A DNA stretch of 29,218 bases, taken from positions 1 to 29,218 of the IMG/VR virus record IMGVR_UViG_3300044703_000141; one strand, 5' to 3'. A program made the translations under genes and the position numbers. The stretch comes from a virus. Shown here piece after piece: positions 1 through 29,218 of this stretch (within the stretch, counting starts at the first letter, position 1; every line of letters begins with the position of its first letter). The notes below the pieces were generated by a model that did not search any database, was not told the DNA's origin, and worked only from the letters and a program-made list of their open reading frames with translations.

Positions 1-366
1 ATGGGGTGTGTCCATCCCACCTCTCTCCTTAACGTCAAAAGCGTGAGCCAAGCGGAGTCCCAGGATGCATTGCACGTCCTCCGGGCGACCCTCGCCCGGG
101 CCGAGCGGGCGAAGGCCCGCTTCTCCTATCTCAACGACTACGCGAACGGCCTCGTCACCAGGGGGGTGGACGCTCAGCGCATCCTCAACGAGCTGATCGA
201 GGGCGACGCATATCTCACACAGGTCCAGGCGGCGCGGTCTGGCCTCCGGGCCATCGAGGACCAGCTTGCCTCGACGAAGCGGGAGATGAACGAGGCGGCG
301 TCCCGGCACCAGGCATTGAGCATCGAGGCGAACCGCCTCAGGGCAGCCCTGTACCACTCACTATGA
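1..366 (+). CDS. Small helical protein of unknown function, possibly 5'-truncated
   Basis: I do not recognise this protein. The frame is open from the first base of the window, so the true start may lie upstream; the ATG at base 1 and a GTG at 43 are both in frame, and neither has a convincing Shine-Dalgarno sequence. The product (up to 121 aa) is rich in Ala, Arg, Glu and Leu. Its second half (about residues 78-117) has heptad-like spacing of Leu, Ile and Ala, so a coiled coil or helical bundle is likely. The stop (364-366) overlaps a possible ATG at 363, linking it to the next gene in a tightly packed run of four small genes. This looks like ordinary phage accessory-gene packing; no enzymatic motif is seen. 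Confidence 0.6.
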   Translation: MGCVHPTSLLNVKSVSQAESQDALHVLRATLARAERAKARFSYLNDYANGLVTRGVDAQRILNELIEGDAYLTQVQAARSGLRAIEDQLASTKREMNEAASRHQALSIEANRLRAALYHSL

Positions 367-380
367 CCAAAGGGAGCGAC

Positions 381-776
381 ATGCGAGAGATCAGCCTCAA
401 GGAGGTCGAGGGCGCCCTGCGCCAGTTGGCCGAGTCCAACCCCGATGGGCATGGGAGGGGCCCGGCTGTCGGCGAGTGCGTCTACACGAACCAGGACGGG
501 ACGCCCGGGTGCGTCGTCGGCCATGTCCTTGAGATCCTCGGCCTCCCCCGCCCTGCCTTCACGGACTCGACGAACACCTGCGGTGTCGAGACCACTGTCT
601 CGTCGACCGGGGAGTGCTTCCAGGAGTGGCTCCGTGGGGTCGGCGCCACCCTCTCTGACGACGCCCGGGAGATCCTCAACCAGGCCCAGGAACACAACGA
701 CTACATGCCCTTCCCGGCGACAGGTCTCAGGACGTTCCGCGAGGTCGTCGAACTGACCCTGGGGGTGCCGGCATGA
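381..776 (+). CDS. Hypothetical phage protein with a Cys/Gly 'GCVVGHVL' segment
   Basis: A 131-aa protein if started at ATG 381, which has AAGGGAG (370-376) four bases upstream. An alternative ATG at 363 overlaps the previous stop but has no ribosome-binding site. The N-terminal third contains a short segment with ECVYTNQDG followed by GCVVGHVLEILG. This arrangement, a Cys, a short Tyr-containing strand and a C-x-VG-x-xL helix, occurs in uncharacterised actinobacteriophage proteins; that resemblance is from memory of the families. The C-terminal half (about 80-125) looks helical and includes an acidic stretch that ends in TFREVVELTLGVP. It overlaps the next gene by ATGA at 773-776. No catalytic motif is recognised. 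Confidence 0.7.
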   Translation: MREISLKEVEGALRQLAESNPDGHGRGPAVGECVYTNQDGTPGCVVGHVLEILGLPRPAFTDSTNTCGVETTVSSTGECFQEWLRGVGATLSDDAREILNQAQEHNDYMPFPATGLRTFREVVELTLGVPA

Positions 777-1078
777 CCTATAACCCCATCCGCAATGCGT
801 TGGTGCAGCTCAGCAGACGAGGGTGGGTGAAGGGCTATATCGAGGATGCCCAGGGACGTGTTTGCTTGCTTGGTGCCCTCTCGCACTGCTCGGGAGGCAT
901 CGGAGCGTCGACAATCGTAGAGAAGGTGATTGTCGAGCAGTACCCAGAGAGGTATGACGCCGCCGTGTATATGAACCACGTTGCACGGTTCAACGACCAC
1001 CCCGACACGACGCTTGAGGACGTGGTCATGGTCATGGAGAAGGCGGCCCTGCGCCTAGACGAGCAGGTGGTGGCCTGA
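773..1078 (+). CDS. DUF6197-like small phage protein
   Basis: A 101-aa protein starting at ATG 773 inside the stop of the preceding gene (ATGA). It has three blocks: an N-terminal helix ending RRGWVKGY, a central VCLLGALSHC segment, and a C-terminal FNDHPDTTLEDVVMVMEKA segment. The order 'GW.+G', 'CL.GAL', then 'ND.P.TT.EDV...L.KA' is what I know of the DUF6197 family found in actinobacteria and their phages, whose function is unknown. Base composition is less G+C-rich than in the structural genes and several A/T-ending codons appear, which suggests a different history from the virion module. It is followed by a TGATG junction with the next gene. Confidence 0.75.
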   Translation: MTYNPIRNALVQLSRRGWVKGYIEDAQGRVCLLGALSHCSGGIGASTIVEKVIVEQYPERYDAAVYMNHVARFNDHPDTTLEDVVMVMEKAALRLDEQVVA

Positions 1079-1365
1079 TGGCGAAGATCGACCGTGCCCA
1101 CCGCATCGCCAGCAACGCCCTCCTCGGGTTCCACAGCACCCTCCGAGGTCTCGACCAGGCCATTGGCCTGATCAACGAGCACGTCCAGCGGCGCAACGAG
1201 GACATCCAGGGGCACTACGACGCCATCGACGCCCACCACGACTCCATCGAGGAGATCGAGGGTGACATCGGCGTCGCCCTCGACGCCGCACACGAGCACT
1301 TGACCGTCAAGGGGAGGATCGAGCAGATCCTTGGCATCTCACAGGAGCCGCCGCCCGAGCCTTGA
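1078..1365 (+). CDS. Small coiled-coil protein of unknown function
   Basis: A 95-aa protein whose ATG shares one base with the stop of the gene before it (TGATG, 1076-1080). It is rich in His, Asp, Glu and Ile with regular spacing. Residues about 18-70 (LRGLDQAIGLINEHV onward, then DAIDAHHDSIEEIEGDIGVA) look like a long amphipathic coiled coil. The C-terminus ends in PPPEP. It is the last gene of the leftmost run; 384 bases without a gene follow. A role as an oligomeric accessory or structural protein is a guess; no family was recognised. Confidence 0.65.
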   Translation: MAKIDRAHRIASNALLGFHSTLRGLDQAIGLINEHVQRRNEDIQGHYDAIDAHHDSIEEIEGDIGVALDAAHEHLTVKGRIEQILGISQEPPPEP

Positions 1366-1372
1366 GCAGGCT

Positions 1373-1453
1373 TTGGCCCGGGGCAATTCCAACGCCAATT
1401 GGCTGCGGATAGCTGCATGGGTGTGATGGCTTCGTGCCAGCGCCCCGGGCCAA
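1373..1453 (+). ncRNA. Long-stem structured element A (81 nt) upstream of tRNA-Pro
   Basis: Bases 1373-1384 (TTGGCCCGGGGC) are perfectly complementary to 1442-1453 (GCCCCGGGCCAA), giving a 12-bp closing helix around a 57-nt interior. Inside are smaller pairing options: TGGC 1427-1430 with GCCA 1436-1439, and GCTG 1412-1415 with CAGC 1438-1441, which are alternatives. No U-tract follows, so it is not a standard terminator, and no tRNA T-loop is present. It could be RNA structure or a DNA site. Strand is assumed from the flanking genes. Confidence 0.4.
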
Positions 1454-1457
1454 TCAA

Positions 1458-1555
1458 CTCCCCCTTCTGACCCGGGCCTGGGCAGGGAGGTCGGCTCCCG
1501 CGAAGAGTTCGGCCGACTTGGTGGGGTCGTCTGCTGTACGCCGCAGAAGGGGGAG
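1458..1555 (+). ncRNA. Long-stem structured element B (98 nt) directly before tRNA-Pro
   Basis: Bases 1458-1469 (CTCCCCCTTCTG) pair perfectly with 1544-1555 (CAGAAGGGGGAG). A nested helix can form between ACCC 1470-1473 and GGGT 1524-1527, extendable by G1469-C1528 as an alternative. Deeper still, GTCGGC 1490-1495 pairs with GCCGAC 1512-1517, followed after a bulge by CGAA 1501-1504 with TTCG 1508-1511. The nested layers form one elongated hairpin, with a 3'-side single-stranded segment 1529-1543. It begins four bases after element A and ends six bases before the tRNA. No U-tract follows. Confidence 0.42.
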
Positions 1556-1561
1556 GCCCAT

Positions 1562-1635
1562 CGGGATGTGGCCCAGCTTGGCAGGGCGCCTGCTTTGGGA
1601 GCAGGAGGTCGGGGGTTCGAATCCCCCTATCCCGA
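1562..1635 (+). tRNA. tRNA-Pro (anticodon UGG)
   Basis: A complete cloverleaf can be read. The acceptor stem is CGGGATG (1562-1568) with TATCCCG (1628-1634), including one G-U pair. The D arm is GCCC/GGGC. The anticodon arm is CCTGC-TTTGGGA-GCAGG with UGG at the anticodon positions. The T arm is GGGGG-TTCGAAT-CCCCC. The discriminator is A1635 and the CCA end is not encoded. UGG would read CCA, CCG and probably CCU codons. The phage's proteins include strikingly Pro-rich segments (portal tail, the 133-aa protein), so supplementing this tRNA could help their translation; that is inference. It sits between two long-stem elements in a gene-free stretch just before the terminase. Confidence 0.93.
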
Positions 1636-1638
1636 CTT

Positions 1639-1726
1639 GTAGACGAGGGCCGCTGGCAACCCAGCCTTGGGTCCTAAGTCGCAGAGCGCGCTGACCAGGC
1701 AGCGGCGCCAGGCGGCCCTCGTCTGC
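1639..1726 (+). ncRNA. Branched long-stem element C (88 nt) between tRNA-Pro and terminase
   Basis: AGACGAGGGCCG (1641-1652) pairs with CGGCCCTCGTCT (1713-1724). After a single bulged G1712 the helix continues as CTGGC (1653-1657) with GCCAG (1707-1711). This gives 17 bp with one bulge, plus a possible U1640-G1725 and G1639-C1726. Two hairpins can form inside: ACCCA 1659-1663 with TGGGT 1668-1672 (4-nt loop), and CGCTG 1689-1693 with CAGCG 1700-1704 (6-nt loop). This is a plausible three-way junction. It ends 23 bases before the terminase start codon. No U-tract follows. It could be a structured RNA or a DNA-level packaging or regulatory site. Confidence 0.48.
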
Positions 1727-1735
1727 CCATTGGTG

Positions 1736-1755
1736 GGGGTAGGGCTGAGATGCCC
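1736..1755 (+). promoter_or_regulatory. G-rich leader with start-codon hairpin, terminase
   Basis: The leader reads GGGGTAGGGC followed by TGAG and the ATG. GGGC 1742-1745 can pair with GCCC 1752-1755, leaving the first two bases of the start codon in a 6-nt loop. The G-run and GTAGG serve as the ribosome-binding site. The same layout occurs before 3887, 19447, 25615 and 27340. Confidence 0.5.
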
Positions 1756-3657
1756 GAGCCCAAGTACCAGGCCGCCCGCAACTGGTCGCGTGAGCGCCGC
1801 TTCGCCGAGGCGGTCAAGCGCGTCGTGGACGAGGACTGGACCCAGGCCGACGCCGCCGTGCAGTTCGGCGTCTCCCGCCCCCGCCTCAATGAGCACGTCA
1901 AGGCGTACAAGGAGAGGCAGGCCGACCTAGCCGAGCGCGTGCTGGCCCAGGCGGTTGACCCGGTCGGGCTGAATGAGCGCCGCAGGGTCGGCACCTTCGA
2001 GGAGTTCGACGAGCACTACTTCGGCCGGTGGCAGTGCCCCGACTGCGAGACCCACCACCCCACGCCGGAGTTCCACCGTGACATCGACAGGGCGCTGGAG
2101 GGCGAGAACAGCCGCGTCCTCATCAATATGCCGCCGTACCACGCCAAGTCGACGCGCGTGACCGTCAAGCACACCGTCTACCAGCTCGTGAGGGACCCGA
2201 ACCACCGGACCATCATCATCTCGAAGTCCCTCGGCTTCGCCAAGGAGTTCCTGCACTCCATCGACCAGTTGCTCACCAACCCCGACCTCTACCTCGGGGG
2301 GCCGAGCCTGCTCGAGGATTGGGGGCCGTTCAAGGACGACTCCAAGGACTCCATCTGGAACACCGAGAAGATCTACGTCGCCGGCCGGGTGACGGCCGAG
2401 AAGGACCCGACCGTCAAGGTGATCGGGGTCGGCGGCCAGATCTACGGCTCCCGGGCCGACACCATCAAGGCGGACGACGTCGCCACCCTGGAGAACCAGC
2501 GCAACCCCGAGCGGGTCATGCAGATGCTGGAGTGGTTCGACAAGGAGGTCTCCTCCCGCATCGGGCGCCGGGGGAAGCTCATATGGGTCGGCACCCGCGT
2601 CCACCCGGGGGACATCTACTCCACCCTGGGCAACCGCGAGGGCTACAAGGTGCTGCGCTTCCCGGCCATCCTCCAGGAGGGCACCGACGAGGGGCCTGGC
2701 CTGACCCTGTGGCCGGACCACTTCACCTACGAGATGGCGTGCTCGAAGCGCACGGAGATGTCCGACGCCGACTTCCAGCTCGTCTACCAGAACGTCGACA
2801 TACCCGGCCTCGGCGCCTCGTTCACGGCCGAGATGCTCGACGAGTGCAAGGACCGAGAGCGGATGCGCGGGCACTACGACCCGTCGTGGCGCCTCATCGC
2901 CGGCCTCGACCTGGCCGGCGGCAACGCCGGGTCCGGCTACACGGCCGGGACCCTGGAGGGCATCGACCTCAAGACCGGCAAGCGCTTCCTCGTGGACATC
3001 TTCAACGTGAAGTCCATGCGCGCCCCGCAGCTCAAGGGCCAGATCCTTGACTGGTCGGACATGTACCCGATCTACGAATGGCGCGTAGAGAACAATGGGT
3101 TACAAAGTAACCTAGTTCAGTACAATGAGGAGATAATCACCCATCTCGCCAAGCGTGGCATTCGGGTGACCGGCCACAACACGGCGAGCAACAAGTGGGA
3201 CCCGCAATTCGGCGTCGAGTCCCTGGCCCCGCTCTACCAGGCGCAGATGGTCTCCATCCCGTGGGGCAACTCCTCGACGGCGCAGGTCTTTCAGCAGCTC
3301 ATCAACCAGCTCCTGACGTTCCCCATGGGCTCACTCTCCGACGTGGTGATGTCCCACTGGTTCGCTGACCTGGGCTGCCGCGACCTCCTGCGCCGGGCGC
3401 ACCTGCCGATGTTCAACGAGCGCATGCGCGTCCCCGAGCGGGTTGCCCGCCGTCGCCGGGTCATCGACTTCGCCAGCGGCGAGGTGCGGAGCATCCCGCT
3501 CGCAGAGCAGCGCCGGGCCGTCTACCGGGGCCGGGGCACGAGGGGCTACCGCCGGGTGATGGTTGGCCACCCCACGCCGCACCGGGACTTCGAGGAGCCA
3601 GCGCCCGAGGCGCCACAGCGCTTCGTGAACGTGGCTGGCGAGGTGCTAGCGGACTAG
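1750..3657 (+). CDS. Terminase large subunit (packaging ATPase/nuclease) with N-terminal HTH
   Basis: This 635-aa protein is the DNA-packaging motor. It would dock on the portal, use ATP to translocate DNA into the prohead and cut the concatemer. Residues 16-56 form a helix-turn-helix-like segment (WTQADAAVQFGVSRPRL), like small-terminase or transposase DNA-binding heads; no separate small subunit is seen. C96-x2-C99 followed by His residues may bind metal. The ATPase domain shows a Walker A-like MPPYHAKST (127-135), acidic DD at 242-243 as Walker B candidate, and the coupling motif VGTRVHPGD (280-288). The RNase H-like nuclease has D387 (GLDLAGG), E447 (WRVENNG) and D540 (WFADLG) as likely metal ligands. 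The ATG at 1750 follows a G-rich leader. About 80 bases around the E447 motif are unusually A+T-rich. Family assignment is strong; the HTH role is inference. Confidence 0.95.
   Translation: MPEPKYQAARNWSRERRFAEAVKRVVDEDWTQADAAVQFGVSRPRLNEHVKAYKERQADLAERVLAQAVDPVGLNERRRVGTFEEFDEHYFGRWQCPDCETHHPTPEFHRDIDRALEGENSRVLINMPPYHAKSTRVTVKHTVYQLVRDPNHRTIIISKSLGFAKEFLHSIDQLLTNPDLYLGGPSLLEDWGPFKDDSKDSIWNTEKIYVAGRVTAEKDPTVKVIGVGGQIYGSRADTIKADDVATLENQRNPERVMQMLEWFDKEVSSRIGRRGKLIWVGTRVHPGDIYSTLGNREGYKVLRFPAILQEGTDEGPGLTLWPDHFTYEMACSKRTEMSDADFQLVYQNVDIPGLGASFTAEMLDECKDRERMRGHYDPSWRLIAGLDLAGGNAGSGYTAGTLEGIDLKTGKRFLVDIFNVKSMRAPQLKGQILDWSDMYPIYEWRVENNGLQSNLVQYNEEIITHLAKRGIRVTGHNTASNKWDPQFGVESLAPLYQAQMVSIPWGNSSTAQVFQQLINQLLTFPMGSLSDVVMSHWFADLGCRDLLRRAHLPMFNERMRVPERVARRRRVIDFASGEVRSIPLAEQRRAVYRGRGTRGYRRVMVGHPTPHRDFEEPAPEAPQRFVNVAGEVLAD
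3096..3114. other. A+T-rich island with a palindrome inside the terminase gene
   Basis: GGTTAC (3098-3103) and GTAACC (3107-3112) flank AAA, a perfect 6-bp inverted repeat extendable by a T-A pair beyond a G-T pair. It lies in a stretch (about 3076-3150) with codons rare elsewhere here (TTA, CAA, AGT, CTA, GTT, ATA). The protein sequence, the second nuclease motif, remains intact. Confidence 0.5.
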
Positions 3658-3849
3658 CTGCCAGCAGTTCGCTGGCATCAGGAACTTGTAGGTCCGGGGG
3701 TAGACGACCGCTTGTCCGCTCATGGGCGGGGCGTCCGTCTCGGAGCAGAACACCCGAGGGGGCACGCTCGTCGCGGTGGGCGCCGACGCTGCGCCTCCCC
3801 CGCAGGCCGCCAGCCCGAGGAGGGCGCACAGGGCCAAGGCCAGCCGCAT
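3646..3849 (-). CDS. Small phage-encoded lipoprotein, antisense to the structural operon
   Basis: A 67-aa minus-strand gene. Its N-terminus MRLALALCALLGLAAC is a clear signal peptide: positively charged Arg2, a hydrophobic core and the lipobox LAAC with Cys16 as the lipidation site. A GGG-AAS-AP-TATSVPP linker follows, then a short domain with two Cys (FCSE and NCW), which could form a disulfide outside the membrane. GGGGA lies just before the start. The 3' end overlaps the terminase stop by 12 bases, tail to tail. Small lipoproteins of phages such as T5 Llp block receptor use or DNA injection of superinfecting phage; assigning that role here is inference from position and type. The longer open frame upstream of this Met is considered a shadow because the signal peptide sits exactly here. 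Confidence 0.72.
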   Translation of the reverse strand: MRLALALCALLGLAACGGGAASAPTATSVPPRVFCSETDAPPMSGQAVVYPRTYKFLMPANCWQLVR

Positions 3850-3874
3850 GTCCCCATGGTAGGCCGCGCTTGGG

Positions 3875-3896
3875 GGTAGGGCCGAGATGCCCTTCC
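3875..3896 (+). promoter_or_regulatory. G-rich leader with start-codon hairpin, 97-aa gene
   Basis: GG-T-AGGGC (3875-3882) can pair with GCCC-T-T-CC (3889-3896): seven pairs with a single U-U mismatch. The 6-nt loop CGAGAT (3883-3888) contains most of the ATG at 3887. It is almost the same sequence as the terminase leader up to the start codon, but the downstream arm differs and still pairs. Confidence 0.55.
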
Positions 3897-4180
3897 TCAA
3901 GACGCTCCGTGAGAGCCGTGCCCGCAAGCGCTCAGCGAGGCAGTCGCAGGCCGCTCTCGGCACTGTCCGGGAGCAGGCCCAGCAGACGGGCGGGGTGGTC
4001 TGCGCCACACTCGACCCCTCCGGCGAGCCCCGGTACTTCGTCATGGCGCCCGACGCCACGGCAGACGACGTCTCGGCCGCCGCCTTCAAGCACCGCTGGG
4101 GCGCCGACCCGTCGAACGCCGACCTGATCCTCCGGCAGATCGCTGACCGGTACTCGAAGCGAGCCCCCATTGCTCGCTGA
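3887..4180 (+). CDS. Hypothetical protein between terminase and portal
   Basis: A 97-aa protein starting at ATG 3887 after a G-rich leader. The first 30 residues are strongly basic (LKTLRESRARKRSARQ), so it may bind nucleic acid or pack as a helix. Residues about 35-70 read as a small beta segment (GVVCATLDPSGEPRYFVMAPD), then a helix with AAFKHRWGADP. No family was recognised. Its last 11 bases overlap the start region of the portal gene, so the two are probably translated together. Its location matches small connector or terminase-associated proteins in other phages, but nothing in the sequence proves such a role. Confidence 0.72.
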   Translation: MPFLKTLRESRARKRSARQSQAALGTVREQAQQTGGVVCATLDPSGEPRYFVMAPDATADDVSAAAFKHRWGADPSNADLILRQIADRYSKRAPIAR

Positions 4181-5951
4181 GAAGGACATCCCAGCCCTCT
4201 TCTGCGCCTTCCGGGAGCGCTACAACGACCGGGACGGGCGCATGACCCTCCTTGACTCCGTGGTGGCCGGCGACTGGAACGTCCTCGACCCCGACAGCGA
4301 GAAGCTGACCAGCCGCTCCCCGAACCTCGTGCAGGTCGCCCTGGAGGACACCGCCGAGGCCGCCGGCCTCATGCCGACCGTGCGGGTGTCGCCGCGGCGC
4401 CCGACCCAGCGCCTGAAGGACATGGCGGCCCGGATGGAGCGCATCGCCGCCGGGTACTGGGACTTCTCCCAGATGGAGCTCTTGGTGCCACAGACCATCA
4501 TGGACATGGCGGGCTTCGGCTTCGCCTCCTGGGTCGTGTGGCCGGACTTCGACGAGCGCCTGCCCGTGATCGAGAAGCGGGACCCGCGCACCTGCTACCC
4601 AGAGCCAGGCTTCCGGCCCGGGCAGGCCGCTCGTCGCGTCATCTTCGCCCGCAACGTCCACTACTCCCAGCTCCCGCCGCTGTACCAGAGGCTCTGCCGG
4701 GACTTCGTCATCGGGGCCTCCGGCGAGTACCTGGAGGAGAAGTCGCACGTCACCCTCGTCGAGTTCTTCGACGAGGAGGAGTACGTCATCGCCGCCCTCT
4801 TCAACCCCGGGATCAGCGCCACGCCAGGGGTCAGCGACTACGTCCCCGTCCTCCTCGACCGCATCCCGAACCGGACGGGCGTCTGCCCTGTGGTCGTGGG
4901 GTCGAGGTTCGCCCTCGACGGCGAGTTCCGCGGGCAGTTCGACCAGATCATCGGCGTCCTTGAGGCGCACGTCCGCCTCATGGCGATGGTGCTCGACTAC
5001 GCCGACCAGGCCGTCTACTCAGACATCTGGGTCAAGGACCTGATCGGTGAGATGCCCTTCGGCGGTGGCGCCTACATCGAGCTCGGCCCCCAGGGCGCCA
5101 TCGGCCGCGTGCCGCCCGCCGTCACCTCCCTGAACATCCAGCAGGACTTGGACCGGCTCGTCGACTCGATCCACGTCGGCGGCCGGTGGCCCAAGTCCCG
5201 CCCCGGCGAGATCGACCAGTCCATCGCGTCGGCCAAGTTCATCGAGGCGTCGGCCGGGATGATGAACACGGCCATCAAGACGTACCACCAGATCCTCCAG
5301 CGGATGATGGAGCACGCCCTGCGCCTGTGCTTCCTCACCGACCAGAAGTACTTCCCCGGCCCGAAGTCGGTCAGCGGCATCCTCCGCAACCAGGAGTTCG
5401 TTGAGGAGTACGACGCCACCAAGGACGTGGACATCAAGAACCGCATCCGCATCGAGTACGGCCTGGGCCTCGGGCGGGACCCGGCCCAGTCGGCGGTGCT
5501 GATGATCCAGTACGCCAAGGAGAGCTACATCTCCAACGAGTTCGTCCAGGAGAACATCGACGGCCTCACGGACGTCGGGCGGGAGCGCGTCAGGATCGAC
5601 ACGGAGACGTTCGAGTCCATGATGAAGGCGGACCTGCTCCAGCGCCTCCAGGCCCAGCAGCTCCCGGCGAAGGCCCTGGCTGACATCATCGACGCCCGCG
5701 AGCGGGGTGAGTCGCTGTCGGCCATCTATCGCAAGTACGTCGTCACGGAGGACCAGGCGCCCACACAGCCCGCTGGGCTGCCGGGCGTCCCCGGTGCGCC
5801 TGGTGCGCCCCCAGCGCCAGGCCCCGGCCCGGGCGCCCCCCCCGGGGGGCTGCCGTCACCACCCCCAGCGCCTGACGCTGGCAGCCTCGTCGCCCGCCTC
5901 GGCGTCCCCGCCGGCAATCGGAACTCGTTCCTGAGCGTGCAGCAAGGATGA
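4170..5951 (+). CDS. Portal protein
   Basis: A 593-aa protein immediately after the terminase region. Its N-terminal half has the portal-like run RSPNLVQVALEDTAEAAG (about 49-66), and the middle contains alternating strands and long helices ending with the long helix before residue 520. The portal would form a dodecameric ring at one capsid vertex and serve as DNA channel and terminase dock. The frame opens at TTG 4170, which overlaps the previous gene; no ATG is closer than 4242, and the intervening residues look like real portal N-terminus, so I keep the TTG. Residues about 530-577 are an unusual Pro/Gly-rich tail with collagen-like GLPGVPGAPGAP repeats, encoded partly by a C8G6 tract (5836-5849). 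Call made from size, position and motif rather than a search. Confidence 0.85.
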   Translation: MLAEKDIPALFCAFRERYNDRDGRMTLLDSVVAGDWNVLDPDSEKLTSRSPNLVQVALEDTAEAAGLMPTVRVSPRRPTQRLKDMAARMERIAAGYWDFSQMELLVPQTIMDMAGFGFASWVVWPDFDERLPVIEKRDPRTCYPEPGFRPGQAARRVIFARNVHYSQLPPLYQRLCRDFVIGASGEYLEEKSHVTLVEFFDEEEYVIAALFNPGISATPGVSDYVPVLLDRIPNRTGVCPVVVGSRFALDGEFRGQFDQIIGVLEAHVRLMAMVLDYADQAVYSDIWVKDLIGEMPFGGGAYIELGPQGAIGRVPPAVTSLNIQQDLDRLVDSIHVGGRWPKSRPGEIDQSIASAKFIEASAGMMNTAIKTYHQILQRMMEHALRLCFLTDQKYFPGPKSVSGILRNQEFVEEYDATKDVDIKNRIRIEYGLGLGRDPAQSAVLMIQYAKESYISNEFVQENIDGLTDVGRERVRIDTETFESMMKADLLQRLQAQQLPAKALADIIDARERGESLSAIYRKYVVTEDQAPTQPAGLPGVPGAPGAPPAPGPGPGAPPGGLPSPPPAPDAGSLVARLGVPAGNRNSFLSVQQG

Positions 5952-6349
5952 GCGACACCCCAGCGGTGAACCAGCCCGACTCAGGGACGTACGGCGAGAA
6001 GGCGGACGTCGCCAGGCTCCAGTCCGCCCTCCCCAAGGGCGCCATCGGCCAGCCCGCGGCGCCCCAGCAGCCCCCGGCGCTGAGCCCCGCCCCCGTGCGG
6101 CCCAACCCCGGCATGGACGGCCGGCCCCAGACTGGCGCCGCCGTGCCCCCCGGCATCCCGTCCGCGCTCCTCACCCCGGGGGCCGACAACTTCAACGCGC
6201 CGGTCGCCCCGACGTCGCAGCCCGCCCCGCAGACCCGCCCCCAGCAGACGCTCTTCACGCTCGACCTGCTCTCCCGCTCGCCCGACGTCAGCTCGGCCAC
6301 GCGGGAGTGGGCGAAGCACGTCCTGACAGTCCTGCTCGGCAATGGCTGA
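5948..6349 (+). CDS. Pro/Gln-rich virion-module protein
   Basis: A 133-aa protein starting in the portal stop (ATGA, 5948-5951). The first 100 residues are low-complexity, rich in Pro, Ala and Gln (QPAAPQQPPALSPAPV, PTSQPAPQTRPQQ). The last 30 (SSATREWAKHVLTVLLGNG) form a short amphipathic helix. Similar disordered proteins with a 'Y...A.L..LQ..LP' N-terminus often follow the portal in actinobacterial phages; this one has YGEKADVARLQSALPKG at 15-31. Function is unknown; an assembly or internal capsid role is a guess. It ends eight bases into the next gene. Confidence 0.72.
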   Translation: MSDTPAVNQPDSGTYGEKADVARLQSALPKGAIGQPAAPQQPPALSPAPVRPNPGMDGRPQTGAAVPPGIPSALLTPGADNFNAPVAPTSQPAPQTRPQQTLFTLDLLSRSPDVSSATREWAKHVLTVLLGNG

Positions 6350-7859
6350 GCCGCAGACCGCCGACGACCTCGCCGCCCAGCTCCACGTCGGCCTCGTCGA
6401 CCGCGCCCGGGTCGCCGGGCTGCTCCAAGCGGCCTCTGACCGCTCGACGTCTGGCATCCCGGGCGTCCTCCAGGCGCTCCCGGCGCTGGTCTCACTACAC
6501 GAGCGCAAGGCGCTAGACCCCGACACGACGGCGTCCGTGGCGGACCTCTTGGCGCGTCCCGGGAGGCTGTACGACGACCCAGCGCGAGCCAGGGCATTGG
6601 CGTCGACCGTGGCCTCGGCAGCCGACAGCCCGCCCCCGAAGGACGCTGTCGGCGTTGCCTTCGGCGCGTCCGGGCAGCGGGTGGCGACCCCGATCACAGA
6701 CCCCGCCGGGGCGCTTGGCCGCTCGCAGCGCGAGGACCTGGGGCCAGCCCCCGCCGACCACCCCGGCCCCATGGAGGTCACAGAGCCGATGGGCGGCTCG
6801 TCGATCTTCGCCCCCGCCTCCGAGGCCAGCGCCCAGGCGCTGCGCGGGCACCACCCCGTCTCGCTCGGGAAGGGCCCGGTCCGGTGGGTCCCCTCCACCC
6901 CCCGCCCCGTCCAGGACGCGCAGCGGGCGTTCACCGACGCCGCCCTCCCCGGTGAGCTGCTCCCCGGGGCAACGACGCACCCCGCCTTCACCCCTGGCGA
7001 CCACGTCGTCATCCACGCCCCCGCTGGCTACACCCGCCAGGTCCAGGGACTCGGCCAGGACCTTGTCAACCGTGGCCTCCCCGTGCAGGTGAGGAACCTC
7101 GCCGGGGGCGACCCGACCGAGCTGTACTCGTTCCTTCACCACGACGGCACAACGACTGCCGCGCACACGGGCGTGTGGGTGACTGCGAACCCTGGCGCCC
7201 CCGCCGACACGGTCCAGAGGGTCTGGGACCTGGCCGCTGGGCACGCCAAGCGGCTCGACTACCCAGTGACCCGCATCGCCTACACCCACGGCGCCACTGG
7301 CCCGAGTGGCTCCGTGCCGGCCTATGAGCACCACATCGTTGACGACGCCGCCCGCAGGGCCGTCGTCCGGGGGAACGCCTGGAGCCTCGACGAGCGCAAC
7401 TCAGCGCAAGTCTGGGTTTCGGCGGCGCAGGCGCCCACCAGCGCCAGCCCGGCCGTCCTCGGCAAGGCGCCGCTGGTGATCGAGCCGTCCTCCGGAAGGT
7501 TCGGTGACGCCGTGCTGAACGGAGAGGCCCGACTGGTGACGGCGAACCCCGACGCCAAGGTCACCCGCCCAACCCGCGGCCTTGAGACTGTGCGGGTCGA
7601 TGGCAGGCGGCTGACGCATGTGGCCGTCGCCGTCCCGGGCGACGCCATGCCCGTGGTGGCCCACGCCGACGACGCCAGCGCCATAGCGTCCCGCTTCCCG
7701 GAGGCCGGGCCAGTGACGATGGCTGTGGTCAATGGGCACGAGCTGGAACTCACGCCCCCGCGCAACGTCGATGGCTCCCCTGACACCGTCACCGCCAACG
7801 CAGCGAGGGAGGCGCTCACCAGGCTTGGGGTCCGTAGCGGAATGGTGAGCATCCGTTGA
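6342..7859 (+). CDS. Large hypothetical virion-module protein (505 aa)
   Basis: I do not recognise this 505-aa protein. Starting at ATG 6342, overlapping the previous stop by eight bases, it has a helical N-terminal region (1-105), a Pro-rich linker (about 108-195), and a mixed alpha/beta C-terminal part. The C-terminal part includes HPAFTPGDHVVIHAPAGYTR and DLVNRGLPVQVRNLAGGDP (about 207-260). From about 330 onward, repeated strand-like segments (HIVDDAARRAVVRG, ARLVTANPDAKV, HVAVAVPGDAMPVVAH) alternate with turns. No signal peptide or membrane span is seen. Its place between portal and the 1599-aa protein suggests an internal or ejected virion protein. Confidence 0.8.
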   Translation: MAEPQTADDLAAQLHVGLVDRARVAGLLQAASDRSTSGIPGVLQALPALVSLHERKALDPDTTASVADLLARPGRLYDDPARARALASTVASAADSPPPKDAVGVAFGASGQRVATPITDPAGALGRSQREDLGPAPADHPGPMEVTEPMGGSSIFAPASEASAQALRGHHPVSLGKGPVRWVPSTPRPVQDAQRAFTDAALPGELLPGATTHPAFTPGDHVVIHAPAGYTRQVQGLGQDLVNRGLPVQVRNLAGGDPTELYSFLHHDGTTTAAHTGVWVTANPGAPADTVQRVWDLAAGHAKRLDYPVTRIAYTHGATGPSGSVPAYEHHIVDDAARRAVVRGNAWSLDERNSAQVWVSAAQAPTSASPAVLGKAPLVIEPSSGRFGDAVLNGEARLVTANPDAKVTRPTRGLETVRVDGRRLTHVAVAVPGDAMPVVAHADDASAIASRFPEAGPVTMAVVNGHELELTPPRNVDGSPDTVTANAAREALTRLGVRSGMVSIR

Positions 7860-10800
7860 GCTTCATAGACCCGACGACGCAGCCAGCGCCGCAGCCGGCC
7901 GACCAGGCCGCCCCGATGCTGCCGGGGCTCGACCTCAGCGGCATCGACGAGCGCATCCAGCACATCAGGTCAGTCGAGGACTCCTGGGGCCTGCCCCCCA
8001 TCCCCGACGAGGTCAAGCTGGACCTGGCGTCGCAGCACCAGGACACCAAGGGCCTCGGTGACTTCCTCTGGGGAGTGGCCTCCGACGTCAACCGGGCCGT
8101 CAACCCCTTCTCGGCCGCCCCGGCGGCGGCGGACACGGGCGTCGCATCACAGACATCGTCTGGCCTCATCACCCCCTCCGCTGACCCGGCATTCGACAGG
8201 ATCGCCGGGCTGGTGACCGACGTCGCCGGCCTCCGGCGCCCCGAGGTCGTCGACCCCAACGCGGTCGTGGCGTTCAAGCGCCAGGCCATCGCCCATGGCC
8301 TGCTCCCGCCCGGCACCCCCCTCGACGACCGATGGGACCCAGCGCTCAACTCGGTCCAGGGCCAGATGCTCGATGACGAGTTCCGCAAGCGCGTCGCTGG
8401 CGACAAGGGCGGCTCCCTGTCGATCAAGTCCGTGGTCAACGCCATCTCGGAGTGGACGACCCCCAGCACCCTCCTGCACGTGGCCGAGCACCTCGACCTC
8501 GACCCCACGGAGCACTTCCGCCATGGCGACGTCTCACGGGAGCTGCGCACCTGGGGCGACAAGTGGCGCGCCTGGAACGCCGAGGCGAAGAAGCAGGGCA
8601 AGCTCGACCTCAACCCATCGCACTTCGTCAAGCGCGCCCGGCTCTTCCTGGACGCCCTGACTGGCCCCATCGATGACATCGTCGTCCCCGCTGCCAACGA
8701 CCTCCTGCTCCTCACGGGCGCCAGCGAGATCATCGGCGCAGCACGTGTGGCCATGGTCGGCGGCGAGGGCGTGGCGGTCGCTGCCGAGGGCGGCAACGCC
8801 CTCCGGGGGCTGTACTCGGCCAAGGCGGCCTTCGAGGCCGGGCAGACGGCCATGGCCAGTGAGCGCGACGCCAGCTTCCTGGCGAAGGGCTTGCAGTTCG
8901 GCGGCGGCCGCCTCCTGGGGAACTCCGCCACCCCGCTCGGCCAGGGGCTGGCGACGTCCGCCATCCGGGCGGGTGACGCCATGGAGGCGTGGCGCAACCT
9001 CCGCGGGGTCAAGCTCGCCTCGACGGCCCTTGGCGTCGGGATGCGCCTTGGCGTGGCTGGGACCCTGGAGCAGAAGGTCATGCCCGGGCAGAGCTACGTC
9101 CGTGACATCGAGCAATGGAAGAGGCGGCCCGTCACCAACAGCCCCCTCGGCCTGGGCTTCGACCTCCTCACCCTGCCGGTGATGCCGCCGCACATCTTCG
9201 CCCCCGGCACGCTGACGCAGATCGGGCAGCCGGCGCTGTCCGTCGTCAGCCGCCTGAAGCAGGTCGCCAACGACACGCAGGCCACGGTCGAGGTTGCTCG
9301 CGGCCTGGCGAGCCTCACCGATGACGCCGCCCTCAAGGCCAGGCTCCTCAAGAACCCGGCCGCCGCCCTGACGGACTTCGTCGGCGGGGACTCCACGAAG
9401 GCCGGGCAGTTGGTGACCTGGGCCAGCACGGCAGCGGCAGTCGACGCCGACGCCGTCCGGCTCGCCAACCGCGCCACGGGCGGCCGTGACCTTGACCCGA
9501 CGACCTGGAAGACGGTCTACCTCCGGGTGCGCAACTCGCGCATCGCTCAGATCCGCCACCTCGACGAGGGCGATCAGGGGTCGTTCATCTCCACGCTCCA
9601 GTCCAAGGGCGCCAACGGCGAGGCCCGGAAGTTCAAGTCCCTGCTGTCGAGCCCCGACACCCAGGACGGCGCCTTGCGCACGATGAACGGCCTCATCCAG
9701 GACCACAACGAGAAGCGGGTCGGCCAGTTCCAAGACCTCCTCTCCCAGCTCCAGCCGGGAATGGTCGAGTCGCACGTCAGCCGGTTCTTCAAGAACCCCG
9801 ACGACTGGGACAGCTTCCTCACGGCCACCGACACGCTCCGGCAGATGACGAGCCAGGAGGGCGTGCTTGACGCCCCGGCGACCATTGCCAACGACGTCGG
9901 CAAGCTGAGCCGCAACCCCGAGGCGCCCAGTTACAAGCCAGCCTTCAGCGACTCCAACCGCTACCTCAACCTGCACCCCGACGACTCGATGGCGCGGCTC
10001 GTCCTCTCGGCCGCTGACGAGCACCCTGACCAGATCTACCGGGCCTGGTTCCAGCCCTTGACCCGCGAGATCTCCCCTGGGGTTGGGAGGTTCGCGGTGG
10101 CCCGAGAGGACACCGTCACGAAGCAGGACGCGGTCGAGCTGCTGTCCTCGATCAAGACCCGCCAGAGCCGGATCGACGCGCTCAAGGGCCTGGAGGCAAA
10201 CCCGGAGTTGCAGTCGCAGCTCTTCCAGATTCGAGACGCCCAGGGCGGCTCGCTCGCCGGCCTCAGCGACCAGGACATGTCCTCGGTCCTGCGCGAGTTC
10301 TACGCGCAGCAGATCGGCAGTGGCGACGCCACCTATGCGCCCACGGTCACCAACAAGGTCAAGGCCGCTGCGCGGGCCGTGCGCACCGCCGACCAGCAGG
10401 GCCTGGACCTCACCCAGAACGCCGCCACCGTGCGGCAGCAGCTTGAGTCCGAGTTGCAGGGCGTCTTCGACGACCCGAAGTGGAGCGACTGGTTCGGCAT
10501 CCCCTCCAATTGGTCGCCAGACCAGAAGGTCAAGGAGCTGGGCAAGATGCAGCACCTCTTGGCCGCCGAGGTCCAGGGGCTGCCCCAGGGGCAGGTCGAC
10601 TACCTCCACAGCCTCGGGTACAAGCCCGTCCACGGCGCCGAGTTCCTGATGCCCCAAGACCTCATCGACCACGTCCGGCCACTAGCCGAGACGGGCCGCC
10701 TGCGCATGGCCCAGTACTCGCTCGGCACGTTCATCCAGCCCACGCCGAACAAGGCGCTCGGGCAGTTGATGTCGACCAAGCTGCACTCGGAGCTGACCTC

Positions 10801-12655
10801 GGCCCTCGTGGACCTCAACCCCGCCCGCTCTGACGCCGTGCAAGAGGCGTTCAAGGCCGAGGAGGGCGGGGACGTCGGGGACCTGATGGGGCGCATGTGG
10901 CAGCAGGTCCGCTCGCGCCAGAGCAATGTGCAGCAGGTGTCGGACATGGCCCAGGCGACTGGCGGCTGGGGCCAGAAGTTCCTGGCGAACGTGCAGTCGA
11001 GCACCGTGCCCTACGGCCTGCGCGACCTGAGCCGCGCCGAGATCGCCGACGCCATCAAGGGCACGCCCTTCGCCGCTGGCGGCGACGGGGCCGTGCAGCG
11101 CATCCGGGACGCCATCCTCAAGAGCTACGACGTCGGCTTCAGGTACAACGGCTTGCAGACGGTCGAGGACAGCCTGCGCTCGCAGGGCGCCCTCATCGGC
11201 GGCCTGAAGGTGCTCTCGAAGACGCTGCCAGGCGCCTCCCTCTCCGGCCTGATCGACGGCGCCCTGCCCCGCCTGGAGGGCTCGGCATGGGACCGCTACA
11301 CCCGCCTGCCAGAGGGGCTGGTCAAGCTCCGCAACAACCTGCGCTTCACCCTCAGCCCGTTCTTCGACCTCCGTCGCTACACGAAGGGCGCCGTGCTCGG
11401 GCAGTTGGCCGACCTCCCAGAGGAGGCCCGGCTGCCGCTCTTCAACGGCATGAGGAACCTGGCCAAGGACTACGGCGCTGACGCCGTGGACGAGGCGCGG
11501 CGCATGTTCAACGCTGCGTCCCGGGGGGAGTACGGCGTCGTGGACGACGTCGACAGGGCCTTTCGGGCCAGGGGAATCCTTGGCTACTCCCCCCAGGACT
11601 ACATGGCGGCGGCGAACTACCGCCTCGTCCAGCAGGGCGTGGACCCGCAGAGGGCGTACGAGGCCACCCAGAAGATCTACGCGTACGGCACTGGCCGGTC
11701 CCCGCTCGACAAGTCCATCAACTTCATGTTCTTCCCCTTCAGCTTCGAGAAGAAGCTGATCGGGGCCTCGGGCCGGTTCCTCTCCCAAGACCTGTCGCGC
11801 ACGCTCGTCCTTCACGACGCCCTGAAGGCGTACGACGTCCTCAACGACCGGTACGACCTGTCGACCCGCTGGAAGGAATACCTCCCGGTCCTCAACGAGC
11901 TCCAGAAGCTCAACGCCTTCGGGCACGGCATCAGCCCCGGCGAGCTGGGCGGCATCAATCGCCCGCTCCTGGAGCCGCTCGTCGCGCCCATCCTCAACGC
12001 CTTCCTGCCGCATGGGATGCACATAGCGGACAAGAGCCAGGCCGAGCAGTTGAACTCGCTGATGAAGCGCATGGTCCCCGTCTACAACGACGTCGACCGC
12101 ATGGTCCAAGATCTCTCCGAGGAGGGGCACGTCCTGTTCGACCCGGCTCACAAGACCCGCAAGGCGCAGGTCGATGAGGCGTACTCGTTCTGGAACGCCT
12201 TCAAGGACAACCTGAACAGCCGCGCCCGCGCCGCTGGCTACGACCAGGGCTACGCGCAGCTCGCGCGGCAGAACCCTGACTTCTCCCAGATGATCAAGGA
12301 CTACAAGGCCCACCTCGGCAACCAGTATCCGGCATGGGTCGACGCCCGCGCCCAGACCATCGCCAGGCAGGCCAAGAATGAGGAGGAGTTGCAGGGCATC
12401 GTCCGCAAGCCAGCCGACCAGATGTCCTCCGGGGAGAAGCGGCTGGCCGCGTTCTACCAGTTCGAGCAGTCGGTCCGCCAGCAGTTGACCCAGCAGGGCT
12501 TCAGCCTCCAGAGCGCCCCCGAGGACGTGCCGCCCGAGGTGTTCACGGCGCTGCGCCAGTACGCCTCTGAGCTAGCCATCCCTGGGGATCAGTTCGAGAG
12601 CCTCTACCGCAAATTCTTCTCAAAGGTCTATGGCCCGATCACCCGTGAAATCTGA
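7856..12655 (+). CDS. Giant 1599-aa virion protein, candidate DNA-ejection (internal) protein
   Basis: This single frame takes up one sixth of the window. It opens at TTG 7856 overlapping the previous stop (TTGA); no other start is close. Sequence is mostly helical and hydrophilic. A less polar part near residues 270-445 includes IVVPAANDLLLLTGASEIIG, LASTALGVGMRLGVAG and LGLGFDLLTLPVMP and could insert in membrane. Near residue 1284 a conspicuous aromatic run, INFMFFPFSFEKKL, sits in a conserved-looking region. Size, lack of a signal peptide and position next to a peptidoglycan hydrolase fit internal virion proteins of podoviruses, which leave the capsid to build a conduit across the envelope. 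A tape-measure role is less likely because no tail-tube or chaperone genes are seen. No polymerase or protease motif was found by eye. Confidence 0.85.
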   Translation: MSFIDPTTQPAPQPADQAAPMLPGLDLSGIDERIQHIRSVEDSWGLPPIPDEVKLDLASQHQDTKGLGDFLWGVASDVNRAVNPFSAAPAAADTGVASQTSSGLITPSADPAFDRIAGLVTDVAGLRRPEVVDPNAVVAFKRQAIAHGLLPPGTPLDDRWDPALNSVQGQMLDDEFRKRVAGDKGGSLSIKSVVNAISEWTTPSTLLHVAEHLDLDPTEHFRHGDVSRELRTWGDKWRAWNAEAKKQGKLDLNPSHFVKRARLFLDALTGPIDDIVVPAANDLLLLTGASEIIGAARVAMVGGEGVAVAAEGGNALRGLYSAKAAFEAGQTAMASERDASFLAKGLQFGGGRLLGNSATPLGQGLATSAIRAGDAMEAWRNLRGVKLASTALGVGMRLGVAGTLEQKVMPGQSYVRDIEQWKRRPVTNSPLGLGFDLLTLPVMPPHIFAPGTLTQIGQPALSVVSRLKQVANDTQATVEVARGLASLTDDAALKARLLKNPAAALTDFVGGDSTKAGQLVTWASTAAAVDADAVRLANRATGGRDLDPTTWKTVYLRVRNSRIAQIRHLDEGDQGSFISTLQSKGANGEARKFKSLLSSPDTQDGALRTMNGLIQDHNEKRVGQFQDLLSQLQPGMVESHVSRFFKNPDDWDSFLTATDTLRQMTSQEGVLDAPATIANDVGKLSRNPEAPSYKPAFSDSNRYLNLHPDDSMARLVLSAADEHPDQIYRAWFQPLTREISPGVGRFAVAREDTVTKQDAVELLSSIKTRQSRIDALKGLEANPELQSQLFQIRDAQGGSLAGLSDQDMSSVLREFYAQQIGSGDATYAPTVTNKVKAAARAVRTADQQGLDLTQNAATVRQQLESELQGVFDDPKWSDWFGIPSNWSPDQKVKELGKMQHLLAAEVQGLPQGQVDYLHSLGYKPVHGAEFLMPQDLIDHVRPLAETGRLRMAQYSLGTFIQPTPNKALGQLMSTKLHSELTSALVDLNPARSDAVQEAFKAEEGGDVGDLMGRMWQQVRSRQSNVQQVSDMAQATGGWGQKFLANVQSSTVPYGLRDLSRAEIADAIKGTPFAAGGDGAVQRIRDAILKSYDVGFRYNGLQTVEDSLRSQGALIGGLKVLSKTLPGASLSGLIDGALPRLEGSAWDRYTRLPEGLVKLRNNLRFTLSPFFDLRRYTKGAVLGQLADLPEEARLPLFNGMRNLAKDYGADAVDEARRMFNAASRGEYGVVDDVDRAFRARGILGYSPQDYMAAANYRLVQQGVDPQRAYEATQKIYAYGTGRSPLDKSINFMFFPFSFEKKLIGASGRFLSQDLSRTLVLHDALKAYDVLNDRYDLSTRWKEYLPVLNELQKLNAFGHGISPGELGGINRPLLEPLVAPILNAFLPHGMHIADKSQAEQLNSLMKRMVPVYNDVDRMVQDLSEEGHVLFDPAHKTRKAQVDEAYSFWNAFKDNLNSRARAAGYDQGYAQLARQNPDFSQMIKDYKAHLGNQYPAWVDARAQTIARQAKNEEELQGIVRKPADQMSSGEKRLAAFYQFEQSVRQQLTQQGFSLQSAPEDVPPEVFTALRQYASELAIPGDQFESLYRKFFSKVYGPITREI

Positions 12656-14481
12656 TGGCTAAAGGCCCCCTCTACACCCCGCCCCCCGGAGCGCCCACGA
12701 CGGCGCTCCCCGCCCCGCGCCCGCAGTGGATGCAGGGCATGGGCGACGACGACCTGCGCCAGGCCGTCACGCTCTTCAACCAGCTCTACGGGACCAACTA
12801 CGACCCGTATCACCCCGTCAACTCGGGGTTCTTCAACGACGGGCGCCTCCAGGACGCGAGCGTCGCCCAGACCATCAGCGGGCAACTGCACGGCTCGACG
12901 ATCACCGTTGGAGGCCAGGGGCCGCACAACCGCCTCACCACCGAGGACCGGGCTGACGTCCGGGCCAATGGCCCAGCGCCAGTCCAGGTCCCAACGGCCA
13001 GCATCGAGACGGCGTCGAGCGCCAACCCCCGCTCGACCCCATACCTCCAGATGGTCCTGCACTCGGCGCAGGTGTACGGCGTGCCATGGCAGCTCATCTG
13101 GGGCGTCGTCAACCACGAGACCGCTGGCACCTGGGACCCGCACATCCCAGGCGATGGCGGCCAGTCCCATGGCCTGGCCCAGATCTACCAGCCGGCCCAT
13201 CCCGACGTCTCCCTCGCCCAGGCGACCGATCCCGGGTTCTCAATCGACTTCATCGCCAAGAACCTCGCCACGAACTATGCGAAGTTCCAGGACTGGTCCC
13301 TGGCCGTGCTGGCGCACAACAGCCCCGCAGCGGCGCAGTACATCTTCACCAACGGCAAGTCGGCCCCGCGCCGCGCCCCATTCGACGGCTCGTACGTCAA
13401 CGGGGTCTTCGCCGGCCTGGAGAAGCTGGGCTTCGACTTCTCGCACGCCAAGCTCGCCAGCAGCCAGGACGTCGCCGCCCTCAACGGCGGGGGCAATGGG
13501 TCGGTCGGCAGCGCGGTGGCGATGCCCGACCCTGCGACGCTGCGCCAGCGGGCGACCGACTTCCTCTCGCAGCTCTACTACCGACCCCCGACGCCCCAGG
13601 AGGTGGAGGGGCTCGTCGGCGTGATGCAGTCGGCCATCCTCGACTCCGTCAACCAGGGCACGAACCCGTTCCAGGACGCCACAGACCAGGGCCTCATGCA
13701 CGGCACCGGGGCGGGCGCTGGCGGTGGCTCTGGGATCGTCAACCCCCTGGGCGCCGCCCAGTACCAGGTCAGCGGCCACTACGGCGACGACCGCGGCAGC
13801 CACATCCACGCGGGCATCGACCTGGCCGTGCCCGTGGGCACGCCCGCCCTGGCGACTGTCGGGGGCTACGTGGAGCAGCGCCAGGACCCCCACGGGTACG
13901 GCAACTACATCCTCCTCCGGGGCGACGACGGCCGCCAGTACATCTACGGGCACCTCTCTGAGTTCCTGGTCGCCAACGGCGCCCACGTCGAGGCTGGCTC
14001 CCTCATCGCCAAGACGGGCGGGGCCAAGGGGGCGCCTGGCTCCGGCGACGCCGAGGGACCTCACCTGCACTTCGAGATCCGCACGAAGAACGGCCCCGGG
14101 CCGCAGGGGACGATCAACCCCGAGCAGGAGCTGACGGGGGCGACCGCCATGGACGCCACGCCGGCGGGCCCCAACGTGTCGACGCAGGTCGACTACCAGC
14201 AGCGCGCCCTCGACGCGGTGCGGGGGTCGACCGAGTACCAGCGCCTCTACAAGTACAAGCCAGCGGCCGTCAGCGAGCAGGACTACGCCAACGAGTTCGC
14301 CGGGACGGCGCAGCAGACGATGGGCCAGCCGGGGAACGGCGACGCGGTCCGCGCCGGCCTGGAGACGGGGCAGTTGGCGACCACGGCGGGCTACGCCTCC
14401 GGCACCCCAGAGGCGCCAGCGAGCGCCTCCTTCCGCCAGAACCTCTACAAGAAGGCGGCACTCCTCAATGCCCTCGTATAA
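12655..14481 (+). CDS. Virion peptidoglycan hydrolase: lytic transglycosylase plus M23 peptidase
   Basis: A 608-aa protein, start in TGATG with the giant gene. Residues 128-265 form a lysozyme-like/SLT domain: a helix, GVVNHETAG with E155 as catalytic acid, and the SHGLAQI motif (171-177). Residues about 365-492 form an M23 (LytM-type) metallopeptidase. Zinc ligands are H385 and D389 in HxxxD, and H472 in HLHFEI; H433 (YGHLS) and H470 match the catalytic histidines. A Gly-rich linker (about 346-360) separates them. The protein would cut both glycan strands and peptide cross-links, opening the wall for DNA injection. Residues 296-322 resemble a short repeat also seen in the next two genes. It could double as a lysis enzyme, since no separate endolysin is visible. 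Domain calls are firm; the virion location is inferred from the neighbours. Confidence 0.92.
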   Translation: MAKGPLYTPPPGAPTTALPAPRPQWMQGMGDDDLRQAVTLFNQLYGTNYDPYHPVNSGFFNDGRLQDASVAQTISGQLHGSTITVGGQGPHNRLTTEDRADVRANGPAPVQVPTASIETASSANPRSTPYLQMVLHSAQVYGVPWQLIWGVVNHETAGTWDPHIPGDGGQSHGLAQIYQPAHPDVSLAQATDPGFSIDFIAKNLATNYAKFQDWSLAVLAHNSPAAAQYIFTNGKSAPRRAPFDGSYVNGVFAGLEKLGFDFSHAKLASSQDVAALNGGGNGSVGSAVAMPDPATLRQRATDFLSQLYYRPPTPQEVEGLVGVMQSAILDSVNQGTNPFQDATDQGLMHGTGAGAGGGSGIVNPLGAAQYQVSGHYGDDRGSHIHAGIDLAVPVGTPALATVGGYVEQRQDPHGYGNYILLRGDDGRQYIYGHLSEFLVANGAHVEAGSLIAKTGGAKGAPGSGDAEGPHLHFEIRTKNGPGPQGTINPEQELTGATAMDATPAGPNVSTQVDYQQRALDAVRGSTEYQRLYKYKPAAVSEQDYANEFAGTAQQTMGQPGNGDAVRAGLETGQLATTAGYASGTPEAPASASFRQNLYKKAALLNALV

Positions 14482-14493
14482 GGCACAGGGCTG

Positions 14494-15600
14494 ATGGGCG
14501 CCCCAGTCCCCGCGGGCGGGCGCCTGCTCATCGTCGATGGCGTCTACGTCGTCCAGTACGACGTCGGCAACGGCCTCAGGGTCTATTACGACTTCTCCGC
14601 GCCCGGGACCATGGGCCAGGTCTCCACGAGTGGCTATGGCCCGGCGCAGCAGGTCGCGCACGACGCCTTCTACGGCCAGCAGGGCCTGATCCACGGCGGC
14701 CTCGTCCAGGAGATCCTTGGCATCAAGGACCCGTCCTACCAGGCGTGGTTCGACAAGACGCTCAACATCGCCACTGGCGGCGCCTCGTGGGTCAACAACC
14801 CCGAGATGCGGGCGATCTACGCCGACTGGATCGTCAACCCGGAGACCTCCTCTGACGAGATCGAGGCCCGGGTCAAGCAGACGGGCTACTGGAAGGGCAC
14901 CACCGACGCCCAGCGCCAGTACAACAACTCGTCCCCGGCCGAGCAGGCGAAGATGCAGAACGACGCGGCAGCGTCGCTCGCCAACAACTACTTCCAGATC
15001 ACCGGGCAGACGATCAACCTCGCTGACCCCCAGCTACGGCAGTGGGCGACGTCCATCGCCTCGGGGGCGCAGACCGCTGGCTTCGTCGTCGAGAGCTTCA
15101 TCAAGCCCATCGCCCTCCAGAACCCGCAGAGCCCGTGGTCGCGGAGCATCCAGGACGAGCACGCGCAGGAGCAGCAGCGCGGGGTCGACGTCTCCAACCA
15201 GTCCGAGCAGGTGCGCGACCTCTATCGCCGCTGGATCGGCCAGGACCCCGACCCCAACACCGTCAGCCAGTGGGCCAACGACCTCGTCAGCAAGCAGAAG
15301 TCCGAGGCCGACCTGCTGACCACGCTCCAGCAGCAGTCCAAGCAGCTCTACCCCTGGAAGGACTCAGCCCTGGAGACGTCCATCGCCGCGCAGCCCTGGC
15401 TCTCGACGTACTCGCGGGTGCTGGAGCGCCCGGCTGACCTGACGAACCCCGACGTCCAGCGCGCCCTGACCTCAGGGCAGGCGCCGTGGGCCTTCGAGCA
15501 GGACTTGAAGCGCAAGGACGAGTGGCTGAGCACAAAGAACGGCCAGGCCAGCGTCCTGGGCGCAGTCGGCTCTGTCGGCCGCCTCATGGGGTTTGAGTGA
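14494..15600 (+). CDS. Helical virion-module protein with DUF4214-like segment (368 aa)
   Basis: A 368-aa protein starting at ATG 14494, 12 bases after the hydrolase stop. GGGC (14488-14491) can pair with GCCC (14500-14503) around the start. The protein is helical and Gln-rich. Residues 240-285 (VRDLYRRWIGQDPDPNTVSQWANDL and following) fit the pattern 'LY...lG..pd...v..W...l......l...l..qs', known from DUF4214-type repeats. Similar Trp/Tyr-containing units occur at EARVKQTGYWKG (about 128-139) and near the C-terminus (DLKRKDEWLSTKNG). I infer a scaffold-like rod or internal virion protein, working with its neighbours; no enzyme motif is visible. Confidence 0.8.
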   Translation: MGAPVPAGGRLLIVDGVYVVQYDVGNGLRVYYDFSAPGTMGQVSTSGYGPAQQVAHDAFYGQQGLIHGGLVQEILGIKDPSYQAWFDKTLNIATGGASWVNNPEMRAIYADWIVNPETSSDEIEARVKQTGYWKGTTDAQRQYNNSSPAEQAKMQNDAAASLANNYFQITGQTINLADPQLRQWATSIASGAQTAGFVVESFIKPIALQNPQSPWSRSIQDEHAQEQQRGVDVSNQSEQVRDLYRRWIGQDPDPNTVSQWANDLVSKQKSEADLLTTLQQQSKQLYPWKDSALETSIAAQPWLSTYSRVLERPADLTNPDVQRALTSGQAPWAFEQDLKRKDEWLSTKNGQASVLGAVGSVGRLMGFE

Positions 15601-16880
15601 TGGCGTTCCCCGGCAGCCTCCCCCCGAACCTGCGCCATGCCCTCGACCGGCTCCTCCCGGTGCCCCAGTACCGCTCCCAGCCGTTCCCGACCGGGGGCGT
15701 GGCCCCACCGTCCCCTCAGCCAGCCCCTGGGGGGCCTCCAGCCCACGCCCCAGGCCCGGCGCCCTCACCCACGCCAACGCCCGTGGTGACCACGCCAGCG
15801 GCCTTCCTGGCGGCCCAGGACGCCTATCCCTGGCTCAAGGGCCTGAACCTGCCCCTCGACCAGGTCCGGGACTGGCTCATCGAGGTCGGGGACGACCCCA
15901 ACGCGCTGCTGGGCAAGTTCCGCCAGACCCAGCAGTACAAGGACCGCTTCGCCGGCATCTACCGCGATGACGGCACGCTGCGCACGACCGAGGCGCAGTA
16001 CATCCAGACCGAGAGCGACCTGTCCCAGACCCTCCACGACTTCGGCCGCCCCACGGACGGCTGGAAGCCCGCCGACTACGCGGCGTTCTTCAAGCAGGGC
16101 ATCACGCCCCAGGTGCTCCAGCAGCGCTTGCAGGTGTGGGACAACGTCACCCGTGGCCCCTCCGACGTGCGGGACGCCTTCTACGTGTACGGCGGGATGA
16201 GGCTGAGCGACGAGGACCTCTACACCATGGCGGTCGACCCCGCGGCGCGCCAGCACCTCGTGAGCGAGTACAACTCCCGGGTCGCCAAGTCCCCGCTCGA
16301 CTACCAGACCTGGGTCACCCGGGCGACCGAGGCGGGCCTGGACCGCGTCACGCAGCAGCTTGAGTCGCTTCAGCAGCAGGGCGTGGTGACCGGCGACGCC
16401 CTGGCGTCGGTGCGCTCGATCAACCCGCAGTTCGCCCAGCAGATGGTCAGCGCCCTCTACCAGGGCAACGACCCGACGCTCGGGCGCACGCTCGACCTGA
16501 ACGAGCTGATGCACGCGTTCGACTTCGCCCTCATCGGAGGCGCGGCGACGGCGAACGGCCTGGCGCTGCCAACGGCAGAGCGAGTGGAGGCCCTGCGGGA
16601 GGCGGGCATCACGCGTGCCAAGGCGCTGGACGTCTACTCCTCGATCAGCCAGGGCCAGAGCGCCCTCAGCGGCGCGCTGTCCAGGTCCAACCTGGGCCAG
16701 GGCTTCACGCAGGACGACCTGGAGAAGGCGCTGTTCCTGAACTCGGCGCCGGAGGCGCACCTGCTCGCCCAGGCGCAGTCCTACGACAAGAGCCTGGCTG
16801 AGTCCTCAGGCTCCCCGGGGTTCTCCCAGGACCCGCAGACGGGCCAGTTGCGCCAGCGCGGCCTCTCGACCACCTACTGA
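15600..16880 (+). CDS. Helical virion-module protein (426 aa)
   Basis: The ATG at 15600 shares its A with the previous stop (TGATG); a GTG at 15597 is directly before it. After a Pro-rich N-terminus (about 20-65) come helical repeats. The clearest one (about 76-117) runs YPWLKGLNLPLDQVRDW and then LLGKFRQTQQYKDRF, a W...v..W...L....T..Y..RF pattern shared loosely with the 608- and 368-aa proteins. The remainder is rich in Gln and Leu with SLQQQG and ALYQGND segments. I see no catalytic motif. As the last of five consecutive genes after the portal, it probably belongs to the same internal or tail complex. Confidence 0.8.
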   Translation: MAFPGSLPPNLRHALDRLLPVPQYRSQPFPTGGVAPPSPQPAPGGPPAHAPGPAPSPTPTPVVTTPAAFLAAQDAYPWLKGLNLPLDQVRDWLIEVGDDPNALLGKFRQTQQYKDRFAGIYRDDGTLRTTEAQYIQTESDLSQTLHDFGRPTDGWKPADYAAFFKQGITPQVLQQRLQVWDNVTRGPSDVRDAFYVYGGMRLSDEDLYTMAVDPAARQHLVSEYNSRVAKSPLDYQTWVTRATEAGLDRVTQQLESLQQQGVVTGDALASVRSINPQFAQQMVSALYQGNDPTLGRTLDLNELMHAFDFALIGGAATANGLALPTAERVEALREAGITRAKALDVYSSISQGQSALSGALSRSNLGQGFTQDDLEKALFLNSAPEAHLLAQAQSYDKSLAESSGSPGFSQDPQTGQLRQRGLSTTY

Positions 16881-16905
16881 GCCCAACATGTGTCCTGCAC
16901 ACTGA

Positions 16906-16924
16906 TCCCCCCATGATGGGGAGG
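16906..16924 (+). promoter_or_regulatory. Hairpin masking the HNH gene ribosome-binding site
   Basis: CCCC (16909-16912) pairs with GGGG (16918-16921) around ATGAT. The GGGG is part of GGGGAGG (16918-16924), the only Shine-Dalgarno sequence for the HNH gene. The site would be hidden when the hairpin forms. Confidence 0.45.
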
Positions 16925-16925
16925 T

Positions 16926-17468
16926 GTGACAGCACATGAGGACTTGGCGTGGTGCCTTCGACGCATTGACCTATCCGTTGACGGGTGCTGGGTGTGGACC
17001 GGCGCATCACACGAGAGGGGGTATGGCCGCGCCCTCCGGGACGGCAAGTTCTGGTACGCGCACCGGCTGATGTACGCCCTCCTCGTGGGGGAGCCGCCAG
17101 AGTGGCCGATGGTCCTTGAGCACCTGTGCCGAAATCGCCCCTGCGTCAGGCCCGACCACCTCCCCATCGTCGACGTCGGTGACCGCCACCGACGCGGCGC
17201 CAGGGCACTGAAGGAGTTCTGCGTCAACGGCCATCGCTTCACGCCCGAGAACACGATGCGGGGGGATGTGAGCCGCGGCCCCCGCAAGTGCCGTGCATGC
17301 CACAACGCCCGAATGAGGCAGCGCTACGCAGAGGACGCCGCATTCCGAGCGAGACGCCTAGAGGCCGTTCGGGCGAGCACCGCCAGAAATCGTGAGCGCA
17401 GGCTGATCCTGGCCGTTCTTGGGGGGCATAGCGAGACCTCTCCGCTGCCCGGGGGCGAGGGAGCGTAG
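16926..17468 (+). CDS. Free-standing HNH homing endonuclease
   Basis: A 180-aa protein with the layout of phage HNH endonucleases: GCWVWTGASHERGYG (20-34), AHRLMYALLVGEPP (45-58), then the nuclease core VLEHLCRNRPCVRPDHL (63-79). The His residues of EHLC and DHL and the Arg-rich CRNRPC between them match the ββα-metal site. A second Cys/His group (CVNGH near 98-102 and CRACH near 121-125) may bind zinc; a basic C-terminal helix follows (MRQRYAEDAAFRARR). These enzymes nick or cut DNA to spread their own gene. The GTG at 16926 is only one base from GGGGAGG, an unusually tight spacing; a TTG at 16944 is the alternative. It interrupts the virion operon between ejection genes and scaffold, is less coupled to neighbours than other genes, and is probably a mobile intruder. 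Confidence 0.92.
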   Translation: MTAHEDLAWCLRRIDLSVDGCWVWTGASHERGYGRALRDGKFWYAHRLMYALLVGEPPEWPMVLEHLCRNRPCVRPDHLPIVDVGDRHRRGARALKEFCVNGHRFTPENTMRGDVSRGPRKCRACHNARMRQRYAEDAAFRARRLEAVRASTARNRERRLILAVLGGHSETSPLPGGEGA

Positions 17469-17493
17469 GCAACACCCGGTGTGAGGTGCAGAA

Positions 17494-17955
17494 GTGCCCG
17501 TGCAGCTTGAGGACGAGACCCAGACGGGCACTGAGGGCGGGAAGCTCCGGGACCAGTTGGAGCAGGCCCTCGCAGACGTGAAGCGGCTGAAGGACGAGAA
17601 CCACCGGTACAAGACGACTGAGGTCTTGACCGCCAAGGGATTCGACCTTGTCCAGCCGGAGGATCTCGATGGGGTCAAGGCCGAGGAGATCGAGGCCAGG
17701 GCCAAGGAGATCCAGGACAAGCGCGTGCAGCTTCAGACGGACTTGCTCCGGAAGGCCCTGGAGAAGCAGGGATTCCAAGGCGAGCAGTTGGACGAGATGG
17801 TGACGGCCTTCGCCGGGACCAAGCAGTCCGAGTCCGAGGAGGCCGACCAGGTAAAGCGCGCCCGCCAGGCGGGCGCCGCCGAGGGCACCCCAGCCCCCAA
17901 GGTCGACACCCAGAAGCTCACTGGGCTTGAGGCAATCCGAGCCGGGATCAAGTGA
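17494..17955 (+). CDS. Scaffold-like coiled-coil protein
   Basis: A 153-aa acidic/Lys-rich helical protein starting at GTG 17494 with GAGG seven bases upstream. Residues 17-45 (KLRDQLEQALADVKRLKDEN) and 63-95 (EEIEARAKEIQDKRVQLQTD) are strong coiled-coil stretches. The tail is Ala/Gly/Pro-rich and ends LTGLEAIRAGIK. Length, charge, coiled coils and position directly before the major capsid gene are typical of phage scaffolding proteins, which guide capsid assembly and leave the prohead. No protease gene or domain is seen, so it would exit whole or be degraded by other means. Call rests on context and composition. Confidence 0.78.
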   Translation: MPVQLEDETQTGTEGGKLRDQLEQALADVKRLKDENHRYKTTEVLTAKGFDLVQPEDLDGVKAEEIEARAKEIQDKRVQLQTDLLRKALEKQGFQGEQLDEMVTAFAGTKQSESEEADQVKRARQAGAAEGTPAPKVDTQKLTGLEAIRAGIK

Positions 17956-17993
17956 TGCCCGGCATCACCCCTCACACTTAAGGAACCGCATTC

Positions 17994-18938
17994 ATGCCCT
18001 CCGGGAGCGTAACGCTTCTTGAGGCCGCGAAGACGACTGGCGAGCCGCTGAAGAAGGGCGTCGTCGACATCATCATCAGGGAGAGCCCCATCCTGGAGCG
18101 CCTCCCGATGATCAAGATTGTCGGCAACGCCTGGCAGCGTCGGCTTGAGTCGACCCTATCGACGGTCTCATTCCGAGACGTCAACGAGACCTACACCCGT
18201 GACTACGGCGCCGATGAAGACTTCTTCTGGGGCACGTCGATCCTGGGTGGCGAGGTATTCGTCGACAACTACATCATCAACACCATGGGCGACAAGGGCG
18301 ACGTCAAGGCCCGGCAGTTCGCCAAGAAGGCCAAGGCCGCCGCGCTGACCTTCGACAAGTACTTCTTCGACGGCACCGGCACGGCCAAGGACTTCAAGGG
18401 CATCAACACCCTCCTGTCCGAGGGCTTCGGCCAGTCCTTCGGGGCTGCGAACGACGCCACCAACGGCGGCACCCTCACCCTGGACGACCTGGACATCGCC
18501 TACGACCTGCTTCGCACCGGCACCGCCGACGTGATGCTGCTCAACCGCACCGTCCGCCGCAAGATCACCAAGCTCGCCCGGACCTCCGTGACCGGCGTGG
18601 CCCTGATCGACGTCGGGGACGACGCCTTCGGCCGCCAGGTCATGCAGTGGAACGGCGTGCCCATGGGCATCGTCGGTGACGGCCCTGACGGCAACCTGAT
18701 CCTGGACTTCGACGAGACCCGGGGGTCGAGCAACGTCACCACGTCGCTCTACTTCCTGCGCCTCGACGAGGACGAGGGCGTCGCCGGCCTCTTCGGGGCC
18801 AACGGCTACTTCGAGGTCCAGGACTTCGGTGAGCAGCAGGCCGCCCCCGGGCACATGGGCCGCATCGAGTTCTACCCCGGCATCACCGTCGCATCGAAGT
18901 GGTCCTATGTCCGCCTTCCCGGCATCACCAACACCTGA
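17994..18938 (+). CDS. Major capsid protein
   Basis: A 314-aa protein, ATG 17994 with AAGGAA eight bases upstream. The sequence has the features of HK97-fold capsid proteins: an N-terminal helix (SVTLLEAAKTTG), a long central helix-rich stretch (KARQFAKKAKAAALTFDKYFFDGTG, about 104-128) as spine helix candidate, and a DVMLLNRTVRRKITKLAR segment (177-194). An A-domain strand set then includes MGIVGDGPDGNLILDFDE and ends in GITVASKWSYVRLPGI. Similar wording (LLNRxxRR, DFxETRG, xSxVRLxGI) is familiar from metagenomic and actinobacterial phage capsids. Flanked by a scaffold-like gene and a decoration-like gene. It is unlikely to be anything else; the fold is inferred by pattern only. Confidence 0.9.
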   Translation: MPSGSVTLLEAAKTTGEPLKKGVVDIIIRESPILERLPMIKIVGNAWQRRLESTLSTVSFRDVNETYTRDYGADEDFFWGTSILGGEVFVDNYIINTMGDKGDVKARQFAKKAKAAALTFDKYFFDGTGTAKDFKGINTLLSEGFGQSFGAANDATNGGTLTLDDLDIAYDLLRTGTADVMLLNRTVRRKITKLARTSVTGVALIDVGDDAFGRQVMQWNGVPMGIVGDGPDGNLILDFDETRGSSNVTTSLYFLRLDEDEGVAGLFGANGYFEVQDFGEQQAAPGHMGRIEFYPGITVASKWSYVRLPGITNT

Positions 18939-18956
18939 TCGGGGGTGAATGAATAA

Positions 18957-19373
18957 ATGCCAGGTTCCCTTGTCCATGACGCGCTCGCCCCAAGCCTGAC
19001 GACGGGCGTCACCATCCCACTCACTGCCACGGCCACCAGCACTGGTGTCGAGGTCAGCAAGCCGATGGACGCCCGCGTCCGCCTGAAGACGGGCACCGTC
19101 GCGTCCACCGGCAACTCGGCCACGCTGACCGTGGAGGTCCAGTCGTCCAACACGTCTGACTTCTCGGCCGGCGTCGTCTCCAACGGGCGGTTCGCCCTCC
19201 TGACGGGCACCGACGCCGCCCAGTCGAGTCTTGAGCGCTATCTCGACGTCGACATCAAGAAGCGGTACGCACGGGCCATCTTCACCGTGGCGGGCACTGC
19301 CCCGTCCTACGGCGGGCTGGTCTGCGAGGTCGTCACCGAGCGGTTCCACCGCAACGCCAACGACACGGCCTAA
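18957..19373 (+). CDS. Capsid decoration-like protein
   Basis: A 138-aa all-beta protein with GGGGGTGA eight bases before ATG 18957. It reads as repeated strands: GVEVSKPMDARVRLKTGTVAS, SATLTVEVQSSNTSDF, then FALLTGTDAAQSSLERYLDVDIKKRYARAIFTVAGTAPSY. This 'L..GTV......LTV.VQ.S' followed by 'RY.R...TV.GT.PS' pattern is common in proteins directly downstream of phage capsid genes, where it is usually thought to decorate or cement the head surface. A strong terminator follows, which would separate high-level capsid expression from the tail genes. Identification is by pattern and position. Confidence 0.78.
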   Translation: MPGSLVHDALAPSLTTGVTIPLTATATSTGVEVSKPMDARVRLKTGTVASTGNSATLTVEVQSSNTSDFSAGVVSNGRFALLTGTDAAQSSLERYLDVDIKKRYARAIFTVAGTAPSYGGLVCEVVTERFHRNANDTA

Positions 19374-19398
19374 GCCTCAACAGCGAGCAGTCGTTCCT

Positions 19399-19434
19399 CC
19401 AAGGGGCGCCTTCGGGCGCCCCTTGGCCGTTCTT
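19399..19434 (+). terminator. Intrinsic terminator after the capsid block
   Basis: CCAAGGGGCGCC (19399-19410), a TTCG tetraloop, and GGCGCCCCTTGG (19415-19426) form a perfect 12-bp hairpin. It is followed by CCGTTCTT, a weak T-tract. It would end or attenuate the capsid transcript. Confidence 0.8.
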
Positions 19435-19436
19435 GG

Positions 19437-19458
19437 GGAGTAGGCGATGGCCCTCTCC
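19437..19458 (+). promoter_or_regulatory. G-rich leader with start-codon hairpin, 86-aa gene
   Basis: GGAG (19437-19440) pairs with CTCC (19455-19458) and GGC (19443-19445) with GCC (19450-19452), separated by a 2x2 internal loop. The apical loop GATG (19446-19449) contains the start codon at 19447. It has the same GTAGGC-GATG-GCC core as the leaders at 25605 and 27330, with a different outer stem. Confidence 0.55.
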
Positions 19459-19707
19459 TCTGTCGCCGCATCTGCGTCCAGCGTCACGCTCCTTGACGCC
19501 AACCCCTCTCGCAAGGGAGTCGTCGTCTTCAACGACTCGACCTCGGCCGTGTACGTCGCCTACGCCCCCACGTCCTCCGCTACGTCATTCACGGTCAAGA
19601 TCGCTGCCGCTGGCTTCTGGGAGATGCCCGCCCCTCCCTACACGGACGTGCTGTCCGCTATCTGGGATGCCGCCAATGGCAGCGCCCGGGTGACGGAGCA
19701 GGTCTGA
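19447..19707 (+). CDS. Small beta-rich virion protein (86 aa)
   Basis: A short beta protein with the recurring phage pattern: ANPSRKGVVVFNDS, AVYVAYAPTSSATSF, a TVKIAAAGFWEMP strand, and a C-terminal AIWDAANGSARVTE. Proteins with 'NP.R+G..I.N.S...LYV..G', 'Y.V.I..G.+WE.P', 'G.W..A.GSARVTE' are frequent among phage head/tail genes; I know of no firm function. The ATG at 19447 lies in the loop of a hairpin. It is the first gene after the terminator at 19399, so it begins a separate expression unit. Its stop is shared with the next start in TGATG. Confidence 0.8.
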   Translation: MALSSVAASASSVTLLDANPSRKGVVVFNDSTSAVYVAYAPTSSATSFTVKIAAAGFWEMPAPPYTDVLSAIWDAANGSARVTEQV

Positions 19708-20204
19708 TGCCCCTCTTCAACCCCGGGACGTTCGCTCCCGCCGGCTCCCAGGCCACCTATTCCAAGCGCCTGATGCGCACGTCGGGGAACATCACGGCCA
19801 ACGGGACGTCATGGGCCAACCTCGACACGGGCCTTGACCTCACGCTGTCCGCTGCCGCAGGGCATTGGGTCGAGGTCGGGGTCAATGGCCTGTGGAACAA
19901 CGACAACGTGTTTGGCTGCCTCGACGCCGTCTCCCTCGTGAGCGGCTCTCCCGTGAGCACGTGGAGCCACGGCGCAGCCGAGGACAACGCGCAGTTCGGC
20001 GTGCAGGGGTGGCTCGGCCCATTCGTCGGCTCGGCCCCGTACTACCCCATCTCCGGGGGCATACCCAGGCTCTTGGTGGCGGGTGACATCTCCAATGCGA
20101 CGGTCACGATTCGCTTCCGGGTGAGGACGAACACAGCCACCAACAAGATCCTCCTCGCCACGGCAGCGCAGCCGCTCGTCGTGTGGGCCAGGAACCACGG
20201 CTGA
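19707..20204 (+). CDS. Beta-rich virion protein (165 aa)
   Basis: Starts at ATG 19707 within TGATG. The product is a beta-sandwich-like protein: NGTSWANLDTGLDLTLSAAAGHWVEVGVNGLW, then AVSLVSGSPVSTWSHG, and a last strand pair ATVTIRFRVRTNT and ILLATAAQPLVVWARNHG. This 'T....W..l.tgl.l.l.a..G..v.v.v.g.w.n' opening and the 'v.w..n.g' end are like jelly-roll proteins seen near phage tail genes. It may be a head fibre or tail accessory protein; the sequence does not settle it. The next gene starts three bases after its stop. Confidence 0.75.
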   Translation: MPLFNPGTFAPAGSQATYSKRLMRTSGNITANGTSWANLDTGLDLTLSAAAGHWVEVGVNGLWNNDNVFGCLDAVSLVSGSPVSTWSHGAAEDNAQFGVQGWLGPFVGSAPYYPISGGIPRLLVAGDISNATVTIRFRVRTNTATNKILLATAAQPLVVWARNHG

Positions 20205-20207
20205 TCG

Positions 20208-21179
20208 GTGGCCTCGTATAGCGCCGTCTCCCTCGGCACGATGGTCGAGGACGCCCTAGACCTGCTCTACGGCCCCAACGAGCGCCCCCTGCCGGTGACG
20301 CTCGGCTCCAACGCCCTGACGTCCAGCCCGGCCGACACGACGCTCACGCTGGCGGCCTCCACGGACTGGGACGCCGTCAACGTCTCGGACATCCTGGAGA
20401 GCGCCCAGGAGCGCATGCTGGTCACGGGCAAGAGCGCTGACGCCACGCCGGTCTTCACGGTGATCCGGGGGTACTCCGGCACGACGCCAGTGGCGGCGGC
20501 CACGGGCGCCTCCCTGCTGGTGAACCCGCTGTACTACCGGGACCGGGTCAGCGCCTCCGTGCAGCGCTGCTTCAAGCGACCCATGCCGCGGTACCTGCCG
20601 TTCGTCACGACGACCACCAAGACGCCGACCTCGAACCAGTACTACGTCGACCTCCCGGCCGACACGGTGGACGTGTTCCGGGTTGGCTACATGCGCATCA
20701 TCGTCTCGGCCCAGCAGCCCAAGAGGGTGACGTGGTTCGACGGCTGGGAGTTCATCGACGACGCCGACCCGTCCCTGGGCGGCGGCACCGGGAAGCTCCT
20801 GACGCTGCCCCCCGAGCTGGTGGTGGTGGGCATCAACGTCCCCAGCATCCTGACGCTGTACATCACCTACCAGACGGCCTACACGTGGGTGACGGGCGGC
20901 GCAGCGCCCGCCAGCGAGGCGGACACGATCAAGGTCCCCCTGGGGGCCGAGGACATCCCCTCCCTGTACGCGGCGGCGTACATCGTCGCCGGCCGTGAGC
21001 TGTCCCGGCTGGAGATCGACAAGGTCGAGGAGTGGAACCACGAGGCCGCTGTCCGGCAGGGCGTGAACATCCGCATCGTGCGTGAGCGCTGGACCGAGTT
21101 CTACCAGGCGGTCGAGGAAGTGAAGTCCGTCCAGAGGGTGCCCCGGCACCGGCCGTACCGCGTGCGCAGGAGGGTCTGA
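20208..21179 (+). CDS. Putative head-tail adaptor / tail connector protein (323 aa)
   Basis: Starts at GTG 20208, three bases after the previous stop. The N-terminal region has a helix SLGTMVEDALDLLYG, a beta region and the sequence ERMLVTGKSADATPVFTVIRGYSGT (about 66-90). It then runs AAATGASLLVNPLYYRDRVSASVQRCFKR. The order 'gE.mlVt......TV.RGy.GT..aa...G..v..nP...R..v..ai' is characteristic of adaptor-like proteins in many phages. The C-terminal half has a long helix from DIPSLYAAAYIVAGRELSRL (about 249-268) to the basic C-terminus. I infer that it sits below the portal, like T7 gp11. It overlaps the next start by one base. Confidence 0.7.
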   Translation: MASYSAVSLGTMVEDALDLLYGPNERPLPVTLGSNALTSSPADTTLTLAASTDWDAVNVSDILESAQERMLVTGKSADATPVFTVIRGYSGTTPVAAATGASLLVNPLYYRDRVSASVQRCFKRPMPRYLPFVTTTTKTPTSNQYYVDLPADTVDVFRVGYMRIIVSAQQPKRVTWFDGWEFIDDADPSLGGGTGKLLTLPPELVVVGINVPSILTLYITYQTAYTWVTGGAAPASEADTIKVPLGAEDIPSLYAAAYIVAGRELSRLEIDKVEEWNHEAAVRQGVNIRIVRERWTEFYQAVEEVKSVQRVPRHRPYRVRRRV

Positions 21180-22354
21180 TGGCCATTGCCTACTACGGCA
21201 TCGTCGGGTCCGGGGCTGGCAGCGGCTCCAGCTTCCCCCTGGCGCTCACGGCCATCCCAGACGGGGTCCTCCTCCTGGTGTGCGTCAACTACCACGGCAG
21301 CCAGACGCTGTCCATGTCTGGATTCAGCGGCACGCAGGTCGTTGACTTCGTTGGCAGCTCCAACCGCATGCAGGTCTTCTGGAGGATCGCCGCCTCAGAG
21401 CCGGCGAGCTATACCATCAACTTCTCCGGCCCTGTCATCGCGAACTTCGTCGTCCTGGCCTACTCCGGCACTCATGCCTCCTCGCCGGTCAGCCAGGTCC
21501 AGACGCAGGCGTCGACCAGCTCGGCCGTCGTGACGGCGCCCGCTGTGACGTCTGAGCGGGACTCCAAGGTCGTGCATGTCTACGGCGCCAGCCCGGACAC
21601 CAACATTGGGCCGACCCTCTCGGGCGGCCAGGCGCAGAGGACCCTCAACGGCGCCATGACCATCGCTGACTCAGACCTGGCATCCGCGGGGACCCTCGCC
21701 GCTACCACGGCGACCTACCCGAGCCCGGCCCCATCGGCGGTCGGGGCGAGGCTGGTCCTCTGGGCGGCCACGGCACCGGCGCTGGCCATCACGGCGCCGA
21801 CCGGCACCGTGCCCACTGGTGGCCCCAGCCAGGCCGTCACATGGTCGTACGCCGGCACCGTGTCCTTCTACCGGGTGCGATTCACGAATGCCGCGGGGTC
21901 GACGACCTACTATGACTCGGGGACCATCTACTCGCCAGGGGCCACGTCCGTCCCCGTCGACCTCGTGGCCGCCGGGGTCCCCACCGACACCACCGGGAGC
22001 GCCCTGCGGGTCCTGGTCGACCTCACGATGGTCGCTGGCGTCACCTGGGCCTCGTCGGACTCCAAGGCGCTCGACGTCCAGTGGGGCGTCGTCACGGCCT
22101 CGATCACCTCGCCCGCGTCGGGCGCCGTCCTGACGGCGTCCTCCGTGACCCCGGCGTGGTCGTTCGCGTCGACCAGGGGCAAGGCGCAGGGCACCTACCG
22201 GGTGCGCCTCCTGGCCGACTCCGGGCTGGTGCTCCACGACTCGGGGTGGGTCACCTCGGCGGCCACGAGCTACGCCATCCCGTACGTGCTGTCGGACCTG
22301 ACCCACTACACCATCGGCGTGCAGCTCAAGAACTCGGAGGGGGTCCCCTCGTGA
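21179..22354 (+). CDS. Virion surface protein: jelly-roll domain plus two Ig/Fn3-like domains
   Basis: A 391-aa protein starting in TGATG. Residues about 1-197 read as a jelly-roll: PDGVLLLVCVNYHG, FSGTQVVDF, MQVFWRIAASEPASYTINFSG, then a VVTAPAVTSERDSKVVHVYG sheet and an AVGARLVLWAA end. Residues 200-298 and 304-391 are two Ig/fibronectin-like repeats, each opening with ITAPTGTVP or ITSPASGAVL, then VTWSYAG or VTPAWSFAS, and YRVRFTNAAG or YRVRLLADSG. Such repeats are common on phage surfaces, where they bind sugars or host surfaces weakly. A tail-fibre or decoration role is inferred from position before the propeller-like protein. Confidence 0.75.
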   Translation: MAIAYYGIVGSGAGSGSSFPLALTAIPDGVLLLVCVNYHGSQTLSMSGFSGTQVVDFVGSSNRMQVFWRIAASEPASYTINFSGPVIANFVVLAYSGTHASSPVSQVQTQASTSSAVVTAPAVTSERDSKVVHVYGASPDTNIGPTLSGGQAQRTLNGAMTIADSDLASAGTLAATTATYPSPAPSAVGARLVLWAATAPALAITAPTGTVPTGGPSQAVTWSYAGTVSFYRVRFTNAAGSTTYYDSGTIYSPGATSVPVDLVAAGVPTDTTGSALRVLVDLTMVAGVTWASSDSKALDVQWGVVTASITSPASGAVLTASSVTPAWSFASTRGKAQGTYRVRLLADSGLVLHDSGWVTSAATSYAIPYVLSDLTHYTIGVQLKNSEGVPS

Positions 22355-24231
22355 CCGAGTCGACCGTGGGCTTCACGACGGACTTCAGCTCGGCCGTCAA
22401 CTACCCGGACCTCGACTCGGTCGGGCGCGTCTACGAGGTCGGGATCAACGGCGTCGGCTACATGCTGGCCGACGACCCACAGGACCCGGACCGCCGGTAC
22501 CGGCGCGTCACGCAGCCCCTTGAGGCGCAGCGCTTCTACTCCAGCGTCGAGGCGTTCAACGAGACCATCATCCACTACCACTTCGTCGGCTGGGACGACT
22601 GGACGGCTGGCGCCGGCCAGACGTGGTACCAGCGGGACAACTCGTCGAACTCCCGGTACCTCGACTCCGATGGGGTCAACCCGTTCGAGCCATTCCAGCT
22701 CACGCTCCTGCCCGCCACCGCCGTTGCTGCTGCCACCGCGTACGCCACCCCTCGCGCCGTGGTCGTCGGCTCCGTGCTCTACATGCAGACCGGCGACAAG
22801 CAGCTCACGGCGTTCGCCACACCCGGCGGGGCCGGGACGGCGTTCACCATCGCCGCTGCCACCACGATCACCGACCTCACCACGGACGGCCAGTACTGGT
22901 ACGCCGCCGCTGGCGCCCAGGGTGTCTTCCGGGGGTCCACGGCGGCCGACCCCGGGGCCGCCTGGTCCACAGTGGCCGCCACCGTCATCTCCTTCGCGGG
23001 CGGGCGCGTCTGCGCCGCCTACGCCAGCTCTGGCAGCGCCCCCAACCGCTTCACCACCCTGAACGACGCCGGGGCCGAGGAGGTCGCCGGGGGCCGCCTG
23101 ACGGCCCAGCCCGGGGCCACCCTGACCAAGGCGGTCGGCGGCTCGGGGCACGCGTGGTTCGGGGCGTACTCCGGCAACGCCGGGGTGGTGTACCGCTGGA
23201 ACCTGGGGACTGACACGCCAGCCGTGGCCCTGGAGGTCCCCCCCGGCGAGGTCCCCAAGGCGCTGGCCTGGGACCAGGGCAACGTCATGGTCCGCACCGA
23301 CTCCGTTGGCGGCACGGCAAAGGGCCGGGTCTACCGCTGCGTCGTGGACGCCACCGGGAGCCTCTCGTCGTTCCTGGTATTCGACACCATCGCCACCCCC
23401 GGCTCAGAGCCAGCGTTCGCGGCGAACTCGCGCTTCGTCTTCTGCTCGTGGCCCTCGATGGACGGCACCCACTCCGGGGTGGGTGCGCTGGACCTGAGCA
23501 CGGGCGGCTACACGAAGTGGCTCAAGGCCGCCGCTGGCGGCTCCGTGCGGTCCATCGTCATGTGGCAGGGAAAGTTGGGCTTCGTGGTGGATGGCGTGGG
23601 CCTCTGCTACGAGCAGGGCACGTACGTCACCAGCGGCTGGCTGACGACCTCCATCGCTGACCACAAGTCCAACCTCACGAAGGTCTACGACGAGGTCGCC
23701 ATCTGGTGCAAGCCCCTCGTTACGGGCGAGTCCGTGGCGCTTGACTACACGCTCAACGCCTCCTCGACGTACGCCGCCTTCACGGCGGCCACGCTCGACA
23801 CGCCCGGGCTGACCCGCAAGACCACCGCCCTGGACAAGCAGGGCGTCTCCATCGGCCTCAGGATCACCCTCAACGGGCCTGGGACGAGCACGCCAGCGGT
23901 GTCGCTCTCGCAGGTGCGCAGCCACCTCATCGGCATAGCCGACACACTGGTCCAGCTCCCCGTCAACTGCGCGGACGAGATCTCGGGCCTGAACAATCGC
24001 CCCCTGCCGGAGAACGGCAAGGGCAAGGGGGCGCAGCGCGCCAGGGCGCTAGAGGGGCTCATCCAGACCCGGGTGAGGTTCCAGGACATCGACTGGGCCA
24101 CCACCAAGACGTCCGAGGTATGGGACTGCGTCAACGTGGAGGTGCCCAGCACCGCCGCCCATGACCGCAGCACGGGCAAGAACCGCCTCCTCCAGGTCGC
24201 CATCGTCACCCTGCGAAAGAGGGCGAAGTGA
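22351..24231 (+). CDS. Beta-propeller-like tail protein (candidate tail nozzle), 626 aa
   Basis: I start it at GTG 22351, overlapping the previous stop (GTGA), with GGAGG ten bases upstream. The frame is open from 22081, but the upstream part is an Arg/Gly-rich shadow of the preceding gene. From residue about 125 to 430 short repeats each start with a strand such as AVVVGSVLYMQTGD, DGQYWYAAAGAQGVFRG, GHAWFGAYSGNAGVVYRWN and NVMVRTDSVGGTAKGRVYR. This cadence suggests a beta-propeller. The C-terminal 200 residues form a beta domain (VALDYTLNAS, GVSIGLRITLNG). Propeller tail proteins such as T7 gp12 form the nozzle of short-tailed phages; that identification is inference. Confidence 0.78.
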   Translation: MTESTVGFTTDFSSAVNYPDLDSVGRVYEVGINGVGYMLADDPQDPDRRYRRVTQPLEAQRFYSSVEAFNETIIHYHFVGWDDWTAGAGQTWYQRDNSSNSRYLDSDGVNPFEPFQLTLLPATAVAAATAYATPRAVVVGSVLYMQTGDKQLTAFATPGGAGTAFTIAAATTITDLTTDGQYWYAAAGAQGVFRGSTAADPGAAWSTVAATVISFAGGRVCAAYASSGSAPNRFTTLNDAGAEEVAGGRLTAQPGATLTKAVGGSGHAWFGAYSGNAGVVYRWNLGTDTPAVALEVPPGEVPKALAWDQGNVMVRTDSVGGTAKGRVYRCVVDATGSLSSFLVFDTIATPGSEPAFAANSRFVFCSWPSMDGTHSGVGALDLSTGGYTKWLKAAAGGSVRSIVMWQGKLGFVVDGVGLCYEQGTYVTSGWLTTSIADHKSNLTKVYDEVAIWCKPLVTGESVALDYTLNASSTYAAFTAATLDTPGLTRKTTALDKQGVSIGLRITLNGPGTSTPAVSLSQVRSHLIGIADTLVQLPVNCADEISGLNNRPLPENGKGKGAQRARALEGLIQTRVRFQDIDWATTKTSEVWDCVNVEVPSTAAHDRSTGKNRLLQVAIVTLRKRAK

Positions 24232-24440
24232 GCATTGCCATCCTCGTGGCGGTCATCGGCCTCGTCGGGACCGTGTTCGCCTCCGTGCCCGCCTACTGGC
24301 ACATCCGCCGCAGCATCGGCAAGACGAACGGGAGCGGGACGGTGGCGGCCATGCTTGAGGACGCCCTGATCCGGCTAGGCCGGATGGAGGGGAAGATCGA
24401 CGATCACACCCGGGACAGGCGGGCGCACCGCTGGTACTAG
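24228..24440 (+). CDS. Small single-span membrane protein
   Basis: A 70-aa protein starting at GTG 24228 within the previous stop (GTGA). Residues 2-24 (SIAILVAVIGLVGTVFASVPAYW) are one hydrophobic span. A basic turn (HIRRSIGKTNGSG) and a helix VAAMLEDALIRLGRMEGKI follow, ending DDHTRDRRAHRWY. This 'S+GK.NG.G....ML..L...G...G+...H..D...H' pattern is common in small actinophage membrane proteins near lysis genes, often annotated as holin-like or of unknown role. It overlaps the antisense O-antigen-ligase-like gene by 66 bases at the 3' end, an arrangement that suggests the antisense gene was inserted later. Confidence 0.75.
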   Translation: MSIAILVAVIGLVGTVFASVPAYWHIRRSIGKTNGSGTVAAMLEDALIRLGRMEGKIDDHTRDRRAHRWY

Positions 24441-25577
24441 GCCGGGTAGGGCGAAGAAGAAGATCGTGGGGAAGGAGCCGGGGAACCAGATCATCTCCGT
24501 GCAGCCCAGGGCGAGCATCGCCGAGCAGAAGAGGAATGCCGGCCGATTCTGCCGTGCCATCGGCTTGAGCGCCGCCACGAGATAGCCGCCCAGCAAGCCG
24601 AGGCCCACGGCGCCCAATGCCGCCCAGACGTTGACGTAGAGGTTGAAGGCCGCCTGCGGCTCCCCTGGCCGCCTGCCCCCTGTGGTCCACCCCCAGCCAT
24701 ACCCAGTGAGCGGCGAGGCGCGGACCGCCTCGATCCCGCTCGACACCGAGTCCCGGCGCACGATGGCGCTCTCGCTGTTCAGGTTGAACCGCTGGGTCAC
24801 GGGGCCGTAGAAGGCGAAGCCGAGGCCAACCCCGAGGGCCACGACGGCCATCGACCGCCGTCGATTGAGTCGCCGCAGGGACCCCAGCACCCAGACGACG
24901 AGCAGCCCGAGGAGGATTCCCCGCGTGGCTGCGCCCACCGTCCAGACCGTCAGGACGACGGCCACCCATCGCCAGTGCCGTGGGCGCCACACGCCCCCGA
25001 CGACAAGCGACAGGGCGGCAAGGAGGAGGGACCCGAATTGATGCGGGTCCCCTATGGAGTGCCCCAGGAGCCTTCGGTGGAACAGGTCGGGCGCCGTCAT
25101 GACGACCTCAAGGGCGGCATAGGCAACGATGCCTCGGACCAGCCAAGCCCGGTCCGCCTCAGAGCCACGGGCGAGCAGGGCGCCGACAGCGGCGTATAGG
25201 CCGATGCGCGCAAGGGGCGTCAGCGACAGCCCGTGCTGGGCGGTGATGAGCACGGCCCAGGCGAAGAACGCCATCAGCCATCCCTCGGCCCTGCTGAACG
25301 CCCAGCCCTGGCGCCGCAGGAGCATGCGGGCCACTGAGCGCAGGGCCCAGCAGCCCAGCAGGACGTCTGACACGGTGAACGGGTCGAGGGGCCCTATGCC
25401 TGGGGCGAGCCGCTTGAAGCACAGGACGGCCCCCGCCAGCAGGAGCGGGGCTGGCATGACAAGCAGGAGCGGGACGGCCAGCCCGAGCGTCGTCTGGGCC
25501 GGCGCGATGGACGCGCCCACGCCCAGGAGGGCCCCGCCCGAGGCAACGAGGCCGGCGCGCCGCAGGGACGATGCCAC
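24375..25577 (-). CDS. O-antigen ligase/polymerase-like (Wzy/WaaL) membrane protein
   Basis: A 400-aa integral membrane protein on the strand opposite the tail genes, starting at GTG 25577. About ten hydrophobic spans are visible, including TTLGLAVPLLLVMPAPLLLAG, WLMAFFAWAVLITA, WVAVVLTVWTVGAAT, ILLGLLVVWVLGS and FLFCSAMLALGC. A large loop between spans contains RRDSVSSGIEAVRASPLTGYGWG (about 270-292). The 'R...W...i......P..G.G.G' motif defines the Wzy_C/O-antigen ligase family; the Arg and the Gly-rich turn contact the lipid-linked sugar donor. Such enzymes join or polymerise surface polysaccharide. In a prophage one could change the lysogen's surface and exclude related phages. Expression needs its own promoter, as it opposes its neighbours; none was identified. 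The 3' end overlaps 24228-24440. Confidence 0.85.
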   Translation of the reverse strand: MASSLRRAGLVASGGALLGVGASIAPAQTTLGLAVPLLLVMPAPLLLAGAVLCFKRLAPGIGPLDPFTVSDVLLGCWALRSVARMLLRRQGWAFSRAEGWLMAFFAWAVLITAQHGLSLTPLARIGLYAAVGALLARGSEADRAWLVRGIVAYAALEVVMTAPDLFHRRLLGHSIGDPHQFGSLLLAALSLVVGGVWRPRHWRWVAVVLTVWTVGAATRGILLGLLVVWVLGSLRRLNRRRSMAVVALGVGLGFAFYGPVTQRFNLNSESAIVRRDSVSSGIEAVRASPLTGYGWGWTTGGRRPGEPQAAFNLYVNVWAALGAVGLGLLGGYLVAALKPMARQNRPAFLFCSAMLALGCTEMIWFPGSFPTIFFFALPGLVPAVRPPVPGVIVDLPLHPA

Positions 25578-25598
25578 CTAGGGACTGTACCTGGCCGT

Positions 25599-25626
25599 CC
25601 GTGGGGTGTAGGCGATGGCCTACACC
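25599..25626 (+). repeat. 28-bp leader repeat, copy 1 (tailspike), start-codon hairpin
   Basis: Identical to 27324-27351. GGTGTAGGC (25605-25613) and GCCTACACC (25618-25626) pair perfectly over 9 bp. The loop GATG (25614-25617) contains the start codon at 25615. The pairing would hide start codon and ribosome-binding region together. Confidence 0.85.
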
Positions 25627-27318
25627 ACCGCTGGCTACTACTCCGAGACCTTCCGGGACTCCAGCGACCACCCGCTCCCCGACACGCCGGTCACCGTCTA
25701 CGGCCCGGGCTCGACGCTCGCCGCCCTCTACTCAGACAGGGGCAAGACCCAGCCGCTCGCCAACCCGTTCCGAACTGACGGGTCAGCCTTCGGCGCCTTC
25801 TACGCCGACCCTGGGCAGTACTGGCGCTATGCGGGTGGCGTCGCGCGCATCCTGAACGTCCCCATAGACCCGGTGGAGGCGGCGCAGGACTCAGACCTGT
25901 CGGCCTACCCGCCGCTGAGCCTGGTCACGGCGAAGGGCGACCTGCTCGTGGCGACGGCAGCCGCATCCCTGGCCCGCCTGGCGGTCGGGGCCAGGGGCCA
26001 GGTCCTCGTCCCAGACCCGTCGATGGCAGCGGGGGTCAAGTGGGCCTTCCTGTCGGCCCTCGGCCACGCCTTCAATGTGCGGGACTACGGCGCCGTGGGC
26101 AATGGGGTCACCGACGACGCCGCGGCCATCCAGGCGGCGAGCGCCGCAGCGGCGGCGGTGTCCGGGACCGTGTTCTTCCCGCCCGGGACATACCTCTCCG
26201 GCTCCACCCTGACCATCGCGTCCGACAGCGTGCGCTGGCAGGGCTCGGGCTACCAGATCACGACGATCAAGGGGCCAGACGGGTCCATCGTCCTCGACGT
26301 GGGGAACGGCACCAGCCAGAACCACTACATAGCCCTGGCGGACCTCACGCTGACCCGCCAGACCGCAGGCGGCGCCATCACGGTCCGCCTGCGCAAGCAG
26401 GACCAGGTGCGCATCGACAACTGCTCCATCGCAGGCGGCACCACATGCCTAGACATGAGCCAGTGCATCGCCTCTGTCGTGAGCGGCTGTGGCATCTACT
26501 CGCAGACGGCCTACGCGGTGCGCGTCGACAACTCGGACCAGGTCGCCTTCAACGCCAACCTCTTCGAGACGAACTTCTCCAGCACGGCCACGCACTTCCG
26601 CGTCGAGTCCGGCAACAAGTCCATCACGATCGACGGGAACATCATGTCGACAGGGCAGTACGCCATCTTCGCGGATGGCGGCCCGAGCAACGACATCACC
26701 GTCACCGGGAACAACGTCGAGAACTGCGACAACGGGTTCTTCATCGCCCCGCTGGGGGCGAGCGCCAGCAAGCGCTGGACCATCGTCGGCAACACCCTGC
26801 GGGGCAAGGCGGCCGGGGGCAGCGAGGGGGTCCGGCTCTACGGGGCCGACAACGTCGTGGTCGGGAACACGATCACCAACTACACGACGTCCGTCAACGA
26901 GTCCGGGGCGGGCGCGGCGAACAACCTCGTCGTCGGCAACCGGGTCGACGCCTCGATCAACGTCACGTCGGCTGGCTCGGTCGTCGGCCCCAACCTCGGC
27001 TCGGGCGCCATCACCGTCGCCGGGGACATCTCAGGCGGGGACCTCATAGCCGGGGCGGCCGGCAAGGGCCTGAAGGTCAAGGAGGGGTCCAACGCCAAGA
27101 TGGGGACGGCCACCCTTGTGGCCGGCACGGCAACCGTCGCCACGACGGCCGCCACGGCCACGTCGCGCATCCTGCTCACGACCCAGTCGCTTGGGACCGT
27201 GACCGCCGCCAAGCCCATCGCCGTGACGGCCCGCACGGCTGGTACGTCGTTCACCATCACGTCAGCCGACGCCACGGACACGTCGGTCGTGGCGTGGATG
27301 CTCGTCGAGCCTGCCTGA
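25615..27318 (+). CDS. Tailspike with pectate-lyase-type beta-helix, probable depolymerase
   Basis: A 567-aa receptor-binding protein. Residues 1-95 are a virion-attachment head (YYSETFRDSSDHPLPDTPV, then RTDGSAFGAFYADPGQYW). From about 153 comes the signature FNVRDYGAVGNGVTDD of pectate-lyase-3 beta-helices. A stack of beta-helix coils with repeated short motifs follows (VRIDNCSIAGG, VSGCGIYSQ, IDGNIMSTG, VTGNNVENC, IVGNTLRG, VVGNTITNY, VVGNRVDAS) to about 445. The last 85 residues (NAKMGTATLVAGTATVATT onward, ending SVVAWMLVEPA) are a C-terminal beta domain common to phage tailspikes and fibres. It probably trimerises and cleaves host surface polysaccharide; catalytic acids cannot be placed by eye. 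Start hidden in a hairpin. Confidence 0.92.
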   Translation: MAYTTAGYYSETFRDSSDHPLPDTPVTVYGPGSTLAALYSDRGKTQPLANPFRTDGSAFGAFYADPGQYWRYAGGVARILNVPIDPVEAAQDSDLSAYPPLSLVTAKGDLLVATAAASLARLAVGARGQVLVPDPSMAAGVKWAFLSALGHAFNVRDYGAVGNGVTDDAAAIQAASAAAAAVSGTVFFPPGTYLSGSTLTIASDSVRWQGSGYQITTIKGPDGSIVLDVGNGTSQNHYIALADLTLTRQTAGGAITVRLRKQDQVRIDNCSIAGGTTCLDMSQCIASVVSGCGIYSQTAYAVRVDNSDQVAFNANLFETNFSSTATHFRVESGNKSITIDGNIMSTGQYAIFADGGPSNDITVTGNNVENCDNGFFIAPLGASASKRWTIVGNTLRGKAAGGSEGVRLYGADNVVVGNTITNYTTSVNESGAGAANNLVVGNRVDASINVTSAGSVVGPNLGSGAITVAGDISGGDLIAGAAGKGLKVKEGSNAKMGTATLVAGTATVATTAATATSRILLTTQSLGTVTAAKPIAVTARTAGTSFTITSADATDTSVVAWMLVEPA

Positions 27319-27323
27319 GCCGC

Positions 27324-27351
27324 CCGTGGGGTGTAGGCGATGGCCTACACC
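27324..27351 (+). repeat. 28-bp leader repeat, copy 2 (80-aa membrane protein), start-codon hairpin
   Basis: The same 28 bases as 25599-25626, so both genes begin Met-Ala-Tyr-Thr. The 9-bp stem (27330-27338 with 27343-27351) holds GATG with the ATG at 27340 in its loop. Confidence 0.85.
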
Positions 27352-27582
27352 TTCTCTCTATGGGGGACGCTGGCCGGCCTGTGCCTCATCGCCAGGGGCC
27401 GACGCAGGGCGGGGGCCGTGCTCCTGTGCCTGGTCGGCTACGGGGGCATCGGCATCGCCTGGGAGCGCACCTGTAGAGCGGACCTGCGCCTGCTCCGGGT
27501 GCCTCCCAGGGTCGCCGTAACCGGCGCCCTGGCCCATCTCCCAATGGCTGTGGCGGGGACATGGGGGATGTCCCGTGGCTGA
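27340..27582 (+). CDS. Small two-span membrane protein, holin candidate
   Basis: An 80-aa protein starting in the loop of the 27324 hairpin. Residues 3-17 (YTFSLWGTLAGLCLIA) and 24-40 (GAVLLCLVGYGGIGIAW) are hydrophobic and separated by the basic turn RGRRR. A third weak hydrophobic stretch lies at 60-75. Size, short basic turn and position after the tailspike fit a holin or similar lysis protein, but no family was recognised. Overlaps the next gene's GTG by eight bases. Confidence 0.65.
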   Translation: MAYTFSLWGTLAGLCLIARGRRRAGAVLLCLVGYGGIGIAWERTCRADLRLLRVPPRVAVTGALAHLPMAVAGTWGMSRG

Positions 27583-27715
27583 CCGCACAGCGCCCCCCAG
27601 GGGCCACCAGGAGGCCCGCAACCCACCGACACGGCGCAGCACCCGCCGAGAGGCCCTGGAGCGCTTCCTGGAGCGCTCAGGGCGCCTACTGAAGGAGATA
27701 AGCAGCGATGGCTAA
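27575..27715 (+). CDS. 46-aa basic protein, unknown
   Basis: An Arg-rich 46-aa frame beginning at GTG 27575 (ADRTAPPRGHQEARN...). GGGGGA (27563-27568) lies six bases upstream. It overlaps the preceding stop by eight bases and the following ATG (27708) by eight bases. Residues 24-42 (REALERFLERSGRLLKEI) would form an amphipathic helix. It sits in a run of four tiny overlapping genes; the neat stop/start overlaps are the main evidence that it is real. No function can be given. Confidence 0.55.
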   Translation: MADRTAPPRGHQEARNPPTRRSTRREALERFLERSGRLLKEISSDG

Positions 27716-27815
27716 TGGCATGAAGGGGCAGTACCAATACCAGATGCCCCAGGCGAAGGCGAAGAAGCACAGCAAGCCGACTGACGGCACCAAGGCGAAG
27801 GGCAGGGGCAAGTGA
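27708..27815 (+). CDS. 35-aa Lys-rich peptide
   Basis: ATG 27708 overlaps the previous stop region; GGAG lies about 11 bases upstream (27692-27695). The 35-aa product MANGMKGQYQYQMPQAKAKK... ends in KAKGRGK and is almost devoid of hydrophobic residues, strongly cationic and Gln/Tyr-containing at the front. Similar short Lys-rich peptides occur next to phage lysis genes without known roles. The stop is shared with the next GTG (GTGA). Confidence 0.5.
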   Translation: MANGMKGQYQYQMPQAKAKKHSKPTDGTKAKGRGK

Positions 27816-27997
27816 GCGCAATCCTCCAGAAGGTCACCAGCAGGAAGCTATGGGTGGCGGTGAGCACCATCCTGGGGCTGCTGTCCCAGCACCAGTACGC
27901 GGCAGCGGCCGCCGTGGCGTCCGTCTACATCGCCGCCGAGGCGCACGTCGACAAGGCCAAGGCGGCAATCCCGGCCTTCCCGGACCCGGCGCCATAA
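27812..27997 (+). CDS. Small membrane protein, putative holin
   Basis: A 61-aa protein from GTG 27812 (GTGA overlap). It has an N-terminal polar/basic helix (ILQKVTSRKLW), a hydrophobic run VAVSTILGLLSQ, a short break HQY, and AAAAAVASVYIAAEAHVDKAKA. This matches the layout of short phage holin-like proteins, with 'R+.W.....IL.LL' and an Ala-rich second helix continuing into a charged end. If it is a holin, it would form holes in the inner membrane to release a muralytic enzyme. No endolysin gene is next to it, so the assignment stays tentative. A hairpin and a terminator follow. Confidence 0.68.
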   Translation: MSAILQKVTSRKLWVAVSTILGLLSQHQYAAAAAVASVYIAAEAHVDKAKAAIPAFPDPAP

Positions 27998-27999
27998 CC

Positions 28000-28014
28000 G
28001 TACCGCCACGGTAC
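28000..28014. promoter_or_regulatory. Perfect 6-bp inverted repeat before the terminator
   Basis: GTACCG (28000-28005), CCA, CGGTAC (28009-28014). It lies three bases after the putative holin and 13 bases before the terminator stem. It could be an extra RNA hairpin, an operator, or part of an integrase binding site. Confidence 0.4.
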
Positions 28015-28026
28015 TGTGCTGCCGGG

Positions 28027-28053
28027 GAGAGGCCCTACGGGGCCTCTCTTTGC
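28027..28053 (+). terminator. Intrinsic terminator closing the late genes
   Basis: GAGAGGCCC (28027-28035) and GGGCCTCTC (28040-28048) form a 9-bp hairpin with a TACG loop, followed by TTTGCG. It ends the plus-strand late genes. It also overlaps the 3' end of the minus-strand 57-aa gene, but the T-tract is on the plus strand only. Confidence 0.8.
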
Positions 28054-28208
28054 GTCTCAGTGGGTGGCGGTAGGGTCTCGGGCGCTTCTAGGACGTCGAG
28101 CAGCCCCACGAGGCAGGGGTCCCCCAGGTAGCGCTCCATCGCCGCCTCAAAGGCGGCCGTAATGCGAGCCTCAATGAACTGGTCAATGGCCTCTTGGAAC
28201 GCCATCAT
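28035..28208 (-). CDS. 57-aa protein downstream of the integrase
   Basis: A short minus-strand frame read from the sequence: MMAFQEAIDQFIEAR... with a helical, acidic first half (AAFEAAMERYLGD) and a Pro-rich end (EAPETLPPPTETQ). AGGAGG lies immediately before the double ATG; the second ATG (28205) has the better spacing. It starts six bases after the integrase stop, on the same strand, so both are likely one transcript. Its stop lies in the loop-side of the plus-strand terminator at 28027, so the two convergent units meet there. It resembles no family I know; an accessory to recombination is possible. Confidence 0.62.
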   Translation of the reverse strand: MMAFQEAIDQFIEARITAAFEAAMERYLGDPCLVGLLDVLEAPETLPPPTETQREAP

Positions 28209-28213
28209 CCCTC

Positions 28214-29218
28214 CTAGTAAAGGCTCTGGAGCCGCTGGCTGTCGAAGCGCCCGGGGTTGCCCTCAAGGTACTTCTCCGTCGTGGCGACGGACGAGTGCCT
28301 GAGCAGGTGGCTGATCTGTTGCAGCGACGTCCCGTTGTTCTCCAGCAGCCCGGCGAACGTCCTCCTGAGGTCGTGCGGGGCCAGGGTCGGGTGCCCGCTC
28401 ATCACGCCCCTGGCGCGCACCGCCTTGAGGATGGTGATGCTGGACAGCGCGGAGTCCCAGCGCAGCGCCCACTCCTGGGGCTGGCCTATCGGCCCCTCGC
28501 CATTGAGCCGGGGCAGGACGGGGAGCAGGGAGACGTCCCCGCCCATCGTGCGCTCGGCCCTGGCCCTCCAGTCCCGCAGGAACTCGACGAGGTCCGTCAC
28601 CATGATCGGGATGGTGGCCGGCTTGCCCCCCTTGCCGATGAGGGAGATGCTCGGGGCGAACAGGTTCACCTGCCGCCACCGGAGCTGCTGGGCCTCCGTG
28701 CAGCGCAGGCCCGTGTTCACGAGCAGGCTGAGCACGGCGAGGTCCCTGAGGCCCCTGGCGGTGCCGTCCACGGCCTTCGACAGGAGCAGGCTGACCTCCG
28801 GGCCGGTGAGCCAGATGTGGCTCCTGACGCCCTGGGCCCTGACCCTCACTAGGCGCTTGAGGCGCGCAGCCGGGTCCACGGCGACGAGGCCGTTGTAGGC
28901 GGCCCAGTCGAAGAAGGCCATCAGCCCCGTGCGCCGGGTGAGCCTGGTGTTGGGGGACCACAGCCTGCCCGTGCGGGGGTCCTTGCCCTCGTTGATGAAG
29001 GCCACGAGGTCGCCCTCGGTGAACTCGTTGACCCGCTTCTCCTCGTGGCGCTTCTGGAGCAGCCTCAGGGTGGTCTCCCAGTTGTCGCGGGTGAACTGCG
29101 ACTTGAGCCCCTCGGGCTTCCTTATCCAGTCGGTGCCGTACTTCCCCGCAGGCGCGTAGCCCTCGGCCTGGAAGAACTGCGTCGCCGCCGTGGGGTGCAG
29201 GTACGGTCCTCTGAGCAT
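28214..29218 (-). CDS. int: Tyrosine-type site-specific integrase (5' end at window edge)
   Basis: 334 aa are visible; the ATG is the last codon in the window, so the real start could lie further out. An N-terminal SAM-like core-binding domain (about 38-125) contains RLLQKRHEEKRVNEFTEGDLVAFI and TRLTRRTGLMAFFDWA. The catalytic domain (about 135-334) has every expected residue: R172 (NTGLRCTEAQQLRW), K196 or K199 (GKGGK), H282 and R285 (PHDLRRT), H308 (LLRHSS) and nucleophile Y317 (EKYLEG). It cuts and rejoins DNA via a covalent tyrosine link and would integrate or excise the phage. It is transcribed opposite to the late genes. No attP was proven in the window. Confidence 0.95.
   Translation of the reverse strand: MLRGPYLHPTAATQFFQAEGYAPAGKYGTDWIRKPEGLKSQFTRDNWETTLRLLQKRHEEKRVNEFTEGDLVAFINEGKDPRTGRLWSPNTRLTRRTGLMAFFDWAAYNGLVAVDPAARLKRLVRVRAQGVRSHIWLTGPEVSLLLSKAVDGTARGLRDLAVLSLLVNTGLRCTEAQQLRWRQVNLFAPSISLIGKGGKPATIPIMVTDLVEFLRDWRARAERTMGGDVSLLPVLPRLNGEGPIGQPQEWALRWDSALSSITILKAVRARGVMSGHPTLAPHDLRRTFAGLLENNGTSLQQISHLLRHSSVATTEKYLEGNPGRFDSQRLQSLY

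What the first reader, a model, noticed from the sequence alone, without database searches (positions are those of the whole stretch)
1373..1726. Three unrelated long-stem structures packed around a tRNA-Pro before the terminase
Seen: perfect 12-bp, 12-bp and 12-bp (plus 5 bp beyond one bulge) inverted repeats close 81-, 98- and 88-nt elements. They lie head to tail with only 3-6 bases between elements and tRNA, in the only long gene-free stretch. Their sequences differ, so they are not copies. None has a U-tract. Chance formation of three such closing helices in 354 bases is unlikely even at high G+C. Possible roles, inferred only: non-coding RNAs co-processed with the tRNA, a regulatory leader, a packaging RNA in the manner of phi29 pRNA, or DNA structure at a cos/pac site beside the terminase.
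Basis: partly seen in the sequence, partly recalled or inferred. Interest (0 to 1): 0.8.

Follow-up and report, generated by a model that had tools for sequence, protein, structure and literature searches.

The report
Stem-closed segments flanking phage proline tRNA
In an uncultured phage, a proline tRNA gene sits in a short gene-free gap before the DNA-packaging gene, hemmed in by three unrelated segments that can each fold shut with a 12-13 base-pair stem; the stems are real and far beyond chance, and they most likely guard or cut the RNA around the tRNA, but nothing yet proves what they do.

Summary
Three perfect closing helices (12, 12 and 13 bp) bound segments 1373-1453, 1458-1555 and 1639-1726 around tRNA-Pro(UGG) 1562-1635. 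None of 3000 dinucleotide shuffles had even two such helices. About 650 kb of other fetched DNA holds only 15, five of them a CRISPR array. The stretch lacks codon periodicity, has no U-tract, and matches no Rfam family except the tRNA.

New points. (1) The interiors fold no better than shuffles, so only the closing helices are non-random. (2) Segments 2 and 3 are each followed directly by GCCCATYGG, found nowhere else in the window. (3) The closest relative (TerL 68% identical) has no tRNA and no similar sequence, yet its only 12-bp, 95-nt inverted repeat lies at the same place. (4) A distant relative has a 14-bp, 70-nt element just before a tRNA-fMet. (5) A packaging-like motif upstream of terminase in most other relatives is absent here, which weakens a cos/pac reading; pRNA is unsupported.

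Best reading, about 40%: RNA-processing and end-protection stems around an excised tRNA inside an operon. Main rival: stable small RNAs co-processed with the tRNA. Covariation could not be tested because no homologue of any element was found.

The parts
1373..1453 (+). Element E1: 81-nt segment closed by a perfect 12-bp helix (1373-1384 / 1442-1453); interior 57 nt, predicted to hold two small hairpins. Strand inferred from neighbouring genes.
   Evidence: interior z -0.1
1458..1555 (+). Element E2: 98-nt segment closed by a perfect 12-bp helix (1458-1469 / 1544-1555), 6 nt before the tRNA. Strand inferred from neighbouring genes.
   Evidence: interior z +1.0
1556..1564 (+). GCCCATCGG directly after the E2 3' arm (runs into the tRNA start at 1562); one of only two GCCCATYGG in the window.
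1562..1635 (+). tRNA-Pro, anticodon UGG, no encoded CCA (CUU follows A73).
   Evidence: ARAGORN (1562-1636); Rfam RF00005 65.4 bits
1639..1726 (+). Element E3: 88-nt rod closed by 13 perfect bp (1641-1653 / 1712-1724) plus two outer pairs and 4 bp past a bulge; starts 3 nt after the tRNA discriminator base. Strand inferred from neighbouring genes.
   Evidence: z -5.0 whole; interior z -0.3
1725..1733 (+). GCCCATTGG directly after the perfect E3 3' arm; the second and last GCCCATYGG in the window.
1078..1365 (+). Upstream small gene g4 (95 aa, unknown function), last gene of a tightly packed set 1-1365 (g1-g4); g1-g3 have homologues in L004.
1750..3657 (+). Terminase large subunit (TerL), N-terminal helix-turn-helix-like stretch (inferred).
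   Evidence: PHROG phrog_38 E 3e-75; 68% identical to L004

Best explanation
The stretch 1366-1749 is probably an RNA-processing and end-protection module. It would be transcribed as part of a + strand operon (small genes g1-g4, E1, E2, tRNA-Pro, E3, terL). Host RNase P and 3' tRNA-processing enzymes cut the tRNA out. E1 and E2 then cap the 3' end of the upstream message against 3'-to-5' exonucleases, and E3 caps the new 5' end of the terminase message against 5'-dependent decay. The 12-15 bp helices may also be RNase III entry points. Shown: the helices, their excess over chance, the tRNA, the gene-free stretch, the 3-6 nt packing, the absence of a U-tract, ordinary interiors, a syntenic stem in the nearest relative, and a stem beside a tRNA in another relative. 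Inferred: transcription through the region, cleavage, protection, and which enzymes act.
For: Only the closing helices are non-random; interiors score as shuffles, as expected if a closed end is what matters. E2 ends 6 nt before the tRNA and E3 starts 3 nt after it, where excision would leave new RNA ends. Genes on both sides are on the same strand, and neither promoter nor terminator is found between them. In L004 the only 12-bp inverted repeat of 8.8 kb (span 95 nt) lies at the same place, right after the gene at the g4 position, with unrelated sequence; at about ten such repeats per 647 kb the chance for that 313-nt gap is roughly 0.5%. L068 has a 14-bp, 70-nt element 12 nt before a tRNA-fMet. 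GCCCATYGG follows E2 and E3 and occurs nowhere else in the window. A hairpin at or near the 5' end can stabilise long downstream stretches of mRNA in Bacillus subtilis, and a 5'-terminal stem-loop can stabilise mRNA in E. coli (review PMC3997798).
Against: Transcription is not shown. L004 keeps a syntenic stem without any tRNA, so tRNA excision cannot be the whole story, and that stem overlaps a 53-aa ORF with weak coding signal. L030 (TerL 66%) has neither tRNA nor stems before terL. Tight terminal hairpins would do the same job more simply than 57-74 nt loops. No covariation evidence exists.
Confidence: 0.4

Rival explanations
1. E1, E2 and E3 are three stable small RNAs released from the same precursor as the tRNA and acting in trans on host or phage RNAs or proteins, in the manner of the small stable RNAs of unknown function in the T4 tRNA cluster (recalled).
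For: 81-98 nt lengths, tRNA-like packing, long closing helices; E3 whole-element z -5.0; several relatives carry other RNA elements near TerL, such as an 81-nt tmRNA-like RNA and a tRNA-Met.
Against: Interiors fold no better than shuffles; no homologue in 50,697 phage records or Rfam, and an E3-arm search of IMG/VR found none.
Confidence: 0.25
2. A cis-acting late-operon leader: the structures act on RNA polymerase or on translation of terL, for example as a factor-independent antiterminator like HK022 put RNA (recalled), or as an attenuator.
For: Position directly before terL and the head genes; stems without U-tracts; pre-terL stretches of relatives are somewhat more structured than terL coding DNA (15% against 8% of 100-nt windows with z below -2, Mann-Whitney p 0.008).
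Against: No promoter found upstream (though only sigma-70-type sites are scanned); a tRNA inside such a leader would be unusual; no shared sequence with relatives.
Confidence: 0.12
3. A DNA site: inverted repeats recognised as DNA by terminase or used in packaging (cos/pac).
For: Adjacent to terL; both strands fold about equally well (z -2.9/-2.9, -1.7/-1.6, -5.0/-4.9).
Against: Three different arm sequences with 57-74 nt interiors do not look like repeated protein sites. Most relatives share GGGTNCATAA(A/G) 300-1400 nt upstream of TerL, in many with a C-tract box CCCCCCnCCC...CCCCGACCTTT, and one contig begins exactly at the motif; the window, L004 and L030 lack it, so the packaging site of this branch may lie elsewhere.
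Confidence: 0.1
4. No present function: remnants of decayed tRNA genes or inserted palindromic elements.
For: Sequences not conserved in L004 or L030; non-coding.
Against: Three perfect 12-13 bp helices would be expected to decay without selection; no tRNA signal in E1-E3 even at E up to 5; no target-site duplications visible at the borders.
Confidence: 0.08

Closest known systems
Small stable RNAs of unknown function in the phage T4 tRNA cluster (recalled, not retrieved)
   Same: Non-tRNA segments of roughly this size lying among phage tRNA genes.
   Different: T4 has eight tRNAs in a cluster; here one tRNA and three segments, whose interiors are not more structured than chance; no sequence match; expression unknown.
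RNase III processing hairpins of T7 early mRNA, and rRNA/tRNA processing stalks (recalled)
   Same: Long stems between cistrons or around a stable RNA.
   Different: T7 sites are compact hairpins; here 12-13 bp helices close 57-74 nt interiors. Cleavage not tested.
Theta ribozymes (HDV-like) next to phage tRNAs (PMC10879173)
   Same: RNA element beside a phage tRNA, proposed there to process the tRNA 3' trailer.
   Different: No HDV-like or other ribozyme match in the region even at E up to 5.
phi29 pRNA
   Same: Structured element near packaging genes.
   Different: No Rfam match; three unrelated elements; the TerL belongs to phrog_38 and relatives with the same TerL lack the elements.
Intrinsic terminators after tRNA genes
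   Same: A strong stem 5-9 nt after tRNA-Pro occurs in other contigs (L097, L106, L111).
   Different: Those are 38-44 nt tight hairpins followed by T-rich tails; E3 is 88 nt without U-tract, and E1/E2 lie before the tRNA.

Membership tests
tRNA (control for the central element) | Cloverleaf, anticodon, covariance-model score above gathering | tested here: met
   ARAGORN tRNA-Pro(tgg); RF00005 65.4 bits against 29
tRNA or tRNA-like RNA (E1-E3) | Match to tRNA or tmRNA models | tested here: not met
   No match apart from the tRNA-Pro at E up to 5
Self-cleaving ribozymes (HDV/theta, hammerhead, twister etc.) | Match to the Rfam model | tested here: not met
   No match in 1300-1760 at E up to 5; relatives do carry hammerhead II elsewhere
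phi29-type pRNA | Match to the Rfam library, which would hold described pRNA families | tested here: not met
   that a pRNA model is in the library was not checked separately
Intrinsic terminator | Short GC-rich stem followed by a T-run | tested here: not met
   no terminator-like site in 1366-1749
Integron attC sites | Arms ending in RYYYAAC / GTTRRRY (recalled) | tested here: not met
   Arm sequences read directly do not fit
Structured RNA family (general) | Compensatory changes in homologues | not testable with these tools
   No homologue of any element found
Structured RNA family (general) | Interior more stable than shuffled sequence | tested here: not met
   z -0.1, +1.0, -0.3
T4-type tRNA-cluster stable RNAs | Discrete stable transcript processed from the tRNA precursor | not testable with these tools
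   No expression data
cos/pac site | Genome ends map there | not testable with these tools
   Contig is a linear record of unknown completeness; the packaging-like motif of the relatives is absent
HK022 put-type antiterminator RNA | Suppresses terminators in cis; two adjacent stem-loops | not tested
   Needs a reporter experiment

The most novel reading that the evidence does not exclude
A phage module in which unrelated, stem-closed 70-100 nt RNAs are packed with a tRNA and released together as small RNAs. The architecture (12-14 bp closing helix, fixed length, place next to a tRNA or before terL) would be under selection while the sequence is replaced freely, as the L004 and L068 cases hint, giving a class of phage RNA recognised by shape only.
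Probability: 0.17. Interest if true: 0.75.

Novelty: new variant of a known kind. Interest (0 to 1): 0.42.

Why it matters
If the stems guard or direct the cutting of RNA around a tRNA inside a structural operon, they show how a phage can place a tRNA between genes without losing the messages on either side. If they are small RNAs, they would be a group that sequence-based RNA surveys cannot find, because only shape and position would be kept. Either way the locus is a compact, testable 384-bp piece.

Tried and rejected
Rfam at gathering and permissive thresholds: only the tRNA. BLASTN of E1-E2 and of E3 in 50,697 phage records at E up to 10: only short weak hits. Exact E3 arms with a variable gap in IMG/VR: none. 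TerL in GTDB genomes: none; the integrase gave one weak hit (28% identity), so no host was found. A structure-only comparison of pre-TerL regions showed modest enrichment but no common fold. The sequence-conserved C-tract element of the marine relatives was considered as the counterpart of E1-E3 and rejected: it is conserved as sequence, not as a helix, and is absent from the window. The inverted-repeat cluster in L108 looked like a parallel but is a CRISPR array. The repeat at 22353-22422 lies at the end of one ORF and inside an overlapping one and was not counted. The long stem after tRNA-Pro in L102 was considered as a parallel; it encloses a tRNA-Ser-like sequence with an extended acceptor stem.

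Full report
Observation. Between the stop codon of a 95-aa gene (ends 1365) and the terL start (1750) lie 384 bases holding three inverted repeats and a tRNA-Pro. The arms are perfect over 12, 12 and 13 bp and close segments 1373-1453, 1458-1555 and 1639-1726. Distances are 4, 6 and 3 nt.

Chance. In 3000 dinucleotide-preserving shuffles of 1366-1749, 14 had one repeat of 12 bp or more within 120 nt and none had two. An empirical control, 678 kb of non-redundant phage and related contigs fetched here, has 18 repeats of that kind with span 60-120: three are these, five belong to a CRISPR array in L108, ten are scattered.

Coding. GC by codon position is strongly periodic in the genes before and after, and flat across 1396-1791. 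The ORFs listed here cross the tRNA or the elements and show no such signal.

What is non-random. Whole elements have z-scores of -2.9, -1.7 and -5.0, but the interiors alone give -0.1, +1.0 and -0.3. So the closing helices carry the signal. Both strands give nearly the same z-scores, so folding does not tell RNA from DNA. GCCCATYGG occurs twice in the window, each time directly after the perfect 3' arm of E2 and of E3; this may be a shared processing or duplication trace, and it is a post hoc observation.

Setting. The window is an IMG/VR record of 29,218 bases with a terminase (phrog_38), a portal (phrog_104) and a tyrosine integrase at the far end, so probably a temperate phage. No host was found.

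Relatives. TerL and portal searches gave more than 60 related contigs. The nearest, L004 (TerL 68%, portal 73-75%), keeps homologues of g1-g3 at 30-34% identity and has a gene at the g4 position. It has no tRNA, but right after that gene it has its only 12-bp repeat, span 95 nt, with unrelated sequence. At ten repeats per 647 kb the expected number in that 313-nt gap is about 0.005. A weakly coding 53-aa ORF overlaps it. L030 (TerL 66%) is mostly coding up to terL and has none there. L068 has a 14-bp, 70-nt element 12 nt before a tRNA-fMet. Others carry different RNA features: a tRNA-Met in L066, an 81-nt tmRNA-like RNA in L023. So a structured, sometimes tRNA-bearing stretch near terL recurs, while sequences do not.

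Packaging reading. Most relatives share GGGTNCATAA 300-1400 nt upstream of TerL, and many have a C-tract box after it. One contig begins exactly at the motif and another 11 nt before it. This looks more like a packaging site than E1-E3 do, and it is absent from the window, L004 and L030. This is inference from position and conservation only.

Mechanism. The position of E2 and E3 at the two edges of the tRNA suggests that after tRNA excision they become the end structures of the flanking messages. That a hairpin at or near the 5' end can protect long downstream regions of mRNA is established in Bacillus subtilis (PMC3997798). RNase III cutting of the helices is a further possibility. The weak points are that L004 has a stem without a tRNA, that nothing shows transcription, and that 57-74 nt interiors are not needed for protection. 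I put this at 0.4, co-processed small RNAs at 0.25, a cis leader at 0.12, a DNA site at 0.1, and no function at 0.08.

Verdict. Real and statistically strong feature, ordinary interiors, no homologues found, plausible RNA-processing role, function untested.

Noticed in passing
L070:966-3387 (-), L115:1398-2677 (-), L117:1331-2588 (-), L121:327-1174 (-): Arrays of three to six hammerhead type II ribozymes on the strand opposite to terL, upstream of it, in relatives of this phage.
   Followed up: partly
L023:3389-3469 (+): An 81-nt tmRNA-like RNA (RF00023, 60.3 bits) directly upstream of terL; it spans both ends of the model but lacks room for the messenger part.
   Followed up: partly
Upstream of terL in most relatives, e.g. 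L055:1, L010:4704, L047:110, L066:3008: Strongly conserved motif GGGTNCATAA(A/G), in many followed by a C-tract box CCCCCCnCCC...CCCCGACCTTT; candidate cos/pac site; the L055 contig starts exactly at it.
   Followed up: partly
L068:9024-9085 (+): tRNA-like sequence after the tRNA-fMet with D- and T-arm-like stretches but apparently a shortened anticodon region; not called by ARAGORN.
   Followed up: no
L102:2260-2450 (-): After tRNA-Pro, a tRNA-Ser-like sequence missed by ARAGORN whose acceptor stem appears extended by leader-trailer pairing.
   Followed up: partly
L018 and L019:2012-2096 (-), L024:1725-1809 (-): Marine relatives carry a tRNA called with anticodon CTA (amber reader) in two contigs and CTG in a third.
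   Followed up: no
window 1736-1755 and 3873-3892: Nearly identical start regions GGGGTAGGGC(T/C)GAGATGCCC before terL and before the next small ORF.
   Followed up: no
window 19399-19426: Perfect 12-bp hairpin with a 4-nt loop after an ORF end, likely a terminator-like structure without a long T-run.
   Followed up: no
L108:664-1030: CRISPR array of six repeats with about 66-nt period in a contig found through its tRNA-Pro.
   Followed up: partly
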